Made by a program: the position numbers and the translations under genes. Source: Propionibacteriaceae bacterium (lineage in GTDB: Bacteria > Actinomycetota > Actinomycetes > Propionibacteriales > Propionibacteriaceae). From it: a stretch of 64,000 nt of DNA. Below the pieces are notes generated by a model. That model was not told the origin of the DNA, did not search any database, and was given only the letters and a program-made list of their open reading frames with translations. Below are positions 1 through 64,000 of the stretch, one piece after another. The DNA is taken from assembly GCA_025965155.1 (NCBI GenBank), contig JAOPXN010000026.1, positions 19,718-83,717 on the forward strand, read 5' to 3'. Positions within the stretch are counted from its first letter, which is position 1, and each line of letters opens with the position of its first letter.

Positions 1-1029
1 CCTGACCGGCGCCACCGACCGGTCACCGTCCGCAGGCAGCATCACCGGCCGGTCCTCGGCATCGACAAAGGCGCTGCTACCCGCAACCGGGTAGGCGATC
101 ACCAGTCCCGGATCACCCAACGCCCTGGCCAGCGCGAACCGCAGCTCGGCGGGGTGCATGGCCCGCATCCCCCGGAGCAGCTCAACCAGGCCGCCGCGCG
201 CCAAACGGGACCGCAGCAGCCCGGTAAGGAACGCCACCGGGATCACGACAACGAAGATCGCGAGGATCCAGAAGACCGCTTGCGGCAGTCGGACTCCGAC
301 AAGACCGGCGCTCAGCACAGCCATGAAGAACAGCAGCCACACGCTTCCGGCCAGACTCGGGAGCAGCGCGCGCCGCCCCGGCGGCGATGCCTTGAGCCAT
401 CTTGCTGCAACCACCGTGGCGACGATGACGGAGATCGGAAGATTCAGCGCGCGGTAGACGGTGTCGATGGCACCGGCGATAGGCGCATCCGGCCGGACCA
501 ACAAGAGGTTGCCCTCCACCACGGCGAACATCAGCGAGAGCGGCGTGACCACGAGCAGATCCACCGCAACGGCACCGACGAGGAACCGGTCCATCCGCGT
601 CCGCAACCGCCCACCGCTCAGGAACGTCAACAGGATGGCGACCAAAAAGAGCAGCCACACGTTCCGGAACAACAAACCCGCTGTCCGCAGGACTGGTGAC
701 TCGAACTGAAGAAGCAAGGGTGAGGCCAGGAACGCAAAGCCGGTCGCTGTCATCAGCCGACCGCTGTAATTGTCGGGACGCCGCCGCCACGCCACCAGCC
801 CGCACGCTGCGAACAACCCGCCGACGATCCGGAAGACGACAAGCACGGGCACGAGGGGCGCTACCGGACCGTTCACGAGGAAATGAACGAGCACCCAGAC
901 CTCGGCCGAGACGAACATGCACCATGCCACGATCCAGAACGCGAGGTGACGCTCGGGGGCCGTAAAGCGGCGTGCGACTCGCGCGCTGCTGGAACTGAGC
1001 GAAGCTGTGACCCGCCCGCCCGTCGTCAT
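1..1029 (-). CDS. Sensor histidine kinase-like membrane protein, N-terminal part (cut by window edge)
   Basis: This reading frame is not in the ORF track because it runs open off the left edge; I translated it by hand from an ATG at 1029 (MTTGGRVTAS) through 343 codons without a stop. The visible part is a string of hydrophobic stretches: roughly residues 31-55, 60-80, 90-105, 120-140, 150-175, 195-215 and 230-260, joined by short basic loops. After the last segment comes a soluble piece (ELLRGMRAMHPAELRFALARAL, then GLVIAYP) resembling the linker before the catalytic part of actinobacterial sensor kinases with multi-pass N-terminal domains. The dimerisation (DHp) and ATPase domains would lie outside the window, so the kinase call is inferred from architecture. 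The tracked ORF at 182-1036 is an arginine-rich shadow of this gene. An unrelated polytopic membrane protein remains possible. Confidence 0.6.
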   Translation of the reverse strand, partial: MTTGGRVTASLSSSSARVARRFTAPERHLAFWIVAWCMFVSAEVWVLVHFLVNGPVAPLVPVLVVFRIVGGLFAACGLVAWRRRPDNYSGRLMTATGFAFLASPLLLQFESPVLRTAGLLFRNVWLLFLVAILLTFLSGGRLRTRMDRFLVGAVAVDLLVVTPLSLMFAVVEGNLLLVRPDAPIAGAIDTVYRALNLPISVIVATVVAARWLKASPPGRRALLPSLAGSVWLLFFMAVLSAGLVGVRLPQAVFWILAIFVVVIPVAFLTGLLRSRLARGGLVELLRGMRAMHPAELRFALARALGDPGLVIAYPVAGSSAFVDAEDRPVMLPADGDRSVAPVR

Positions 1030-1546
1030 CGTGCACAGCCGATCATTGGCAGGCTCCTCGGCGCAGAGCCAGCGCCCGCGTAGCGGCCAGGCATGCTGCT
1101 AGATGAACGACTTTAGCTCAGCTCATCCTCACACGGGTCGCGGCATAGCGGGCCGTTCCTGGCCGTCAGATGTCGTGACTTCTGGCTCGCCTGACCCGGG
1201 CGTCCGTGCACGTTATCGGCTGCCGCTCGCACAACCCGCCGGGACGGCCGAATACAGACGGGGCTACCTCAGGGTCACGCTCTTGTGCCAGACCTGCGCA
1301 CGCATGAGCGCAAGCCTTCGCTCCCCGCATAGCGATTAGCAGGACCTGCGGGTGTCGTAGGTCTCCGGTCACCGGTACACATTGCCGAACCAGTCCTGCG
1401 GGACAGGGCTGAGCGTGGGAACCAGGCCGGGGGAGTGTCTCGTGGCTGTGCCGCAAGAGGGTACGGTGCCGCCCCCTCGGCCGGCTGGCCGCCGAGCCTT
1501 ACTTCAGCGGCGCCCGCAAGTGACCCGCCTCGCTAGGGTTCCCCCT
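1030..1546. other. Intergenic region, no supported gene
   Basis: About 520 bases between the divergently oriented sensor-kinase-like gene and the nucleotidyltransferase gene. The ORFs listed here (1103-1339 plus, 1166-1456 minus, and the first 55 codons of 1382-2410) have no recognisable domains and a composition typical of out-of-frame GC-rich DNA. Promoters for both flanking genes should lie here, but I cannot assign -10/-35 boxes with confidence. Confidence 0.4.
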
Positions 1547-2410
1547 GTGGCGAGTGATCAGAGGATCGATGCGACTCCTGGGGATCTGACCCCGTATCGA
1601 GAACTAGATGAGGTGCTGATCGGGTACGCCCGCACATCGCGTGCTGTGCTGCGGGACAACTTCGTCGGCCTCTATCCGCTTGGCTCACTGGCGATCGGCG
1701 ACTTCGACCTGACGAGCGACGTCGACTTCATGATCGTCACCGACAACGAGCTGACCCGCGACGAGGTCGACGGTGTTCAATCCGCCCACACCGGGCTGAT
1801 CGCCCAGCACACCCGCTGGGTGAAACATTTGGAGTACTCAGTCTTCCCACTGCAGACGTTGGCAGAGAAGTCTTCACCGTACGGGCCGGCTGGGCGCAAC
1901 GACTCGGCGGCACGGCATCTCTGGTACTTCGTCAACGGCGGCTCGACGATCGAGAGGTCCGACCACGACAACACGCTCGTGACACGCTGGACCTTGCGCT
2001 ACAGGAGTAAGGCGGTGGTCGGCCCTGAGCCAGCAGCTTTCGCGCCCGACGTGACAGCGGATGAACTCCGTCGAGAGATCAGGAACTCGATCCTCGGGTG
2101 GGAGGCTTTATTCACACCCGATTCCCCGTACAACAACCGCTTCCATCAGGTCTTCTTCGTCCTCAACAACTGTCGCGCACTACAAGACCTGCACGAAGGC
2201 AGGATTACCTCCAAGCGAGAGGGCGTGAACTGGGCCAAACAGCACCTTGATCCTCAATGGCACACGCTTATTGACTACTGCTGGCAGGAACGGCTCGATA
2301 CCGGAATCAACGTATCGCAACCAGCCAATCCGCAGGCTTTCGAGCAGACCGTCGCCTTTATCGAGTACACGACGCGTCTGGCCGAGAGGTACGAGCTGCC
2401 GAACGACTAG
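1547..2410 (+). CDS. Aminoglycoside adenylyltransferase-like nucleotidyltransferase
   Basis: Predicted 287-residue soluble nucleotidyltransferase. The N-terminal half carries the Pol-beta-type active-site signature: GSLAIGDFDLTSDVDFMIV has the G-S pair followed by a D-x-D pair that would bind metal and nucleotide. The C-terminal half (about residues 150-287) is helical and resembles the substrate-binding half of ANT(3'')-type enzymes and related DUF4111 proteins. That family transfers AMP to a hydroxyl of streptomycin/spectinomycin-like compounds; chromosomal actinobacterial members often have no proven resistance role. The track starts at 1382, but its first 55 codons look noncoding. I prefer the GTG at 1547 (VASDQRIDATPG), preceded by AGGG at suitable spacing and leading straight into conserved sequence. 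It stands alone, with no resistance partner or mobile element next to it. Confidence 0.7.
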   Translation: MASDQRIDATPGDLTPYRELDEVLIGYARTSRAVLRDNFVGLYPLGSLAIGDFDLTSDVDFMIVTDNELTRDEVDGVQSAHTGLIAQHTRWVKHLEYSVFPLQTLAEKSSPYGPAGRNDSAARHLWYFVNGGSTIERSDHDNTLVTRWTLRYRSKAVVGPEPAAFAPDVTADELRREIRNSILGWEALFTPDSPYNNRFHQVFFVLNNCRALQDLHEGRITSKREGVNWAKQHLDPQWHTLIDYCWQERLDTGINVSQPANPQAFEQTVAFIEYTTRLAERYELPND

Positions 2411-2506
2411 CGACCCGTCTCGCTTCGCAATGGAGCAGCGGACCTCCCACGGCCCGCTTCGGTCAAGGGACCGGCTTACCGGGGCTCCGGGCCGTATGCG
2501 AGCGCG

Positions 2507-2920
2507 TCAGGGTGTGATCACGGCAACCGGGAACTTGCGGTCGGTCTTTGTCTCGTAGTCCGCCGCGTCCGGCCAGTATTCGCGCCAAATGCGGTAGAGC
2601 TCGGCCCAGTCCTCGTCCCGATCCGGGCGGACGACGCGGTGCCTAGCCTCCAGGGTCTTCGACCCGAGCTCTATGGTCACCGGGCGGTCGAGGGCCTCCA
2701 GGTTGGCCACCCATTGCGGGTCTTCCGGCGCGCCACCGGCGGTGCCGCAGATCACGTACGCGTCGCCGTGCGGGGCGGCGACCAGCGGGTGAACGGTGAC
2801 CTTGCCGGTCTTCCGGCCCGGGGTGTGCAGCAGGAGCGTTGTCTTGCCCTCCCAGTGCCCCCAAAGCACGCCATCGTTCGCGCGGAACTGCTCGATCACC
2901 GCGTCATTCCACGAAGCCAT
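2507..2920 (-). CDS. Ddn-family (nitroreductase / deazaflavin-dependent) F420H2-dependent oxidoreductase
   Basis: A 137-residue protein with features of the split-beta-barrel Ddn family (PF04075): LLLHTPGRKTGKVTVHPL in the first third, where the G-R-K-T-G turn contacts the F420 phosphate in this family; then YVICGTAGGAPEDPQWVANL, the usual G-G-x3-P-x-W-x2-N-L stretch; and a C-terminal EYWPDAADYETKTDR-type ending close to the Y-x2-Y motif. Members use reduced F420 to reduce quinones, nitroaromatics or enones; the physiological substrate here is unknown. The ATG at 2920 gives a normal family length. The cofC gene at 36 kb supports F420 being made in this organism. It is monocistronic and convergent with the nucleotidyltransferase gene. 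Confidence 0.8.
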   Translation of the reverse strand: MASWNDAVIEQFRANDGVLWGHWEGKTTLLLHTPGRKTGKVTVHPLVAAPHGDAYVICGTAGGAPEDPQWVANLEALDRPVTIELGSKTLEARHRVVRPDRDEDWAELYRIWREYWPDAADYETKTDRKFPVAVITP

Positions 2921-3487
2921 AGTGCCGACGCTACCGCCCGCGGCGGCGCCTGTGGTGGTGTTGGTCGTCCCTCGCCAGGTTTGACCACTACGACCCGATT
3001 CACGAGACTCATGCGCACAGCGACGCGTCTGCCGACGAGAGTCTCTAGCTGCGACGTTCCGGTTGCCCTTGACCTGCCGGTGGCTGCCTTGGTCATCGCC
3101 ACCCTCGCTGTCCGTGAAGGCGAGGAACTGTCGGCCAAGGCCAGTCCGCCGTTCTCACAAGACGGTCCGCGGGCGGAGCCGTTCTTCAATAGCCCGGCGG
3201 TTTACGGCAAGCTTTCTCACGTCCCCTCCCGGTCGAAGACGTGCCGCGGATCGGCTCAGCGGGAGTGGAGGGGCTGGGACGTGCGCAGCGATGTCACGAC
3301 GTCACGGATGGCCTGGGAGGCGGCTCCGGAGGCGGCCTCAACATCGTCCCATGGCGGAGTCTTCGAGGGACTGTCGGCTGCGAGCACTCCTCGGGACTAT
3401 CGGGCGAATACCCGGCTCCGGATGGCTGGCGAACGTAGCGGGAAGGAAGGGCCGAGGTTAAATGGCTGAGCTGGAGGGAGTTCGACG
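2921..3487. other. Intergenic region, no supported gene
   Basis: About 570 bases between the divergent Ddn-type gene and the FG-GAP gene. Several overlapping ORFs exist on both strands (2639-3469, 3063-3461, 3241-3438, 2896-3189) but none shows a domain, a good ribosome site or consistent codon bias. The last 20 bases hold the ribosome site of the next gene (GGAGGGA). Confidence 0.4.
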
Positions 3488-4945
3488 ATGAGACCAAAGC
3501 TGAGCTGGCCGGCAGCTGCGGTGCTGGGGGCCGTGGCTCTGATCCCCTACGGAGCGGCCGCGGCTGCCTCGGCCGCGTACCCCGCCGCTCTCACCGCATC
3601 CGTCTGCAAGGACGATTATGGCGCAGACTTCGACGGTGACGGCCGACCCGATGTTGCCGTGGGGGTGCCGGGCGAGGACCGCGGCACGGTGTCCGACGCG
3701 GGCGCTGTTGAGGTCCGCTACCTCTGTGGCAGCCAGACCGCGCAGGCGCTGGTGCTGCCGAGGGCGCACGCCCACGATCGTTTCGGCACTGCGCTGGCGG
3801 TCGGTACGCTGAACGGCGACAGGTATCTGGACCTCGCCGTCGGGGTACCGGGATTGGACGTGCACGGTCATCGCGACGCCGGTGGCGTCGCCCTCTTCTA
3901 CGGCTCCGCGAAGGGGCTGCGGTACGCCAAGACGCTGACCCAGGCCAGCGCCCACGTTGGCGGGTCCGTCCAGGCGAACGCCCGCTTCGGCCAGACGCTG
4001 TCAATCACCGGCGACCAGCCCGACAGGCTCGCCACGCTGCGGATCGGTGAACCCGGCCGGACCGTCGCCGGGCATCGGGGGGCCGGCGGCTACGTCGACC
4101 ACGCGCTCCGGAATGGCCGGTACGTAGCGGCCAACTCGGGCCAGGTCACCCTTGCCACGCCCGGCGTGCCTGGGTCGCCACGGACCGGTGACGCGCTGGG
4201 AGCCGCCCTCTACTCCAACTTCCGTGTTGGCATTCCCCACCGAACGGTAAACGGGGCACCGGAGGCCGGAGCCGTACTCATCACGCCGCACGGGCGGCGG
4301 CCGACCATGCTCACCCAGGCCAGCCCCGGAGTGCCCGGCACGCCGGAGCCCGGGGACCACTTCGGTGCCTCGTTGGCCCAGGGCTGGGTCGGGGTGCCCG
4401 GCGAATCGGTCGGCTCGGTGGCACGCGCGGGTATCGCGGAGCGGCCAGCCTCGGTCGCGAGTGAGTCGGTTGTGCTCGACCAGCATGACGCCGACCCTTC
4501 GCAGGTGGTCGAGGCCGGCGACCGCTTCGGCGCCGCGCTGACCGAGACCGGTGTGGTGGTGGACGACACCGAGTGGTCGCCGCGGCAGCTGCTGGTCGGC
4601 TCCCCCGGTCAGGACGTCGCCGGTCACGCCGACGCCGGCACGGTGAGCGTCGTCGGCGAGTCGTCCGATCCTGACGGTGGCCCTTTCGTCCTCGGCGCCC
4701 CCTACGGCGAGCTACAGCCTGCCAAGCCTGTCACCGACGCCCGCTTCGGATCGGTGCTGGGGCGGAACGGGCTGCGGACTGTGCAAGTCGGTGCCGTCGG
4801 AGCGGCCGGCGGCCAGCTGTCGCTGTTCGTCGCACCCGGCCGGTACGACGCCCTGCCGACGCGCGTCGCCACCCTGACCCAGGTGGCCGGGACCCCCGAG
4901 AGCGGCGACCGCTACGGCGGGGCCGTCGCGCTCAGCCCGGTCTGA
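3488..4945 (+). CDS. Secreted FG-GAP (integrin alpha-type) repeat protein
   Basis: A 485-residue exported protein. Residues 1-28 form a signal peptide (basic start, hydrophobic core PAAAVLGAVALIPYGAAAAA, Ala-rich cleavage zone). The mature part is a run of FG-GAP repeats: calcium-binding loops such as DFDGDGRPDVAVGVPGEDRG and LNGDRYLDLAVGVPG, with recurring GDRFG/GDHFG/ARFG starts spaced about 60 residues, as in a seven-bladed beta-propeller. Such propellers in actinomycete secreted proteins are generally thought to bind ligands or the cell surface; no enzyme domain is fused here. GGAGGGA 7 bases before the ATG sets the start. The gene is monocistronic. A second VCBS/FG-GAP protein lies 3.3 kb downstream, across the IS element. 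Confidence 0.8.
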   Translation: MRPKLSWPAAAVLGAVALIPYGAAAAASAAYPAALTASVCKDDYGADFDGDGRPDVAVGVPGEDRGTVSDAGAVEVRYLCGSQTAQALVLPRAHAHDRFGTALAVGTLNGDRYLDLAVGVPGLDVHGHRDAGGVALFYGSAKGLRYAKTLTQASAHVGGSVQANARFGQTLSITGDQPDRLATLRIGEPGRTVAGHRGAGGYVDHALRNGRYVAANSGQVTLATPGVPGSPRTGDALGAALYSNFRVGIPHRTVNGAPEAGAVLITPHGRRPTMLTQASPGVPGTPEPGDHFGASLAQGWVGVPGESVGSVARAGIAERPASVASESVVLDQHDADPSQVVEAGDRFGAALTETGVVVDDTEWSPRQLLVGSPGQDVAGHADAGTVSVVGESSDPDGGPFVLGAPYGELQPAKPVTDARFGSVLGRNGLRTVQVGAVGAAGGQLSLFVAPGRYDALPTRVATLTQVAGTPESGDRYGGAVALSPV

Positions 4946-5180
4946 CCCGTCCCCTACTCCACCCGCAGCACCCCGTCGGGTGGCCACCGATGTCTTCGTC
5001 CCAGGGCGACGACCATACCGCTGCCGCTGTGCGGGCCCTGCTTGTGCGCGGGCATAGATGGACGGCGGGCACGTACCCAGCATCGATCGGAGGTCAGTCG
5101 AGCACGTGTCCTGCAGATCCGTGGCCGGGAGGGATGTTGGCCACCACTGAGCCACCCAGGCTTCCCAAGAATCGAAGCCG

Positions 5181-5186
5181 ACTAGT
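5181..5186. repeat. IS481 target-site duplication, left copy (ACTAGT)
   Basis: Direct repeat partner of 6249-6254. It fits the NCTAGN target of IS481. Its CTAG core also provides the stop codon of the transposase gene. Confidence 0.9.
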
Positions 5187-6138
5187 TGTACTGCCCGGAC
5201 AGGTTGGTGACGCGGCTGGCTGGTGGTTGGCCGCCGAGTGCGGTGTGGCCGCGATGGTGATTGTAGTCGTGGAGCCAGTCGGCGAAGGCGGCGACGCGGT
5301 CGGCTTCGGTGGCGTAGGGGTGCGCGTAGGCCCATTCGTTGAGCAGGGTCCGGTTGAACCGCTCCACCTTGCCGTTGGTCTGTGGCCGGTAGGGGCGGGT
5401 CCGTTTGTGGCTGATCTGGTCGCCGAGCGCGGCGGCGAACAGCTGGGAGACGTAGCAGCCGCCGTTGTCGGTCAGGACCCGGCGGACGGTGATCCCGCAG
5501 CCGGCGAAGTAGGCGTTGGCGCGGGTCCAGAATGCGGCCGCGGTCTCCTTCTTCTCGTCGGTGAGGATCTCGCTGTAGGCGAGCCGGGAGTGGTCGTCGA
5601 CGGCGTTGTGGAGGTAGGCGTAGCCGGGCCGTGACCGGCCGGCGTTGCTCTTGCTGGTCGCCCGGTCGGTGAACCGGTGCCCGCCACCGGCGGAGATCCG
5701 GCCAAGCTTTTTGATGTCGACGTGGACCAGGTCGCCCGGCGTGGGCCATTCGTAGCGCCGGATCACCCGGCCGGTGCCGCGGTCGAGCCAGGACAGCCGT
5801 GCCAGCCGGTAACGCCGCAGCACCCGGTGCACCGTGGACGGGTTCAGTCCCAGCAGGTACCCGATCCGGGCCGGCCCCCAGCGACGGAGCAGTCGGATCT
5901 TGATGATCCGCCGCTCGGTCCGCGTCGGGGTCCGGGTCGGACAACGGTGCGGACGGCTGGACCGGTCGCTCATCGCGGCGACACCGCCGCACCGATACCG
6001 GCCCGCCCATCGGGCCGCGGTGGTGGCAGACACCTGGAAACGCTCAGCGGCCCGCCGCAGCGGCCACCCATCCTCCACAACACACCGAGCCAGCATCAGC
6101 CGACCACGCGGACTGAGCGTGGCATTACCGTGAGACAT
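5182..6138 (-). CDS. IS481-family transposase
   Basis: A 318-residue DDE transposase. Residues about 1-110 hold two helix-turn-helix units (AAERFQVSATTAARWAGRY, then IGYLLGLNPSTVHRVLRRY). The rve-type integrase core follows: first Asp in HVDIKKLG, DDHSRLAYSE, second Asp in LTDNGGCY, and the Glu in NGKVERFNRTLLNEW. The track starts at 6186, but the ATG at 6138 (MSHGNATLSPRGR) directly follows a GGAGG ribosome site and matches family starts. The frame runs out of the inverted repeat: the codons TAC-AAC-TAG span the element boundary, so the TAG stop lies in the target duplication. The gene looks intact. Upstream, the ribosome site is buried in a long hairpin (see 6139-6198). Confidence 0.92.
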   Translation of the reverse strand: MSHGNATLSPRGRLMLARCVVEDGWPLRRAAERFQVSATTAARWAGRYRCGGVAAMSDRSSRPHRCPTRTPTRTERRIIKIRLLRRWGPARIGYLLGLNPSTVHRVLRRYRLARLSWLDRGTGRVIRRYEWPTPGDLVHVDIKKLGRISAGGGHRFTDRATSKSNAGRSRPGYAYLHNAVDDHSRLAYSEILTDEKKETAAAFWTRANAYFAGCGITVRRVLTDNGGCYVSQLFAAALGDQISHKRTRPYRPQTNGKVERFNRTLLNEWAYAHPYATEADRVAAFADWLHDYNHHRGHTALGGQPPASRVTNLSGQYN

Positions 6139-6248
6139 GAAGACCTCCGAGACGTGGGACGGAACCTTAGGCAGTTCCACCCTCACTCGGAGGTCTTCCC
6201 CATGTCACCCCGCCATGCCGGGCGTTACCAACCTCTGTGGTCAGTACA
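5187..6248 (-). mobile_element. Complete IS481-family insertion sequence (about 1062 bp) with 6-bp target duplication
   Basis: The ends are imperfect inverted repeats: the left starts TGTACTGCCCGGACAGGTTG and the right, read inward on the other strand, TGTACTGACCACAGAGGTTG. Similarity fades after about 27 bases. ACTAGT flanks the element directly on both sides (5181-5186 and 6249-6254), a perfect 6-bp duplication. IS481 of Bordetella is known to insert at NCTAGN hexamers with 6-bp duplications and to be about 1.05 kb, so size, ends and target all agree. Intact ends, duplication and transposase suggest a recent insertion. It sits between the FG-GAP gene and the S51-type peptidase gene and interrupts no recognisable gene. 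Confidence 0.9.
6139..6198 (-). promoter_or_regulatory. Hairpin sequestering the transposase ribosome-binding site
   Basis: On the transcribed strand GAAGACCTCCGAG pairs perfectly with CTCGGAGGTCTTC (13 bp). The second arm contains the GGAGG ribosome site and ends directly before the ATG. A smaller stem (GGAAC...GTTCC) lies in the loop. A transcript entering from outside the element would fold and hide the ribosome site, whereas one starting inside could lack the first arm. Such read-through protection is established for IS10 and IS50; for this element it is inference. Confidence 0.65.
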
Positions 6249-6254
6249 ACTAGT
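6249..6254. repeat. IS481 target-site duplication, right copy (ACTAGT)
   Basis: Identical to the hexamer at 5181-5186, directly abutting the right inverted repeat. Confidence 0.9.
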
Positions 6255-6441
6255 GCCCTGCGCCGTCGATCGGGTACTCGTAGGAGAGCTCGCCTCGGCC
6301 GGGGAGTCTACCGACACCGAACGAGCGCCGGCCGGACGCACAGCCGCTGCGGAAATCACCTCGGACCGGGTGGCGAAGGAGGGTTGTTCGCGTGATGCCG
6401 ATCACCGCGAATGCACCACGTACCCCCGATATCCTGCGCAA

Positions 6442-7185
6442 GTGAGCACCCACCTGATCGGCGGCGGCCGCGACGAGGCCCAGTGGCCCGCGCTCTACAC
6501 CACGTTCCTTCATGAGGCCACCGACCGGGGGAGGACCCACGGGTGCGCCGTCCCCACGATCGCAGTCGTCGTCGTGCACGCCGGCGACGACGAGTCAGCG
6601 GGGGGAGAGGCCGTCGCCCGGTTCACCGCCGCGGTCAGCGGCCGGGGGCCGGCGAACGTCCGACCTCTCATCGTCGTCGAGGGTGGCCAGCTCCACCCCT
6701 CCGGACTGCACGGACTCGACGCCGTCCTGGTCGCCGGTGGGCTAACTCCCGCCTACGCGCACGCCCTACAGCCGGTCATGGCCGAGATTGTGGCGCTCGT
6801 CAAGGGAGGAATCCCGTACCTGGGCTTCTCCGCCGGCGCCGCCATAGCCGCCAGACGTGCCATCATCGGCGGCTACCTTCAGAATGGGATCGCCATCTGC
6901 CACGAGGACAACGCCGAAGACCTAGACGAGCTAACCGTGGTCGACGGCCTCGGACTGGTCGATTTCACCGTCGACGTCCACGCCGCCCAGTGGGGCAACG
7001 CGACCCGCCTGATGGCCGCGGTCCAAACGGGCGCCGTGGAACGGGGCGTAGCAGTCGATGAGAACACACTCCTCCTAGTCGACACCGACTCCACCACCCA
7101 GCGCGTAGCGGGCGCCGGCCGCCTCTGGTGGGTGTCCAGGCAAGGCCACGACCTGGTGGTGCGACTCGAAGGCACAGGCCTCTGA
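6442..7185 (+). CDS. Peptidase S51 / cyanophycinase-like (type 1 glutamine amidotransferase-like) protein
   Basis: A 247-residue cytoplasmic protein of the S51 (dipeptidase E / cyanophycinase) clan. Visible features are VLVAGGLTPAYAHAL, the G-G-x-T segment lining the active site, and PYLGFSAGAAIAARRA, the nucleophile elbow G-x-S-A-G with the catalytic Ser at about residue 136. A His in IAICHEDNAEDLDEL or DVHAAQWGN may complete the dyad. The family cleaves Asp-X dipeptides or cyanophycin; no cyanophycin synthetase is nearby, so the substrate is open. The tracked ORF from 5677 reads through the IS; the GTG at 6442 (VSTHLIGGG) is the first start outside it and opens conserved sequence. Its promoter region is the 190 bases between the IS and the gene, so the insertion may have altered expression. 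Confidence 0.72.
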   Translation: MSTHLIGGGRDEAQWPALYTTFLHEATDRGRTHGCAVPTIAVVVVHAGDDESAGGEAVARFTAAVSGRGPANVRPLIVVEGGQLHPSGLHGLDAVLVAGGLTPAYAHALQPVMAEIVALVKGGIPYLGFSAGAAIAARRAIIGGYLQNGIAICHEDNAEDLDELTVVDGLGLVDFTVDVHAAQWGNATRLMAAVQTGAVERGVAVDENTLLLVDTDSTTQRVAGAGRLWWVSRQGHDLVVRLEGTGL

Positions 7186-7293
7186 CGAACTGGCGAACTC
7201 CTCTCCGAGCCGCCGCATCCCCAGACCTGGTCGAGGTACGTCTGCACCGCCACTACCGCCGGCAGCTGCAGGTCGGCAGATCCGTGACACTTG

Positions 7294-7803
7294 TCATCCC
7301 TGAACGCGCTCACCTGCACCCGGAGGTTTTCGCCCGCGCACGGCGAGCTTGGCGGCGTGGCGTCTCCCATCCTGTGGAACATCGCAGTACAGCAGCGGAG
7401 GCAGATCGGTTGCAGCGCACGCCTCCTGCAGTACCTCATATACCTCTGGGAACCGCTCCCGTAGTTCGCTGTGCGCCCGGTCGACCTTGATGATCGCATC
7501 GGGGTGCTGCACCAAGTCGTAGCGTCCAAGCTGGGTCGCTTCGACCGACGCCAACGCCGCGGCGTCGTGCCAACCCTTCAGCAGCTTCTTCACTCCTGCT
7601 CGCCTCAGGGCGGCCGGATCGAGTAGCCAGTCCGAACCCTTGGCCGCCTCCGTATCGGTCTCGACGAGGATGTTTTGTATAAGGCGCCTGTGCTTGCCGG
7701 CCTGGCTTTCCGCCATCTCCAGCATGCCGGCGCGGAGCGATCGGCTGCCGGACAGTTCTTCCACAGCGTAGGAGACCAGATCAGTGGCCTTCCTAATCTT
7801 CAC
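7294..7803 (-). CDS. Hypothetical protein (169 aa), possibly nucleoid- or conflict-related; family not recognised
   Basis: I do not recognise this family. The frame has good coding character (G/C in third positions, GAGGCGG ribosome site just before the GTG at 7803). The protein is soluble and mixed-charge. It begins MKIRKATDLVSYAVEELSGS, continues with predicted helices (LRAGMLEMAESQAGKHRRL), then a WLLDPAALRRAGVKKLLKGW segment and HPDAIIKVDRAHSELRERFP, and ends in a short basic tail. No catalytic motif, signal peptide or membrane segment is visible. It lies convergent with the S51-type peptidase gene and next to the hemE remnant, in a region of mobile and decayed DNA. Confidence 0.5.
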   Translation of the reverse strand: MKIRKATDLVSYAVEELSGSRSLRAGMLEMAESQAGKHRRLIQNILVETDTEAAKGSDWLLDPAALRRAGVKKLLKGWHDAAALASVEATQLGRYDLVQHPDAIIKVDRAHSELRERFPEVYEVLQEACAATDLPPLLYCDVPQDGRRHAAKLAVRGRKPPGAGERVQG

Positions 7804-7924
7804 ACCGCCTCACGCTAGCGCGCGTCGCGGCTTTGCGGGAACCCGCCTTCGGATCTCCACCGGGAGATCCGTCGACTAACGACAGGGACAGCCTGACAAC
7901 CCCGCCTGCCGGCGCCCGGCGGCC

Positions 7925-8100
7925 CCGGGGGTCAGCCCTGCGGGTCGCCAGCGGGTAAGCCTGGACGAACCCGGTCAGCCGCCGCAGCTGGTGGGATCGG
8001 TCGAGGAATGACGCCGTGGCCGAGGTTGAAGACGTGACCGCGAGCGGTTTCCGGGCTACTTCGACCTCGCGGCGCCAAGTCCGCTGGGGTCGCCGAGCGG
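7925..8100 (-). pseudogene. hemE: Decayed C-terminal remnant of uroporphyrinogen decarboxylase
   Basis: On the minus strand around 8011-8038 the sequence encodes GHVFNLGHGVIP, a hallmark of the HemE C-terminus (G-H-[IV]-F-N-L-G-H-G-[IV]-L-P). On either side the similarity jumps between frames: PADLAPR lies in one frame, REVEVARKPLA in a second, the hallmark in the first again, and SHQLRRLTGFVQAYPL (like the closing helix of HemE) in the second. At least two indels are needed to join them. No other part of HemE is present, so this is a fragment of about 60 codons, not a gene. Its source could be a duplication or a transferred piece of the organism's own hemE, which is outside the window. Confidence 0.62.
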
Positions 8101-8223
8101 CTGAGCGGCCTCGTGCTGCCCTCATCGCCTTTTGCTGTGTTCGGCTGTATCTGGCTGTTTGCCTGGTTGCTCTTTAAAGGAGGGCAGTAAATCTGCCAAC
8201 ACATTGACTGGTCGGGGAGGGCA

Positions 8224-10377
8224 ATGAGCACATCGCTCGGTCGACGCACCGTCCACATTCTGGCTGCGGTTGCGCTGCTGGTCGTACTGGCAGTTCATTT
8301 CGGCACCCCGGCAACGGCGGCCGAGCCGACGGGAGCAGCTGCTCAGGAGCGTGGCGGCGAGTATGTAGGACCGGGCTGGTGTGAGACGGCGAGCCTCGTC
8401 GGCAGTCGCAACACGGCCCGTAGGGCTGCGGCGTTGGCTGCGCTTGACAGGAAGGATTGCTTCGGGAACCTTCTGGACGATTCGCCGTTCGCTGAGCCCA
8501 TCGTCCGCGATCATCGTGATGAGTCGTACGGTGCTCTGTCTAATGCGGCGGTGCGTCCGCTGGGTGGCGGCCCTGGTTACCTCAGGGTGGTGTCACGTCC
8601 GACCGCCGTGGTGCACACGGCCGAGGAGCTCCGCGCCGCGTTGCTGGCCGCGGCGGTGGCGAAGTCGTCGTTGATCTACATCGACGACGCAGCCGAGATT
8701 GACCTTTCCTACTGCGCGCAGCAACCCATCCCGGGCGACTGCCAGGAGCCGCGTTCGCGTCCCACCAGCTGCAGCGGTTACTCGCTAGTCGTACCCGCGA
8801 ACACGACGCTTGCCAGCGGGCGTGGGCGCGGCGGCTCGCGGGGAGCGCGCCTGTTCTCGCGCACGTTCGCTGACTGCCCGCTGTTCGATGTGAAGGGCGC
8901 GGCCGTGCGGATCACCGGACTTCGCATCCACGGTCCCGACTCAAGCATCGAGAACGACGAGCCGATCCATTGCGGTGGTGAATCGACCGGGATCGGGCTC
9001 AGCAGCGACGGTCCCAGCCGCTGGGGGACCGAGATCGACAACAATGAGCTGTCGTCGTGGCCGCGGGCGGCGGTCGGAATCGATGGCGTTCAGGGCGTAC
9101 GGGTGGATCACAACGTCATTCAGTTCAATCGCCGTTATGAGCACAACAACACCTGCGGCGCGCACAATTATGGTTTGGGTTATGGCGTCGTCGTGGGCCC
9201 GGGCAGCGTGGCGATCGAGGCGAACGTGTTCGACCATAATCGCCATGACATCGCATCGGATGGATCGGCCGGCGCGCATTACACCGCGACCTATAACCTC
9301 GTTCTCGACGGCGCGGTGGACCACAGTTTTGACGTGCATGGCGGCAAGGATCGTGGCGACTGCACCAATGTTGCCGGGTCGGCGTTCGTCATCCACCACA
9401 ACACGTTCCTGCAGTCGCATGAGCCGGCGGTGCGTATCCGGGGGATCCCGCTGCGGGGCGCGTGGATCTACAAGAATCAGACTAGAGACGACAGCGAAGG
9501 CGGCGCGTTCACCCAGATCAACTCAAGCGGCAACTTCACTGTGTCGGACAACGCGACCAGGGTCAACCTTTTCCCCGCCTGGTCGGTTTCGTTCGGCGGA
9601 GCTTCATTTTGGCAGTGGCAACAGTTTGAGGGGACCGACACCAGGGATGTCGCGGTCGGCGACTTCGATGGCGACGGCGCGATGGATGTCATGCGTGCCA
9701 CCGGAAACGGATGGCAATGGTCAAAGTCGGGCCGCGAAGGGTGGGCATTTCTCAACACCCTCACCCAGCCGACATCCCAACTCGCTCTCGGCAATTTCGT
9801 GGGGGCTTCGTTCACTGACGTCATTCGGGCCGCAGGAGGTGAATGGCAAGTGTCGGAAGGGGGCACGTCGCAGTGGCGGAGCCTGTATGCCACAACTGCG
9901 CCTGTGACGAGCGCCGCGTTCGGCGACTTCGAAGGCGACGGTCATACTGATGCATTCTTCGCCGACGGTTCGGCGTGGTCCATCGTGCAAAGCTTCTCTC
10001 CCCGCGTGACGCGGCACTACACCCAGCCCTACAAACTTTCCGAGCTGCGGTTCGGGAATTTTGTGGGGGACTCCAAGATGGACGTTTTGCGCTCAACCGG
10101 CAGTGAGTGGCTGGTTTGGGACCGAGTGTCACGCACGTGGAGTCACCTGGGCTTCTCCTCCGTTCCGCTGTCGCGGCTGACTTTTGCCGACTTCGACGGC
10201 GACGGTTTCACCGACATCGCACGTAGCACGAACGGTCGTTGGCTGGTGTCCTGGGGCGGCAAGAGCGGGTGGGAGGTCCTTAATACCAGCGACCAGGATC
10301 TAGGGTCGCTCGTCATCGCAGACCTCAACGGCGACAACAAAGCTGATGTGCTTTCCAAGCAGTCGCCCGATGCCTGA
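8224..10377 (+). CDS. Secreted right-handed beta-helix protein with C-terminal VCBS/FG-GAP repeats
   Basis: A 717-residue exported protein. Residues 1-36 are a signal peptide (LAAVALLVVLAVHFGTPATAAE). Residues about 130-440 resemble a pectate-lyase-like parallel beta-helix: VVPANTTLASGRGRGG, then short rungs such as VRITGLRIHG, TEIDNNELSSWPRAAVGI, VRVDHNVIQFN, IEANVFDHNRHDIAS and FVIHHNTFLQS, with stacked Asn residues. Residues about 475-717 contain repeats of about 45 residues (VAVGDFDGDGAMDVMRATGNGWQWS; FADFDGDGFTDIARSTNGRWLVS) with calcium-type D-x-D-G-D-G loops. The helix is probably a polysaccharide lyase or hydrolase and the repeats a binding or anchoring module; catalytic residues cannot be fixed by eye. 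A GGGGAGGG ribosome site precedes the ATG. Monocistronic. Confidence 0.75.
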   Translation: MSTSLGRRTVHILAAVALLVVLAVHFGTPATAAEPTGAAAQERGGEYVGPGWCETASLVGSRNTARRAAALAALDRKDCFGNLLDDSPFAEPIVRDHRDESYGALSNAAVRPLGGGPGYLRVVSRPTAVVHTAEELRAALLAAAVAKSSLIYIDDAAEIDLSYCAQQPIPGDCQEPRSRPTSCSGYSLVVPANTTLASGRGRGGSRGARLFSRTFADCPLFDVKGAAVRITGLRIHGPDSSIENDEPIHCGGESTGIGLSSDGPSRWGTEIDNNELSSWPRAAVGIDGVQGVRVDHNVIQFNRRYEHNNTCGAHNYGLGYGVVVGPGSVAIEANVFDHNRHDIASDGSAGAHYTATYNLVLDGAVDHSFDVHGGKDRGDCTNVAGSAFVIHHNTFLQSHEPAVRIRGIPLRGAWIYKNQTRDDSEGGAFTQINSSGNFTVSDNATRVNLFPAWSVSFGGASFWQWQQFEGTDTRDVAVGDFDGDGAMDVMRATGNGWQWSKSGREGWAFLNTLTQPTSQLALGNFVGASFTDVIRAAGGEWQVSEGGTSQWRSLYATTAPVTSAAFGDFEGDGHTDAFFADGSAWSIVQSFSPRVTRHYTQPYKLSELRFGNFVGDSKMDVLRSTGSEWLVWDRVSRTWSHLGFSSVPLSRLTFADFDGDGFTDIARSTNGRWLVSWGGKSGWEVLNTSDQDLGSLVIADLNGDNKADVLSKQSPDA

Positions 10378-10470
10378 GCAGGCCCGGTCCGACATATATT
10401 TCTGCCGGAACCGACGTATCCAGGAGTCCGGGTTGGCGCTCGCGTCGTCGGAGTCTTTTGGATCCTGACT

Positions 10471-10494
10471 GGGCACGGTCGGCCGACCGTGCCC
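10471..10494. terminator. Perfect 24-bp palindrome after the beta-helix gene (terminator or operator)
   Basis: GGGCACGGTCGG is followed immediately by its exact reverse complement, CCGACCGTGCCC. It lies between the convergent ends of the beta-helix gene and the CPBP gene and could serve both directions. No T-run follows, so a bidirectional terminator is likely but not certain. Confidence 0.5.
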
Positions 10495-10640
10495 TCCACC
10501 CGGAAAGACGGCTGGTGCGATGGGCAGGATGGAGCACCGGCCGCGATCCAAGTCGTGTCCCATGCAGTTCACCAAGAGCGTGCTCGAGACCGCGTGAGCG
10601 AGGAGATGACCGAGCACCTAACCCATGAGAAGCACGTTGG

Positions 10641-11618
10641 TCAGGCTGGGTGGGCGGGTTCGGGAGGCCGCGGTCGGATGCTGAAGCGGCCGGTCTTCCT
10701 GGCGCGCGACAGCGCGGCCATCGTCACGGAGCTGACCAGGACCAGGGCGAACACCGAGGCTTCGGGGCCGAAGGTTCCGCCGGTGAACCACGTCGCCGCA
10801 TCAGGGCGGGCGCTGCTGACCGCGAGCGAGCCGCCCAGGCTGTTGCCCGACACCGCCGCGCCGAAGAGGTAGCCCTGGGCGAAGTTCCAGCCGAGGTGCA
10901 GACCGATCGGCACCCAGAGCCGCCCGGTCAGTGCGTAGAGGGCGCAGAACATCAACCCGGCCACCGACACGGTGGCACCGGCGAGGACGGTGGCTCCGGG
11001 GTTGGCGAGGTGCAGGGCTGCGAAGACCAGCGCGGCGATGGCGAAGGCCGGCAGCGGCCCGAACGCCCGCCACAGCAGCCGGAGCAGCAGCGCCCGCATC
11101 CACAGTTCCTCGGTGACGGCCGCCTGCAGGGCCAGGCCGAGCCCTGCCCACGCCGGTACGGCGCCGACCACGGTTATGTCGTAGAGACCGGTGGCGGCCA
11201 GGACGCCCATCAGGACCGCCATCATCAGCAGACCCAGCACCGCCCCTACGACCAGACCAGACAGGGCCGGCCGGACCGCTAGCTCGGATGCCCAGCGACC
11301 CTCACCGAGGCGGACGGCGAGCAGGTAGCAGCCGAGAGCCGCCACGCAGGCGGCCGATAGACCCATAAGCTGCAGGGCTGGATCGTCTGGCGGGAGCAGG
11401 TCGACAGCCGCCTGCAAGGGGAGGCCGAATGCGGCGGCGGTCAAGAAGAACACCAGCACCAGCCAGGCCATGGCCCGCAGCCAGCGCCACCGGCCGGCGT
11501 GCAGGACCCGCTGTTCGCCCAGCTGCACCGGGACGCCCCAACGGTCGTTGTCGGTCGGTGCGACCGGTCGGACCGGGAGGTGCGAGTGCCCAACCCAGCC
11601 AGCTTGAGATGTCACCAC
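10641..11618 (-). CDS. CPBP-family intramembrane glutamic protease (CAAX/Abi type)
   Basis: A 325-residue polytopic membrane protein with the three CPBP motifs: EELWMRALLL (paired Glu and Arg) near residue 165, FAALHLAN (conserved His) near 190, and HLGWNFAQG (His/Asn) near 230. About eight hydrophobic segments start at residue 49. The family includes prenyl-protein proteases, bacteriocin-immunity proteins and regulated membrane proteases; the target is unknown here. It is the last gene of a tightly overlapping operon (13274 to 10641): its GTG lies inside the end of the preceding gene. A CPBP gene at the end of a LAL-regulated membrane operon suggests an envelope or immunity role, but that is inference. 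Confidence 0.82.
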   Translation of the reverse strand: MVTSQAGWVGHSHLPVRPVAPTDNDRWGVPVQLGEQRVLHAGRWRWLRAMAWLVLVFFLTAAAFGLPLQAAVDLLPPDDPALQLMGLSAACVAALGCYLLAVRLGEGRWASELAVRPALSGLVVGAVLGLLMMAVLMGVLAATGLYDITVVGAVPAWAGLGLALQAAVTEELWMRALLLRLLWRAFGPLPAFAIAALVFAALHLANPGATVLAGATVSVAGLMFCALYALTGRLWVPIGLHLGWNFAQGYLFGAAVSGNSLGGSLAVSSARPDAATWFTGGTFGPEASVFALVLVSSVTMAALSRARKTGRFSIRPRPPEPAHPA

Positions 11619-11890
11619 TTTTCAACTCCTCGCGTCGGTCGTGCCGCCTGGTCGGTGATGATCACGTCCACTGCTTGCACGGAAATCAGAGTGACGCCAA
11701 GGTCTCGGATCTTGGCGAGCAGCCCGTGCAACTCCGCCTGGTCTGAGATCGAACCGGTGAGGGTTGTGGTCCCGTCCTCTTCGTGGGTCAAGGTGAGGTC
11801 ATCGAACCAGGACGACCAGGAGCGGTCCAAGTGCCCGTCAACCCGCAGCTGATAGCCAGCGGGGACCTGTCGTTTAGGAGTGTGGGTCAT
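11612..11890 (-). CDS. Small hypothetical protein (92 aa) in the DUF2306-CPBP operon
   Basis: A soluble 92-residue protein. It opens with YQLRVDGHLDRSWSSWFDDL, continues LTLTHEEDGTTTLTGSISDQAELHGLLAKIRDLGVTLISV, and ends basic. The beta-strand/helix pattern and the phrase on adding up tests (TGSISDQAELHGLL) recur in small actinobacterial proteins encoded beside luxR-type regulators, but I know of no assigned function. The ATG overlaps the stop of the DUF2306 gene by one base and its own stop overlaps the CPBP start, so it is co-translated with both. Confidence 0.65.
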   Translation of the reverse strand: MTHTPKRQVPAGYQLRVDGHLDRSWSSWFDDLTLTHEEDGTTTLTGSISDQAELHGLLAKIRDLGVTLISVQAVDVIITDQAARPTRGVEKW

Positions 11891-12591
11891 CAGGACCCGA
11901 CCTTCGCGCTCGCCTTGCCGGCGTGCTTTGCCGTCCGGCGGGCGGGTCGGCGGATGACGTACTCCGCGACGGCCAGGTTGATGACCCAGCCCGCGCCGAG
12001 ACTCAGGTCGGTGGTGACTTCACTGGTGCCGAAGAGCGCCGGTCCGATCCCCTTGGTGAACACCTGAGTGCCGGCACCAAGGGCGAGGGCGTACGCGCGG
12101 GTCATCCAGGCCCGGTGGCGCGCGATGTCACGGCGGCGGATGGCGGTGAAGCCGAGGAGGATGCTGGCGGCCATGCCCGAGCCGAACGCGAGCCGGAACA
12201 GGTACGCCAACACGCCGGTGCTCGGCTGACGGGGGTAGATCAGGGTCATCCAGAGCGCCGACAAGGCCACCGCCATGCCCAGCACCAGCAGGACCCGGCC
12301 CGCCGCCCGGTGCCAGCCGGGCCGACGTCGCCGCAGGGCGGTGGAGAACTGGAACGCGCCGAGGATCGCGTAGCCGACCGCGCTGACGATGTGCACCACC
12401 ACCGGCAGCGGCGAGGAGCTGAAGCGGGGGTCTGCGGGCATCAGCTGCGGGCCACCGGTTAGCTCGATCAGACGTAAGGAGCCGAAGATGGCGGGGATCA
12501 GGACGAGAGCGATCAATGCGAACGGCACCCAGCCGGACGACCAACCCGATCGGGTCCGTTGGTCGGCCCGAGCTGCCGCCTGGGTGGTCAC
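11890..12591 (-). CDS. DUF2306-type integral membrane protein
   Basis: A 233-residue protein with six or more membrane segments (about residues 24-42, 62-84, 97-118, 127-150, 163-182, 195-215). The order of conserved pieces, HIVSAVGYAILGAFQF, then RPGWHRAAGRVLL and RHRAWMTRAYALALGAG, fits the DUF2306 family, where paired His residues suggest a heme- or quinone-like site, though function is not established. The GTG at 12591 overlaps the previous stop by four bases (GTGA). The tail is Lys/Ala-rich. Confidence 0.75.
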   Translation of the reverse strand: MTTQAAARADQRTRSGWSSGWVPFALIALVLIPAIFGSLRLIELTGGPQLMPADPRFSSSPLPVVVHIVSAVGYAILGAFQFSTALRRRRPGWHRAAGRVLLVLGMAVALSALWMTLIYPRQPSTGVLAYLFRLAFGSGMAASILLGFTAIRRRDIARHRAWMTRAYALALGAGTQVFTKGIGPALFGTSEVTTDLSLGAGWVINLAVAEYVIRRPARRTAKHAGKASAKVGS

Positions 12592-13274
12592 TTGGCATCG
12601 GCCGGGTCGAGCGGCGAGCTAACGGTGCCGGTGACGGCTTGAGCGGCAGCGGTGCGCTGCTCGCGCCACAGGGAGTAGCCGAGGCCAATCAAGGCGACGC
12701 CGACGGGAATGGCGAACAGCCTTTGGGTGAGCTCGGGCAGCTGGAAGGTTGCCACGGTCGCGACGGCGCCCACAGACATCAGCGCTGCGGCCCACCGGGG
12801 GGAGATGTTGGCCCGGAAGAGCGCGATGCCGAAGATGACGCCGCCGACGATGTAGGTGATGGCGACCTGGCTCAGGGTTTGCATCCGGCCGACGTCACCT
12901 ATCGGTGTGCCGCTGGTGGCCACGGCCAGGACGTCCTTGACGTAGCCAGGGTTGCTGGCAGCAAGGTCCGGCAGGACGAACACGCCGATGACCTGGATGC
13001 TCAAGATGGTGAGGTAGCCGACGCCGAGGAGTATGTATCCGATCAGGCCGAGCACGCCTGTCTGCCGGACCTGCCGGAGGTAGATGCCGGTGATGCCGAT
13101 CAGCGAGAGGGCGGCCATTAGGATCTTCGCTGTTTCGCGGACCGCGTACTCGGTGGTGGTGGTGAAAGGGGCGTCCAGGAGGGGGTGCTTGATCTGGACG
13201 GCGATGAACAGCAGGCCACCGGCGACGGCGGCGAGGCCGGCCGCCCGGGAGAGAGTGGTGGTGGTGATGGTCAT
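12588..13274 (-). CDS. Hypothetical multi-pass membrane protein (first gene of the LAL-linked operon)
   Basis: A 228-residue protein with about six or seven hydrophobic segments: AAGLAAVAGGLLFIAV, ILMAALSLIGITGIYL, VLGLIGYILLGVGYLTIL, VAITYIVGGVIFGIAL, WAAALMSVGAVATVA and LFAIPVGVALIGLGYSLW. No catalytic motif is visible and I cannot name a family beyond uncharacterised actinobacterial membrane proteins seen beside luxR/malT-type regulators. It begins a four-gene chain in which every junction overlaps, so all four products are probably made together, perhaps as a membrane complex. Confidence 0.65.
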   Translation of the reverse strand: MTITTTTLSRAAGLAAVAGGLLFIAVQIKHPLLDAPFTTTTEYAVRETAKILMAALSLIGITGIYLRQVRQTGVLGLIGYILLGVGYLTILSIQVIGVFVLPDLAASNPGYVKDVLAVATSGTPIGDVGRMQTLSQVAITYIVGGVIFGIALFRANISPRWAAALMSVGAVATVATFQLPELTQRLFAIPVGVALIGLGYSLWREQRTAAAQAVTGTVSSPLDPADAK

Positions 13275-13354
13275 GTTGACTCCGTGGTGTCTGAGGGTCC
13301 GCGGCAGGCGCCGCGGGATGACTCGAACCTAGGGACGGACTGGCTGAGCGGACA

Positions 13355-13382
13355 TCATCCAACGATGTGACCGACTGGATGA
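13355..13382. promoter_or_regulatory. Candidate LAL-regulator operator (TCATCCA-14 bp-TGGATGA)
   Basis: A 7-bp inverted repeat with arm centres 21 bp apart, two helical turns, lies 80-110 bases upstream of the four-gene membrane operon and just downstream of the LAL gene end. A second pair, ATCCAA...TTGGAT, overlaps it. The geometry suits a dimeric LuxR-type HTH. No experimental motif supports it. Confidence 0.4.
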
Positions 13383-13400
13383 GATTTGGATCCGTGCCAC

Positions 13401-16106
13401 TCAGATGAGGCCGTGCTCGCGGGCACGGACCACCGCCGCCCGGCGGTTGGTGACGTCGAGCTTGGTGAAGATGTGCTTGGTGTGGGTGCGCACCGTGTTG
13501 TGCGAGACGAACAGCTCGCGGGCGATCTCCGGCCCGGTCAGCTCACTGTCAAGCAGCCTCAACACCTGGAGCTCCCGGTCGCTCAACGACCCGCTGGCCG
13601 GCTCTGCCACGCGCTGCGAGTTCGGAGCCTGGGCTTTGGGAGGTACGCCGACGCCGAGCAAGCGTCGCGCCTGGTCGCCTGCTCCCACCTGCTCGGCGTC
13701 GCGTAGCAAGCTCACCATGGGGGGACCCTCGTCGAGGAAAATCCGGGCGTAGCCCTCCGGTTCAGGGGCGTGAGCGAACGCCTGGGCCAGGGAGTCCAGG
13801 GCCTGCGGCCGATCGCCTTGCGCGTCCCGGACAAGGGCCTGCAGCAGGCGGATCTCCAGGACACTCCCGGCCCGTCCGGATGCCTCGGCTGCCTCGTGCA
13901 GCCGGTCGAGCATACGGGCGGCTTGGGCGATCTCGCCGATGTCAGGTCGTACCCGGTACTGCGCGAGAAGCAACCGTACGAGCGTGAGGTGGTCGAACTC
14001 GCTCAGATAGCTCGCATCGTCGGTGACGGACACCTTTCGCTCGCGGGCCCAGTCAGCGGCCTCCGGCAGCTTGCCCTGCGCGATCCAGATCCGCGCCTTG
14101 ATGGTGGCGATGGGTCGCACGTTCGGGAAGAAGCCCGGACGGTAGAGCTGTTCGGCCTGATTCAGCAGCTGGACCGCCCCCTCCGGGTCGCCGTCGGCAC
14201 GGGCGAGGAGTCCCTTCGCGACGAACCAGCGGTAGCGGCTCTCGGTCATCGGCGAACGGTCGGCTAGTGCTGCGGCGGTTCCGAGGTGGTGCTTGGCGCT
14301 CTCCAGGTCTCCTACCTCGACGTCCAGCTCGCTCAGCGCTACGTGCAGCTCGGCGGTTGCCCGGGCCACCGGTGCGCCATGTGCCTCGGCCAAGGCGAGC
14401 GCCTGAGTGCAGAGCCGGCGTGCCTTGTTCGGCTGGCCGGCCACGAGCCACAGGTCACCGAGCACGACGGTGCCGCTGAGCCCGTCGACGAGGCTGCCGG
14501 CGGCGTGCAGGCTGGCGACCGCTTGGGTGAACGTTTCCAACGCGCTGGAGACGTCACCGGTGGCCCACGCGGCGAAGCCGAGGAATCCAGCCGCGCCGCC
14601 CCGCGCGAGATGGTCGTCCGGACCGGCCAGGTCCAATGCGCGCCGGGCGTGTTCCGCCGTGCCGGCCACATTGCCTCGGGCCTGGGCCAGGGCTGCCCGG
14701 TACATGGCGATAGTGGACGGCAGCGTAAGGAGGTCTCTGGTCTTGGCCCACGGTGCAGCCGCGCCTTCGGGTATGGCCGCGAGCGCGCGTTCCGCGTCGT
14801 CGAGCCACGGCTCGGCCCCGCTCGGGTCGCCGGACGCCATCAGCATGGATCCGTAGAAGAGACTGAGCACCGGGCTGGGCCGGACGGTGTCGTCGGGCAG
14901 CGCCTTCAGCCAGCGGTACATCACCGCTTCCTGCCGGTGACGTCGGATCGCTGACACTGCCAGCTCCATCAGGTGGGCGGCGCGATCGAAGTCCCGGGCG
15001 GCCAGGGCGTGGGTGACCGCGTCCTCAGTCAGACCGTGGCGCTCGTACCACTGGCTAGCGCGCTGGTGCAGCAGCGGAACCTGGTCCGGCTGCTCGCTCA
15101 GTACGCGGGCCCGGAGCACATCGGCGAACAAGTGGTGGTAGCGGTACCACTCCCGCCGGTCGTCCAAGGCGACGATGAACAGGTTGGCGCGCTCAAGAGC
15201 CAGGATCATCTCGCTCCCGTCCTCGCGACCGGTGACGGCGTCGCAGAGCGGTCCGGTGAGCCGATCCAGAATCGCTGACTGCCGCAGGAAATCGCGTACC
15301 GCGTCCGGTAGCTGCGCCAGCACCTCCTCGATCAGGTAGTCGACGATGTAGCGGTCGTCTCCGGCGAACCGGGTGATGAAGCCGCTCACGTCCGAGCGCC
15401 CTCGTAGTGAGAGCGCCGCCAGCTGGAGCGCGGCGATCCATCCCTCGGTCCGCTCCTCGAGGGCCTCGACGTCTTCGGCGGCGAGCTCCTGGCCTATCGC
15501 TTCGGTGAGGTACGCGGCCGTCTCCTCGGAGGTGAAACGCAGGTCGGCGGCCCGGATTTCGACCAGCTCGCCCCGCGCTCGCCAACGCGCCAGCGGCAGA
15601 TCGGGGTCCGCTCGGGTGCTGAGCACGACGTGGACGTTCGGCGGGAGATGCTCCAGCAGGAAGACGATCCCTCGGCCGACTTCGTGGTCGCCGATGAGGT
15701 GATAGTCGTCAAGGACCAGCCACACCTCGTCCGGGGCGGCAGCCAGGTCGTTGAGCAGCGTGGTGAGTGCCAGCTCGGTCGGTACGGGCGTGGACTCAAG
15801 GAGCTCCAACAACGTACCCCTGCCTGGCACGGCCCCGTTGAGTGCGGACACCACGTACGTCCAAAACGATGTGGGTTCGTTGTCTGCGGCGTCGAGCGAG
15901 AGCCACGCTATGCAGCGGCCCGCCGCCGGTGCCTGGTGCAGCCACGTCGCGAGGAGCGTCGTCTTGCCGAACCCTGCGGGGGCGGATACGAGCGTCAACC
16001 GTGCGTCAGCTGCGCCCTCCATCCGCGTCATGAGTCTGGGGCGTGCCAACAGGCCGCGTCGCAGCTTGGGGACGTAGAGCTTCGTGGCCAGCAACGCACC
16101 CGTCAC
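13401..16106 (-). CDS. LAL-family (MalT-like) ATP-dependent LuxR transcriptional regulator
   Basis: A 901-residue STAND-type regulator. The N-terminus has Walker A (SAPAGFGKTTLLATWL, about residues 38-53) and Walker B (VWLVLDDYHLI, about 130). A long helical TPR-like sensor region runs from about 330 to 810. The C-terminal LuxR HTH starts LSDRELQVLRLLDSELTGPE and continues SHNTVRTHTKHIFTKL. In MalT-type proteins ATP and an inducer drive assembly and promoter activation; the inducer here is unknown. The track starts at 16268 inside the neighbouring gene. I choose the GTG at 16106 (VTGALLATKLYVPKL), which has AGGAG six bases upstream and gives the usual family start. It follows the XRE-cupin gene by eight bases, so the two are cotranscribed, and the probable target operon is directly downstream. 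Confidence 0.88.
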   Translation of the reverse strand: MTGALLATKLYVPKLRRGLLARPRLMTRMEGAADARLTLVSAPAGFGKTTLLATWLHQAPAAGRCIAWLSLDAADNEPTSFWTYVVSALNGAVPGRGTLLELLESTPVPTELALTTLLNDLAAAPDEVWLVLDDYHLIGDHEVGRGIVFLLEHLPPNVHVVLSTRADPDLPLARWRARGELVEIRAADLRFTSEETAAYLTEAIGQELAAEDVEALEERTEGWIAALQLAALSLRGRSDVSGFITRFAGDDRYIVDYLIEEVLAQLPDAVRDFLRQSAILDRLTGPLCDAVTGREDGSEMILALERANLFIVALDDRREWYRYHHLFADVLRARVLSEQPDQVPLLHQRASQWYERHGLTEDAVTHALAARDFDRAAHLMELAVSAIRRHRQEAVMYRWLKALPDDTVRPSPVLSLFYGSMLMASGDPSGAEPWLDDAERALAAIPEGAAAPWAKTRDLLTLPSTIAMYRAALAQARGNVAGTAEHARRALDLAGPDDHLARGGAAGFLGFAAWATGDVSSALETFTQAVASLHAAGSLVDGLSGTVVLGDLWLVAGQPNKARRLCTQALALAEAHGAPVARATAELHVALSELDVEVGDLESAKHHLGTAAALADRSPMTESRYRWFVAKGLLARADGDPEGAVQLLNQAEQLYRPGFFPNVRPIATIKARIWIAQGKLPEAADWARERKVSVTDDASYLSEFDHLTLVRLLLAQYRVRPDIGEIAQAARMLDRLHEAAEASGRAGSVLEIRLLQALVRDAQGDRPQALDSLAQAFAHAPEPEGYARIFLDEGPPMVSLLRDAEQVGAGDQARRLLGVGVPPKAQAPNSQRVAEPASGSLSDRELQVLRLLDSELTGPEIARELFVSHNTVRTHTKHIFTKLDVTNRRAAVVRAREHGLI

Positions 16107-16113
16107 GCTCTCC

Positions 16114-16716
16114 TCATTCCCTGGGAGCTTTCCTGCCGGTGGTCCGCGCTCGGGCGTGGACGCGTTCACCCTGGGGCCCGAACATGCTGAGGATCTCGGC
16201 CGGCTCGTCGCCGGTGCTGCCGAACCAGTGCGGAACCCGGGTGTCGAACTCGGCTGCTTCGCCGGCACCGAGGACGAGGTCGTGGTCGCCGAGGACCAGG
16301 CGCATCCGTCCAGAGAGGACGAACAGCCACTCGTACCCTTCGTGCGCCTTGGGCGCAGGCGTGCTGTTACTCGCTGGGACGATGATCTTCCAGGCCTGCA
16401 AGCCGCCTGGGGAGCGAGTCAGAGGCAGCACCGTGCGGCCGTTGACCTTGGTGGCCTTGAGACGGATGCGTGGGTCGCCGACCTCGGGTGCGCCGACCAG
16501 GTCGTCCAACGGGACGCGGTATGTCTGAGCCAGCGGCAGCAGCAGCTCCAGGCTCGCGCGGCGCTGTCCGGTCTCCAGGCGCGACAGCGTGCTCTTCGAG
16601 ATGCCCGTCGCTTCCGACAGAGCAGTCAGGGTCACGCCCCGCCGCGCCCGCAGCTGCTTCAGCCGGGGTCCGACCTGGTCTAGCGCCGTCGCAATGGCGC
16701 CTGTTGTGTCCGCCAC
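16114..16716 (-). CDS. XRE-family HTH regulator with C-terminal cupin
   Basis: About 200 residues. The N-terminal XRE HTH ([20 protein letters not shown] then [20 protein letters not shown]) is followed by a linker and a cupin_2 barrel ([20 protein letters not shown], later [20 protein letters not shown]) that would bind a small ligand or metal. Regulators of this type commonly control catabolic or exporter genes and themselves. The start is uncertain: the track uses TTG 16743, but the GTG at 16716 ([12 protein letters not shown]) has AAGGCGAGG at good spacing, and a GTG at 16728 is also possible. A perfect inverted repeat just upstream (16747-16760) may be its autoregulatory operator. The LAL gene follows at once. 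Confidence 0.85.
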
Positions 16717-16746
16717 AGCCCATTCCACCTCGCCTTCCCGCAATCA

Positions 16747-16760
16747 GCAACGTTTGTTGC
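16747..16760. promoter_or_regulatory. Inverted repeat GCAAC-GTTT-GTTGC, candidate XRE autoregulatory operator
   Basis: A 5-bp arm, 4-bp spacer palindrome lies directly before the XRE-cupin gene. XRE-type repressors typically bind short palindromes of this size overlapping their own promoter. The link is inference from position and symmetry. Confidence 0.45.
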
Positions 16761-16949
16761 CCGATCGGATCGGTGCGGGGCACAGTTGCAGGCATAAACA
16801 TACGACGTTGTGATCATGGGCGGGGGCAGCCGCCGGCCTATCCGCAGCCCTGGTGCTGTCCCGAGCCACGTCGCCGTAGCCGCATGCCCAACCTTCCCCG
16901 AGCACGAGGTCGTATGCCGGCGGCAGATTCTCTGGCGGCCAGGTCGGAG

Positions 16950-17802
16950 TCAGCGTCGAGCCGCTTGCCACGCGGCGGCGAACTCTCCAACCGTCGCGAA
17001 GCGTTCGCCCGGTTCAACCTGGAGGGCTTGCTCGAGCGCCGCTCGCACAGGGTCGGGCCCGCAGAACTGTTTGGCCTGTTCGGTGAGCCGGGTGCCGAAG
17101 TGCCACGCGAGTCTGGCCAGGGTGTAAACGGTCGTGCGCTGGTCGATGATCGCGCCGAGCTCGAACTCCTCGGGTGCCATGAAGCGGGTCGAGCCGAACA
17201 TGCGACCCATCGTGTTGATGATCGATCCGCGGTGGTAGCTGTCCAGGTCGATGACCGTCAACCGTCCTGCAGTGAAGTCGAGGATCAGGCAGCTGTCGTA
17301 GAGGTCGCCAGCGACCCACCCGGCACGAGCGAGGGCGCGGTGGAGATCGATCAGGTCGTCGAAGACGGCAAGTAGCTGATGTGCTGGGAGGTGTGCAAGG
17401 CGCTGATATCCACTGTGTGGGTCGGCGCGACCAGACCTGGTCGTTCCGACGACCTCACCGGGCGCGCGGTCGTAGACGAGCACGGGCCCTAGCGGCGACT
17501 CAATGACGTTGCGGAGCCGCGCCAGACGGGGATGCTCACAGGATCGGGCGAGGTCCACTGCATTGCGCAGCAGTCGGATTCGATCGCTGTGACTGAAGTA
17601 GGGCGCAGGCGCGCAGGCGGGGGGAGAATCTGGCGTGCCCGCGGTCTTGACGAAAGAGGTCGCCGTGATCGGTCCTGACGAGCCAAGACACATTCCCGGA
17701 GTCCTGTGAGTGGTGGTCGAAAACTGCCAGCACCGCCCCGCACCGGGAGACCAAATCTGCTGGATCGTCACCGGTTGCTCCCGGTCCCAGCAGATCGTTC
17801 AC
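16950..17802 (-). pseudogene. Protein-kinase-like / phosphotransferase-fold gene with a single-base frameshift
   Basis: Two overlapping frames join into one plausible protein of about 283 residues. The first (from GTG 17802) encodes NDLLGPGATGDDPADLV through WLVRTDHGDLF; the second continues VKTAGTPDSPPACAPAPYFS to the stop at 16950. Removing one T from the TTT near 17653-17655 restores the frame at exactly the position of the ATP-binding Lys (FVKTAG). Later motifs fit a kinase fold: AGWVAGDLYDSCLIL (catalytic-loop-like Asp), LTVIDLDSYHRG (DFG-equivalent Asp) and GSTRFMAPEEFELG (APE-like motif). The catalytic Asn is not obvious, so it may be atypical. It may be a true pseudogene, a sequencing error or a phase-variable site. 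It is alone and divergent from the ABC operon. Confidence 0.65.
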
Positions 17803-18100
17803 GTTTCGCAGGATACGGCCAGGAAAGCCGTCGACATTCGGCGTCCGGAGCGTGCCCCTCAGCCCTCATCACCGTCTCACCTTCACCACGAAGCCAACCC
17901 CGGTCAATCCAGTGTTGGCGGCAGGCATCGGGGCAGCGACGAACGTCGATGGGTGCCGAGACGAAAGGCGGTCCGCGCGGACTCTTCGACCCTCCTTTCG
18001 GCGCGTAGATCGTGGCCAGCCGGCCGATGTGCGGGCATCCCTCCCGCCGCCACTGTTGACCCATGTCCACATCAACCGCTCCTAACCAGAGGAGATTGCC
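17803..18100. other. Intergenic region with a two-stem structured element
   Basis: At 17962-18000 CGAAAGG pairs with CCTTTCG, and inside lies the self-complementary GTCCGCGCGGAC. The element stands 100 bases before the ABC operon and could be a terminator or leader structure. I see no gene in the rest of the 300 bases; the tracked ORFs here lack domains. Confidence 0.4.
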
Positions 18101-18583
18101 ATGAGCTCAACCACCAGCGCCGTCACGCGCCCCCAGTCAGACACCACGCCAACACCGAACGACTCCAGGCGCACCTCGACTGCGGCCGAGGTGTCGCTAC
18201 CGCGGCTGTACATGCTCAGGCTCGGTTATCTCGTGATCGCTGTCGGCCTCGCTTTGGTGAAGTGGCCGTTGGTGATCAACCACGACGGGCCCTGGCCGCT
18301 GTATGAGGGGGTTGAGACCTGCATGCTGGTGGCGTTGTCGCTGCTGTGGTTTCTCGGCGTTCGCTACCCGTTGCAACTGTTGCCCGCATTGCTGTTCGAA
18401 TTGGCCTGGAAATTCATCTGGATGATCGTCGTCGTTCTCCCGCTGTGGAGGAGTGATCAGCTGGATCCGGACACTCTGTACGTGTTCTACACCTGCCTGG
18501 TGGTCGTGATCCCGCTCGCCGTCATCCCGTGGCGCTATGTGTTCTCGCACTATGTGACCAAGCCGGGGGACCGGTGGCGCTGA
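18101..18583 (+). CDS. Uncharacterised four-helix membrane protein, first gene of an ABC operon
   Basis: A 160-residue protein. A polar N-terminus of about 35 residues precedes four membrane segments (about 41-59, 72-89, 95-117, 127-145) and a conserved-looking end, VIPWRYVFSHYVTKPGDRWR. RYPLQLLPALLFELAWKFIWM is the most distinctive stretch. The family is seen as a hypothetical in several actinobacteria; no function is known to me. GGAGATTGCC before the ATG is a good ribosome site. Its stop overlaps the start of the ABC ATPase gene by one base, so it probably works with that transporter. Confidence 0.7.
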   Translation: MSSTTSAVTRPQSDTTPTPNDSRRTSTAAEVSLPRLYMLRLGYLVIAVGLALVKWPLVINHDGPWPLYEGVETCMLVALSLLWFLGVRYPLQLLPALLFELAWKFIWMIVVVLPLWRSDQLDPDTLYVFYTCLVVVIPLAVIPWRYVFSHYVTKPGDRWR

Positions 18584-19506
18584 TGATCACCATCGAGTCA
18601 GTCACCAGAACTTTCGCTGGGTTCACCGCGGTGGACGACGTCAGCTTCACCGCCCAGCCGGGTCGCGTGACTGGTTTCCTCGGCCCCAACGGGGCCGGAA
18701 AGTCGACCACCATGCGGATCCTTGTCGGCTTGACCAGAGCTACCTCGGGGACCGCGTCCATCTCCGGTCGCAGGTACGTGGACCTGCCGAACCCGGGCTT
18801 GGAGGTCGGGGTCCTTCTTGATGCGTCCGCGCAGCATGCGGGCCGCACCGGGCGCGAGATCCTGTCCATCGCCCAGCGGTTCATGGGCCTGCCCCGCGGG
18901 CGGGTCGAGGAGATGCTGGACCTGGTCAGCCTGACGGCGGAGGAGGCGTCCCGGCGGGTGCGCGACTACTCACTCGGCATGCGCCAGCGGCTCGGCATCG
19001 CGACCGCGCTGCTCGGGGAGCCCGAGGTGCTGATCCTTGACGAGCCGGCCAACGGTCTCGACCCGGCCGGCATCCGCTGGATGCGGGGCCTGCTGCTCGA
19101 CTACGCCGACCGCGGTGGCACCGTCCTGCTGTCGTCCCACCTGCTGCACGAGATCGAGGTGATCGCCGACGACCTGGTGGTGATCGGCAACGGCCGCATC
19201 GTTGCGCAAGGGGCCAAGAGCCAGCTGCTTCGGTCCGCTGGGTCTCTCCTGCGGACGACCCAGCGGGAGGTCCTCGCCCGGGCGCTCATCGACGCCGGCG
19301 TCAGCTCGTCACCGGTCGGCGAAGACGGACTGCTCGCCCAAGCCGACACCGCGGAGGTCGGAAATATCGCCTTCACCACCGGGGTACCCGTCATCGAGCT
19401 CCGACCGGCCGACGGCGCCGGCCTGGAGGACATGTTCCTCCAGCTCACCGCCGAGTCTCGACGCGACACGATCAGAGACAATCAACGAGAAGGAGCAGTG
19501 GCATGA
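18583..19506 (+). CDS. ABC transporter ATP-binding protein (export type)
   Basis: A 307-residue ATPase in the CcmA/DrrA-like group. It has Walker A (GFLGPNGAGKST, about residues 33-44), a Q-loop-region LDASAQHAGRTG, signature YSLGMRQRLGIATALLG (LSGGQ equivalent SLGMRQ), Walker B EVLILDEPANGLDP and the switch His in VLLSSHLLHEIE. The C-terminal about 90 residues form the variable tail usual for DrrA-type exporters. The track starts at 18529; the ATG at 18583 (MITIESVTRTFAGF) overlaps the upstream stop and begins conserved sequence. It would energise the permease encoded next; substrate unknown. Confidence 0.88.
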   Translation: MITIESVTRTFAGFTAVDDVSFTAQPGRVTGFLGPNGAGKSTTMRILVGLTRATSGTASISGRRYVDLPNPGLEVGVLLDASAQHAGRTGREILSIAQRFMGLPRGRVEEMLDLVSLTAEEASRRVRDYSLGMRQRLGIATALLGEPEVLILDEPANGLDPAGIRWMRGLLLDYADRGGTVLLSSHLLHEIEVIADDLVVIGNGRIVAQGAKSQLLRSAGSLLRTTQREVLARALIDAGVSSSPVGEDGLLAQADTAEVGNIAFTTGVPVIELRPADGAGLEDMFLQLTAESRRDTIRDNQREGAVA

Positions 19507-20306
19507 CCACCCTCGACACCCGGTCCGCCACCCTGGCGAGCACCAGAGGCAGACACCGCGGAATACCGCTGAGCCGAATCACCACCACCGAGCTACGCAA
19601 GATGTTCGACACCCGATCGGGGTTCTGGCTGATGGCCAGCATCGGCATCCTGGCGCTCCTTGCCACGACCGCGGTCATCCTGTTCGCGTCGAGCCACCAA
19701 ATGACCTACAAGACGTTCACGTCCGCCATCAACATCCCCATGACGGTCGTCCTGCCCGTCATCGCGATCTTGTCGGTGACCGGCGAGTGGAGCCAACGCA
19801 GCGGACTCAGCACCTTCACACTCGTCCCGCACCGAGGCCGGGTCATCGCGGCCAAGGCGGTGGCGTGCGTCAGCGTCGCCATCGTCACCATTCCCCTCGC
19901 CTTCGCGATCGGCGCCCTCGGCAACCTGGTCGGGACGGCCATCGCCCGGGTCGACCCCGTCTGGGACCTCACCGTCGTCAACCTGCTCGCGAACGTCCTC
20001 GCCAACGTCCTCAGTCTGCTGTTCGGCTTCATGCTCGGCGTGCTGATCCGTAACTCCGTGGGAGCGCTCGTGGCCTACTTCGTCTACCAGTTTCTACTGC
20101 CGACGCTGTCCCTAATCCTCGCTGCCTCCCAAGACTGGTTCCGCGAGCTTCAGCCCTGGATCGACTTCGACTACGCCCAAAGCGCCCTGTTCGACGGAGC
20201 GCTCAACACCCAGCAGTGGACCCAGCTAGCCATCACCGGAACGGTCTGGCTGATCATCCCCATGATCATCGGGCTCAGGCTTGTGACGAGGGCCGAAGTC
20301 AAGTAG
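19503..20306 (+). CDS. ABC-2 type transporter permease
   Basis: A 267-residue membrane protein with six hydrophobic segments (about 38-59, 71-92, 120-142, 155-178, 185-205, 240-260). The layout, with TTELRKMFDTRSGFWLM just before the first helix, is typical of ABC-2 permeases such as those for antibiotics, lantibiotics or lipids. The ATG overlaps the ATPase stop by four bases (ATGA), so the pair is translationally coupled. With the 160-residue membrane protein it forms a three-gene exporter operon without an adjacent regulator. Confidence 0.85.
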   Translation: MTTLDTRSATLASTRGRHRGIPLSRITTTELRKMFDTRSGFWLMASIGILALLATTAVILFASSHQMTYKTFTSAINIPMTVVLPVIAILSVTGEWSQRSGLSTFTLVPHRGRVIAAKAVACVSVAIVTIPLAFAIGALGNLVGTAIARVDPVWDLTVVNLLANVLANVLSLLFGFMLGVLIRNSVGALVAYFVYQFLLPTLSLILAASQDWFRELQPWIDFDYAQSALFDGALNTQQWTQLAITGTVWLIIPMIIGLRLVTRAEVK

Positions 20307-20342
20307 CCGGCCTTTCTATCGGCGCTGGGCAGCAACTGGGGG

Positions 20343-21200
20343 CTATAGCAGCGAGCTGATGTAGCGACCTGCCTTGAGTGCGGCTTGCGGCCGGTCGCCG
20401 TTGCTGACGTCGCGCGTCTCGAGCTCGAGGGAGAGTTTGCCGGTGTAGTTGATCTCGGCGAGTGCTGTGGCGGTGTCGGCGAAGTCGACCTGCCCGTTTC
20501 CGATGCTGTGGTGGATGTAGCCGGGTTCGGCGTCGCGGAGGTGAACGTGGCGGATCCGGCTCCCGAAGTCCTGAACGAACTCGCGCGGGGTGGAACCGGA
20601 GGCGACGATGTGGCTGACGTCGCAGATCAGCCCGATGTCGTCGGGCAGGATGCGCGTCAGGGCGTGAGCACGCTTGAGGTCGTAGCAGAGCCGGAAGAAG
20701 TGTGGTGCCTCAACCCAAAGCTCCAAGCCAGCGGCAGCGCATTCCTGCTGGATGCTGGTGAGTTGTTCAGCGACTAGGGCCAGGTCGTCCTCGAGGGTCG
20801 TGATCGGGTCGTGTTGCTGGGCGCCGTTCGGCAGCACCAGGCCGGTGCTTCCCACGGCTCGACACAACTCGATAAGCCGTTGGGTGTGGTTGTGGCGGCT
20901 CTCGGCCTGGGTGAGGTCAAGGGGCCGGTTCAGATCCCCGACATCGGCATTGACGGAGCGAACGGTGAGACCCGAGGCTCGAACGATCCCAGCGACCTGG
21001 CGGACAGCGTCGGAGGTCAGATCGTAGGGGACGTGGTCGCAGACCCCCGGCAGGGCGCCGAGGTCAATTTCGGTGAATCCCAGCCCGGTGATGACGTCGA
21101 GTGCTTCGTCGAGGGGGAGGTGGCGCAGGGTGATCGAGGAGCAGATGACGCGGTCGGGGTTGAGTGTGTCTCCGGCGCTCGTTGCCGTGGCTGCGGTCAT
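20343..21200 (-). CDS. Sugar phosphate isomerase/epimerase-type TIM-barrel protein (AP endonuclease 2 family)
   Basis: A 285-residue xylose-isomerase-like TIM barrel. Strand-like repeats are visible: VICSSITLRHLPLDEAL, GFTEIDLGALPG, VRSVNADVGDLN, GLELWVEAPHFFRLC (Glu probably metal-binding), IGLICDVSHIVASG (Asp/His), IRHVHLRDAEPG (His) and KLSLELETRD (closing Glu). These positions match the divalent-metal ligands of the fold. Members isomerise or epimerise sugars, inosose or hydroxypyruvate. It is divergent from gntR; the palindrome at 21221 lies between them, which suggests shared control and a role in the same catabolic pathway. Confidence 0.8.
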   Translation of the reverse strand: MTAATATSAGDTLNPDRVICSSITLRHLPLDEALDVITGLGFTEIDLGALPGVCDHVPYDLTSDAVRQVAGIVRASGLTVRSVNADVGDLNRPLDLTQAESRHNHTQRLIELCRAVGSTGLVLPNGAQQHDPITTLEDDLALVAEQLTSIQQECAAAGLELWVEAPHFFRLCYDLKRAHALTRILPDDIGLICDVSHIVASGSTPREFVQDFGSRIRHVHLRDAEPGYIHHSIGNGQVDFADTATALAEINYTGKLSLELETRDVSNGDRPQAALKAGRYISSLL

Positions 21201-21220
21201 GGCAGAACGGTAGGGTGTCA

Positions 21221-21232
21221 GATGTTAACAGT
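21221..21232. promoter_or_regulatory. Candidate GntR operator 1 (GATGTTAACAGT)
   Basis: Shares TGTTAACAGT with the perfect palindrome at 22022-22033 and lies between the divergent isomerase and gntR genes. FadR/FCD-type GntR proteins typically recognise short palindromes of this kind. Confidence 0.6.
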
Positions 21233-21263
21233 CAAGCAGAACAACATTTGCTACCATGACGAT

Positions 21264-21953
21264 GTGGCGGCCTCGCAGATCAAGTCCATCGAAGCCATCG
21301 GGCTTCACACCCGGCGAGAGCTGATCTTGGACCGGTTGCGTGAGGCGATCAGCTCGGGCCAGCTTTCGGCCGGAACGCACCTGGCCGAGGTGGAGCTCAG
21401 CGCGGCGCTTGGGGTGAGCCGCGGCACCCTCCGCGAAGCTCTGCGTCATCTTCAGCAGGAGGGTCTGCTCACGGCGGACTCGCGCGGCCGGCTTTCAGTC
21501 CGGGTCGTCAACACGCGGGAGGTCGAGGAGATCTTCTCCGTTCGCGAAGCGCTGGAGGGTCTTGCCATGCAGATCCTCTGCCAGCGCGAGGACCGTTCGA
21601 CCGTGGTGGCCGATCTCCGCGATCAGCTGGACGGGCTTCGCGCCGCCGAGGGGGAGTTCACCGCTCAGCTCGATGCTGACCTTGCCTTTCACGCTCGCAT
21701 GTGCGAGCTCAGCGGAAACGCCACGCTGCTCAGCACCTGGCGTGGCGTCAGCGGGCTGGCGCGCGCGGCGATCACCGCGGCGGGGCCGGAGACCGCGCTG
21801 CACAACATGGCCTATGAGCGACACCTCCCCATTGTTGAGCTGATTCAGACCGGCGACCTGGCCGGCGGGCAGGCGTTCCTGGCTCGGCACATGGACGAGG
21901 CTGCGCAACGCATCATCGATCAGATGACCCTCGCCGCTGCGGCCGCCGGCTAA
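21264..21953 (+). CDS. GntR-family transcriptional regulator, FadR/FCD subfamily
   Basis: A 229-residue regulator. The winged HTH occupies about residues 12-78 (TRRELILDRLREAISSGQL then ELSAALGVSRGTLREALRHL and LLTADSRGRLSV). The all-helical FCD ligand-binding domain follows (EIFSVREALEGLAMQ, DADLAFHARMCELSGN, HLPIVELIQTGDLAGGQAF, LARHMDEAAQRI), whose Asp/His residues usually bind a metal and an organic acid or sugar acid. The tracked starts at 20811 or 21222 would place coding sequence over the putative operator; the GTG at 21264 (VAASQIKSIEAIG) avoids this and is preferred. It is expected to repress the locus until its ligand appears. Confidence 0.85.
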   Translation: MAASQIKSIEAIGLHTRRELILDRLREAISSGQLSAGTHLAEVELSAALGVSRGTLREALRHLQQEGLLTADSRGRLSVRVVNTREVEEIFSVREALEGLAMQILCQREDRSTVVADLRDQLDGLRAAEGEFTAQLDADLAFHARMCELSGNATLLSTWRGVSGLARAAITAAGPETALHNMAYERHLPIVELIQTGDLAGGQAFLARHMDEAAQRIIDQMTLAAAAAG

Positions 21954-22021
21954 ACCCTCCACTCCACGGCACGGCGCCCGGCACGGGTACGGCCACCCTC
22001 ATTGGTAGGTTGCGCAGTTGC

Positions 22022-22033
22022 ACTGTTAACAGT
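22022..22033. promoter_or_regulatory. Candidate GntR operator 2 (perfect palindrome ACTGTTAACAGT)
   Basis: A fully self-complementary 12-mer lies 70 bases after gntR and upstream of the SDR/ABC genes. It shares ten consecutive bases with the site in front of gntR, so the regulator probably controls both its own promoter and the catabolic operon. Confidence 0.62.
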
Positions 22034-22187
22034 ACGATCGTCGACCAGAGGCTCCCGCTGATCGGTGGCACTATCGAAGGAGATAGATATGGCCGACATT
22101 CCTGTCAGGGATGTGAACGCCGCAGACCCGGTTCTCGGGACCCGGCACGAACTCCGTGTAGCGGTTGGCCTCTATCCGCGCTTCAAC

Positions 22188-22420
22188 GACCTGGCCCACC
22201 GGTCCGATATCATCCGGGCCGTCGTGCTCGCCGCCTCGTGCGGTTTCTCAGCCACCCCGCGGTGCCGGCGTCCAACCGACCGCGTCGAACGCAAGCCGTC
22301 TACGTCTTCGGTACGGCCTCGATCGTCCTGTTCGGCATCCCGATGTTCCTGCTGCTCAGTACCGGAAACCTCCGCCTCATCATCGTCCTGCTCAGCGACG
22401 TCAGCGGCTGGCCACCTTAA
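22188..22420 (+). pseudogene. Remnant of an MHS-type MFS metabolite transporter
   Basis: Pieces of one MFS region are scattered over frames: HRSDIIRAVVLAASCGF, then LSHPAVPAS, then TDRVERKP, then VYVFGTASIVLFGIPMFLLL. Joined they resemble the MHS (metabolite:H+ symporter) segment G-F-L-x2-P-L-F-G-x-L-S-D-R-[VI]-G-R-K-P-V-Y-x-F-G-A, the cytosolic loop plus next helix. At least two indels are needed and the remaining 350 or so residues of the transporter are gone. An upstream ATG (about 22089, MADIPVRDVNAADPV) opens a frame entering this remnant but shows no domain itself. The position between gntR and the SDR suggests an earlier importer of this locus, now replaced by the ABC system. Confidence 0.6.
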
Positions 22421-22551
22421 GCAGCCACCGTGCAGGACTGCGCAGCACCCCCAATTCCGGGCACTAGGCCGGACCGTGCGAGGTCAGCGGCTAGTCCGAG
22501 GGGCCAACGACGAGTCGACCACCCAAGCAGCAACCGAAGGAAGGCACTGAG

Positions 22552-23328
22552 ATGAGTTACCAGACCGGAGTAGGGCAGCGGACCGCCGTTGTGACGGGGG
22601 CGGCCGCCCCGCGCGGCATCGGCTACGCGACCGCCAGACGCTACGCCCGGGAGGGCTGGGCTGTCGCGCTCCTCGACATCGACCAGAACGGCATCGCGGC
22701 CTCGAACCAGCGCCTGCGCGACGAGTCTGACGTGCCCAGCATCGGTCTCGCCGTGGACGTCACCGACCCCGACAGCATCAAGCGCGCGGTGGCTGAGATT
22801 GCAGAGGCGGGCTTGCCTCCGGTCGGTGCGGTTGCCAACATCGCCGGACTCGCGTCGCCGGTGCCGTTCCTCGACGTCGACCTGGCCCTGTGGCAGAAGG
22901 TCCTCGACGTCAACCTCACCGGGACGTTCCTGATGTGCCAGGCATTCCTTCCGCAGATGATCGACAACCGGTACGGGCGCATCGTCAACATGTCGTCAGT
23001 TTCGGCCCAACAAGGCGGCGGCGTCTTCTCCAAGACCCCGTACTCGGCGGCGAAGGCCGGCATCCTGGGCCTGACCAGGTCCCTGGCACGGGAGATGGCC
23101 GAGCACGGCATCACCGTGAACGCCGTCAGTCCCGGGGTGGTCGCCACCGACATCCGCGCGGGCGCCACCGACGAGGAGAACGAAGCCCGACTGGCAGCCG
23201 CGGTCCCGTTGAAGCGCCAGGCGACCGTGGACGACATTGCGGCTTTGTTCGTCTGGCTCTCCAGCGAAGACAGCTCCTACATCACCGGCGGCACCCACAA
23301 CATCAACGGTGGCTCCTACATCGCCTGA
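22552..23328 (+). CDS. Short-chain dehydrogenase/reductase (SDR)
   Basis: A 258-residue classical SDR. The NAD(P) turn is VVTGAAAPRGIGYATA (T-G-x3-G-x-G-like with an inserted residue), with ALLDID at the end of the second strand, where the Asp favours NAD. N-I-A-G follows, then IVNMSSVSAQQ (catalytic Ser), YSAAKAGILGL (catalytic Tyr and Lys) and NAVSPGVVATD. It would oxidise a hydroxyl of the sugar-like or cyclic substrate brought in by the ABC transporter. The ribosome site is GGAAGG before the ATG at 22552. It is the first intact gene after operator 2 and lies 170 bases before the ABC ATPase. Confidence 0.85.
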   Translation: MSYQTGVGQRTAVVTGAAAPRGIGYATARRYAREGWAVALLDIDQNGIAASNQRLRDESDVPSIGLAVDVTDPDSIKRAVAEIAEAGLPPVGAVANIAGLASPVPFLDVDLALWQKVLDVNLTGTFLMCQAFLPQMIDNRYGRIVNMSSVSAQQGGGVFSKTPYSAAKAGILGLTRSLAREMAEHGITVNAVSPGVVATDIRAGATDEENEARLAAAVPLKRQATVDDIAALFVWLSSEDSSYITGGTHNINGGSYIA

Positions 23329-23498
23329 CACAGACCGACGCTCCCGGCGTCCAGCCGACGCGCCTTAAGCACTAGCCAGGTACCGCCAACGCCCTGCCCT
23401 GCTGGACGCAGGCAGACGCCGAGCACCACGCCAACTCCTGTTGTTGATCTTCGACACCCGCAGCAGGCACACGACAAGCACAAGGAGGTGCGTTTCTG

Positions 23499-25001
23499 AT
23501 GGCCGACCGACCAGACCCTGTCTTGACCATGACCGGAATCGCCAAGAACTTCGCCGGGGTGCAAGCCCTGCGATCGGTCGACTTCGCCCTGTACGCAGGG
23601 GAGATCAACGCGCTGCTCGGCGAGAACGGCGCAGGCAAGTCGACCCTGATCAAGATCATCGCCGGCGCCCATCAGCCTACCGCAGGGGCCATCACCCTCG
23701 ACGGTGTCGAGACCCGGTTCCGCAACCCCCATGCGGCTACCAGCGCTGGCGTCGCCGTCGTCTATCAGGAGACCAGCCTGGCTCCGGACCTGTCGGTGCT
23801 GGAAAATCTGTATCTCGGCTCCTGGGAGCACAAGGGGGGTCGGGTCAGCTGGCACACGATGCGCGTGCAGGCCGCCGAGCTGTTCGAGCGACTGCAGATG
23901 TCCATCCCGCTCTCGGCCCGGCTCGGGTCACTGAGCAAGGCCACCGCGCAGCAGGTCGAGATTGCGCGCGCGCTGTTGCGAGGCGCCCGGATCCTCATCC
24001 TCGACGAGCCAGGGTCGGTGCTGAACGATCAGGAGCTGCGGAGCCTGCACGAGCTGCTGATCGAGTCCAAGCAGAAGGGCGTCGCCGTCGTCTACATCAC
24101 CCACCGGCTGGAGGAGGTCTTCCGACTCGCCGACGAGATCACCGTGCTGCGTGACGGTGTGACCGCCGCCGTCGCCCGCGCCGACGAGGTCGACGAAGCG
24201 TGGGTGATCCGGCAGATGGTCGGCCGTAGCGTGGAGAGTCTCTACGCCCGTCAGGAGACGGCCATCGGGTCCCCGGTGCTCCAGCTGCGGGGACTCTGTG
24301 GCGGCGAGGCATTCGAAGACGTCGACCTGACGGTCCACGCCGGGGAGATTGTCGGTCTGGCCGGCCTGGTCGGCGCCGGTCGCTCCGAGCTGGCCCAGTG
24401 CATCGCCGGACTGCACCCACAGACCGGCGGCTCCTTGTCCATCCTGGGGGCCGAGGTTCCGGCCACACCGTGGGCTCGGCAGGAGGCCGGGGTCGGCTAC
24501 CTCCCCGGTGACCGTGGCGGGCAGGGCATCTTCTCCTTCCGCACGCTCATCTCCAACATCACCTTGACCACGGCCCGCCGCTACGCATCCCTCGGCTTCG
24601 TCCGGCGCGCCGCTCAACGTCAGGCGGCCGCTCAGGCGATGACCCAGCTCAACGTCAAGCCGCTACTGCCCGACCTCGCCATCGGAAATCTGTCCGGCGG
24701 CAACCAGCAGAAGGCGCTCATCGCCCGCGTGTTGGCCACCGAACCCAAGGTATTGATCCTGGAGGAGCCAACCAGCGGCGTGGACATCGGCGCCAAAGAG
24801 GAGATCCACCACCTGATCGACAACCTGGTCGCCCACGGCCTCGGCGTGCTGCTGATCTCCTCCGATCTCCCCGAGCTGGTCGGCATGTCGGACCGGACCC
24901 TGGTCATGCGCGAGGGCCGGATCGCCGGGGAGATCGGCAAGGGCGCCGAGCCTGAGGACGTCATGGCCATCGCCTTCAGCTCTACCTCGGTGAAAGGCTG
25001 A
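23499..25001 (+). CDS. Sugar ABC transporter ATP-binding protein (RbsA/MglA-like, two ATPase domains)
   Basis: A 500-residue tandem ATPase. The first half has Walker A GENGAGKSTLIKIIAG, a degenerate signature LSKATAQQVEIARALL and Walker B ILILDEPGSVLND, where family members usually read DEPTSALT. The second half has the typically altered Walker A GLVGAGRSELAQ, a good signature LSGGNQQKALIARVLA, Walker B ILEEPTSGVDIGAK and switch-region LLISSDLPE. This layout is typical of ribose/galactose/AI-2-type importers. AAGGAGGTG before the ATG is a near-consensus ribosome site, the strongest in the locus. The permeases follow after three bases. Confidence 0.9.
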   Translation: MADRPDPVLTMTGIAKNFAGVQALRSVDFALYAGEINALLGENGAGKSTLIKIIAGAHQPTAGAITLDGVETRFRNPHAATSAGVAVVYQETSLAPDLSVLENLYLGSWEHKGGRVSWHTMRVQAAELFERLQMSIPLSARLGSLSKATAQQVEIARALLRGARILILDEPGSVLNDQELRSLHELLIESKQKGVAVVYITHRLEEVFRLADEITVLRDGVTAAVARADEVDEAWVIRQMVGRSVESLYARQETAIGSPVLQLRGLCGGEAFEDVDLTVHAGEIVGLAGLVGAGRSELAQCIAGLHPQTGGSLSILGAEVPATPWARQEAGVGYLPGDRGGQGIFSFRTLISNITLTTARRYASLGFVRRAAQRQAAAQAMTQLNVKPLLPDLAIGNLSGGNQQKALIARVLATEPKVLILEEPTSGVDIGAKEEIHHLIDNLVAHGLGVLLISSDLPELVGMSDRTLVMREGRIAGEIGKGAEPEDVMAIAFSSTSVKG

Positions 25002-25004
25002 TTC

Positions 25005-25991
25005 ATGTACACCGATCGTTCATCGCAGTACTCGATCGCCGGCTTCCTGGTGGTCGTCTTCCTCACCCTGTTGCTGGTCGCACCACGGTTCTTCGACCCC
25101 ACGAACCTGGTCGACCTCGGTACCAGCGTGGCCATCTCCGCGATCATCGGGATCGGCGCCCTTGCCGTCATCGCTACCGGAAACATCGACGTCAGCGCCG
25201 GCGCCATCTTCGGCATCTCAGGGGTCGCCGGAGCCTCCGCCGCCTCAGCTGGGCTGGGGACCGGGGCCGCGCTGCTCGTGGCGGTGCTCACCGGCGCCAT
25301 GCTGGGCGCCTTGAACGCCGTACTGGTAACGGTGCTTCAGCTTCCCTCGATCATCGCCACGCTCGGAACCTCAAGTCTGTTCGCAGGCGGCCTGATCTTC
25401 CTCACCAGCGGCGGGCTGTGGGTCGTCAACCTGCCCCCGGGGTTCACCTGGCTCGGCCAGGGACGGCTCCTGGGGCTCAGCGTCCCGATCTTTGTCGCAC
25501 TCCTCGTGCTGCTGCTGGCCTGGGCGCTGCTGAGTCAGACCCCGGCCGGACGGCGGATCTTCGCTGTCGGGTCCAACCCGGAGGCCGCGCGGCTGGCTGG
25601 CATCAATGCCAAGCTGGTCGAAGGCGCCACCTTCGTCCTCAACGGCGCCCTGCTCGCTCTCGCCGCCACCCTAACCGTCGCCCGCCAGGGGCAGGCCCAG
25701 ACCAATCTCGGTACGGCGGTCACCATCACCGCCATCACGATCGCCGTCGTCGGCGGGACCAGCGTCTTCGGCGGCACCGGCACCGTGCTCGGCATCGTCC
25801 TCGCCGCCGTACTCGTGGAGAGCACGAGCTCCGCGCTCACCTTCCTCCACCTCGACCCGCTGTGGGCACAGACGCTGCAGGGCGTGTTCATCCTCGCCGC
25901 GCTGACCCTGTCAGTGCTGCAACGGCGCAGCGCCGGCGGCCCGCTCCGTCTGCCCATCTCGATTCTGAAGGGAAACCGTCGTGCTGCGTAA
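25005..25991 (+). CDS. Sugar ABC transporter permease (RbsC-like), first of two
   Basis: A 328-residue protein with about nine or ten membrane segments and the BPD_transp_2 signature regions: AISAIIGIGALAVIATGNIDVSAGAIFG (the G-x-I-D-[LV]-S-x-G motif) and GSNPEAARLAGI in the cytosolic coupling loop that docks on the ATPase. GGTSVFGGTGTVLGIVLAAVL is the usual last part. The start is 3 bases after the ATPase stop, and its end overlaps the next permease start by 11 bases. It forms a heterodimeric channel with the second permease. Confidence 0.88.
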   Translation: MYTDRSSQYSIAGFLVVVFLTLLLVAPRFFDPTNLVDLGTSVAISAIIGIGALAVIATGNIDVSAGAIFGISGVAGASAASAGLGTGAALLVAVLTGAMLGALNAVLVTVLQLPSIIATLGTSSLFAGGLIFLTSGGLWVVNLPPGFTWLGQGRLLGLSVPIFVALLVLLLAWALLSQTPAGRRIFAVGSNPEAARLAGINAKLVEGATFVLNGALLALAATLTVARQGQAQTNLGTAVTITAITIAVVGGTSVFGGTGTVLGIVLAAVLVESTSSALTFLHLDPLWAQTLQGVFILAALTLSVLQRRSAGGPLRLPISILKGNRRAA

Positions 25992-26994
25992 AGCCCTCAC
26001 TACGTCCCTGTCGGCGGTGGTTCTGACTGTGCTCCTGGTCGTCATTGTCGTCACCATGAGCACCCTCTCAGCCAACTTCCTCAGCGTGCCCAACCTGCTC
26101 AGCGCCCTCGCGCTGGCCGCCCCGCTCGGCATCATCGCCATCGGGATGACCTTCGTGGTCCTCATCGGCGGGATCGACCTGTCGGTCGGTGCCGTCCTGG
26201 CGCTCAGCGCAGTCACCGTCGGGCTTGCCTGCAGCGTCGGCGTGCCCGTCGGCGCCGCCGCAGCCCTGGGCCTCATCGTCGGCGCCCTGTGCGGGCTGCT
26301 GAACGGGGTGCTGGTCGCCCGCCTCGGACTGCCCTCCATTGTCGTCACCCTGGCGACCATGTCGGTCTACGGCGGTCTCGCGCTCGCCTTCTCCGGAGGC
26401 AGCTCCTACCCGATCCCGTCCGAGTTCGCGTTCCTCGGCCAGGGGCTGGTCGCCGGGATCCCGATGCCGCTGGTCTGCCTCCTCGTGCTGTTCGCGGTCG
26501 CTTACGTCGCCCTGACCCGCACCACGTACGGCGACAAGATGTACGCGCTCGGCACCAACCCGACCGCGATGCGGTTCGCCGCCCAGAAGGCCGGCAGGCT
26601 CAGCCTGTCCGCCTACGTCATCTCGGGGCTGCTCAGCGCGGTGGCCGCCCTGATCTTCTGCTCGATGGTCTCCAGCGCCAAGGCCAACTTCGGCACCGGC
26701 TACGAGCTGGCGGCCGTCACGATCGTCGTCGTCGGTGGGGCAGCCCTCACCGGCGGCAAGGGAACCCTCTGGGGAACCCTGCTCGCAACGGTGGTGATCG
26801 CCTTCCTGCAAAACGGGTTCTCGATCGCCTTCATCGCCAGCGAGGTCCAGACGATGTTCATCGGTGGTGCCCTCATCCTGACTGCCGCCACCTACCGCTG
26901 GCTGCCGCGCCTGGTTGCCGCCCGACCGGCGGGGACTACTTCTGCACCGCCCACTTCCACCCACACCACACCTACCACGGAGTCAACGCAATGA
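25981..26994 (+). CDS. Sugar ABC transporter permease (RbsC-like), second of two
   Basis: A 337-residue homologue of the preceding permease: GIIAIGMTFVVLIGGIDLSVGAVLAL holds the G-G-I-D-L-S-V-G signature, ALGTNPTAMRFAAQKAGR the ATPase-contact loop, and VVVGGAALTGGKGTLWGTLLA the late conserved helix. The hydrophilic Thr/Pro tail of about 25 residues is unusual for the family. The GTG at 25981 is inside the previous gene, and the stop overlaps the lipoprotein ATG (ATGA). A two-permease arrangement recalls LsrC/LsrD rather than the single RbsC. Confidence 0.88.
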   Translation: MLRKALTTSLSAVVLTVLLVVIVVTMSTLSANFLSVPNLLSALALAAPLGIIAIGMTFVVLIGGIDLSVGAVLALSAVTVGLACSVGVPVGAAAALGLIVGALCGLLNGVLVARLGLPSIVVTLATMSVYGGLALAFSGGSSYPIPSEFAFLGQGLVAGIPMPLVCLLVLFAVAYVALTRTTYGDKMYALGTNPTAMRFAAQKAGRLSLSAYVISGLLSAVAALIFCSMVSSAKANFGTGYELAAVTIVVVGGAALTGGKGTLWGTLLATVVIAFLQNGFSIAFIASEVQTMFIGGALILTAATYRWLPRLVAARPAGTTSAPPTSTHTTPTTESTQ

Positions 26995-28028
26995 AGCTGA
27001 AGACAGTTATGGCGGCAATCCTCGCCGTCCTCACCCTTACACTCGCCGCTTGCAGCATGGGCGGCACCCCCACCGCGGGCGCCCCAGCCAGCGGGACCAG
27101 CAAGAGCGGCCCGCTGCAGATTGCCATCATCCCCAAGATCAACGGAATTCCGTACTACCAGGCCGTCAAGAAGGGTGTGGACGAGGCGGCTGCCGAGCTG
27201 GGCGGCGACAAGGTCAAGGTCATCTGGAACGGCCCCAGCACAGCTGAGGCGAGCGCTCAGGTGCAGATCATCCAGAACATGATCAACGCGAAGGTAGACG
27301 TGATCGCCATCGCCGCCAACGATCCCGCCGCCGTCGCCCCCGCGTTGCAGCAAGCCAAAGACGCGGGCATCCGGGTGATGTCCTGGGACGGCGACGCAGA
27401 CGTGCGTGAACTGTTCGTCCAGCTGATCGACGCCAAGCAGTTCGGTGCGGCGCTGGCCGACCAGATGGCCGAGCAGGTCGGCGAGAAGGCCGACGTCGCC
27501 GTGGTCACCTCGACCCGCACCGCCCCCAACCAGTCCGCGTGGCTGAAGGGCATTGAGGCACGCATTGCCGAGGCGCACCCCGGACTGAAGATCGTCACCC
27601 TCACGGAGAGCGGTGAGGACCAGGGCCTCGCCCAGAAGCAGACCAAGGACATCCTCGGCGCCTACCCCGACGTAAAGGGAATCTTCGCGATCACCACCGC
27701 CGCTCTCCCGGGTGCTGCCCAGGCCGTGGACTCCCTCGGCAAGAAGGGTCAGATCGCGGTCGTCGGCAACTCGACCCCGAATGCGATCAAGCAGTACTTC
27801 ACGTCGGGCACCTTGAAGTCCGCAGTGCTGTGGAACCCGATCGACCACGGCTACCTCACCGTGCAGGCCGCCTATGCCCTGGCCACCGACAAGGTCACCG
27901 ACGGGACAAGCTTCGAAGCGGGCCGGCTCGGCACCTACACCCCGAAGGCCGACGACAAGAGCTTGATCATTACCTTGAGCAAGCCGCTCGTCTTCACTCC
28001 GGACAACATCAACAACTACGACTTCTGA
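26991..28028 (+). CDS. Sugar ABC transporter substrate-binding lipoprotein (periplasmic-binding-protein type I)
   Basis: A 345-residue lipoprotein. The signal AAILAVLTLTLAACSMG carries the lipobox L-A-A-C with Cys at residue 20. The mature part is a Peripla_BP_4 fold: QIAIIPKINGIPYYQAVKKG (first strand and helix), MINAKVDVIAIAANDPAAV, IRVMSWDGDAD, GIFAITTAALPGAAQAV and IAVVGNSTPNAIKQYFTSGT. It is closest in pattern to RhaS/LsrB-like binding proteins. The tracked 579-residue ORF begins in an unrelated frame. The ATG at 26991 overlaps the permease stop. A very stable hairpin follows directly, which may keep this mRNA part abundant. Confidence 0.88.
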   Translation: MKLKTVMAAILAVLTLTLAACSMGGTPTAGAPASGTSKSGPLQIAIIPKINGIPYYQAVKKGVDEAAAELGGDKVKVIWNGPSTAEASAQVQIIQNMINAKVDVIAIAANDPAAVAPALQQAKDAGIRVMSWDGDADVRELFVQLIDAKQFGAALADQMAEQVGEKADVAVVTSTRTAPNQSAWLKGIEARIAEAHPGLKIVTLTESGEDQGLAQKQTKDILGAYPDVKGIFAITTAALPGAAQAVDSLGKKGQIAVVGNSTPNAIKQYFTSGTLKSAVLWNPIDHGYLTVQAAYALATDKVTDGTSFEAGRLGTYTPKADDKSLIITLSKPLVFTPDNINNYDF

Positions 28029-28037
28029 TCCCCTGTA

Positions 28038-28077
28038 CGCTTCCCGGCCGGCCCCGCCGCGGGCCGGCCGGGAAGCG
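28038..28077 (+). terminator. Strong 17-bp stem hairpin between the binding-protein and cyclase genes
   Basis: CGCTTCCCGGCCGGCCC pairs perfectly with GGGCCGGCCGGGAAGCG around a 6-base loop. There is no T-run and the cyclase gene follows in the same direction 27 bases later, so it may be a partial terminator or a 3'-end stabiliser that raises binding-protein mRNA relative to the next gene. Confidence 0.65.
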
Positions 28078-28103
28078 CCCCCACACAGTCGCGAGGAGTA
28101 ACC

Positions 28104-29048
28104 ATGACCACGGTGCCGGCCGCCAATCGGATCAGCAAGGCCGCGTTCGACGAGCTGGTCCAGCAGGTCCGCGTCTGGGGACGGCCCGACCAACCCGATG
28201 AGCCTGCACTGTTCACCCGGATCACCCCCGAGGTGACCAGGGCCGCCCTGGCGGAGGTGCACACCGGCCGGACCGTGTCGCTGGGACGGCCCTGGGCCGA
28301 GTCTCCGGCCACCGACAACTCCAGACCGGCACTGCACTACATGAGCGCGCTCGGCATCCTGCTCGCCGACGGCGACACCGAGCCGACCTGCTACAAGGAC
28401 TTCCTCGGCGTCGACTTCCACGGCAAGACCATGAGCCACATCGACGCCTTCAACCACATCGCCTACGCCGGCCAGATCTTTGGGGGTATACCCGCCACCG
28501 AAACCGTGGTCGCCAATGGCATGACAGCCGGAGACGTCAACCTCTACGGACCGCTCATCACCCGTGGAGTTCTGCTGGACATGGCCACCGTCGCAGGGGA
28601 CGCCTGGACCGAACCCGGAACCGCTTGGACGCTCGAAGAGATCCAACATGCCCTCGACTTGGAGCAGGTCACCCTGCAGAGCGGTGACGCGGTCTTGTTC
28701 CGATCCGGCCACGATCGCCGACGTGCTGAGCTCGGACCGTGGGACCCCGACATGGCCGGCGCGGGCGTCCACGTCACCGCCATCCCGTGGCTGCTCGACC
28801 AAGGAGCCGCCGTCCTCGGTGCGGACGGCGAGACCGACGTCCGCCCCAGCCCCGTGGATCAGGTCACCCTGCCCATCCACGTCCTGACCCTGACCATGGC
28901 CGGCGTGCCGCTACTGGACAACCTCAACCTCGAACAACTCAGCAGCGCCTGCGCCGAAACCGGCAGGTACACGTTTGCGCTCTCCGTCGCACCCCTCAAC
29001 ATCCCGCTCGGTACCGGTTCACCGGTCAACCCCACGGCGATCTTCTAG
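28104..29048 (+). CDS. Cyclase-family metal-dependent hydrolase (PF04199, kynurenine-formamidase-like fold)
   Basis: A 314-residue protein. The family metal motif H-G-x-T-x-x-H-x-D-A-x3-H appears as DFHGKTMSHIDAFNHIAYAG near residues 108-125. Further pieces, LITRGVLLDMATVAG, LQSGDAVLFRSGHDRRR and VHVTAIPWLLDQGAAVLGAD, complete the alpha/beta pattern. Known relatives hydrolyse N-formylkynurenine, isatin or cyclic imides/lactones, or act in polyketide cyclisation; at over 300 residues this one is in the longer, mostly uncharacterised branch. GAGGAGT precedes the ATG. As the last gene of the locus it may open a ring or lactone made by the SDR. Confidence 0.8.
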   Translation: MTTVPAANRISKAAFDELVQQVRVWGRPDQPDEPALFTRITPEVTRAALAEVHTGRTVSLGRPWAESPATDNSRPALHYMSALGILLADGDTEPTCYKDFLGVDFHGKTMSHIDAFNHIAYAGQIFGGIPATETVVANGMTAGDVNLYGPLITRGVLLDMATVAGDAWTEPGTAWTLEEIQHALDLEQVTLQSGDAVLFRSGHDRRRAELGPWDPDMAGAGVHVTAIPWLLDQGAAVLGADGETDVRPSPVDQVTLPIHVLTLTMAGVPLLDNLNLEQLSSACAETGRYTFALSVAPLNIPLGTGSPVNPTAIF

Positions 29049-29141
29049 GCCGCACGCGAGCCATCTGGACCAACGGGTCTGATCCAGGGGGACCTGTCGA
29101 CCGGTCGCGGCTTTTGAAGCCGGATGGGGGTCAAGCCGTCG

Positions 29142-29240
29142 CTAATTAAGGAGGGCGCTGGCCAGAACGTCGCGGAGCCGGTTGATCATGCCGACCCGCT
29201 CCGCGATCAGGTCGGCCCGTACCCGATGCAGTAGCTGCGC
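29142..29240 (-). pseudogene. Short IS110-like transposase fragment
   Basis: The minus-strand frame encodes HRVRADLIAERVGMINRLRD and ends LASALLN. This resembles the R-x-D-L-[IV]-A-x-R-x3-I-N-R-L-R segment of IS110-type transposases. Only about 33 codons remain, with no ends or other domains, so it is a scrap of an old element. It lies just after the catabolic locus. Confidence 0.45.
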
Positions 29241-29242
29241 GG

Positions 29243-29617
29243 TCACCACAGCGCTTGAATAACCGTGCCGGTGTGCAGTGTCGAGACCGTGGCCCGCTTG
29301 CTTGCCTCCATCACGGCTCCAAGGTCCTCGGCCCACTTCTCCATGGCCTCCTGCCAATGCCTGGAGATGCCGGCAGCCGTCTCGTAGTACTCGTCCAGCA
29401 CATAGATGGTCCTACCGGTGGCCGGTGCGCTCGGATCCAGCGGATTCGAAAGCTCCGGGCCCTTGGAGATGGTGTAGGAGAGTAGCGCTGCATCGCCCTG
29501 GCGTGGATGGCCCGTCATCCACTCGCCGTGGCTGGCGAAGATGCGGTCCCATTCGCCTTCGGCGTCTGGCTCCACGGTCCACATGATGACGAGCTGAGCT
29601 TTGTCCATGAGCGACAT
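29243..29617 (-). CDS. Hypothetical protein (124 aa), possibly dimeric alpha/beta-barrel type
   Basis: A soluble acidic 124-residue protein. It starts with a strand-like segment (AQLVIMWTVEPDAEGEWDRIFASHGEWM), has GDAALLSYTISKGPELSNPL and RTIYVLDEYYETAAGISRHW in the middle, and ends with a helix and TGTVIQALW. The pattern of strand, helix and a Tyr-Glu-x-Tyr-type centre recalls ABM/YCII-like ferredoxin-fold proteins, but I cannot assign a family. AAAGGACGG precedes the ATG. It is monocistronic, and its stop abuts the IS110-like scrap, so the C-terminus could have been altered. Confidence 0.6.
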   Translation of the reverse strand: MSLMDKAQLVIMWTVEPDAEGEWDRIFASHGEWMTGHPRQGDAALLSYTISKGPELSNPLDPSAPATGRTIYVLDEYYETAAGISRHWQEAMEKWAEDLGAVMEASKRATVSTLHTGTVIQALW

Positions 29618-30099
29618 GGAGCCGTCCTTTCGGCTAGTTCGCGTCTGCCTGAGACGCTATTGCGGTCCCACCGCCATGACAAGGGGCACACGCACCCGCG
29701 CTCCACGCACTCAGGGCCGGCGGAGTGGCAAGCGTGCCGGCAAGGGCGACCCGCCGTCCTGCGGTCTCGACCGCAGTGGTAAAGAGGCCCGGATTTCTCG
29801 TGTAGGATTCTGCCCAGATCGGGGGTTCTGTGACGCAATTCAGCTTGCGCCGGACGGCCCGATTTTCTGGTTTTCGGCCTGCTCGATTCTTCACAGAAGT
29901 CACGAGCAAGCGAGCGCTCCCGTCGACGTCGATGTCGGTGACGTGCTTGCGATCCGGGGACCCAAGCGGTCGAACGAGACCTAGCCGAGTCGGCTAGGCC
30001 TGAGTCCGTCCGCGCGATGTTCGTGACGCGCTGCCCTGTGGTCGAGGCCCCTGCGGGCCCGTTCTCGGGATCCACGTCCGACACGTCAGAAAGTCCCCC
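29618..30099. other. Intergenic region, no supported gene
   Basis: About 480 bases between divergent genes. A locally AT-richer part around 29800-29900 may hold promoters. The tracked ORF 29601-29984 has no domain and overlaps the neighbouring start; I see no RNA structure or repeat. Confidence 0.4.
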
Positions 30100-31488
30100 A
30101 TGCGCAAAACCCTGCTCGCGATGCCCGTTGCCGCCCTGATGCTGGCCACCGTTGCGACCACAACCCCCGCTCATGCCGCCACCCCCCGGACGCCCCTGAG
30201 CATCACCTCCGTCACGGCCGCACCCGGCCCGAAGGTCGGGGAGATCACGCTCAAGTGGTCCCAGGACGGCAGGTACACCACCGGCTACGTGCTCGAGACG
30301 GCGCTCACCTCCTTCAGCAAGACGAACCCGGAGATGGCGAAGACCGGACGACGCACCCGCCTGCTGAACATCCCCAAGAACCTGCGGACGATCACCTTGT
30401 CGGCAGCCCAGGTTCACTCCGCTGGAGCTGGCGTCGCCTCCGGCAACCACCTCTACTTCCGGTTCTACGCCGTCAACACGAGCTCCGGCGGCACCGCCAC
30501 CAGGGCCTACCCGTACCTGCAGGCAATGACGCCCAAGCCGCTTGCGCCACAAGCCAGCGGCACCAAGATGCGGATCGCATCGTTCAACGTGCGGACCGCG
30601 AAAGCAACCACCGACGCCCGTACCTGGATCCAGCGCGCACCTGACGTCGCCGCGCAGATCGTGAACCGCAACCCGGGCCTTGCAGCCCTGCAGGAGCTCG
30701 GACCGGGACGTGCGGACGGCCTCACTGGTGCGACCAACGGCACGGCGCGGCAGACCGAGAGTCTGATCACTGCGCTGCAGGCGGCGAACGGAACCAAGTA
30801 CGCCCTGGTCCGAACCACGCCCTACGTCCAGCCCGGTCTGCCGAGCGGCACCCAGGGGACCCGGATCCTGTACGACACCAGCCGGTACACCCTGCAGAGC
30901 GACTGCCCGGACACCACAGACGGACGCAAGTACTCCCCGTCCTGCAGCATCGTGCTGCCGCTGCTGGCGACAGACGCTGAAACCGCCCGGCGCCGGGCTG
31001 CTGTTGCTCAGTTCCAGGACCGGGTCACCAAGAAGAGCTTCTTCTTCGTCTCCGCCCACCTCGACGAACGGCACAGCGACAACCTCACCACGGAACGGTC
31101 CTACGACTCTCTCCGCAAGAGCCAGGCCAACACCATCGTGGAGGGTGTGGCGAAGCTCAACACCGCCAACCTTCCGGTCATCATCGGCGGCGACATGAAC
31201 TCCTGGCAGAACAACCGTGTCGGCAACAGCCCGCACGACACGTTGGTCGCCCAGGGTTTCTACGACGCCTCCGCCGCAGTGACCCGGGTGAACATCAGGT
31301 ACACGACCATGAACCACTTCAACACCACGCTGCCGGCTTCGAGCCAGGGCTTCGGCTCGCGGCTGGACATGCTGTTCGTCAAAGGTGCCAAGGGATCCGC
31401 CCGTTTCGAGAACGTCATGAAGGTCACCGATCCGGCCCGTCCGTCGGACCACAACATGGTCGTCTCGGACATCGTCCTCGGCGGCTAG
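30100..31488 (+). CDS. Secreted endonuclease/exonuclease/phosphatase-family protein with N-terminal fibronectin-like domain
   Basis: A 462-residue exported protein. Residues 1-27 are a signal peptide (LAMPVAALMLATVATTTPAHA). Residues about 35-145 look like a fibronectin type III domain (SITSVTAAPGPKVGEITLKW through YFRFYAVNTSS). Residues about 160-462 form the EEP fold with its ordered motifs: MRIASFNVRT, GLAALQELGPG (metal-binding Glu), FFFVSAHLDER (catalytic His), VIIGGDMNSW (Asp/Asn) and PARPSDHNMVV (final Asp-His). Substrates of such enzymes include DNA, inositol phosphates and sphingomyelin; the secreted location suggests extracellular DNA or phosphate scavenging. The start is set by family length and signal peptide; the ribosome site is weak. 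A strong terminator follows. Confidence 0.85.
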   Translation: MRKTLLAMPVAALMLATVATTTPAHAATPRTPLSITSVTAAPGPKVGEITLKWSQDGRYTTGYVLETALTSFSKTNPEMAKTGRRTRLLNIPKNLRTITLSAAQVHSAGAGVASGNHLYFRFYAVNTSSGGTATRAYPYLQAMTPKPLAPQASGTKMRIASFNVRTAKATTDARTWIQRAPDVAAQIVNRNPGLAALQELGPGRADGLTGATNGTARQTESLITALQAANGTKYALVRTTPYVQPGLPSGTQGTRILYDTSRYTLQSDCPDTTDGRKYSPSCSIVLPLLATDAETARRRAAVAQFQDRVTKKSFFFVSAHLDERHSDNLTTERSYDSLRKSQANTIVEGVAKLNTANLPVIIGGDMNSWQNNRVGNSPHDTLVAQGFYDASAAVTRVNIRYTTMNHFNTTLPASSQGFGSRLDMLFVKGAKGSARFENVMKVTDPARPSDHNMVVSDIVLGG

Positions 31489-31520
31489 CGCGTCGGGCAC
31501 TTGCCCCTCAATCCAGAAAA

Positions 31521-31589
31521 CGGCCAGTCATCAGACTCGAGCCCCCGCATACACGGTGTGTCGCGGGGGCCGGCGTCGATGACTGGCCG
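31521..31589. terminator. Nested hairpin terminator between the secreted nuclease and iclR-type genes
   Basis: CGGCCAGTCATC pairs with GATGACTGGCCG (12 bp), and inside GCCCCCGC pairs with GCGGGGGC. The two converging genes end on either side, so it can stop transcription in both directions. Confidence 0.75.
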
Positions 31590-31610
31590 ATTTGCGGAGT
31601 CGACCGGAGG

Positions 31611-32333
31611 TCACTCGCCGCCGGTGCGGCGCAGTACCTCGCTCAGCCGCTCGGCAGCGGCGATCACGGCCGGTGCGTGCAACCGCCCGGGCTGACGCGA
31701 CAGGCGCTCGATCGGGCCGGACACACTGACCGCGGCGATTACCTTGCCGGAAGGGGAGCGAACCGGGGCGGAGACCGACGCCACCCCAGGCTCACGCTCG
31801 CCGACAGAATGTGCCCAGCCGCGCCGGCGCACTGCGGCCAGCGCGACCGCGGAGTAGCGGGAACCCCGCAGGCCCCGCTGCATCCGGTCAGGCTCTTCCC
31901 AGGCCAGCAGGATCTGAGCCGCCGAACCGGCAGTCATGGTCAGCTGGGTGCCGACCGGCACGCTGTCACGCAGGCCGGACATCCGTTCCGCGGTTGCCAC
32001 ACAGATGCGGTAGTCGCCCTGCCTGCGGAACATCTGGGCAGACTCACCGGTGATGTCACGCAGCCGCGCCAGGACGGGCCCTGCGGTTGCCAGCAGGCGG
32101 TCCTCGCCGGCCGCAGAAGCGAGCTCGCCGAGCCGCGGTCCGAGGATGAAACGGCCCTGCAGGTCGCGGCTGACCAGCCGATGATGCTCGAGGGCGACGG
32201 CCAGCCGATGGGCTGTCGGCCGGGCCAAGCCGGTCGCTGCAACGAGCCCCGCGAGGGTGGTAGGCCCGGTCTCCAGAGCACCCAATACGAGGGCGGCTTT
32301 GTCGAGAACGCCAACACCGCTAGAGTTGTCCAT
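31611..32333 (-). CDS. ndgR: IclR-family regulator, NdgR-like, divergent from leuCD
   Basis: A 240-residue regulator. The N-terminal winged HTH (LDKAALVLGALETGPTTLAG, then LARPTAHRLAVALEHHRLV) precedes an IclR effector domain (RLRDITGESAQMFRRQGDYR, VPVGTQLTMTAGSAAQILLA, GVASVSAPVRSPSGKVIAAV). The track extends to 32435, but the ATG at 32333 (MDNSSGVGVLDKAAL) matches family starts. In Streptomyces and Corynebacterium the orthologue NdgR/LtbR sits divergent from leuCD and controls branched-chain amino acid genes; the same arrangement here supports the same role. Confidence 0.85.
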   Translation of the reverse strand: MDNSSGVGVLDKAALVLGALETGPTTLAGLVAATGLARPTAHRLAVALEHHRLVSRDLQGRFILGPRLGELASAAGEDRLLATAGPVLARLRDITGESAQMFRRQGDYRICVATAERMSGLRDSVPVGTQLTMTAGSAAQILLAWEEPDRMQRGLRGSRYSAVALAAVRRRGWAHSVGEREPGVASVSAPVRSPSGKVIAAVSVSGPIERLSRQPGRLHAPAVIAAAERLSEVLRRTGGE

Positions 32334-32342
32334 GCCTTGATA

Positions 32343-32381
32343 CTGCCGTCTCGGATGCTGGAATGCAAGTCTGAACGGCAG
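32343..32381. promoter_or_regulatory. Inverted repeat CTGCCGT...ACGGCAG in the iclR-leuC divergent promoter
   Basis: Seven-base arms separated by 25 bases lie in the 122-bp divergent gap, just in front of the regulator start. It could be the regulator's binding region or pair with promoter elements. Position only supports it. Confidence 0.35.
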
Positions 32382-32455
32382 CGCTACGGGCACCGGCCCC
32401 CAAGTCATCCGAGCCCCCGCGAAAGAGGGCTCCACGTTAGGGAAAGAAGTTGGTC

Positions 32456-33853
32456 ATGGGCAAGACGCTCAGTGAGAAGGTCTGGCAGGATCACGTCGTC
32501 CGGTCAGCGGATTCAGAACCCGACCTGCTTTACATTGATCTGCACCTCGTCCACGAGGTAACCAGCCCGCAGGCCTTCGACGGCCTCCGGCAGGCAGGGC
32601 GGCCGGTACGGCGTCCCGACCTCACGCTGGCCACCGAGGACCACAACACCCCGACGCTGAACATCGACCAGCCGATCGCTGACCCGGTGTCGCGGATCCA
32701 GGTAGACACGCTGCGTGCCAACGCGGCCGAGTTCGGGGTGCGGATCCACAGCCTCGGGGATGTTGATCAAGGTGTGGTGCACATCATCGGCCCGCAGCTT
32801 GGTCTGACCCAGCCCGGCATGACGGTGGTCTGTGGTGACTCACACACCTCGACTCACGGCGCGTTCGGTGCGCTGGCCTTCGGTATCGGCACCTCCGAGG
32901 TCGAGCACGTGCTGGCCACTCAGACGCTGCCGCAGGCGCGGCCCAAGACGATGGCGGTCAACATCAACGGCGAGCCGCCGGTCGGTGTGACGGCCAAGGA
33001 CGTGGTGCTGGCGCTGATCACCAAGGTCGGCACCGGCGGCGGTCAGGGCTATGTGGTGGAGTACCGCGGCTCGACGATCGAGAGCCTCTCCATGGAGGGG
33101 CGGATGACCATCTGCAACATGAGCATTGAGTGGGGTGCCAAAGCCGGTCTGATCGCCCCGGACCGGACCACCTTCGACTACCTGAAGGGCCGCCCGCACG
33201 CCCCGCAGGGTGAGGACTGGGACGCCGCGGTCGAGTACTGGACCACCCTCAAGACCGATCCCGACGCAACCTTCGACGTCGAAGTTGATCTTGACGCCAC
33301 CGAGCTGACACCGTTCGTCACCTGGGGAACCAACCCGGGTCAGGGTGTCTCGCTCGGCGGCCGCGTCCCCGACCCGGAGGAGTTCATCGCCGAGGCCGAC
33401 AGGACGGCAGCTCAGAAGGCGCTGGAGTACATGGCGTTGCAGCCAGGGCAGGCGATGCGCGACATCGCTGTAGACACGGTCTTCCTCGGGTCCTGCACCA
33501 ACGGTCGGATCGAGGACCTGCGGATCGCGGCCGAGGTGCTGCGTGGTCGCCACATCGCGGATAGCGTACGGATGCTGGTAGTCCCCGGGTCGGCACGGGT
33601 TCGGCTGCAGGCCGAGTCCGAGGGCCTGGACGTCATCTTCAAGGAGGCTGGCGCGGAATGGCGCGCCGCGGGCTGCTCGATGTGTCTGGGAATGAACCCC
33701 GACCAGCTTGCGCCCGGTGAGCGCGCGGCATCCACCTCCAACCGTAACTTTGAAGGTCGGCAGGGCAAGGGTGGCCGGACCCACCTGGTCTCGCCGCCAG
33801 TGGCCGCTGCTACCGCAGTGGTCGGCAAGCTCAGTGCCCCAGCGGACCTGTAA
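32456..33853 (+). CDS. leuC: 3-isopropylmalate dehydratase large subunit
   Basis: A 465-residue aconitase-family protein, which with LeuD isomerises 2- to 3-isopropylmalate in leucine synthesis. Visible signatures are [12 protein letters not shown] at the start, [20 protein letters not shown], and the [4Fe-4S] ligands in [14 protein letters not shown] (Cys about 347) and [11 protein letters not shown] (Cys about 407 and 410). The length is normal. ATG 32456 (MGKTLSEKV) is preferred to the tracked TTG two codons earlier. leuD follows after 13 bases. Confidence 0.97.
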
Positions 33854-33866
33854 GGAGATTCAAACG

Positions 33867-34478
33867 ATGGAAAAGTTCAGCACTCACACCGGAACGGCGC
33901 TTCCGTTGCGGCGCAGCAATGTCGACACCGACCAGATCATCCCGGCGGTCTACCTCAAGCGGGTAACGAAGACCGGCTTCGAGGACGGGCTGTTCGCCGC
34001 CTGGCGCAACGACCCCGACTTCGTCCTCAACCGTCCCGCGTTCGCGGGCGCGACCATCTTGATCCCCGGACCTGACTTCGGCACCGGCTCGTCCCGCGAG
34101 CACGCGGTCTGGGCCTTGCAGAACTACGGGTTCCGCGTCGTCATCGGCTCGCGGTTCGGCGACATCTTTCGCGGCAACTCCGGCAAGGCAGGTCTGCTGA
34201 TCGCGGTAGTGGACCAGAAGATCATCGAGGAGCTGTGGGAGTTCGTCGAGGCCAACCCGAGCAGCCCGATCACCGTTGATCTTGCCGAGCGGCGGATCAG
34301 CGCGGACGGTTTCGAGGCCAGCTTCGAGATCGACGACTACACCAGATGGCGTTTGTTGGAAGGTCTGGACGACATCGGGCTGACCCTGCGGCAGGTCGAT
34401 CTGATCGATGAGTTCGAGACCGGTCGGCCCTCGTTCAAGCCCAAAACACTGCCGGCCAAGGTGGAATCACCCCTTTAA
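33867..34478 (+). CDS. leuD: 3-isopropylmalate dehydratase small subunit
   Basis: A 203-residue swivel-domain subunit. It opens [20 protein letters not shown] with the typical N-V-D-T-D-Q-I-I-P stretch, and has [20 protein letters not shown] with the substrate-binding S-S-R-E-H. The tracked ORF begins 53 codons early inside leuC; the ATG at 33867 with AAGGAG nine bases upstream is correct. It is the last gene of the operon. Confidence 0.97.
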
Positions 34479-34636
34479 CAGCCCGATTCGCTGATAAAAG
34501 GCAACGACACGGCTGATTTAGTGCGTTTGGTCATTGTCTGCACGCCTCACGTTCCCTAGCGTTGGACGTGCAGGCGTACGGTACGGCTGCCCAAGGGCCC
34601 GTCCAAGGCTAGGGAAGTGTTCGGAGAAGGGAAGCT

Positions 34637-35446
34637 GTGAACAAGGCGCAATTGATTGAGGCGTTGTCTGCGCATTACGAGGGCAGTAAGGCCGAGGCAG
34701 CCAAGGCGCTCAATGCAGTCGTGGAGACGATCACCCACAAGACCGCATCCGGAGAGAAAGTTTCAATCACCGGGTTCGGTGTGTTCGAGAAGGTGCATCG
34801 CTCTGCTCGCATGGTTCGTAACCCTCGTACGGGAGAACGGAAGCGCGCCAAGGCGACTGCCGTCCCTCGGTTCCGTGCCGGCACTGACCTGAAGGCGTTC
34901 GTCTCCGGTGAGAAGAAGGTCCCCAAGCCGGCGAAGAAGGCTGCTGCTTCAAAGGCTGCACCGGCCAAGGCCGCAGCGGCCAAGACGACTGCCACCAAGA
35001 CTGCAGCCACCAGGACTGCAGCCACCAAAACCGCACCGGCCCGGACGACAGCTAAGTCGACCCCCACCCGGTCGACGGCGGTCAAGTCACCCGTTGCCAG
35101 GACCTCTGCAACGAAGTCCGCTGTCACCAAGGCGGCGGCGACAAACGCCACCCCGGCCAAGACAACGGCACGCAAGGCTCCGTCCTCGACGGCCACAGCG
35201 GTGAAGACCGCAGCCAAGAAGGCACCGACGAAGGCAGCCACCACTGCCACCAGGGCGCCAGCCAAGACGGCGGCCAAGACAGTCACCAAGGCGCCGGCTA
35301 GGAAGACAACGGCGACGAAGACAACGGCCAGCAAGACGACGGCCAGCAAGGCGACGGCGACTAAGGCGACGGCCAGTAAGACCACCGCCAGCAAGGCAAC
35401 CGCCGCGAAGAAGGCGCCGACTCGCAAGGTCGCAGCTAAGCGCTGA
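34637..35446 (+). CDS. hupB: HU-family nucleoid protein with long Lys/Ala/Thr-rich C-terminal tail
   Basis: A 269-residue DNA-binding protein. Residues 1-90 are a complete HU fold (MNKAQLIEALSAHYEGSKAE at the start; GFGVFEKVHRSARMVRNPRT includes the DNA-contact arm; FRAGTDLKAFVSG at the end). Residues about 95-269 are low-complexity repeats of K-T-T-A-[ST]-K and A-A-K-K type, similar to histone H1 tails. Mycobacterial and Streptomyces HupB/HupS have such tails, but about 100-120 residues is usual, so 175 is long. The GTG at 34637 follows GAAGGGAAG. Its position after leuD agrees with mycobacterial synteny. A strong terminator follows. Confidence 0.93.
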   Translation: MNKAQLIEALSAHYEGSKAEAAKALNAVVETITHKTASGEKVSITGFGVFEKVHRSARMVRNPRTGERKRAKATAVPRFRAGTDLKAFVSGEKKVPKPAKKAAASKAAPAKAAAAKTTATKTAATRTAATKTAPARTTAKSTPTRSTAVKSPVARTSATKSAVTKAAATNATPAKTTARKAPSSTATAVKTAAKKAPTKAATTATRAPAKTAAKTVTKAPARKTTATKTTASKTTASKATATKATASKTTASKATAAKKAPTRKVAAKR

Positions 35447-35481
35447 TCAAGGCCTTCACTGGTCAAACGCCTGATCCACGG

Positions 35482-35516
35482 AGGGTTCGGACGGCTCGAG
35501 GAGCCGGCCGGACCCT
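35482..35516 (+). terminator. Rho-independent terminator after hupB
   Basis: AGGGTTCGGACGGCTC pairs with GAGCCGGCCGGACCCT with two imperfect positions and is followed by the T-rich TTGTGGTTTCT. Confidence 0.8.
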
Positions 35517-35557
35517 TTGTGGTTTCTAGCGGCGGAGCCTGGCTGGGCGGGAGATCC

Positions 35558-36451
35558 CTACAGCCAGGCGGAGAGGGCCCGGTCGTCGGTGATCGCTGCG
35601 TGCAGGCGCTGTCCGGTGTGCACCGTGCGCAGCGTCGCGTCAACAGCACCGCGAGGGAGCAGGACTCGGTACCCGTCGGCCGTGATGGCGGAATGATCAT
35701 CGCCGGCTGGGCCGGCCACCGTCACGGTTCGGTAGCGTCCCAACGACCGTGACTGCGGGTCGAACAGTGCGGCCGTCATCCGTCCCAGGCCCAGCCTGAA
35801 CGCGTCGTCAAGATCAACCTCGGAGTCCACGTCACGTCGGGCATCGGGGACCGGACCTCCGAGCAGCTCGTCGCTGAGCGGAACCGCGCCGGAGGCATGG
35901 TGAGCGGCTGCGGACCTTCCTTGAAAGCGAGGGTCCAGTGCCCCGGTGGTGCTGCACAGCATGGTGGTACCGATGCCGGACGCATCGGCCAGATAGCAGC
36001 GCGGCAGGCTCGCCGCGGTCCGCAGTACCTGGCGCAACGACGTGGCGGCCAGGGCCGGAAGATCGCCGACGCAGGCGAACACCGGCACCGGTCCATCGGC
36101 CCGGAGGTGTTCCGCGCCGTACGCCAGTGCCGCGTTGAGCCCTCTGTGTCCCGACTCGGCCAGCACTGGCACGGCCAGACCGTAGGCCTTGAGTGCAGTG
36201 GCCAGTCCCGGTTGATCACTGACCACGACCATCCGCGTGGCCACGGCAAAGACCGCGGTCAAGGTGTCCACCGCCATGGTCCAGGCCAGTCTGCGGCGTA
36301 ACGGATCCGGTAGCGAGCCCAGCCGCGACTTGGCGTGCGCTGTCGCCTTGAGGGCAACAACGGCACTGAACTCGCCAGGTGCGACCGGTAGCGGCGCCGT
36401 ACAGTGCGGTCCAGGGCGGTCGCCGGGAGCGGACGGAGTACGGGTGCCCAT
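35558..36451 (-). CDS. cofC: 2-phospho-L-lactate (phosphoenolpyruvate) guanylyltransferase with C-terminal extension
   Basis: A 297-residue enzyme of coenzyme F420 synthesis that links GTP to phospholactate or PEP. The nucleotidyltransferase core shows VVALKATAHAKSRLG (nucleotide-binding Lys), RMVVVSDQPGL, GHRGLNAALAYGAEHLRAD and VFACVGDLPALAATSLRQVL (metal-binding Asp), then GIGTTMLCSTTGALDPRF. The core ends near residue 225. A further 65 residues (from about LGRYRTVTVAG to HTGQRLHAAI) resemble a small beta-barrel, TOBE-like domain not normally present in FbiD/CofC. The ATG at 36451 or GTG at 36469 may be the start. In mycobacteria cofC lies between gpsA and ppk-hupB; here the order is the same but ppk and mutT are absent. 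Confidence 0.82.
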   Translation of the reverse strand: MGTRTPSAPGDRPGPHCTAPLPVAPGEFSAVVALKATAHAKSRLGSLPDPLRRRLAWTMAVDTLTAVFAVATRMVVVSDQPGLATALKAYGLAVPVLAESGHRGLNAALAYGAEHLRADGPVPVFACVGDLPALAATSLRQVLRTAASLPRCYLADASGIGTTMLCSTTGALDPRFQGRSAAAHHASGAVPLSDELLGGPVPDARRDVDSEVDLDDAFRLGLGRMTAALFDPQSRSLGRYRTVTVAGPAGDDHSAITADGYRVLLPRGAVDATLRTVHTGQRLHAAITDDRALSAWL

Positions 36452-36551
36452 GGCAGACGATGCTGTCACGAGGCCCTAGGCTGAAGCCAACTCGTCGCCG
36501 ACTCGCGTCGCCGTACCATCCGGTAGGTCGACCATTCACAGACAGGTACCG

Positions 36552-37331
36552 ATGTCCAGATCACCCGCCCTGCGTCCACTGCGTGAGGTGAACACCGAGC
36601 CCGCCGAGCGGACGCTGACCCGTGTCGTCTGGGTTCTGAACGAGATAGTCAAACGGATAACCGACCGCGACTGGCGCGACAGCGACAAGATCCCGAAGAC
36701 CGGGGGCGTCATCTTCGTGGTGAACCACATCTCGAACTTCGACCCGATCTCCTTCGGCCAGTTCATCACCTACGCCGGACGGTGGCCGCGTTACCTGGGG
36801 AAGGCGTCGCTGTTCAAGATCCCGGTGCTCGGCAAGATCATCGCCGCCTGTGGCCAGATCCCGGTCGAGCGCAACTCGCGTAACGCGGGCCAGGCGCTGG
36901 ACCGGGCGATTGCCGCAGTGAACGAGGGGAAGTCGATCACCGTCTACCCGGAGGGGACCGTGACCCTGGACCCGGATCTTTGGCCGATGGTCGGCAAGAC
37001 CGGAGCTGCCCGGATCGCCCTCGCCACAGGGTGCCCGGTGATTCCGGTGGGGCAGTGGGGTGCGCAGGAGATCATGCCGGGCAAGAAGCCGGTGTTCCCC
37101 AAGTTCTTCCCCCGCAGGACCTTGATGGCCAAGGCTGGGGACCCGGTGCCACTCGACGACCTACGGGGACAGCCGATCACCCCTGCAGTGATGAAGGAGG
37201 CCACCTCCCGGATCATGAACGCCATTACCGGGTTGGTTGCCGACCTCCGAGGCGAGGAGCCACCGGCGGTCCGGTACGACCCCAGCCGTCGGGCCGACGG
37301 CGCGGCCAGACAAACGGAGGACCCGGCGTGA
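36552..37331 (+). CDS. plsC: 1-acyl-sn-glycerol-3-phosphate acyltransferase
   Basis: A 259-residue membrane-associated acyltransferase that makes phosphatidic acid. The catalytic NHISNFD (N-H-x4-D) lies at residues 58-64, the glycerol-phosphate site in [11 protein letters not shown], and the third motif in [10 protein letters not shown], followed by [12 protein letters not shown]. No clear transmembrane segment is present; association by amphipathic helices is usual. Its TGA overlaps the gpsA GTG (GTGA), so acyl acceptor supply (GpsA) and acylation are coupled. It is divergent from cofC. Confidence 0.93.
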
Positions 37332-38323
37332 GCAAAGTCGCAGTGATGGGTTCGGGATCATGGGGTACGGCTTTCGCGATGACCTTGTCCGACGCCGGCA
37401 ACGACGTCACCATGTGGGCCCGCCGGGCCGAGCTCGCAGACAAGATCAACTTCGAGCATCGCAACGTCGACTACTTCCCGACGATCGACCTGCCCCGTTC
37501 CCTGGTGGCGGTGACCGAGCCGAGTGAGGCGATGGACGGCGCGGAGTTCGTGGTGCTGGCGGTCCCATCGCAGTCGCTGCGCAGCAACCTCGGGGAATGG
37601 TCCATCCCCGACGGGGCCGCCGTCGTCAGCTTGGCGAAGGGGATCGAGCTGGGGACCGGGCTGCGGATGAGTCAGGTGATCGCGGAGACGGCCGGCATCT
37701 CCGACGACCGGATCGCCGTGGTCTCCGGTCCCAACCTGGCTCGTGAGATCGCCGAGCGCCAGCCGTCTGCCAGTGTGGTCGCCAGCGTCTCGGAGCGGAC
37801 CGCCGACGCGCTCCAGGCGATCAGCCACACCGCGACGTTTCGGCCGTACACCAACAACGACGTGATCGGCTGCGAGCTCGGTGGTGCCACCAAGAATGTA
37901 ATCGCCCTTGCGGTCGGGATGGCGGTCGGGATCGGGCTGGGGGACAACGCGACAGCGTCGGTGATCACCCGTGGCCTGGCCGAGACCACCCGGCTCGGTC
38001 TCGCGCTGGGCGCCGACCCGTACACCTTCTCTGGCCTGGCAGGTCTGGGCGACCTGGTCGCCACCTGCTCCTCCCCGCTGTCGCGGAACCGGACGTTCGG
38101 TGAGGAGCTCGGCAAGGGGCGTACCGTGGCCGAGATCACCGCCTCAACCCGGCAGGTCGCCGAAGGTGTGAAGTCCTGCGCCTCCATCCAGACACTCGCG
38201 AACAGCCACGGCGTCGAGATGCCCATCGTCGAGCACGTAGCCGCAGTCATCTCCGGTGACCTGTCGCCGAAACAGATGCTCACCGCCCTGATGTCCCGCT
38301 CCGCCAAACCCGAGCGCTACTAA
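37328..38323 (+). CDS. gpsA: Glycerol-3-phosphate dehydrogenase [NAD(P)+]
   Basis: A 331-residue enzyme that reduces dihydroxyacetone phosphate to sn-glycerol 3-phosphate for lipids. The Rossmann motif is [15 protein letters not shown] at the N-terminus, [15 protein letters not shown] follows, then [11 protein letters not shown] (active-site Lys region), [31 protein letters not shown] (catalytic Lys) and [15 protein letters not shown]. The tracked ORF starts in plsC; the GTG at 37328 (VSKVAVMG) overlaps the plsC stop and is the right start. Confidence 0.95.
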
Positions 38324-38324
38324 C

Positions 38325-38424
38325 GCCGAGTAGTCACCTCCTCCGCGCCCGGGCCGGCGTGTCGCAGCGCAGCTGACTACTCGGCAGAACTGACTACTCG
38401 GCAGAACTGACTACTCGGCGGAGT
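38325..38424. repeat. Hairpin plus three tandem 17-bp repeats (TGACTACTCGGCAGAAC) at the gpsA / cystathionine-synthase gene junction
   Basis: Two exact copies (38374-38390, 38391-38407) and a third with changed last bases (38408-38424) follow one another. An inverted copy, GCCGAGTAGTCA (38325-38336), pairs with the first to make a 12-bp stem over a GC-rich loop, probably a terminator for both converging genes. The third copy contains the stop codon and last codons of the minus-strand gene. A related sequence occurs at 62728-62760. Confidence 0.8.
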
Positions 38425-39610
38425 AGGGGGGCAGGGTGTCTAGGGCCTGCTTGAGGTCGGCCCAGAGGTCCTCGACGTGCTCGATGCCTACGGACATCCG
38501 GATCAGGCCTTCGGGGACGGTCGGAAGCTCGCCGGCCCAGCGGCGGCGACGCTCCAACATCGACTCCACCCCGCCCAGACTGGTGGCGAAGACCCAGACC
38601 GAGACCGAGGAGATCAGCGCTTCGGCGGCGGGGGCGTTCGCCACCTCGATGGACAGCACCGAGCCGAACCCCGACATCACCTTGGCGGCCGTCTCGTGGC
38701 CAGGGTCGTGCGGCAGACCGGGATAGCGGACCCGGCCGATCGCCGGATGAGTAGCCAGCCGCTCCGCCAGCACCGCCGCGTTGGCCTGCGACTGGGCCAG
38801 CCGGACCGACAGGGTACGGATGCCGCGGAGCACCAGGTACGCCTCCATGGTTCCCGGGGTCGCACCGTGCAGCTTGCGAGTGGCCTCCAGCGCCCGGTAG
38901 CGAGCGGTGTCGTGCTTGGCCACCACCAGCGCCCCCATCAGCGCGTCGGAATGACCGGACATGAACTTGGTCGCCGCGTGCAGCACGATGTGCGCGCCGA
39001 TGCTCAGCGGCTGCTGCAGCAACGGGGTAGCGAACGTGTTGTCCACCACGAACAGCGTGTTTCCCCTCAGTCCAGCACCGATGGCCAGGAGGTCGGCCAC
39101 CTCGATGGTCGGGTTGGTCGGCGACTCGAGCCACAGCATGTCGGCTCCCTCCGCCGCGGTCAGGACCGCCGCCGTGTCTGCCACGTCGACAGTGAGCACC
39201 GTGAGCCCGTAGCGGGTCGCCCGTTCGGCCACGGCGGTGGCCACGCCGAGATAGCAGTTCGCCGGGATGACGATGGTCCCACCGCTTGGCAGCAGCTCCA
39301 GCACCGCGTGCGCAGCGGCCATCCCCGAGGCGTAGGTCAACGCGCGACCACCCTCCAGGGCACCGATCGCCTCCTCCAGCGCCGACCAGCTCGGGTTGCC
39401 GTAGCGGCCGTACCCGAGATCGCCGTGTCCCGGCTGATGAGTTCCGATGTAGGTAGCGGCGAACGTCGGCGGGGTGTTCAGCGGAGCGTCCACGACCCTC
39501 GGCGGCCGGCCGGCCGCGACGGCAAGCGTCTCGGCCCGTAAGGTCTCGAAGTCCGGCGGCGTCGACACCGGCGTGCCGATGGAGTCGGTGGGCTGAGGCG
39601 GTGAGGTCAT
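38411..39610 (-). CDS. metB: Cystathionine gamma-synthase/lyase-type PLP enzyme
   Basis: A 399-residue Cys/Met-metabolism PLP enzyme. YGRYGNPSWSALEEAIGALE and ALTYASGMAAAHAVLELLP are the cofactor-phosphate regions; TLFVVDNTFATPLLQQPLSI carries the Asp that pairs with the pyridine ring; HAATKFMSGHSDALMG holds the Schiff-base Lys (about residue 213); and SVWVFATSLGGVESMLE is the late S-L-G-G-x-E-[ST] motif. Synthase, gamma-lyase or a related lyase cannot be told apart by eye. The ATG at 39610 gives a slightly long N-terminus. It is inserted between gpsA and ddl, which are adjacent in mycobacteria. Its last codons lie in a tandem repeat. Confidence 0.85.
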   Translation of the reverse strand: MTSPPQPTDSIGTPVSTPPDFETLRAETLAVAAGRPPRVVDAPLNTPPTFAATYIGTHQPGHGDLGYGRYGNPSWSALEEAIGALEGGRALTYASGMAAAHAVLELLPSGGTIVIPANCYLGVATAVAERATRYGLTVLTVDVADTAAVLTAAEGADMLWLESPTNPTIEVADLLAIGAGLRGNTLFVVDNTFATPLLQQPLSIGAHIVLHAATKFMSGHSDALMGALVVAKHDTARYRALEATRKLHGATPGTMEAYLVLRGIRTLSVRLAQSQANAAVLAERLATHPAIGRVRYPGLPHDPGHETAAKVMSGFGSVLSIEVANAPAAEALISSVSVWVFATSLGGVESMLERRRRWAGELPTVPEGLIRMSVGIEHVEDLWADLKQALDTLPPYSAE

Positions 39611-39695
39611 GGTGCTAAGTCTCGCGCGTCGGCCCGGCTGACGACCGTCGGCCCAGGTAGGGTCGAGGATCGAACCAGTAAGGCAGGAGTATCAG

Positions 39696-39715
39696 GTGAA
39701 CCGGAGCGCACGGCG

Positions 39716-39719
<4 letters not shown>
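39696..39719 (+). CDS. Putative seven-codon leader ORF overlapping the ddl start
   Basis: GTG at 39696 with an ideal AGGAG six to ten bases upstream opens a frame of seven codons (VNRSARR) whose TGA overlaps the ddl ATG as ATGA. The ddl start has no good ribosome site of its own. It could be a reinitiation leader giving coupled translation, or ddl could use a start I did not consider. Confidence 0.4.
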
Positions 39720-40852
<1,133 letters not shown>

Positions 40853-40873
40853 CCCCGGGTTCGCCCGCGACAC

Positions 40874-41359
40874 CTACAAGCAGGGTGTCCGGACCGGGAC
40901 GGAGGCCTTAATCGCATCAGCGAGGTCCACCAGCGCGTTGGCCTCCGGGCTGTACGCGTCTGGCACGCCCACCTCGACGTACGCGGCACGACCGATCGTG
41001 GTGAAGAGATACCCGCCCTTCGCCTGCTCGGCGAACCAGCCGACCGAGTTCACCTCGAAGCAGGGGCTGCCCGCATTCATGCTGGGAGGCTTCGGAGCGC
41101 CGCAGCGGAGCGTAATGGTGGGGTCACCCCAGGCGGCACTGAACACGCCGGGCGCGACGTGACGGCGATCCTCGTCCAGCACCTGTGCGGGCAGGGCCGC
41201 CATCAACGTGGTGCAGATGCCGGCTGCGGCGGCATCCGGGGTCGGGTCGCTCATCGCCACGGTGCGGCTGCACCCGGTCAGCACAACCAGTCCGAGCGCG
41301 ACAAGGCTGATCAGCGGATGTGCCGAGCGCTGACGCCTGGGTGCCGAGGCCTTGCTCAG
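40874..41359 (-). CDS. DUF3515-family lipoprotein, probably with a non-ATG/GTG start
   Basis: The track begins at GTG 41284 (MLTGCSRTVAMSDPTPD), but this leaves only four residues before the lipobox Cys. The same frame extends upstream through a good signal: basic residues, then HPLISLVALGLVVLTGC with lipobox V-L-T-G-C. No ATG, GTG or TTG occurs in the extension; a CTG at 41359 (LSKASAPRRQRSA) has GAGGAAG six bases upstream and is my preferred start (161 residues). The mature part (ICTTLMAALPAQVLDED, WGDPTITLRCGAPKPP, CFEVNSVGWFAEQ) is the DUF3515 fold, of unknown function, conserved beside ddl and thiL in actinobacteria. Confidence 0.75.
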   Translation of the reverse strand: MSKASAPRRQRSAHPLISLVALGLVVLTGCSRTVAMSDPTPDAAAAGICTTLMAALPAQVLDEDRRHVAPGVFSAAWGDPTITLRCGAPKPPSMNAGSPCFEVNSVGWFAEQAKGGYLFTTIGRAAYVEVGVPDAYSPEANALVDLADAIKASVPVRTPCL

Positions 41360-41370
41360 GGGAAGCTTCC

Positions 41371-41607
41371 TCAGATGTGGACGACCGGGCAGGTCACGGT
41401 ACGGGTGATTCCGGGGACGGTCTGGACCCGGGCCACCACCAGCTGTCCCAGCTCGTCGACGCTGGAGGCCTCCGCGCGCACGATGACGTCGTACGGGCCG
41501 GTCACGTCCTCGGCCAGCGTCACACCTTGGATAGCGCTGATCGCGCTGGCGACCTCGGCAGCCTTGCCTACATTGGTCTGCACCAAGATGTATGCCTGTA
41601 CGACCAT
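41371..41607 (-). CDS. Lrp/AsnC ligand-binding (RAM) domain-only protein
   Basis: A 78-residue protein, a stand-alone AsnC_trans_reg domain: VVQAYILVQTNVGKAAEVAS, then EDVTGPYDVIVRAEASSVDELG and ending VPGITRTVTCPVVHI. There is no DNA-binding HTH. Such proteins assemble as dimers or larger rings and bind amino acids; they occur beside thiL and the DUF3515 gene in many actinobacteria. GGAGGAA precedes the ATG. Its stop is 11 bases before the CTG start of the lipoprotein gene, so the two form an operon. Confidence 0.88.
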   Translation of the reverse strand: MVVQAYILVQTNVGKAAEVASAISAIQGVTLAEDVTGPYDVIVRAEASSVDELGQLVVARVQTVPGITRTVTCPVVHI

Positions 41608-41760
41608 CAGGTCATTCCTCCAATTCGTGACGTGCGTCAGGCGACGCGTGCAGCGTACGGAAAGATCGTCGGCGGTGGCACCACCGCGTACGCTCGCGGA
41701 TGACCGTCACGCTACAGGGTGAAGCAAGCGATCCGCAGGCCGGGACTAGGGAAGGTGCTC

Positions 41761-42741
41761 GTGAAGGCAGTTTCGACCAATCAGACGCTCGCCGAGGTGG
41801 GTGAGTTCTCCTTGATCAGGGCCATTACCTCCGATCTGCCGGCTCATCCGTCGGTTCAGATCGGTCCCGGCGACGACGCCGCGGCGCTCAGCGTCGAAGG
41901 TCCGGTGATCACCTCGGTGGATGTTCTGGTCGAGGGAGTGCACTTCCGGAAGGACTGGTCCGAGGCTGCGGACGTCGGGCGTAAGGCCGTCGCGGTGAAT
42001 GTCGCCGACATCGAGGCGATGGGCGGCCGGGCTGTCGGGATCGTTGTGGGGTTCTCCGCACCGGCGGAGACGCCGCTGTCCTGGGCGCTCGACTTCGCGG
42101 CGGGACTCCGTGCCGAGTGCGCGAACGCCGGGGTCGCCCTGCTGGGCGGGGATGTGACCCGGGCCCGCGACATCACCGTCTCTGTCACCGCGATCGGCGT
42201 CACCGACGGGCTGCCGCTGGTCCGGCGCGACGGCGCCCGGCCGGGCGACGTAGTCGCGCTGGTCGGACGGACCGGCTGGGCCGCCGCCGGCCTTGCCGTG
42301 CTGGGCCGCGGCTTCCGTTCCCCCCGAGCGGCGGTGGAAGCTCAGCGCGTGCCCCAGGTGCCCTATGGCGAGGGGGCCGTGGCCGCTGCCGCCGGAGCCA
42401 CCTCCATGATCGACATCTCCGACGGACTACTGGCTGACCTGGGTCACGTGGCGACCTCGTCCGGCGTGACCATCCAGCTCAGAACTGCCGCCTTCGACAT
42501 CCCGGACCCGCTCCAGGCGGTCGCCGCAGCCACCGGCTCGGACCCGTACGCCCTGATCTTGACCGGCGGCGAGGACCATGCGCTGGCTGCAACGTTCGGC
42601 TCGGCCGAACATGTGCCGCACGGTTGGCGAGTGATCGGCTCGGTCACCGAGCGAGGTCAGGACGAGCCGCCGGTCCTGGTGGATGGTGCGGCCTGGGAAG
42701 GGACGCCCGGCTTCGACCACTTCCGCGGCGGGCGCCGGTGA
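41761..42741 (+). CDS. thiL: Thiamine-monophosphate kinase
   Basis: A 326-residue ATP-dependent kinase that makes thiamine diphosphate. [14 protein letters not shown] opens the fold; [20 protein letters not shown] (Asp cluster), [46 protein letters not shown] and [15 protein letters not shown] are the usual metal and nucleotide motifs. The track starts at 41719; the GTG at 41761 has AGGGAAGG five bases upstream and is preferred. The stop overlaps the thiD GTG. No TPP riboswitch pattern is visible upstream. Confidence 0.93.
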
Positions 42742-43586
42742 CTCCCGCTGCGCCCGCTGGTACGCGCCTCCCGACAGCCCGGGTGCTGACCATTGCGGGC
42801 TCCGACTCCGGTGGGGGAGCGGGGATCCAGGCCGATCTCAAGACCATGCTGGCGCACGGCGTGCACGGGATGACGGTGATTACCGGCGTCACGGCGCAGA
42901 ACTCGCTGGGGGTGCAGGGCATCTGGCCGCTACCGGTGGAGGCGATCCGGTCTCAGTTCGCCAGTGTGGTGGACGACATCGGGGTCGATGCGGTGAAGAC
43001 GGGGATGCTGGGCACCAGCGAGGCAGTCGAGGCCGTGGCCGACCTCCTGGCCACCCTGGACCCCAGTGTGCCGGTCGTCGTCGATCCGGTCTGTGCCAGC
43101 AAGCACGGCGATCCGTTGATCGATGACGACGCCATTGAGGCTCTTCGGCGCCGGCTGCTGCCGAGGGCAACGGTCGTCACCCCGAACCTGGGCGAAGCCG
43201 CTCTGCTGACCGGACTGAGCGCCAGCGCCACCTCGGCGGACCTCGCCGCGGCGGTCCTCGCGTTCGGAGGCCGCTGGGCCCTGATCAAGGGTGGACACGC
43301 CGACGGCGACCCGGTCGACCATCTCAGCAACGGAACCCAGGCGTACGAGTATCGGGCCGATCGGGCGCCCAACGTTCACACCCACGGCACCGGCTGCACG
43401 CTGGCGTCCGCGCTCGCCTGCCGGCTGGCCTTGGGACTGGCGGTACCGGAGGCCATGGCGCGCGCCAAGGAATACATCACCGGCGCGATCGGCGGCGGGT
43501 TCGCTCTCGGTGGCGGCATCGGTCCAACCGACCACCTCTGGCGGCTGAGGCGCGCCTTGAACGACGTCGAGGGCGACGCCCGGTAG
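42738..43586 (+). CDS. thiD: Hydroxymethylpyrimidine (phosphate) kinase
   Basis: A 282-residue ribokinase-fold enzyme phosphorylating HMP and HMP-P for thiamine. [20 protein letters not shown] is the hallmark N-terminal strand; [20 protein letters not shown] and [17 protein letters not shown] follow; [13 protein letters not shown] and [20 protein letters not shown] carry the anion hole and catalytic region (Cys/Asp variant G-T-G-C). The GTG at 42738 overlaps the thiL TGA (GTGA); the tracked ORF starts within thiL. Confidence 0.94.
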
Positions 43587-43650
43587 AAGCTCTGGCGACG
43601 TTCGGCGTGTGCCGGCCGTCGCCGCCGGGTTATTCGCGTAGCCTCGCAGC

Positions 43651-46266
43651 ATGGCGACCCGCGCGTCTTCCCCACCGCGGACCCGAAGCACCAACGGCTC
43701 ATCTCGAGCCGGCTCCAATCCGCGGTCGACCGGAAGCAAGAAGACTTCTGCCCAGCCTCGTGCTGCGCAGTCCCGAACCGGCCAGAGCAGATCTGGCCAG
43801 TCCAAGCCGTCGTCGCGGACGGTGGCTGCGTCGCGCTCCCGCGCCAAGGCGCCGCAGCGGCGCACCCGTCCCTCGTTGCTGAGCTTGATCGGCCGCGGGA
43901 TCGGGGCGGTCTGGCTCGGTCTGGCGCACGCGGTCGGCGGTGGTGCACGGCGGATCGGCGGGACAGCCTCCGAGCTCGACCCGGCCCTCCGCAGGGATGG
44001 TGCCGGTCTGTTCCTGGTCGGTGCCGCGATCGTGCTGGCTGCCGAGTTCTGGTGGGGGCTGCCGGACCCGGTCGGCCACATCATCGCCGTGGGCGTGACC
44101 AGTGTGATCGGCACCATGGCGTACGCCGCCCCGTTGTTCCTTGCTCTGATGGCCTGGCGGACCCTGCGCCATCCAGACCACAACGGTCCGGGCGGGCGAC
44201 AGGCGATCGGCTGGGCCGCAATCGCCCTGGGCCTGCTGGGTCTCATCAACATCGCGCACGGCCTGCCCCGCACCGACCACCAGGAACTGCTCCGCCAGGC
44301 GGGTGGCGTGCTTGGCTACATCTCCTCCAGCCTGCTGGCCGATCTGCTGTCGGTCTATGTCGCGGTGCCGCTGTTGATCCTGCTGCTCGCTTTCGGTGTG
44401 CTGGTCGTGGTCGGTATCCCGATCCACCAGATTCCGGAGCGGGTGCACGAGATCACGGCACGGTTCGAACGGCGGCCTCTGGTCATCCACGGCGAGGTCG
44501 TCGACGATCTGACCTTCGGCGTTGACGAGGCGTACGACACGCCCCTGATTGAGGAGAAGCCGAAGAAGGGTCGGCGGAAGCTGACCCGCGGCGACGACCC
44601 GGTGACTGAGCTTTCCGACGAGCCGGTCCAGCCGGACAGCGAGCCCGTCGTGGACTCCGGCGAGGATGCTGAGCAGGCGCGTCGTCGGGTGACGGCCGGC
44701 CTGCCGCCCGGGGTCACCGTGCACGGCGAGAGCGAGCCGTTGGAGCCGCCGCCGCACACACCGATCCCGCAGCGCAGCGAGCAGCTCCAGCTGTCCGGTG
44801 ACGTGCAGTACCTGTTGCCGGACGCGCAGACCCTCAAGCAGGGAAGCGTGCACAGAGCCCGCACCGAGGCGTCCGACGCCGTGGTGCTCCGGCTGACGGA
44901 GGTGTTGCGCCAGTTCGAGATCGACGCGCACGTGGTCGGCTACACCCGCGGCCCTACCGTTACCCGGTACGAGGTGGAGCTCGGTCCCGCGGTGAAGGTG
45001 GAGAAGGTCACAGCGCTGAGCAAGAACATCTCCTACGCGGTGGCCAGCAACGAGGTCCGGATCCTGTCACCCATCCCGGGCAAGTCGGCCATCGGGATCG
45101 AGATCCCGAACCTGGACAAGGAGGTCGTCTCGCTCGGTGACGTCATCCGCTCCAGCAAGGCCCGAAACGACCACCATCCGATGACAGTGGGCCTGGGCAA
45201 GGACGTCGAGGGCGGTTTCGTGGTGGCCAACCTGGCCAAGATGCCGCACCTACTGGTGGCCGGGGCGACCGGTTCGGGTAAGTCCAGCTTCGTCAACTCG
45301 ATGATTACCTCGATCATGATGCGAGCCACCCCGGACGAGGTACGGATGCTGCTGGTCGACCCGAAGCGGGTTGAGCTCACCGCGTACGAGGGGATCCCGC
45401 ACCTGGTCACGCCCATCATCACGGCCCCGAAGAAGGCGGCCGAGGCGCTTGCGTGGGTGGTACGCGAGATGGATATGCGCTACGACGACCTGGCAGCCTT
45501 CGGCTTCCGGCACGTCGACGACTTCAACAAGGCGGTACGGGCCGGCTCGGTCAAGCCGCTGGAGGGGTCGGAGAGGGTACTGGCCCCGTACCCGTACCTG
45601 CTGGTCATCGTGGACGAGCTGGCCGACCTGATGATGGTCGCCCCCCGCGATGTGGAGGACTCGATCGTCCGGATCACCCAGCTGGCCCGCGCGGCCGGTA
45701 TCCACCTGGTGCTGGCAACCCAGCGACCGAGCACCGATGTGGTCACCGGCCTGATCAAGGCGAACGTGCCCAGCCGGCTCGCCTTCGCCACGTCCTCGAT
45801 GACGGACTCCCGAGTCATCTTGGACCAGCCGGGTGCGGAGAAGCTGGTCGGCCAAGGCGACGGCCTGTTCTTACCGATGGGTGCCAGCAAGCCGGTCCGC
45901 ATCCAAGGTGCCTGGGTCACCGAGGCGGAGGTGCGCGACATCGTCGCCCACGTCACCGCACAGCTCAAGCCGGTCTACCGGGAGGACCTGACGGCACCGC
46001 CGGAGGCCTCTGGCAAGGTGGCCGAGGATATCGGCGACGACCTGGAACTGGTGCTGCAGGCCGTCGAGCTGGTCGTCACCCTGCAGCTCGGCTCCACCTC
46101 GATGCTGCAGCGCAAGCTTCGGGTCGGTTTCGCGAAGGCGGGACGGTTGATGGACATCCTTGAGACGCGGGGGATCGTGGGTCCGTCCGAGGGCTCGAAG
46201 CCACGTGAGGTGCTGGTCAAGGGCGACGAGCTCGAGGACGTGCTGAGCAACCTCCGCGCTGGCTGA
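43651..46266 (+). CDS. ftsK: DNA translocase FtsK
   Basis: An 871-residue septal translocase. A basic Ser/Arg-rich N-terminus of about 85 residues precedes four or five membrane segments (about 115-265, e.g. LFLVGAAIVLAAEFWW, LLADLLSVYVAVPLLILLLA). An acidic linker follows, then the motor: VTRYEVELGPAVKVEKV, Walker A LVAGATGSGKSSFVNS (about residue 535), Walker B YLLVIVDELADLMM, and LATQRPSTDVVTGLIKANVP. The C-terminal gamma wHTH (ELVVTLQLGSTSMLQRKLRV) would read polar DNA sequences. The length is normal for actinobacteria. It acts in chromosome resolution at division or sporulation-like septation. Ribosome site weak. Confidence 0.95.
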   Translation: MATRASSPPRTRSTNGSSRAGSNPRSTGSKKTSAQPRAAQSRTGQSRSGQSKPSSRTVAASRSRAKAPQRRTRPSLLSLIGRGIGAVWLGLAHAVGGGARRIGGTASELDPALRRDGAGLFLVGAAIVLAAEFWWGLPDPVGHIIAVGVTSVIGTMAYAAPLFLALMAWRTLRHPDHNGPGGRQAIGWAAIALGLLGLINIAHGLPRTDHQELLRQAGGVLGYISSSLLADLLSVYVAVPLLILLLAFGVLVVVGIPIHQIPERVHEITARFERRPLVIHGEVVDDLTFGVDEAYDTPLIEEKPKKGRRKLTRGDDPVTELSDEPVQPDSEPVVDSGEDAEQARRRVTAGLPPGVTVHGESEPLEPPPHTPIPQRSEQLQLSGDVQYLLPDAQTLKQGSVHRARTEASDAVVLRLTEVLRQFEIDAHVVGYTRGPTVTRYEVELGPAVKVEKVTALSKNISYAVASNEVRILSPIPGKSAIGIEIPNLDKEVVSLGDVIRSSKARNDHHPMTVGLGKDVEGGFVVANLAKMPHLLVAGATGSGKSSFVNSMITSIMMRATPDEVRMLLVDPKRVELTAYEGIPHLVTPIITAPKKAAEALAWVVREMDMRYDDLAAFGFRHVDDFNKAVRAGSVKPLEGSERVLAPYPYLLVIVDELADLMMVAPRDVEDSIVRITQLARAAGIHLVLATQRPSTDVVTGLIKANVPSRLAFATSSMTDSRVILDQPGAEKLVGQGDGLFLPMGASKPVRIQGAWVTEAEVRDIVAHVTAQLKPVYREDLTAPPEASGKVAEDIGDDLELVLQAVELVVTLQLGSTSMLQRKLRVGFAKAGRLMDILETRGIVGPSEGSKPREVLVKGDELEDVLSNLRAG

Positions 46267-46338
46267 GCCCGGCCTGATGCTAGGCGGCAGCAGCCGAGGG
46301 GCAGGTTGGCGGCAGATCTCGGTCATACTGGGGAGGCT

Positions 46339-47877
46339 ATGACTGCTGTGACCGATCTGATGTCCGTTCATCTGGTGACCCTGGGCTGCGCCCGCAACGA
46401 GGTTGACTCCGAGGAGCTCGCCGCCCGGCTGGAGAACGGGGGCTTCCGGCTGGTCGACGACCCGGAGAACGCTGACGCGGTCATGGTGAACACCTGTGGT
46501 TTCGTCGAGGCAGCCAAGAAGGACTCCGTGGACACGCTGCTGGCGGCAGCGGACCTGAAGGGCGACGGCCGCACCCGGGCCGTTGTGGCCGTCGGCTGTC
46601 TCGCCGAGCGGTACGGCAACGAGCTCGCCGAGTCGCTGCCGGAGGCCGATGCGGTGCTCAGCTTCGACGACTACGCAGGTGTGGCGGAGCGGCTGCAGAG
46701 CATTCTGGCCGGTGAGCGGCATACCGCTCACGTCCCGCGGGACCGGCGAAAGCTGCTTCCGCTGTCCCCGATCGCCCGGTCAGCCGCAGTCGGAGCGACA
46801 GCGGTGCCGGGTCACGCCACCACCCCTGATCTGCCGGCCGGGCTGGCACCGGCCAGCGGTCCGCGCAGCTTCCGGCGCCGGCTTGACGGCGGCCCGACGG
46901 CACCGTTGAAGCTCGCCTCCGGCTGTGACCGACGCTGTTCCTTCTGTGCCATCCCGTCGTTCCGCGGCGCGTACGTCTCCCGACCCCCGGCTGACGTGGT
47001 CGCCGAGGCGGCCTGGCTGGCTGGGCAGGGGGTCCGGGAAGCCTTCCTTGTCAGCGAGAACTCCTCGTCGTACGGCAAGGACCTGGGTGACATCCGGCTG
47101 CTGGAGAAGACGTTGGGCCAGCTGTCGGCGGTGGACGGGCTGGACTGGATCCGGGTCTCGTACCTGCAGCCGGCTGAGATGCGGCCCGGCCTGGTCGAGG
47201 TCATGGCGACCACGCCCAAGGTGCTGCCGTACTTCGACCTGAGCTTCCAGCACGCCTCCGGCCCGCTGCTACGGCGGATGCGACGCTTCGGTGACGCCGA
47301 CTCGTTCCTGCAGCTGATTGCCTCCATCCGCGCGCTGGCGCCGAACGCCGGCATCCGCAGCAACGTGATCTGCGGCTTTCCGGGGGAGACCGAGGCTGAC
47401 CTCGAGGTGCTGTGCGATTTCTTGACCGAGGCCGGTCTGGACGCCATCGGCGTCTTCGGGTACTCCGACGAGGACGGCACCGAAGCAGCGACGCTGCCCG
47501 GCCAGTTGCCCGCCGACGAGATCGAGGTCCGGCGGGCCCGCGTCGCCGACCTGACCGACGAGCTCGTCAGCCAGCGCGCGGAGGAACGCCTGGGGGAGCG
47601 GGTCGTGATCTTGGTGGAGGAGTCCGACGAAGGTCTGGTCGGCCGTGCCGAGCACCAGGGGCCGGAGGTGGATGGCAGCACCCGACTGGTCGGCGATGCG
47701 CTTGACGGCATCGCCGTCGGCTCCTTTGTTGAAGCCGTCGTCGTTGGCAGTGAGGGCGTGGACCTGATCGCGGAGCCGATCAGCCCGGTTCACGCGATCG
47801 CGGAGCCGATCAGCCCTGTTCGCCTGGTCGCGGAGCCGGCGCCGACGGTCGGCGCTCGGTCTGGAGCATCCTCTTGA
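46339..47877 (+). CDS. rimO: Ribosomal protein S12 methylthiotransferase
   Basis: A 512-residue radical-SAM enzyme adding a methylthio group to an Asp of ribosomal protein S12. The N-terminal UPF0004 domain binds a second cluster ([46 protein letters not shown]). The radical-SAM Cys triad is in [17 protein letters not shown] (about 195-202); [15 protein letters not shown] and [16 protein letters not shown] follow; a TRAM domain ends near 475. The last 30 or so residues are tandem repeats, A-E-P-I-S-P-V, absent from usual RimO. The ATG at 46339 has GGGGAGG. pgsA overlaps the end. Confidence 0.94.
47766..47855 (+). repeat. Tandem 30-bp repeats in the 3' end of rimO
   Basis: GATCGCGGAGCCGATCAGCC begins two near-identical 30-bp units (47766-47795, 47796-47825), and a diverged third follows. 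They encode repeats of I-A-E-P-I-S-P-V at the RimO C-terminus. Confidence 0.8.
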
Positions 47878-48479
47878 GTGGCGATGTGAAGGCTTCGCAG
47901 AATCCCCAGCCTGCCCCGGAGACCACCCCGTGGAACGTGCCCAATGCGCTGACCGCGTTTCGGATCGTCCTGGTACCGGTGTTCGCCTGGATGTTGCTGG
48001 CTCATCCTGACGAGGCCGGGTGGCGGGTGATGACGGCTGTGGTGTTCACGGTGGCCATCCTGACCGACACCCTCGACGGTTATCTGGCCCGCAAGCACAA
48101 CATCATCACCAAGTTCGGCAAGCTGGCGGATCCGATCGCCGACAAGGCTCTCACCGGGATGGCGTTCATCGGGTTGTCCATCATCGGCGAGCTCTGGTGG
48201 TGGGTGACCATCGCGATCCTGGTCCGCGAGTGGGGCATCACCGTGATGCGGTTCGTCATCCTCCGCTACGGCGTGATGGCTGCCGGCCGGGGTGGAAAGC
48301 TGAAAACCGTGCTGCAGTCGGTGGCGGTCATCCTTTACCTGCTGCCGCTGCCGGACTGGGCGCAGCCGGTGGCCTGGAGCGTGATGGCGCTGGCCTTCGT
48401 CGTCACCATCCTGACCGGCCTGGACTACATAAGGGAAGCGGTGCAGCTGCGCCGCGCCGCGACCACGGACCACCGGTGA
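47874..48479 (+). CDS. pgsA: CDP-diacylglycerol--glycerol-3-phosphate 3-phosphatidyltransferase
   Basis: A 201-residue membrane enzyme of phosphatidylglycerol synthesis. The CDP-alcohol phosphatidyltransferase motif D-x2-D-G-x2-A-R-x8-G-x3-D-x3-D is complete: [10 protein letters not shown], then [11 protein letters not shown]. About five membrane segments are visible ([62 protein letters not shown]). The TTG at 47874 overlaps the rimO stop (TTGA) with GGAG upstream; a GTG at 47886 is the alternative. cinA overlaps its end. Confidence 0.93.
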
Positions 48480-49033
48480 CCGACCAGGCTGCTGCGTCGG
48501 TGCTGTCCGCTCTGCGTGCCCGTGGGCAGACGCTGGCCACCGCGGAATCGCTGACCGGGGGACTGATCGGGAAGCTGATCACCGACGTGCCTGGTGCCTC
48601 CCAGAGCTATCTCGGCGGCGTGATCAGCTATGCGACCCGGCTGAAGGCGGAACTGGCGGGGGTGGACCCCTCGACGCTGGACCGTTACGGGCCGGTCGCG
48701 GCTGTGACGGCCGAGCAGATGGCCGCCGGGGTGGCGCGGCGGTGCGGGGCCGACTGGGGCCTGGCTGTGACGGGTGTGGCGGGCCCAGAAGCGCAGGACG
48801 GTCACCCGGTCGGGCAGGCGTTCGTCGCCGTTGCTCAGCGTGGCGCCGCTGCCGTGCGGGTGCACGAGCTGGCGCTGGCCGGGGAGCGCGACGAGATTCG
48901 TCGGCAGACAGCGCAGCAGGCGCTTTGGCTGCTAGCCGCCGAGATGGGAATGCAGGCTGCAGGGACCGATGTTGTAATAGGGAATGAGTACGTTGAGCCG
49001 GTCCGCAGTCAGGCTGTCGGCGAGGGTGGGTAG
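48476..49033 (+). CDS. cinA: CinA C-terminal domain protein, nicotinamide-nucleotide amidohydrolase type
   Basis: A 185-residue stand-alone CinA C-domain (PncC-like), which deamidates NMN in pyridine-nucleotide salvage. TLATAESLTGGLIGKLITDV at the start, YLGGVISYATRLKAEL, AVTGVAGPEAQDGHPVGQAF and EIRRQTAQQALWLL are typical. The tracked ORF begins in pgsA; GTG 48476 overlaps the pgsA TGA. The last 25 residues (TDVVIGNEYVEPVRSQAVGE) are variable. In actinobacteria this gene regularly lies between pgsA and clgR. Confidence 0.9.
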   Translation: MTDQAAASVLSALRARGQTLATAESLTGGLIGKLITDVPGASQSYLGGVISYATRLKAELAGVDPSTLDRYGPVAAVTAEQMAAGVARRCGADWGLAVTGVAGPEAQDGHPVGQAFVAVAQRGAAAVRVHELALAGERDEIRRQTAQQALWLLAAEMGMQAAGTDVVIGNEYVEPVRSQAVGEGG

Positions 49034-49042
49034 AGTTTTGGC

Positions 49043-49348
49043 ATGCGACAGGAGGATGCGTTGAAGCCGGTGCTGGTCCGCGAGCTGATCGGCGAGTCCT
49101 TGCGCGAGGAGCGGGTGACGCAGGGCAAGACTCTCCGGGAGATCTCGAAGTCGGCCCGGGTGAGCCTGGGATACCTCTCCGAGGTCGAACGTGGCCAGAA
49201 GGAGGCCTCCAGCGAGTTGTTGGCAGCGATCTGCGGCGCCCTGGACCTGCCGCTGTCGGTCGTGCTGAATGTGGTCAGTGAGAAGATGGCTGCCTACGAG
49301 ACCGTTACTCCGCTGCCGATCCGCCCGGTCGCCCAGGCCGCCGCCTGA
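49043..49348 (+). CDS. clgR: XRE-family regulator ClgR (Clp/protease regulon activator)
   Basis: A 101-residue HTH protein: [20 protein letters not shown], then [20 protein letters not shown] and [15 protein letters not shown]. In Streptomyces, Corynebacterium and Mycobacterium this protein activates clp and other proteostasis genes and is itself degraded by ClpP; the family C-terminus usually ends in Ala-rich residues, and here it is AQAAA, a good degron candidate. The start is as tracked with ACAGGAGG nearby. It is in the cinA operon. Confidence 0.88.
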
Positions 49349-49367
49349 CGGGCGTCTCGCCGAGGTC

Positions 49368-52300
49368 TTAGGGTGCTGACGGCCTCAGCCGAAGGCCCTG
49401 CGGAGTCATCTGAAAACCAGCCGACTGCAGCGCGCTGCTGACCGCGCCGGAGCTGAAGACATGCCCGCCATCGGCCCGCTCCACAGTGAGCTTGCCCAGC
49501 TGGCCGACCCGGACCGAGCGCGCCAGCGCCGCGGCGGCAGGCTCCAGCATCTCGCCGTCCTCGCTGAAGGTCAGCAGGGTTCGCCCGCCACGCTCGACGT
49601 AGAACACCAGGTGCCCGTTCACCACGACGACCAGTGCCCCCGCTTTGCGCGCCGGCCGGTGGCCCTCCCGACCCGGCCATGGGAGCGCAGCACCGTACGG
49701 GTTGGCCGGGTCACAGGCAGCCAGCACCTGGGCTGACTTCTGCTCCGGCTCCTGCAGCTCCGCACGTAGCCGGTCCACCGCTCCGGTGAGGGCGAACTGG
49801 GCCGCCCCGAGCCCGTCGATGAAGTATCCGCGCCGGCACTGCCCGGACTCCTCCAACGCACTCAGGGCCCGGTAGGCGGCACCAAAACCCCCTTCGGAGT
49901 CCTCGGTCATCACGCTGCCGCGGGTGACAACCCCGTAGCGGTCCAGCTGGTTGAAGATGTCGGTCGCGAGCCGGCTCCGCGCCGCCGCCACCCCGGCATC
50001 CATGGGGAGGCGGTCGACCAGGGACCAGCGACCGACGGTGGTCGGGGACCCGACCCGCGCCGTACCGCGCGGCCGGACCGGACGCGGACCGAGCCGGGAG
50101 CGGTGCACGCGGGACGTGGGCTGCCGCGGCTTCCGCAAGGTCCCGCCCGCGGAGAGCGCCCGTACCGGCGCGAACGTGTCACCCGTGATCAGACCGGACC
50201 AGACCAGATCCCACAACGCGGCAACATCGTCGGGGCGGGCCGTCACCGCGTCGCCGTCAGCGGAAAGGCCGCGCAGCAGCCCCTCGAAGAAGTAGGCGCC
50301 GCCGGAGGCGAAGCGCTCCAGCAGAGCGGCAGCTCGGGCCGTACCCGGTTCGGCGCGCGCTGGACAGGGCTCCATCTCGGCCGGATAGAACCGTACCCAG
50401 CCGTCCGACTCCCCTAGCGGGCCGTCGCCCACCCAATAGACCTCACCGGTGGAGGTGAGCTCGTCCAGCATCGCAGGGCTGTAGTCGGCGACCCGGGCCG
50501 GGAAGATGATCGACTCCACCGAGCTCGCGGGCATGGGATAGCCGGCGAGCTGCTCGATCGTTGTCAGCAGCGCGTCCACGCCGCGTCCGCCGGTGCCGAC
50601 GCCTTGCCATTCAGCCAGGAAGCGGGCGTAGGCGACCTGCTCGACCGGCTCCACACCCTTGCGCAACAGCGCCAGCGTGCGGCGTTTGATCAGGGCCAGC
50701 ACCTGCGCGGAACAGTACTGCCGCCGGTCGCCGGCGGTGTCGTCCTCGAAGTCCCTGAAGGATCCCGAGATCAGCGTGCCCGGCCCGGTAAGGGCTTCGC
50801 ATGCGGCCTGGACCACTGCTATGCCGAGCCCGTAGCGTCGCGCCACCACTGACGGCAGGAAGGGTCCGTGGGTCCTTGCCCAACGCAGCACCAGGTCGTT
50901 GATCGGGTGGTCGGCTGTCTCGGCGAAAGAAGCGGCCACCCCAGGCGGGACCGGGATGCCGAGCCCGTCTCGAAGCCGTGGCACGTCCTCGGTCACCGCC
51001 ACCATCTCCGCGCCGGCGATCCTGACGCGGACGACGCGGCGCGCTATCACCAAGTCCTCCAGTGCCGCGGCGACGTCAAGGCCGTCGGAACAGCGCTGAC
51101 GCAGCTCGGCGGTGCTGAACGGACCCGCCGTTCTGAGGAGGTCGAAGAGCTGTTCGACGGTGCCGGCCCTGCGGTCGTCACTGAGACTCTGCAGGTCGGC
51201 CTCGGTGGCCGCGATGACCGCCGGATCGAGCAGCTGCTTCAGACCGTCCTTGCCCAACAGCTCGGCCAGCAGGTTGGCATCCAGCGAGAGCGCCGCGGCC
51301 TTCTTCTCGGCCAGCGGCACGTCGCCTTCGTAGACGAAGGCGCCGACATAGCCGAACAGCAGTGACCTGGCGAACGGCGATGGCTCGGCGGTCTCCACCT
51401 CGACCAGCCGGATCGACCGCGCGGCTATCTGACGCTGCACCTCCAGCAGGCTGTCCAGGTCGAACACGTCCGTCAGACATTCCCGCATCGTCTCCAAGAC
51501 GATCGGGAACTCCTGGTACTTCGCGGCAACGCTGAGCAGCTGGGCCGAACGCATCCGCTGCTGCCACAGCGGTGAGCGAGCCTTGGGATCGCGGCGGGGC
51601 AGCAGCAGGGCGCGGGCGGCACACTCGCGGAATCGCGAGGCGAACAGCGCGGACGAGCCGACCTCCTCGGTGACGATTGCCTCGAGCAGCTCCGGATCAC
51701 AGATGATGAGGTCAGCGGTCGGTGGCTCGCTCTCGGTGTCGGGGATCCGCAGCACCATCCCGTCGTTGGTGGCAGTGGCTTGCACCTCCATGCCGTAACG
51801 CTCCCGGGCCGTGTGCTCCACCGCGAGCGCCCAAGGCGTCATGATGCCGGAGCCCAGCGGCGAGTGGACGCACACCCGCCAGTCGCCCAGCTCGTCGCGG
51901 AACCGCTCGAACACCACGGTGTTGTCGGTGGGCAGGACCCCGGTCGACTGCTGCTGCTCGGACAGGTAGCTCACCAGGTTGTCGGCCGCCCAGGTGTCGA
52001 GTCCGGACGCTTCGAGCCGGACCTTCGCCGCCTCGGGCTCCATGGCCCCGATCTGCCGGACGAACTGTCCGAAGGCGCGGCCGAGCTCGGCTGGCCGGCT
52101 CGGCGAGTCCCCCTTCCAGAAGGGGAGCCGTCCCGGTGCACCCGGTGCCGGTGAGACCAGGACCTGGTCGTGGGTGATCTGCTCGACCCGCCAGCTGGTG
52201 GTGCCGAGGGTGAAGACATCGCCGACGCGAGTTTCATAGACCATCTCCTCATCGAGCTCACCGACGCGGCGACCCGGCGAGTGCTTACCGGAGGCGTTAC

Positions 52301-53981
52301 CTTCCCCGATCAGGAAGACACCGAACAGACCGCGGTCCGGGATGGTGCCGCCCGACGTCACCGCCAGCCGCTGAGCACCCGGACGGGCGGACAGCACACC
52401 GGTGTCGCGCTGCCAGACGATCCGTGGACGTAGCTCGGCGAAGTCCTCGGAGGGGTAGCGCCCGCTGAGCATGTCGAGCACGGCCTCGTAGGCGCTGTAC
52501 GGCAGGTCGGAGTAGCTACTGGCGCGGCGCACCAGCGCGAACAGCTCGTCCACCTTGCAGTCATCGGCCGAGACGATGGCGACAATCTGCTGAGCAAGCA
52601 CGTCGAGCGGGTTTCGTAGCTCCGCGATCTCCTCGATCGCCCCGGCCCGCATCCGTTCCACCACGACGGCCGACTCGATCAGGTCGCCGCGATGGTTCGG
52701 GAAGAAAACCCCTCGAGACGTGGCCCCCACCTGGTGGCCGGCGCGGCCGACCCGCTGTAGTCCGCTCGCCACCGAGGGTGGGGCCTCGACCTGGACCACG
52801 ATGTCAACCGCACCCATGTCGATGCCGAGCTCCAGTGAGGAGGTGGCCACCACGCAGGGCAGCAGGCCCGACTTTAGGTCTGCCTCGATCTGGGCTCGCT
52901 GCTCTTTGCTGACCGACCCGTGGTGGGCGCGGGCGATGATTGGGACGGTGGAGCCGTCGTGGCCCGACGACGCGCCGGACTGCGCCATCACCTCCGCCGG
53001 CGGCGGGAGGTCGCGTCCGCTGTCTGCGTCGCCGAGGCGCTCGGCATGCAGCTCGTTCAGGTGTGCTGTGAGGCGCTCGGCAAGCCGTCGGGAGTTCGCG
53101 AACACGATGGTCGAACGGTGCGCCGTGATGAGGTCGAAAATGTGGTTCTCCACATGCGGCCAGATGGACGGCCGCTGGCGGGGCGCCTCGTCCTCAAGGG
53201 TCTGCTGGATCGGGGCGCTGCCGCCCAGGTTCGCCATGTCCTCGACCGGGACGACGATGTTGAGGTCCCAGGACTTGACCGACGGCGGCGCAACAATGTT
53301 GACCGGGTGCGGACCGCCGAGGAAGCGGGCCACCCGTTCGGGCGGCCGTACCGTTGCCGACAGCCCGATCCGCTGCACCGGGGCGTTGCCTCCCGACTCA
53401 GCCACCATCATGTCGAGACGTTCGAGCGAGACAGCCAAATGGGCGCCGCGCTTGGTGCCGGCGAGGGCGTGCACCTCGTCGACGATCACTGTGTCGACAT
53501 GACGGAGCACGTCGCGGGCCGCCGACGTCAACATCAAGAACAGCGACTCAGGGGTAGTGATCAAGATGTCCGGCGGGTTGGTCGAGATCCGCCGCCGGTC
53601 CGCGGCTGGTGTGTCGCCGGAACGGACGCCGACGGTGACCTGCGGCGCCGGCTCGCCCAGCCGAAGCGCTGTCTGGCCGATTCCGGCGAGCGGGGCGCGA
53701 AGGTTGCGCTCGACGTCGACGGCGAGCGCCTTCAACGGTGACACGTAGAGCACCCGGCACCGTTCCTTGGGGGGCGGTGTCGGCGTCCGGGTCAGGCCGT
53801 CCAGCGCCCACAGGAACGCGGCCAGGGTTTTGCCCGACCCGGTCGGCGCGATCACCAGGGCGTTCTGGCGGGCTGAGATCGACTGCCAGGCACCCACCTG
53901 GGCGGGAGTCGGGTCGGCAAACACCTCCCGGAACCAGGTGGCGGTCGCGGGAGCGAATGCATCGAGTGGATCCGCAGCCAT
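49368..53981 (-). CDS. lhr: Large ATP-dependent helicase Lhr
   Basis: A 1537-residue superfamily 2 DNA helicase. Motif I is VIAPTGSGKTLAAFLWALDG (about residues 41-60), Ib/II include TPESLFLMLT and TVIVDEVHALAG, motif III is IGLSATVRPPE, and motifs IV-VI include TIVFANSRRLAERL, SSLELGIDMGAVDIVVQV and GLQRVGRAGHQVG. The Lhr-core winged helix and signature domain follow to about 880, and the long Lhr-CTD (about 900-1537) is the region related to DNA glycosylase YcaQ/AlkZ-like folds. The family works in replication-linked repair. The track begins 127 codons upstream in noncoding sequence; ATG 53981 (MAADPLDAFAPATATWF) is right. Convergent with clgR. Confidence 0.93.
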   Translation of the reverse strand: MAADPLDAFAPATATWFREVFADPTPAQVGAWQSISARQNALVIAPTGSGKTLAAFLWALDGLTRTPTPPPKERCRVLYVSPLKALAVDVERNLRAPLAGIGQTALRLGEPAPQVTVGVRSGDTPAADRRRISTNPPDILITTPESLFLMLTSAARDVLRHVDTVIVDEVHALAGTKRGAHLAVSLERLDMMVAESGGNAPVQRIGLSATVRPPERVARFLGGPHPVNIVAPPSVKSWDLNIVVPVEDMANLGGSAPIQQTLEDEAPRQRPSIWPHVENHIFDLITAHRSTIVFANSRRLAERLTAHLNELHAERLGDADSGRDLPPPAEVMAQSGASSGHDGSTVPIIARAHHGSVSKEQRAQIEADLKSGLLPCVVATSSLELGIDMGAVDIVVQVEAPPSVASGLQRVGRAGHQVGATSRGVFFPNHRGDLIESAVVVERMRAGAIEEIAELRNPLDVLAQQIVAIVSADDCKVDELFALVRRASSYSDLPYSAYEAVLDMLSGRYPSEDFAELRPRIVWQRDTGVLSARPGAQRLAVTSGGTIPDRGLFGVFLIGEGNASGKHSPGRRVGELDEEMVYETRVGDVFTLGTTSWRVEQITHDQVLVSPAPGAPGRLPFWKGDSPSRPAELGRAFGQFVRQIGAMEPEAAKVRLEASGLDTWAADNLVSYLSEQQQSTGVLPTDNTVVFERFRDELGDWRVCVHSPLGSGIMTPWALAVEHTARERYGMEVQATATNDGMVLRIPDTESEPPTADLIICDPELLEAIVTEEVGSSALFASRFRECAARALLLPRRDPKARSPLWQQRMRSAQLLSVAAKYQEFPIVLETMRECLTDVFDLDSLLEVQRQIAARSIRLVEVETAEPSPFARSLLFGYVGAFVYEGDVPLAEKKAAALSLDANLLAELLGKDGLKQLLDPAVIAATEADLQSLSDDRRAGTVEQLFDLLRTAGPFSTAELRQRCSDGLDVAAALEDLVIARRVVRVRIAGAEMVAVTEDVPRLRDGLGIPVPPGVAASFAETADHPINDLVLRWARTHGPFLPSVVARRYGLGIAVVQAACEALTGPGTLISGSFRDFEDDTAGDRRQYCSAQVLALIKRRTLALLRKGVEPVEQVAYARFLAEWQGVGTGGRGVDALLTTIEQLAGYPMPASSVESIIFPARVADYSPAMLDELTSTGEVYWVGDGPLGESDGWVRFYPAEMEPCPARAEPGTARAAALLERFASGGAYFFEGLLRGLSADGDAVTARPDDVAALWDLVWSGLITGDTFAPVRALSAGGTLRKPRQPTSRVHRSRLGPRPVRPRGTARVGSPTTVGRWSLVDRLPMDAGVAAARSRLATDIFNQLDRYGVVTRGSVMTEDSEGGFGAAYRALSALEESGQCRRGYFIDGLGAAQFALTGAVDRLRAELQEPEQKSAQVLAACDPANPYGAALPWPGREGHRPARKAGALVVVVNGHLVFYVERGGRTLLTFSEDGEMLEPAAAALARSVRVGQLGKLTVERADGGHVFSSGAVSSALQSAGFQMTPQGLRLRPSAP

Positions 53982-54090
53982 ACTCCAATAGTGCCTGGTG
54001 GCTCCGACAGTTCCGTTGGCTGCGTAGTGCGGACCCTGTCGCCGCCGGCAGCAGCCGGAAGTGTCAGTGCTCTGGACTAACCTGATCCGA

Positions 54091-55113
54091 GTGTCCGTTC
54101 CCTCGACTGCGCTGGCGATGCCGCTGCGTCGCTGGCTGCCCGGGATGCTGGGCCTCGCCCTGATCTGGGGCTCCAGCTTCTTGTTCATCAAGGTCGGTGT
54201 GTCTGCGCTACACCCCTTCTGGGTCGCCTTTGGCCGAGTGGCAAGCGGGGCTGCGGCGCTGCTCGTGGTGATGGCTATCCAGCGGGCCAGGCTGCCCGGT
54301 ACGCCGGCAGCCTGGGCGCATAACGCTGTGGTCTCCGTCGTTGGAATCGCCGCTCCATTCACCCTGTTCGCCTACGGCGAGCAGCGGGTGTCCTCCACAC
54401 TCGCCGGGATCTGGAACTCGGTGACGCCCCTGGTGGTGCTGCCACTTGCGGTGTTCGCCTTTCGCACCGAGCGGATGACCACCCGGCGGACCGTTGGTCT
54501 GGCTCTCGGCCTGGTTGGTGCCCTGGTAATCCTCGGCGTCTGGCGTGGCATCGGCGGGTCGTCGTTGGCAGGCCAGTTGATGTGCCTAGCCGCCGCCTGC
54601 TGCTACGGCGTGTCGATCCCGTACACCAAGAGGTTCGTGGCGCCGCTGCCACATTCCGGCGTGGTGATGTCCGCCTGCCAGCTGATAATCGCCAGCGCGG
54701 TACTCGCGGTGGCGGCTCCGTTGGTCAGCGGTGCGGCCCCCGAAGTGAGTTCGCTGCCGTGGACCGTGGTGGGCGCCGTCGTGGTGCTCGGGGCCGTCGG
54801 TACCGGATTGGCGTTTGTCATCAACATGCGCAACATCCGGTTGGTCGGCGCCAGCACGGCGTCCATGGTCACCTACATCATCCCGGTGTTCGCCACGGTG
54901 GCCGGGGTGGTCGTGCTGCACGAGCACCTTCAGTGGTTCCAGCCGATTGGGGCGCTGGTCGTCCTAGTCGGTGTCGCTGTGTCCCAGAACGCCTTCCGGC
55001 GCCGAACGGTGGTGGTGGCCGACCCCGGATTGCCCGGTGGACCGGCGATCGAGCCGCAGGCACACACTGATCCGGCTGACGGCCGTACCTGCTCGACCTG
55101 TCGGCAGCGCTGA
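54091..55113 (+). CDS. EamA/DMT-superfamily transporter
   Basis: About 340 residues with ten membrane segments in two EamA repeats: LGLALIWGSSFLFIKVGVSA through LGLVGALVILGVW, and MCLAAACCYGVSIPYTKRFV through PIGALVVLVGVAVS. The first repeat ends with the typical LPLAVFAF pattern. Family members export amino acids, metabolites or drugs; nothing indicates the substrate. The tail of about 40 residues is hydrophilic with a C-S-T-C motif. GTG 54091 (VSVPSTALAMPLRRW) is preferred to the tracked GTG 54061; ATG 54118 is possible. Divergent from lhr. Confidence 0.82.
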   Translation: MSVPSTALAMPLRRWLPGMLGLALIWGSSFLFIKVGVSALHPFWVAFGRVASGAAALLVVMAIQRARLPGTPAAWAHNAVVSVVGIAAPFTLFAYGEQRVSSTLAGIWNSVTPLVVLPLAVFAFRTERMTTRRTVGLALGLVGALVILGVWRGIGGSSLAGQLMCLAAACCYGVSIPYTKRFVAPLPHSGVVMSACQLIIASAVLAVAAPLVSGAAPEVSSLPWTVVGAVVVLGAVGTGLAFVINMRNIRLVGASTASMVTYIIPVFATVAGVVVLHEHLQWFQPIGALVVLVGVAVSQNAFRRRTVVVADPGLPGGPAIEPQAHTDPADGRTCSTCRQR

Positions 55114-55153
55114 TCGGCAGCAACTGTCGGTGCGACCATCTACAGTTCACAGC

Positions 55154-56122
55154 GTGCTTGACCAGACCAGTTCGCAGATCCCGCAGCCGGCCGAAGCGGC
55201 GGAGGTGCTGATCCATGCCCGGGGTCTGTCGAAGACCCACGGAAGTGTGCAGGCCGTGCGGGGCATCGACCTGGACGTGCTGCGAGGCGAGTCGTTCGGG
55301 TTCTTGGGCCCCAACGGTGCCGGCAAGTCATCGACGATGAAGATGATCTCCTGCACGTCACCGCCGAGCGGCGGGACGTTGCGGATCCTCGGCCACGACC
55401 CGGTCGAGTACGGCTCTGCCATCCGAGCCCACCTGGGGGTCTGCCCCCAGGAGGACAGCCTCGACACCGAGATCACGGTGGAGGAGAATCTCACCGTCTA
55501 CGCCCGCTACTTCGGCATCGGCCGCAAGGCGGCGAAGGTCAAAGCGGACGAGCTGCTCGACTTCGTGCATTTGGGCGACAAGCGCAAGGTCAAGGTGGAA
55601 GCCCTGTCCGGTGGGATGAAGCGACGCCTCACCATCGCCCGCTCGCTGATCAACGATCCCGACATCCTGCTACTGGACGAACCCACTACTGGGTTGGACC
55701 CGCAGGCCCGGCACGTGCTGTGGGACCGCCTTTACCGGCTGCGTCAGCTTGGAGTGACCTTGGTGCTCACCACCCACTACATGGACGAGGCCGAACAGCT
55801 GTGCGACCGGCTGGTGGTGATGGACAACGGCGTCTTTGTCGCCGAGGGGTCCCCGCGACAGCTGATCGAGCGCCACGCCACCCGGGAGGTCGCTGAGCTG
55901 CGGTTCCCGCCCGGCGACCATCGCGCTGTGGCGGAGCGTCTCAGTGACCTTTGCGAACGGGTCGAGGTGCTGCCCGACCGGCTGCTGCTCTATGTCGACC
56001 GCGGAGAGGAGACGTTGCGGGCTGTCAGCGACCGCGGCGTCCATCCGGTCGGCTCCCTGGTCCGACGCGCCTCGCTGGAGGACGTCTTCCTCCACCTCAC
56101 CGGTCGGAGCCTGGTCGAATGA
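55154..56122 (+). CDS. ABC transporter ATP-binding protein (DrrA/NodI-like exporter)
   Basis: A 322-residue ATPase. Walker A is GFLGPNGAGKSSTMKMI (about residues 57-73), the Q-loop GVCPQEDSLDTEITVEENL, signature EALSGGMKRRLTIARSL, Walker B ILLLDEPTTGLDPQ and switch VLTTHYMDEAEQL. The tail follows the NodI/DrrA pattern. The start GTG 55154 (VLDQTSSQIPQ) lies 40 bases after the EamA gene; the tracked frame starts inside that gene. Two permeases follow, a NodI-NodJ-like arrangement for lipid-linked or hydrophobic cargo, by analogy only. Confidence 0.88.
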   Translation: MLDQTSSQIPQPAEAAEVLIHARGLSKTHGSVQAVRGIDLDVLRGESFGFLGPNGAGKSSTMKMISCTSPPSGGTLRILGHDPVEYGSAIRAHLGVCPQEDSLDTEITVEENLTVYARYFGIGRKAAKVKADELLDFVHLGDKRKVKVEALSGGMKRRLTIARSLINDPDILLLDEPTTGLDPQARHVLWDRLYRLRQLGVTLVLTTHYMDEAEQLCDRLVVMDNGVFVAEGSPRQLIERHATREVAELRFPPGDHRAVAERLSDLCERVEVLPDRLLLYVDRGEETLRAVSDRGVHPVGSLVRRASLEDVFLHLTGRSLVE

Positions 56123-56138
56123 GCGCGGGTCCCAGGCG

Positions 56139-56969
56139 ATGACGGTGAGTACGACGCGCGTCGCCCGAGCTGGTGTGGTGGCGGCCAGACCTACGCTCTG
56201 GCGCAACCTGGCGCGGCAGGTTCCGGCCTACGTGGTGGTCTTCCGTCGGGTCCTTCGAGGCACCGCATTCAGTGGCTTCCTGGCACCGGTGCTCTTCCTG
56301 CTGGGAATGGGTGTCGGCCTTGGCAGCTTCATCGACCAGAACTCCGCCGGAGTCGGTGGAGCCCCCAGCTATCTTGCGTTCATCGCCCCCGGCCTGCTTG
56401 CACTGCACGCCATGCAGGTGGCGGCGGGTGAGTCGTCGTACCCGATCGTGGCCGGCTTGAAATGGACGAAGTTCTACCACGCGATGGCCGCCACTCCACT
56501 GCGGGTCGTGGACATTGTGCTGGGCGCCCTCGGTTTCATCCTGGTCCGGCTGTTCCTTGTCGCTGCCGTGTTCTCCGCCGTCCTGGTGGCGTTCGGCGCG
56601 GTGACCTCCTGGACCTGGGTCTTTGCCATCGTGGCCGCCGTGCTGGTGGGGGCGGCGCATGCGGCTCCGACCATGGCGGTGGCCGGCCGGGCGAACAGCG
56701 AGTCCTGGCTACCGATGTACTTCCGGCTGCTGATCTTGCCGATGGGCCTCTTCTCAGGGGCGTTCTTCCCGCTGAGCCAGCTTCCCGCTGCGCTCCAAGT
56801 GGTGGCCTGGTTCACTCCGCTGTGGCACGGCGTCGAGCTGGTGCGGGGCCTCTCGCTAGGTACCTTGTCGCCGGGAATGACCGTGCTGCACGTGGGCTAC
56901 CTGCTGCTGTGGACAGTAGCCGGTACTGCTGTGGCGCTTCGGACCTTCGGTCGGAGGCTGGTGAGCTGA
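56139..56969 (+). CDS. ABC-2 type permease, first (NodJ/DrrB-like)
   Basis: A 276-residue membrane protein with six segments. GFLAPVLFLLGMGVGLGSFI, YLAFIAPGLLALHAMQVAAG and ESWLPMYFRLLILPMGLFSG resemble the ABC-2 signature, with the closing FFPLSQLPAALQVVAWFTPL. The tracked ORF starts within the ATPase gene; ATG 56139 (MTVSTTRVARAG) 16 bases after the ATPase stop is preferred. The stop overlaps the next permease start by one base. Confidence 0.85.
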   Translation: MTVSTTRVARAGVVAARPTLWRNLARQVPAYVVVFRRVLRGTAFSGFLAPVLFLLGMGVGLGSFIDQNSAGVGGAPSYLAFIAPGLLALHAMQVAAGESSYPIVAGLKWTKFYHAMAATPLRVVDIVLGALGFILVRLFLVAAVFSAVLVAFGAVTSWTWVFAIVAAVLVGAAHAAPTMAVAGRANSESWLPMYFRLLILPMGLFSGAFFPLSQLPAALQVVAWFTPLWHGVELVRGLSLGTLSPGMTVLHVGYLLLWTVAGTAVALRTFGRRLVS

Positions 56970-57790
56970 TGTCCGTCAAGGCCGAGACCGGCGCGTCGGC
57001 GCAGCCAGACCTGGGCGTCCCCTCGCTGCGGATGGCTCACTGGCGGTTGGTGTACCGGCACGTGGTGGCCAACCGGCGCGGGTGGATCGTCTTCGCGACA
57101 GGCTTCCTCGAGCCGATCTTCTACCTGCTCTCCATCGGGGTCGGCGTCGCGGTGCTCGTCGGGGCGCTGCCCTTGCCGAACGGGGACCTGGTCTCCTACC
57201 AGGAGTTCGTCGCTCCGGCCATGCTGGCGGCGGCAGCGATGAACGGTGCACTGATGGAGGTCACCTTCAACTGCGTCTTCCGGATGCGGTACTCCAAGCT
57301 GTACGACTCGATCCTCGCCACACCGATGCGGCCCTGGGATGTGGCGCGGGGCGAGGTCACCTGGGCGCTGCTCCGCGGCGGTCTCTACTCGGCCGCCTTC
57401 ATCATCGTTATGGTGGTCCTCGGCCTAGGCCGGACCGGATGGACCTGGCTGGCTCTTCCAGCGGCGCTGCTGATCGGGTACTGCTTCGCCGGCATCGGGC
57501 TGTTCGTCGGCACCTTGATGCGCGGGTGGCAGGACTTCGACCTGGTCCAGATCGTCATCCTGCCGCTGTTCTTGTTCTCCGGCACGTTCTATCCGTTGTC
57601 GGCCTACCCGGACTGGCTGGCCGCCGTGGTGACCTGGACCCCGCTCGCCCAAGGTGTCCACCTGACGCGGGCCCTGACAACGGGGTCGCCGGACCTATCT
57701 ACCCTGGTGAACGTGGTTTATCTCCTGCTCTTGGGCTCGGTCGGGATGTTCCTGGCCAGCCGCCGCGTCACCAAGGTCCTGCAACCGTGA
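56969..57790 (+). CDS. ABC-2 type permease, second (NodJ/DrrB-like)
   Basis: A 273-residue paralogue of the preceding permease, with aligned segments FLEPIFYLLSIGVGVAVLVG, YQEFVAPAMLAAAAMNGALM, and DFDLVQIVILPLFLFSGTFY then PLSAYPDWLAAVVTWTPLAQ. The two permeases probably pair as a heterodimer with the single ATPase. ATG 56969 overlaps the previous TGA; the tracked longer ORF is out of place. Its own stop overlaps the DUF3046 start. Confidence 0.86.
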   Translation: MSVKAETGASAQPDLGVPSLRMAHWRLVYRHVVANRRGWIVFATGFLEPIFYLLSIGVGVAVLVGALPLPNGDLVSYQEFVAPAMLAAAAMNGALMEVTFNCVFRMRYSKLYDSILATPMRPWDVARGEVTWALLRGGLYSAAFIIVMVVLGLGRTGWTWLALPAALLIGYCFAGIGLFVGTLMRGWQDFDLVQIVILPLFLFSGTFYPLSAYPDWLAAVVTWTPLAQGVHLTRALTTGSPDLSTLVNVVYLLLLGSVGMFLASRRVTKVLQP

Positions 57791-57981
57791 AAGAGACCGA
57801 GCTGTGGCTTCGGCTGCAGCAACACCTCGGGGACGTCTACTGCCGGGTCTGGGCCGCCGAGTTCAGCCTCGCGGAGCTGAAGGACCGGACAGTCATGCAG
57901 GCTCTCGCCGACGGCGTGCCGTGCAAGAACATCTGGCGGGCGGTCTGGGCGGCCTTGGAGCTTCCCAGTCGCGAGCGGTGA
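57787..57981 (+). CDS. DUF3046-family small protein
   Basis: A 64-residue protein, missing as such in the track because it starts inside another listed ORF. GTG 57787 overlaps the permease TGA (GTGA). The sequence (ELWLRLQQHLGDVYCRVWAA then LAELKDRTVMQALADGVPCK and NIWRAVWAALELP) matches the DUF3046 pattern: short, helical, with the conserved L-x-D-[RK]-T and [VI]-W-R-A-V. In many actinobacteria it lies just upstream of recA, as here. Function unknown. Confidence 0.85.
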   Translation: MKETELWLRLQQHLGDVYCRVWAAEFSLAELKDRTVMQALADGVPCKNIWRAVWAALELPSRER

Positions 57982-58039
57982 GACCGCGGCATCGATCCGC
58001 TCTGTCCCCGGCTGAGGGCTCCGGTGTGCGCCAGGTGGG

Positions 58040-58621
58040 TCAGCGCGGCCAGACCGGGTCGCGGCCGGACATGGCGAGAGCCTTGGTGAACTTCGAGCTC
58101 TGCGGGCTGACGGGGACCTCGTCCCCGTACGCGCCCATGGATCGACCGAGTGCGGCCGTCTCCGTCACGCCACGCAGCAGTTCGGTCGCGGTCGAGTCGT
58201 CGACCTCCAGCGTCTGACCGGTGGCCCGTGCGAAGTCCCAGCCGTGCAGGGCGAGCTCGGCTAGCGCCATCTCGCCGATGGTGACGGCCGGCATCGGCTG
58301 CGGCCCTCCCATCGACACCTTGCCCTGCCAGGCCTCCGGGCGAGCCCAGGCGTCAGCCAGCGCTCGAATGCTGCCCTCGAGGGTCAGCTGCCAGTTCCCG
58401 TCGGTGTGGTCGAGCCTCGACCCGTACGGATCGGCCGAGTCCAGCGCTTCCCTACGCCCGATGGCTCCGAGTGCACTGGTGGTACCGATGAAGTGGTTGA
58501 CCAGTGTCCGCAGGTCGAACTCGTCGCAGGGTGTGGGGGCATCCAGATCGCAGGCAGACGCGGCCCGCACCGCGTCAATGACGCGGTCGGCGGTGGGCGG
58601 GAACAGGGAAGGGACTGTCAT
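58040..58621 (-). CDS. TIGR03086-family / mycothiol-dependent maleylpyruvate isomerase-like metal-binding protein
   Basis: A 193-residue DinB-like four-helix protein. CDLDAPTPCDEFDLRTLVNH and FIGTTSALGAIGRR give the first helices with a metal-binding His; MALAELALHGWDFARATGQT carries the second His-x3-Asp site typical of TIGR03086; the end is GRDPVWPR, close to the family's R-D-P-x-W pattern. The family uses metal and possibly mycothiol; individual functions are mostly unknown. ATG 58621 (MTVPSLFPPTADRVI) is preferred over the tracked start at 58711. Its promoter region faces the recA promoter. Confidence 0.8.
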   Translation of the reverse strand: MTVPSLFPPTADRVIDAVRAASACDLDAPTPCDEFDLRTLVNHFIGTTSALGAIGRREALDSADPYGSRLDHTDGNWQLTLEGSIRALADAWARPEAWQGKVSMGGPQPMPAVTIGEMALAELALHGWDFARATGQTLEVDDSTATELLRGVTETAALGRSMGAYGDEVPVSPQSSKFTKALAMSGRDPVWPR

Positions 58622-58728
58622 GGCACCAGCCTGCAGCACTGCGTCGGCGCTGTCGTGGAGTAGTTCGACGAAGTCGTTACGACGGCCCAGAAGCGGATCG
58701 GCGCGCCGCACGGCGTGTCGGTGTTACT

Positions 58729-58744
58729 TCGAACAGGTGTTCGG
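58729..58744. promoter_or_regulatory. LexA (SOS) box upstream of recA
   Basis: TCGAACAGGTGTTCGG differs in one end base from the actinobacterial consensus TCGAAC-N4-GTTCGA. It lies about 140 bases before the recA start and about 110 before the divergent TIGR03086 gene. Confidence 0.85.
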
Positions 58745-58884
58745 TAAGTTATGCACCTGGGTCGAAGGGCTGAGTACCACTGTCCACAGTCGCCAAGGCT
58801 GGACGGTTTCTGTCAGTGGCTCTTCCTAGAGTCAATGACACAAAGTCAAAAGAAAGCTCGTCTGGGCTAGGGAAGGATTCAACG

Positions 58885-59931
58885 ATGGCTGTCGCGGACC
58901 GGAGCAAGGCGCTGGACACAGCGCTCGCGCAAATTGAGAAACAGCATGGCAAGGGCTCGGTGATGCGCCTGGGAGACGAGATCCGTGCGCCGATCGAGGT
59001 CATCCCGACCGGGTCGATCGCGTTGGACATTGCTTTGGGCATCGGCGGACTGCCTCGCGGCCGTGTCGTCGAGATCTATGGTCCCGAATCCAGCGGTAAG
59101 ACCACGGTCGCGCTGCACGCCATCGCGAACGCGCAGGCCGCCGGCGGCATCTGCGCCTTCATCGACGCTGAGCACGCTCTGGACCCTGATTACGCCGAAC
59201 GTCTGGGAGTTGACACCGACGCCCTGTTGGTGAGCCAGCCGGACAACGGAGAGCAGGCCCTCGAGATCGCTGACATGCTGGTCCGCTCAGGGGCGCTGGA
59301 CCTCATCGTGATCGACTCGGTCGCCGCACTGACCCCACGAGCCGAGATCGAGGGTGAGATGGGGGACAGCCACGTCGGTCTGCAGGCGCGGTTGATGAGC
59401 CAGGCGCTGCGCAAGATGACGGGTGCGCTGAGCGGTGCGAACACCACCTGCATCTTCATCAACCAGCTGCGCGAAAAGATCGGTGTCATGTTCGGGTCTC
59501 CCGAGACCACCACTGGAGGTAAGGCGCTCAAGTTCTACTCATCCGTGCGGCTGGATGTCCGGCGGATCGAGACCTTGAAGGACGGCCAGGAGATGGTTGG
59601 TAACCGCACCCGGGTCAAGGTTGTTAAGAACAAGGTCGCGCCGCCGTTCAAGCAGGCGGAGTTCGACATCCTCTATGGCCACGGCATCAGCCGTGAGGGC
59701 AGCCTGATCGACATGGGCGTGGAGGCGGGAATCATCCGCAAGGCCGGCGCGTGGTTCACCTACGACACCGACCAGTTGGGTCAGGGCAAGGAGAACGCTC
59801 GAAACTACCTGATCAACAACCCCGACCTCGCCAACGAGCTGGAGAAGAAGATCAAAGAGAAGATGGGCATCGGTCCGCAGATCGACACCCCCGCGGGGAT
59901 CGATCCGGTGACCGGCGAGGTTGCCTTCTAG
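58885..59931 (+). CDS. recA: Recombinase RecA
   Basis: A 348-residue recombinase. It starts [20 protein letters not shown] with [10 protein letters not shown]; Walker A is [20 protein letters not shown] (about residues 67-74), with [37 protein letters not shown] (Walker B), loop L2 around [20 protein letters not shown], and KGEN-like [10 protein letters not shown] near the end. There is no intein. AGGGAAGG precedes ATG 58885; the tracked start at 58816 is upstream noncoding. Expected SOS induction through the LexA box. Confidence 0.98.
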
Positions 59932-59958
59932 GCCTCGCCCAGTTATAGCTAACGCACA

Positions 59959-60687
59959 GTGCGACGCGATCCGATGAAGGACACCGACGCCGGCGGCAGT
60001 GACGCCGTCGAGCAGGCCAGGACCTGGCTGGCTCGACAGGGCGTCCACCCGGCGGCGTCGCCCGTTCGGCCCCCTCGCTGGACGGAGATCCACGACCAGC
60101 ACAGCGTCTCCGACAGCAGTCTCGAGGGGGACTCGGAGCCTCCTCCACGACGGAAGCGGCCGTCTCGTCTGGAGAGCGTGCCCACGGCTGGGGACGACGA
60201 TCCAGATACCGATCCCGACGCTGAGGAGGTTGCACGGTCGATCGTGCTGCGGAAGCTGTCAGCCCAGGCCCGGACGCGCCAGGAGCTGAGCAAGGCGATG
60301 AAGGCGAAGAATGTTCCCGACGACGTGGGAAGTGCGGTGCTGGACCGGATGGAAGAGGTCGGCCTGGTCGATGACGCAGAGTTCGCACGAGAGTGGGTCA
60401 GTTCGCGGCAGTCGCGCCGGTACCTGTCCAAGACCGCACTACGGCGCGAGCTGAACAGCAAGGGAGTGGCGAAAGACCAGATCGACTCGGCCCTGGAGAC
60501 CGTTGACGGCGAGGACGAGTACGCCGCAGCCCTGGCGTTGGCCCAGAAGAAGCTGCGATCCATGGCTGGACTTCAACACGAGGTTCAGTACCGTCGGCTG
60601 GCGGGAGCCCTGGCGCGCCGCGGTTTCGGCTCCGGGACCTCCAGCAAGGTGCTGGCGGAGGTTCTGCACGGCCAGCAGGGCAACTGA
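59959..60687 (+). CDS. recX: Regulatory protein RecX
   Basis: A 242-residue RecA modulator. The N-terminal about 85 residues are acidic and low complexity. The three-helix RecX repeats start at ARSIVLRKLSAQARTRQELS, then KNVPDDVGSAVLDRMEEVGL with DDAEFAREWVSSRQSRRYLS, and finally QYRRLAGALARRGFGSGTSS. The long acidic N-terminus is common in actinobacterial RecX. GTG 59959 or ATG 59974 (MKDTDAGGSD) may be the start. It is 27 bases after recA and probably cotranscribed. Confidence 0.92.
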   Translation: MRRDPMKDTDAGGSDAVEQARTWLARQGVHPAASPVRPPRWTEIHDQHSVSDSSLEGDSEPPPRRKRPSRLESVPTAGDDDPDTDPDAEEVARSIVLRKLSAQARTRQELSKAMKAKNVPDDVGSAVLDRMEEVGLVDDAEFAREWVSSRQSRRYLSKTALRRELNSKGVAKDQIDSALETVDGEDEYAAALALAQKKLRSMAGLQHEVQYRRLAGALARRGFGSGTSSKVLAEVLHGQQGN

Positions 60688-60978
60688 GATGGGCGCTGCG
60701 AGGGGGCTGCCGCTACGGTGCTTGACCCTGACCAGCGCCGGACATACTCTGCAGGGAACGAGGGTTTTCAGCACGATTGATCGATATGAATTGAAACCGC
60801 GGGTCTATGCTCGCGGATTGATGAAACTACGTACCCGTTCAGTTGATGAAGAAAGAGGCGTACTTGTCGTAGCCACCGCGGCTCGCTGACCGGCGGGCCG
60901 TGCGTCGCACCGACGCATCCCGGTCTTTGCTGCTCACCCTCCTGAGCACACGCGTGAGCGTGTAGATGGGAGAGCGAC
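60688..60978. other. Intergenic region before the RNase Y gene
   Basis: About 290 bases. A relatively AT-rich stretch (60755-60865) probably holds the promoter. CCGCG...CGCGG near 60799 is a small hairpin. A frame through 60769-60889 (STIDRYELKPRVYARGLMKL) looks protein-like for a short distance but has no start with a ribosome site. Confidence 0.35.
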
Positions 60979-62694
60979 GTGTTTGGCGGCTTCGAGTTAG
61001 TTGTTCTTGCGGGTCTGCTCCTCCTTATCGCCGGCGGCGTTTTCTGGGCGGTTACGGCGTCCCGGCGCAACCGTGTTGCTCAGCCCCCGCTGCCCCGACG
61101 CCTCGAAGGTACCGCCGAGCGGCTGCCCCGGGCGGATGCGGCGCAGGTCCTGCCCCAACAGTTCGACCCCCGTTCATCACAGTCGGAGACGGGTCCGTCA
61201 CCGACAGATACAACGGCGGCGGAGGGCACCCGGGCTACAGCGGATGCCTACAACCTCGACCTCCGCGCTCGAGCCGACGCCTACAGCATCGAGAGGCAAG
61301 CCAAGGCTGACGCGCTGATGGAGGCCGCTCGAGTCGCACGGATCGACGCCGAGGCCGAGGTCCGTGCCCGCCGGGCCGAGATGCGGGAGCAGCGCCTGGA
61401 CCTGGAGCGGCGCGAGCAGCGGCTCGCCGACCGGGAGGAGCGCTTGGACACGGAGGCCCGGGCCCTCGACGACAAGGCCCGGCAGCTGGAGGAGCTAAAG
61501 TCTGACTTGAAACTTCAGCGCAAGGCGCTGGCCGGGAACGAAGCGGAGCATCAACAGGCTCTGGAACGGGTGGCCGGGCTGACCGCTGAGCAGGCCAAGG
61601 CTGAACTCGTGGCGGCGGTCGAGCACGATGCCAAGCGGCAGGCGGTGCTGGTAGCCCGCGACATCGAACGGCAGGCGATTCGCGAGGCGGACGCCAAGGC
61701 GCAGTCCATCGTGGTGGGCGCAATCCAGCGGGTGGCGTCGGAACAGACGTCGGAGTCGGTCGTCTCGGCGGTACACCTGCCGGGTGACGACATGAAGGGC
61801 CGCATCATCGGACGGGAGGGGCGCAACATCCGTTCCTTCGAGCAGGTGACCGGGGTGAACGTGATGATCGACGACACCCCGGAGTCGGTGCTGCTCTCCT
61901 GCTTCGACCCGGTACGTCGCGAGACGGCCCGGATGACGCTGACCGAGCTCGTCCGCGACGGCCGGATCCACCCGGCCCGGATCGAAGAAGTGCACGAGCG
62001 GAGCAAGAGCCAGATCGAGGAGCAGTGCCTCCGTGCCGCGGAGGACGCCCTCGCCGAGGTCGGGATCTCCGACCTGCATCCGGCGTTGATCCCGATCCTG
62101 GGCACTCTTCGCTACCGCACTTCGTACGGTCAGAACGTGCTGAAGCACCTCATCGAGTGCGCCCATATCGCCGGGCTGATGGCTGCCGAACTGCAGCTCG
62201 ACGTGGCGCAGTGCAAGCGGGCGGCCTTCCTGCACGACATCGGCAAGGCGCTCACCCACGAGGTCGAAGGTTCGCACGCCATCATCGGCGCGGACCTGGC
62301 CCGCAAGTACGGCGAGCACCCCGACATCGTGCACGCCATCGAGGCGCACCACAACGAGGTCGAGGTACGCACGGTCGAAGCCGTGCTGACCCAGGCGGCC
62401 GACGCCATCAGCGGAAGCCGCCCGGGCGCCAGGCGGGAGAGCCTGGAGGCGTACGTGCAGCGGCTGGAGCGGCTGGAGGAGATTGCCGGCGCCCGCGAGG
62501 GCGTGGACAAGGTCTTCGCCATGCAGGCCGGTCGCGAGATCCGGGTCATGGTCGCCCCCGACGTCGTCGACGACATCGAGGCTCAGGTGCTGGCCCGGGA
62601 CATCGCGAAGCAGATCGAGGAGGAGCTGACCTATCCCGGCCAGATCCGGGTCACCGTGGTGCGGGAGTCTCGCGCCACCGAAACCGCCCGCTAG
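60979..62694 (+). CDS. rny: Ribonuclease Y
   Basis: A 571-residue membrane-anchored endoribonuclease that starts mRNA decay. Residues 5-26 are the anchor (FELVVLAGLLLLIAGGVFWA). A Glu/Arg/Ala coiled coil follows (about 85-220), then the KH domain (GDDMKGRIIGREGRNIRSFE, about 268-287) and the HD domain (AAFLHDIGKALTHEVEGSHA, HD at about 418; HPDIVHAIEAHHNEVE later). The segment between anchor and coil (about 30-85) is Pro/Arg-rich and longer than in Bacillus. RNase Y is patchy in actinobacteria, which often rely on RNase E/G. GTG 60979 has GGGAGAG. It follows recX. Confidence 0.94.
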   Translation: MFGGFELVVLAGLLLLIAGGVFWAVTASRRNRVAQPPLPRRLEGTAERLPRADAAQVLPQQFDPRSSQSETGPSPTDTTAAEGTRATADAYNLDLRARADAYSIERQAKADALMEAARVARIDAEAEVRARRAEMREQRLDLERREQRLADREERLDTEARALDDKARQLEELKSDLKLQRKALAGNEAEHQQALERVAGLTAEQAKAELVAAVEHDAKRQAVLVARDIERQAIREADAKAQSIVVGAIQRVASEQTSESVVSAVHLPGDDMKGRIIGREGRNIRSFEQVTGVNVMIDDTPESVLLSCFDPVRRETARMTLTELVRDGRIHPARIEEVHERSKSQIEEQCLRAAEDALAEVGISDLHPALIPILGTLRYRTSYGQNVLKHLIECAHIAGLMAAELQLDVAQCKRAAFLHDIGKALTHEVEGSHAIIGADLARKYGEHPDIVHAIEAHHNEVEVRTVEAVLTQAADAISGSRPGARRESLEAYVQRLERLEEIAGAREGVDKVFAMQAGREIRVMVAPDVVDDIEAQVLARDIAKQIEEELTYPGQIRVTVVRESRATETAR

Positions 62695-62696
62695 CC

Positions 62697-62738
62697 GCCG
62701 ACACGTCCCATTCTCCGCCGAAACGGCGGCGTGTCGGC
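62697..62738. terminator. Nested hairpin terminator after rny
   Basis: GCCGACACG pairs with CGTGTCGGC, and inside CCGCCG pairs with CGGCGG over a 3-base loop. It starts just after the rny stop codon. Confidence 0.7.
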
Positions 62739-62760
62739 GCAGAGCCGACTACTGGCAGAA
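62728..62760. repeat. Dispersed copy of the gpsA-junction repeat
   Basis: GGCGTGTCGGCGCAGAGCCG followed by ACTACTGGCAGAA aligns with 38354-38389 (GGCGTGTCGCAGCGCAGCTG then ACTACTCGGCAGAA). Both follow a terminator stem between genes. Confidence 0.6.
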
Positions 62761-62807
62761 GATGGTGGCCTCTACACTGGCGCTCGACTTCTCCCGACAG
62801 GACTGGA

Positions 62808-63998
62808 ATGGCTTACGACCTGGCCCGTGTACGAGCCGACTTCCCCGCCTTGACCGAGGGCGCCGCCTTCTTCGACTCACCCGGTGGCACGCAGACGCCC
62901 CGGCAGGTGACCGAGGCGATCAGCACAGTGATGCAGCGGCCACTGTCGAACCGAGGCAGCCGGACGCGGTCGGAGCAGAATGCCGACGACATCGTGGTCG
63001 GTGCCCGAGCAGCCATCGCCGATCTGCTCCGGGCCGATCCTGGTGGCATCGTCTTCGGCCGCAGTGCCACCCAGCTGACCTTCGACATGGCCCGGACCCT
63101 GTCCCAGTCATGGCAGCCCGGGGACGAGGTCATCGTCACCAGGCTGGACCACGACTCCAACATCCGCCCCTGGCTGATCGCGGCCGACCGTGCTGGGGCC
63201 ACGGTCCGTTGGACCGACTTCGACCCGGCGACCGGGGAGCTGGACGTGGCGCAGATCGAGTCTCAGCTGAGCGAGCGGACCCGGCTGGTCGCAGTGACCG
63301 GTGCCAGCAACCTGATCGGCACCAAGCCGGATGTGGCCGCCATCGGGCGGCTGGTCCGATCCTCCGACGCCTTGTTCTACGTCGACGGTGTCCACTTCAC
63401 TGCGCACGCGAGCGTGGACCTGGCTGAGCTGGGCTGCGACTTCTTCGTCTGCTCCCCGTACAAGTTCTTCGGGCCACATCATGGGGTGCTGGCCGCCGCA
63501 CCGGAGCTGCTGGACAGCCTTAGGCCAGACAAGCTGCTGCCGTCCAGCAACGCGGTGCCGGAGCGGTTCGAGCTGGGCACGCTGCCGTACGAGATGCTGG
63601 CCGGGACGACGGCGGCCGTGGACTACATCGCCAGCCTGGCCGGATCACCGGCAGGGTCCCGCCGCGAACGCCTGATAGAGGCGCACGAGCTGATCGAGTC
63701 CCACGAGCTGGAGCTTCGCGATCGACTGGAAGAGGGCCTGCTGGCCGCTGGCGCGACCGTATGGAGCCGGGCCAAGCACCGGACGTCCACCGCGCTGTTC
63801 GAGCTACCCGGCCAGGAGTCGGCGGCGGTCTCGGACCGGCTCGCCGAGCACGGGGTCAACGCACCGGCCGGAAACTTCTACGCGATCGAGGCGTCTCGCC
63901 ATCTCGGCCTGGGTGACACCGGCGCAGTTCGAGCCGGCATCACCGCTTACAACAACGCCGACGACGTCGAGCGGCTACTCCGCGCCCTGCCGGTCTGA
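62808..63998 (+). CDS. Cysteine desulfurase-like class V aminotransferase
   Basis: A 396-residue PLP enzyme. LTEGAAFFDSPGGTQTPRQV opens the fold; VIVTRLDHDSNIRPWLIAAD contains the substrate/cofactor His; LFYVDGVHFTAHASVDL gives the pyridine-binding Asp; DFFVCSPYKFFGPHHGVLAA carries the Schiff-base Lys. The Arg/Gly-rich end (GNFYAIEASRHLGL) matches the TIGR01976 branch of cysteine-desulfurase-related proteins. No active-site Cys loop of SufS/IscS type is evident, so true desulfurase activity is doubtful. ATG 62808 (MAYDLARVRADFPAL) is preferred; the tracked ORF starts inside rny. It ends two bases before the window edge. Confidence 0.82.
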   Translation: MAYDLARVRADFPALTEGAAFFDSPGGTQTPRQVTEAISTVMQRPLSNRGSRTRSEQNADDIVVGARAAIADLLRADPGGIVFGRSATQLTFDMARTLSQSWQPGDEVIVTRLDHDSNIRPWLIAADRAGATVRWTDFDPATGELDVAQIESQLSERTRLVAVTGASNLIGTKPDVAAIGRLVRSSDALFYVDGVHFTAHASVDLAELGCDFFVCSPYKFFGPHHGVLAAAPELLDSLRPDKLLPSSNAVPERFELGTLPYEMLAGTTAAVDYIASLAGSPAGSRRERLIEAHELIESHELELRDRLEEGLLAAGATVWSRAKHRTSTALFELPGQESAAVSDRLAEHGVNAPAGNFYAIEASRHLGLGDTGAVRAGITAYNNADDVERLLRALPV

Positions 63999-64000
63999 CT

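Follow-up and report, generated by a model that had tools for sequence, protein, structure and literature searches.

The catabolic locus at 20343-29048 of a Propionibacteriaceae bacterium is, as judged by sequence comparison, a mosaic in which a conserved core, made up of a GntR regulator, an SDR dehydrogenase and a TIM-barrel isomerase, is joined to an add-on consisting of an ABC importer and a cyclase. Of the MHS-family importer that once served the core, a fossil remains, and the genes that now follow the core encode a divergent CUT2 importer and a PF04199 hydrolase. We propose that these import and open a lactone; we favor this overall reading tentatively, and give it somewhat less than an even chance. 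The DNA studied was a 64,000-nt stretch (the window) of contig JAOPXN010000026.1 in the draft genome GCA_025965155.1. ORF positions and Pfam matches bore out the eight genes and family labels given in a preliminary description, and its view of the region as a catabolic locus under GntR control, served by an RbsABC-type importer with two permeases, agrees with the gene content, Pfam matches and operators (Table 1).

Table 1. Features of the locus, with positions in the window
Feature	Position	Strand	Basis or remark
TIM-barrel sugar isomerase/epimerase-type enzyme (PF01261)	20343-21200	-	divergent from gntR; Pfam AP_endonuc_2 1.8e-25
Operator-like palindrome CAGATGTTAACAGTCA	21219-21234	.	isomerase/gntR gap
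FCD-type GntR regulator	21264-21953	+	Pfam GntR 2.8e-16 and FCD 7.6e-19
Operator palindrome GCACTGTTAACAGTAC	22020-22035	.	after gntR, upstream of MFS relic/SDR unit
MHS-family MFS permease relic	22089-22390	+	tblastn with MFS protein of L178
Classical SDR dehydrogenase	22552-23328	+	Pfam adh_short_C2 1.2e-61; motifs TGAAAPRGIG, NIAG, YSAAK
Two-domain RbsA/AraG-type ATPase of CUT2 importer	23499-25001	+	two ABC_tran domains, Pfam 1.1e-56
RbsC-type permease 1	25005-25991	+	BPD_transp_2 1.3e-28
RbsC-type permease 2	25981-26994	+	BPD_transp_2 1.2e-36
Lipoprotein binding protein	26991-28028	+	Peripla_BP_4 8e-66
Long-form PF04199 cyclase-type metal-dependent hydrolase	28104-29048	+	Pfam Cyclase 6e-15

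The ORF listed for gntR opens far 5' of the gene, and the start is likely the GTG at 21264. The two permease genes overlap by 11 bp, and the second overlaps the binding-protein gene by 4 bp, an arrangement suggestive of translational coupling within an operon. Between the binding-protein stop codon and the start of the cyclase gene lie 75 bp. The SDR and ATPase genes are separated by a 170-bp gap, in which no terminator-like site or operator was seen, and which could contain a promoter.

A conserved regulator, dehydrogenase and isomerase module

The core, comprising the FCD-type GntR, the SDR, the TIM-barrel isomerase and the operator ACTGTYRACAGT, recurs in 13 other actinobacterial loci, and the window carries all three orthologues together with the shared operator. 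Its SDR is 76% identical to that of locus L178, 70% to that of L165, and 57-65% to the others. The isomerase is 39-55% identical to the isomerases of nine relative loci, with the metal-ligand-type residues E164, D194, H197, H220 and E261 invariant in this comparison, and it matched no NCBIfam equivalog. A literature search on the gene set of the module returned nothing useful. Through this locus, a catabolic GntR-SDR-isomerase module comes to light that is found in several actinobacterial families and is as yet unassigned.

The module is associated with various importers. On two Arthrobacter plasmids (L151 and L152), the isomerase and SDR genes adjoin, and their products are 51-55% and 57-58% identical to those of the window, respectively; the gene order is isomerase-SDR-MFS-transketolase N-transketolase C-GntR in L151, and GntR-TktC-TktN-MFS followed by a divergent isomerase-SDR-DAK kinase-RpiB in L152. 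An MFS gene and a split transketolase are also found in L160, L161, L162, L164 and L182, and an MFS gene without transketolase is present in L163 and L178. The importer is a TRAP system of the DctP type in L165, L179 and L180, and a GntP permease in L181; each of these four loci also has a split transketolase, which is encoded in 11 of the 13 core loci. DAK kinase and RpiB genes are present in L152, L161 and L165, and RpiB also in L182. Two Gfo/Idh/MocA dehydrogenases are encoded in L179. The uncharacterized GntR-MFS-SDR-isomerase form of the module (L178, L160, L161, L151/L152) shares with the window an orthologous GntR (47-69%), SDR (57-76%) and isomerase (39-55%) as well as the operator, but the window has a dead MFS gene, with an ABC importer and cyclase instead, and lacks the split transketolase, DAK kinase and RpiB that some members carry.

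In its GntR and SDR, the window is nearest to L178, which has the gene order GntR-MFS-SDR-isomerase, whereas the window isomerase is 55% identical to those of the Arthrobacter-like group and 41% to that of L178. Since the isomerase is nearer to one group and the GntR and SDR to the other, even the core is of mixed descent, or its genes have evolved at uneven rates.

The operator-like palindromes that had been pointed out in the preliminary description were also confirmed. The palindrome TGTTAACA occurs exactly twice in the 64 kb (∼0.25 copies expected), at 21219 and 22020, flanking gntR, and sites of the form TGACTGTYRACAGTCA, or near to it, lie between module genes in 11 of the 13 core loci; in L178 and other loci, an equivalent palindrome is located upstream of the MFS gene. 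The two loci in which such sites are missing (L179 and L181) carry another regulator in place of an orthologue of the window's GntR, which supports the idea that the palindromes serve as operator for this GntR subfamily. The window's GntR itself is 69% identical to that of L178, and 47-53% to those of L160, L161 and L165. Genome-wide, the 12-mer ACTGTTAACAGT at 22022 is the sole perfect match to ACTGTYRACAGT, and matches with one mismatch did not exceed the control count.

The decayed permease and the ABC importer

In the window, 598 bp separate gntR from the SDR gene, and this gap contains a decayed MFS permease gene (22089-22390) that was missing from the preliminary description. When searched by tblastn with the MFS protein of L178 (E = 5.7e-15), it appeared as collinear pieces corresponding to L178 residues 19-31 (22131-22169), 274-315 (22173-22298) and 316-346 (22298-22390). 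The match scored 46.6 bits, whereas none of 999 shuffles exceeded 25.0, and it was reproduced when the whole region was searched. The start region is intact, with the ATG at 22089 kept and a ribosome-binding-site-like GAAGGAG in front, while ∼242 codons are deleted, the frame is shifted at about 22298, and the C-terminus is lost. Because the relic occupies the position of the intact MFS gene in L178, we conclude that the order in the ancestor was GntR-MFS-SDR and that the MFS gene died afterward, although an assembly error in the draft genome might also account for the broken gene. This relic was all that we found at the window locus in place of an intact MHS, TRAP or GntP importer, and the gaps of the window held no relics of transketolase, kinase or RpiB, nor any module relic outside the gntR-SDR gap. 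The fossil gene can be read as a record of importer replacement.

The importer that is now present has the features of the CUT2 class. Its two nucleotide-binding domains lie in one ATPase chain that is matched over its full length by AraG/RbsA-type models, and it has BPD_transp_2 permeases and a Peripla_BP_4 lipoprotein with a lipobox-like LAAC near the N-terminus. The binding protein falls between the RhaS family (236 bits, cut-off 342) and the LsrB family (189 bits, cut-off 384), its nearest solved structures are rhamnose- and AI-2-binding proteins, and it is at most about 41% identical to anything found in the genomes and plasmids searched. By these sequence measures, the two-permease CUT2 importer is divergent.

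The position of the binding protein between LsrB and RhaS, together with the two RbsC-like permeases, raised the possibility of an AI-2 (Lsr-type) or rhamnose uptake system, since the Lsr and RhaS importers share with the window the binding-protein superfamily, the CUT2 architecture and the paired permeases. However, all of the curated Lsr and RhaS cut-offs were missed by a wide margin (398/586, 189/384, 150/388 and 150/500 bits for LsrA, LsrB, LsrC and LsrD), the locus has no kinase, LsrF/G or rhamnose enzymes, and its enzymes belong to another conserved module. We consider such a system very improbable, and both assignments, AI-2 (Lsr) and rhamnose (RhaS), were rejected on the curated cut-offs. 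Accordingly, the Lsr resemblance noted earlier stands at the level of the superfamily and fails at every curated Lsr cut-off; the accompanying remark that LsrF, LsrG and LsrK partners are missing was correct for the genes of 20343-29048. A second RhaS-like CUT2 importer is encoded in the same genome (L192, G000:C113:5886-10680), near a PucR-type regulator, and its binding protein is 36% identical to that of the window.

The cyclase and the joining of the two halves

The cyclase matched Pfam PF04199 with 56.1 bits (gathering score 23.1). Further members of this family are amidohydrolases, such as kynurenine formamidase and isatin hydrolase. The nearest solved structure is 5ibz (fold match E=4e-18), and the predicted structure confirms the fold only, because its pLDDT is moderate (63) and the region around the metal motif is poor. 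From its description, 5ibz appears to be MGS0169, a metal-dependent esterase of PF04199, the family to which trans-dienelactone hydrolase also belongs (PMC5341072). The window's cyclase shares the fold and the conserved His/Asp motif residues with these hydrolases (kynurenine formamidase, isatin hydrolase, trans-dienelactone hydrolase, MGS0169 and 5ibz), but differs from them in its association with sugar-type import and in its motif, H106-x5-H112-x-D114-x3-H118, which is invariant in 18 sequences and two residues longer than the canonical HxxxHxDxxxH. Among its close PF04199 relatives, we found none whose known substrate is a sugar lactone.

Relatives of the cyclase at 50-55% identity are mostly from Streptomyces, and they adjoin a D-2-hydroxyacid dehydrogenase in 23 of 86 loci and a different CUT2 importer (RbsA, RbsC, Peripla_BP_4) in 72 of the 86, a count that does not represent independent events, since most of the loci are from Streptomyces. 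This adjacency suggests that the cyclase and ABC import probably work together. The Streptomyces-type cluster (L048-L127, e.g., L049:4688-13847) encodes an IclR regulator, the cyclase, a D-2-hydroxyacid dehydrogenase, 3-HIBDH-type dehydrogenases and a one-permease CUT2 importer, and we found no assigned substrate for it. Such loci (L049, L031) resemble the window in that oxidoreductase genes and a CUT2 importer adjoin the gene for a related cyclase (50-55%). In contrast to the window, however, their importer has an ATPase of only about 36% identity, one permease and a dissimilar binding protein, IclR replaces GntR, and there is no SDR-isomerase pair. The comparison thereby brings to light, besides the core module, a cyclase-ABC cluster that is common in Streptomyces and likewise unassigned. 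In Streptomyces canus, a plasmid locus (L207:8878-13236) encodes a 39.5% relative of the cyclase next to a 2-hydroxyacid dehydrogenase, a gluconokinase and a GMC oxidoreductase. This is possibly a set for sugar oxidation and lactone hydrolysis, and such surroundings would fit a sugar-lactone hydrolase.

To follow the two halves beyond this genome, the cyclase was searched in 298 genomes of the order, in plasmids and in a single scan of GTDB contigs; the binding protein in 395 genomes of the class, 199 of the family, 396 of the order of G533 and plasmids; and the isomerase and SDR in 395 and 248 genomes and plasmids. One of these searches used a strict threshold of 1e-70 and no positive control. 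No second locus with both the core and the ABC-cyclase part was found in the genomes, GTDB contigs and plasmids searched, and cyclase, ABC importer, SDR and isomerase occurred together in no genome searched. Among the 14 core-carrying genomes, weak cyclase matches (29-39%) were detected elsewhere in three, and binding-protein matches (35%) in two. The eight genes are thus not one conserved unit in these genome collections: the core uses other importers elsewhere, and the ABC importer and cyclase form an add-on beside a decayed importer. Because no searched genome has both halves, their functional link depends on adjacency in one genome.

The absence of any locus with both halves among the searched genomes and plasmids is also what would be seen if they were independent neighbors, with gntR, SDR and isomerase forming a decaying, importer-less module and the ABC-cyclase operon a separate downstream insertion. 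The 170-bp, operator-free gap before the ATPase gene and the mixed ancestry of the core (Arthrobacter-type isomerase, L178-like SDR and GntR) are consistent with this idea. However, all three core genes are intact and have kept their conserved motifs, the SDR and ABC genes are on the same strand without a terminator-like site between them, and the ABC-cyclase operon has no adjacent regulator gene of its own, and we regard independence as rather unlikely. A simple exchange of importers is unlikely too, but by no means negligible: the ABC system would import the substrate of the lost MFS carrier, and the cyclase would have come with the ABC cassette and act on a side form. This fits the MFS fossil remaining in place, the closeness of SDR and GntR to those of the MFS-type relative L178, and the tendency of the cyclase to travel with CUT2 importers. 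It fits less well with a binding protein of a sugar/AI-2-like class, in contrast to the acid-type carriers of the relatives, a difference suggesting that the imported form is not the same.

Candidate substrate and pathway

MHS-family MFS, TRAP and GntP importers are mostly carriers of organic and sugar acids, and some MHS and TRAP carriers have non-acid cargo too, e.g., betaine. Since these are the importers of the relatives, the substrate of the SDR and isomerase may be an organic or sugar acid, and since the window has a sugar-type importer and a hydrolase, this acid could arise intracellularly from a neutral cyclic compound, for which a lactone would be the simplest choice. We infer that a small sugar acid, or the lactone of one, is the most probable substrate. 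The shift in importer class, from acid-type to sugar-type plus a hydrolase, provides a testable hint about substrate. The DAK kinase, RpiB and split transketolase of the relatives suggest, by analogy, that the product of the SDR and isomerase would be a short ketose such as a tetrulose.

In the lactone-import mechanism that we favor, GntR would act from both operators to repress the SDR-ABC-cyclase unit as well as the divergent isomerase gene, and be relieved by the substrate or an intermediate. The ABC system would take up a neutral cyclic compound, with a small sugar lactone as the most probable candidate, and the cyclase would hydrolyze it to the hydroxy acid that relatives would import directly via MHS, TRAP or GntP carriers. 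The SDR would then oxidize the hydroxy acid, and the resulting keto acid would be isomerized by the TIM-barrel enzyme (or decarboxylated with its help), yielding a short ketose, which would enter central metabolism, possibly via the DAK kinase and RpiB of contig C14. The most specific version, an undescribed pathway with CUT2 lactone import, a new sugar-lactonase branch of PF04199, SDR oxidation and a new PF01261 branch leading to a tetrulose or pentulose used via DAK kinase, RpiB and split transketolase, we consider doubtful; if it were true, the core would represent a widespread unassigned actinobacterial pathway.

The preliminary description had matched the gene set to no nameable pathway, and none fits the locus now. 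The erythritol/threitol pathway of Mycolicibacterium smegmatis (Huang 2015, cited in PMC10733421) comprises EltD, LerK, LerI and DerI, with LerK, LerI and DerI converting erythrulose to erythrose 4-phosphate (PMC10733421). Some module relatives recall this pathway in having a DAK-family kinase and an RpiB-type isomerase, and a similar set is encoded on contig C14, but the window locus has no kinase or phosphate isomerase, and its TIM barrel belongs to PF01261 and not to the triose-phosphate isomerase family. The earlier remark that a kinase is missing is thus correct for the locus, while a candidate DAK kinase with RpiB is encoded on contig C14, and the C14 locus might take the core's product further. 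The window locus also has no split transketolase, and the nearest pair in the genome is about 39% identical.

Other sugar-type loci were seen in the same genome. A separate erythritol/threitol-type locus (L189, G000:C14:678-10614) encodes a medium-chain ADH, a TPI-like isomerase, RbsABC, a DeoR-like regulator, a DAK kinase and RpiB. In L191 (G000:C11:15-4359), possibly another transketolase-based sugar locus, the gene for a PF01261 TIM-barrel enzyme precedes those for a split transketolase (about 39% identical to the Arthrobacter pair) and a zinc ADH. Within the window, at 31611-34478, a regulator-like gene is divergent from leuC/leuD-like genes (aconitase family 32456-33853, then 33867-34478).

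Follow-up and report, generated by a model that had tools for sequence, protein, structure and literature searches.

Regulons for L-rhamnose use importers of unrelated families, namely RhaT (DMT), RhaSTPQ and RhaFGHJ (ABC), and RhaY (MFS) (PMC3870299). Replacement of an importer within a catabolic regulon is a known and common phenomenon, and the case described here is one small example of it. As with rhamnose, we find one catabolic regulon with lineage-specific importers, here of MHS, TRAP, or ABC type beside GntR and SDR genes; what differs is that a pseudogene of the probably displaced importer can still be seen, and that a genome with two importers exists. The fossil in place, the kept switch, and the two-importer relative are what is new. 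The MHS family (TIGR00883; relatives ProP, ShiA, and KgtP) is recognized in the remnant by the retained LTDRVGR(K/R)PVY loop and the next helix, the difference being that the gene studied here is dead. RbsA/RhaS-type (carbohydrate uptake 2) ABC importers share with the intact importer of our locus one double ATPase, two BPD_transp_2 permeases, and a RhaS/LsrB-like substrate-binding protein; however, our importer stays under every NCBIfam equivalog cut-off, and has a cyclase-fold hydrolase in place of the rhamnose enzymes. In tetritol and tetrulose catabolism, as worked out in Mycobacterium smegmatis, an SDR dehydrogenase, a DhaK-like erythrulose kinase, and an RpiB-like isomerase take part.

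The locus and its transporter remnant

The window, by which we mean the whole 64-kb stretch (64,000 nucleotides) of Propionibacteriaceae DNA that was analysed, holds a gene for an FCD-type GntR regulator (gntR, 21264..21953, plus strand; PF00392, PF07729), 69% identical to the Kineococcus regulator that adjoins an intact MHS gene. Divergent from it is a gene for a xylose-isomerase-like TIM-barrel protein (XI, 20343..21200, minus strand; PF01261), whose kin stand beside MHS and SDR genes in loci L128-L132. In a tree, the window’s XI falls in a different clade from those of the three nearest MHS-bearing relatives, so the locus is a mosaic. On the plus strand, the SDR dehydrogenase (22552..23328; PF13561) is 76–78% identical to SDRs directly 3' of intact MHS genes and is probably an enzyme retained from the old MHS operon. 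Behind it lies an intact ABC importer, consisting of an RbsA/AraG-type ATPase (23499..25001), two permeases (25005..25991 and 25981..26994, both PF02653), and a RhaS/LsrB-like substrate-binding lipoprotein (26991..28028), and the module ends with a hydrolase of the cyclase/kynurenine-formamidase fold (28104..29048; PF04199), all likewise on the plus strand. The binding protein scores 236.5 bits against TIGR02637, short of the cut-off of 342 that would mark a RhaS-type rhamnose importer; its PDB neighbours are rhamnose and AI-2 binders, while the PDB gave one uncharacterised protein as neighbour for the cyclase and none for the XI-like protein. After the cyclase, a small convergent ORF (29243-29617, 124 aa) has a protein-like codon composition.

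Between gntR and the SDR gene lies an MHS-type MFS transporter pseudogene (22089..22390, plus strand), identified by tblastn and by frameshift-aware alignment to the Puerhibacterium, Kineococcus, and Isoptericola orthologs. The full-length transporter has ~450–460 aa, and of this the remnant keeps a ribosome-binding site (Shine-Dalgarno GAAGGAG), the start codon, and ~27 N-terminal codons (22089..22169; PVLGTRHELRVAVG against PVLGTRHKLRTAIG and RVLGTEHKKRVAVG), followed in the same frame by a middle part (22170..22298, Isoptericola residues 267-309) and then by a part that is out of frame through the deletion of one base (22299..22390, residues 310-340). The translation accordingly reads MADIPVRDVNAADPVLGTRHELRVAVG, a gap of 241 lost codons, and LYPRFND...TDRVERKP, then YVFGTASIVLFGIPMFLLLSTGNLRLIIVL. 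In-frame loss of these 241 codons between the first two pieces was seen in all four ortholog comparisons, and ~120 codons are gone after 22390; no C-terminal transporter remnant was found in 22391-22551 by tblastn. Read directly, the frame of 22089 runs to ...PTDRVERKP, and the neighbouring frame gives VYVFGTASIVLFGIPMFLLLSTGNLRLII.

The alignment was run with costly gap opening, as cheap long gaps gave scattered spurious matches over 22058-22541. Its collinear pieces are residues 12-25 (22128-22169), 267-309 (22170-22298), and 310-340 (22299-22390), with scores of 194–202 against the three nearest intact orthologs and 130 against the distant L128, compared with 34.6±4.9 (maximum 52) in 60 shuffles and 30 on the reverse strand. 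With the intact Isoptericola MHS protein as query, tblastn found 71% identity over 14 aa at the N-terminus (22128-22169), 50% over 42 aa at 22173-22298, and 58% over 31 aa at 22298-22390 (E-values for the remnant 1.3e-13 and 6e-5). The homology thus goes beyond one motif and is collinear with intact MHS-type members, while the two remnant pieces alone, being too short, had no Pfam or NCBIfam match, and an Rfam scan of 21900-22600 had none either. These results confirm the MHS-type fossil that the first-pass annotation had seen at 22188-22420, where TDRVERKP and (V)YVFGTASIVLFGIPMFLLLSTGNLRLII do occur, in two frames with one base missing at 22298/22299. The place was right, but the gene starts further upstream, at the ATG at 22089 with its own Shine-Dalgarno sequence, and the proposed joining across at least two indels reduces to one small indel between the joined stretches, the large lesions being deletions.

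The remnant is 53–59% identical to its orthologs at the amino-acid level, compared with 76–78% for the adjoining SDR against the same three genomes. Since the intact MHS (80–81%) and the intact SDR (84%) of those genomes diverge at a similar rate, the lower identity of the remnant is as expected from loss of constraint. Shortened, frameshifted, and under relaxed constraint, the transporter gene is, as judged from its sequence, non-functional. Regarding family, the best NCBIfam match of the intact orthologs is TIGR00883 (343.6 bits for the Isoptericola protein, which does not reach the curated cut-off of 443), with Pfam matches to MFS_1 (PF07690) and Sugar_tr, and the ShiA model gives 278 bits against a cut-off of 538. 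Because these scores lie under the curated cut-offs, they do not allow any of the known MHS cargos to be assigned; from the same matches, membership in the MFS is beyond doubt and the transporter is best described as MHS-like at the subfamily level.

Importers in relatives and the shared operator

A genome search with the SDR gave four close loci at 70–78% identity, among them those of Puerhibacterium (L034), Kineococcus (L035), and Isoptericola (L036). In these three, a complete MFS gene (~450–460 aa) stands exactly between gntR and SDR, so that the slot still holds an intact old importer in relatives, and the remnant’s position behind gntR as that of an importer gene, as first supposed, is borne out. 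The gntR-MHS-SDR arrangement without ABC genes, which the first-pass annotation had proposed to look for, occurs in Kineococcus and Isoptericola. MHS genes also lie near an SDR, with a GntR, in nine further loci among SDR relatives of the window’s family and class (L128-L135, L137). In the genome that holds L134, which is of the same family and has an intact MHS gene adjoining its SDR, an MHS gene at another locus (L139 7109-9570, on G052 C61) is split by an antisense transposase-like insert of 355 aa.

A third type of importer is found at this locus in Phycicoccus (L037, 1492-9083) and in L127 (5679-15184), where the MHS slot ahead of SDR-XI-DhaK-RpiB is taken by a TRAP importer with recognisable DctP and DctM and the same GntR operator. 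Puerhibacterium has the order gntR-ABC-permease-permease-SBP-cyclase, followed directly by gntR-MHS-SDR-XI-DhaK-RpiB, and thus holds both an intact MHS gene and an ortholog of the window’s ABC-cyclase module (59–68% identity: 65% for the ATPase at L034 1984-3459, 65% and 59% for permeases 1 and 2, 68% for the binding protein, and 63% for the cyclase, which directly follows the binding protein there too). The ABC module was found in these two genomes only: among the four genomes with the closest SDR it is in Puerhibacterium alone, and no further copies were found among 395 genomes of the class (binding protein, E<1e-90). Within the genus, the window’s gntR is absent from the other sampled genomes (20 genomes), as is its SDR, and no intact MHS copy was found in the sampled genomes. 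The absence of gntR and SDR suggests that the locus was gained by transfer, or lost elsewhere; with no sister species that has the locus, the intact ancestor and the order of events are unseen in this lineage.

The palindrome GACTGTTAACAGTC is found upstream of MHS, TRAP, and ABC importer operons alike. We scanned the 64 kb with an operator matrix trained on other loci only, the window being excluded, and the best site, at 21.5 bits, was the palindrome GCACTGTTAACAGTAC, operator-like and situated in the dead gene’s leader (22020..22035). The second best, at 15.2 bits, was CAGATGTTAACAGTCA in the stretch that separates gntR from the XI-like gene (21219..21234), and the next-best site had 13.2 bits. 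Two exact copies of the core TGTTAACA are present in the window, where 0.06 are expected. Before the fossil’s operator there is no obvious -35 consensus, whereas Puerhibacterium and Isoptericola have TTGACA there. In the relatives, the operator lies at L037 2209 and L127 6373 (TRAP), and at L034 1877 before the ABC operon (18.8 bits), and in the regulator tree the window’s GntR groups with that of Kineococcus and with both Puerhibacterium copies (support 94). The old and the new importer thus appear to be under the same regulator, and the predicted operator and regulator clade common to MHS and ABC genes are the best evidence that both would answer to one signal. No operator was found upstream of the SDR, ABC, SBP, or cyclase genes in the window by the matrix scan. 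As the putative regulator sites near the operon are only those in the fossil leader and before gntR, the promoter/operator region of the dead gene most likely still drives SDR-ABC-cyclase.

Probable importer replacement and competing explanations

We consider it probable (about 0.7) that the importer was replaced: an ancestral gntR-MHS-SDR locus would have gained the ABC genes in its regulon, then lost the MHS gene, and kept the leader. The ancestor would have been a GntR-controlled gntR-MHS-SDR operon with an XI-like isomerase as partner and the MHS protein as importer. A second importer (RbsA/RhaS-type ABC with a cyclase-type hydrolase) would then have been brought under a GntR operator of this kind, landing directly behind the SDR gene. 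Once the regulon had two importers, the MHS gene may have become dispensable and undergone large deletions and a frameshift, and its leader may have been retained because the SDR and ABC genes depend on the promoter and operator there. The transporter swap that the first-pass annotation had suggested is plausible, and indeed well supported, because the operator is common to MHS, TRAP, and ABC operons and Puerhibacterium carries both importers; the common cargo and the order of events are what we infer. Genomes show the first, the double (Puerhibacterium), and the last state, and most likely the swap passed through a stage with both importers. Weighing against this reading are the absence of the locus from sister species, the mosaic nature of the locus as judged from its XI gene, the finding of the ABC module in two genomes only, and the lack of an obvious -35 consensus before the fossil’s operator.

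It is possible instead, though in our view unlikely, that the ABC-cyclase module imports another compound and that the MHS gene was merely lost, the two having become neighbours by chance or operon fusion. Neither importer has an assigned cargo, the ABC module has an enzyme of its own (the cyclase) and in Puerhibacterium its own regulator copy, relatives of the cyclase (43–54%) in genomes of Streptomyces size lie near other ABC importers that look unrelated, and the binding protein resembles sugar and AI-2 binders, all of which would fit such a loss. However, the Puerhibacterium ABC operon shares both its operator and the clade of its regulator with the MHS operons, which points to a single signal, and the window’s ABC genes run in the same direction as the SDR gene ahead of them and lack a separate operator.

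The remnant might also be read as a small functional protein or a translated leader, possibly coupling translation to the SDR gene: it has an unbroken ribosome-binding site and start codon (ATG at 22089), and its frame runs open as far as 22550 (153 codons, with its stop one base ahead of the SDR start). This is very improbable, since ~12% of same-composition shuffles stay open that far, the part after 22298 is former transporter in the wrong frame, and there is no Pfam, NCBIfam, or Rfam match; a leader peptide at 22089-22550 was rejected, its openness not being beyond chance (12%). That the organism has an intact gene which is broken only in the assembly is scarcely credible: the genome is a draft of 134 contigs and the only one available for its species, yet sequencing error would not be expected to produce a frameshift together with two large deletions and a lowered identity of the remaining codons, the neighbouring genes are all intact, and the remnant’s best match elsewhere in the genome is only a 41–43% paralog.

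Pathway and significance of the old slot

The first-pass annotation had hinted at a small organic acid as substrate. This is doubtful, as it was drawn from the MHS name alone, and the enzymes of the relatives fit a ketose/polyol or a sugar acid better. Genes for DhaK, RpiB, xylose-isomerase-like proteins, and a split, two-gene transketolase are co-clustered in relatives, recurring in subsets of their loci, and suggest ketose/polyol-type catabolism; MHS and TRAP importers would suit a sugar acid as well. The split transketolase lies beside an MHS or TRAP importer, SDR, and XI in L128 (11774-13704), L133 (8843-10703), and L127 (13356-15184), and a pathway with it seems undescribed. As in tetritol and tetrulose catabolism, SDR, XI-like, DhaK-like, and RpiB/DerI-like genes are present in the relatives’ loci. 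These loci differ by the added split transketolase, and the window differs in that its SDR scores 180 bits against a cut-off of 286 for GolD/DthD; the score of the relatives’ RpiB-like protein falls short of the DerI cut-off and exceeds that of an actinobacterial RPI. The DhaK and RpiB-like genes of the window’s own genome are elsewhere, unlinked to the locus. In that genome, L176 (G000 C14, 618-10614) has a zinc alcohol dehydrogenase, a TpiA-like protein, a sugar ABC importer, a DeoR-type regulator, DhaK, and an RpiB-like protein; from its gene content this operon looks like one for tetritol catabolism, and it could supply the later steps of the pathway.

Taken more broadly, and only tentatively, GntR, SDR, and XI may form an uncharacterised ketose, polyol, or sugar-acid regulon in which MHS, TRAP, and ABC importers are interchangeable, with the window and Puerhibacterium giving its before, double, and after states, and with the leader still a regulated promoter. 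Importer replacement is usually deduced from comparing genomes with differing importers; here the lost one is readable in place. The fossil, the two-importer relative, and the common operator make a route of gain first and then loss testable, and the old slot is a lead to the substrate of the pathway, via the SDR, XI, DhaK, RpiB, and transketolase loci of the relatives.
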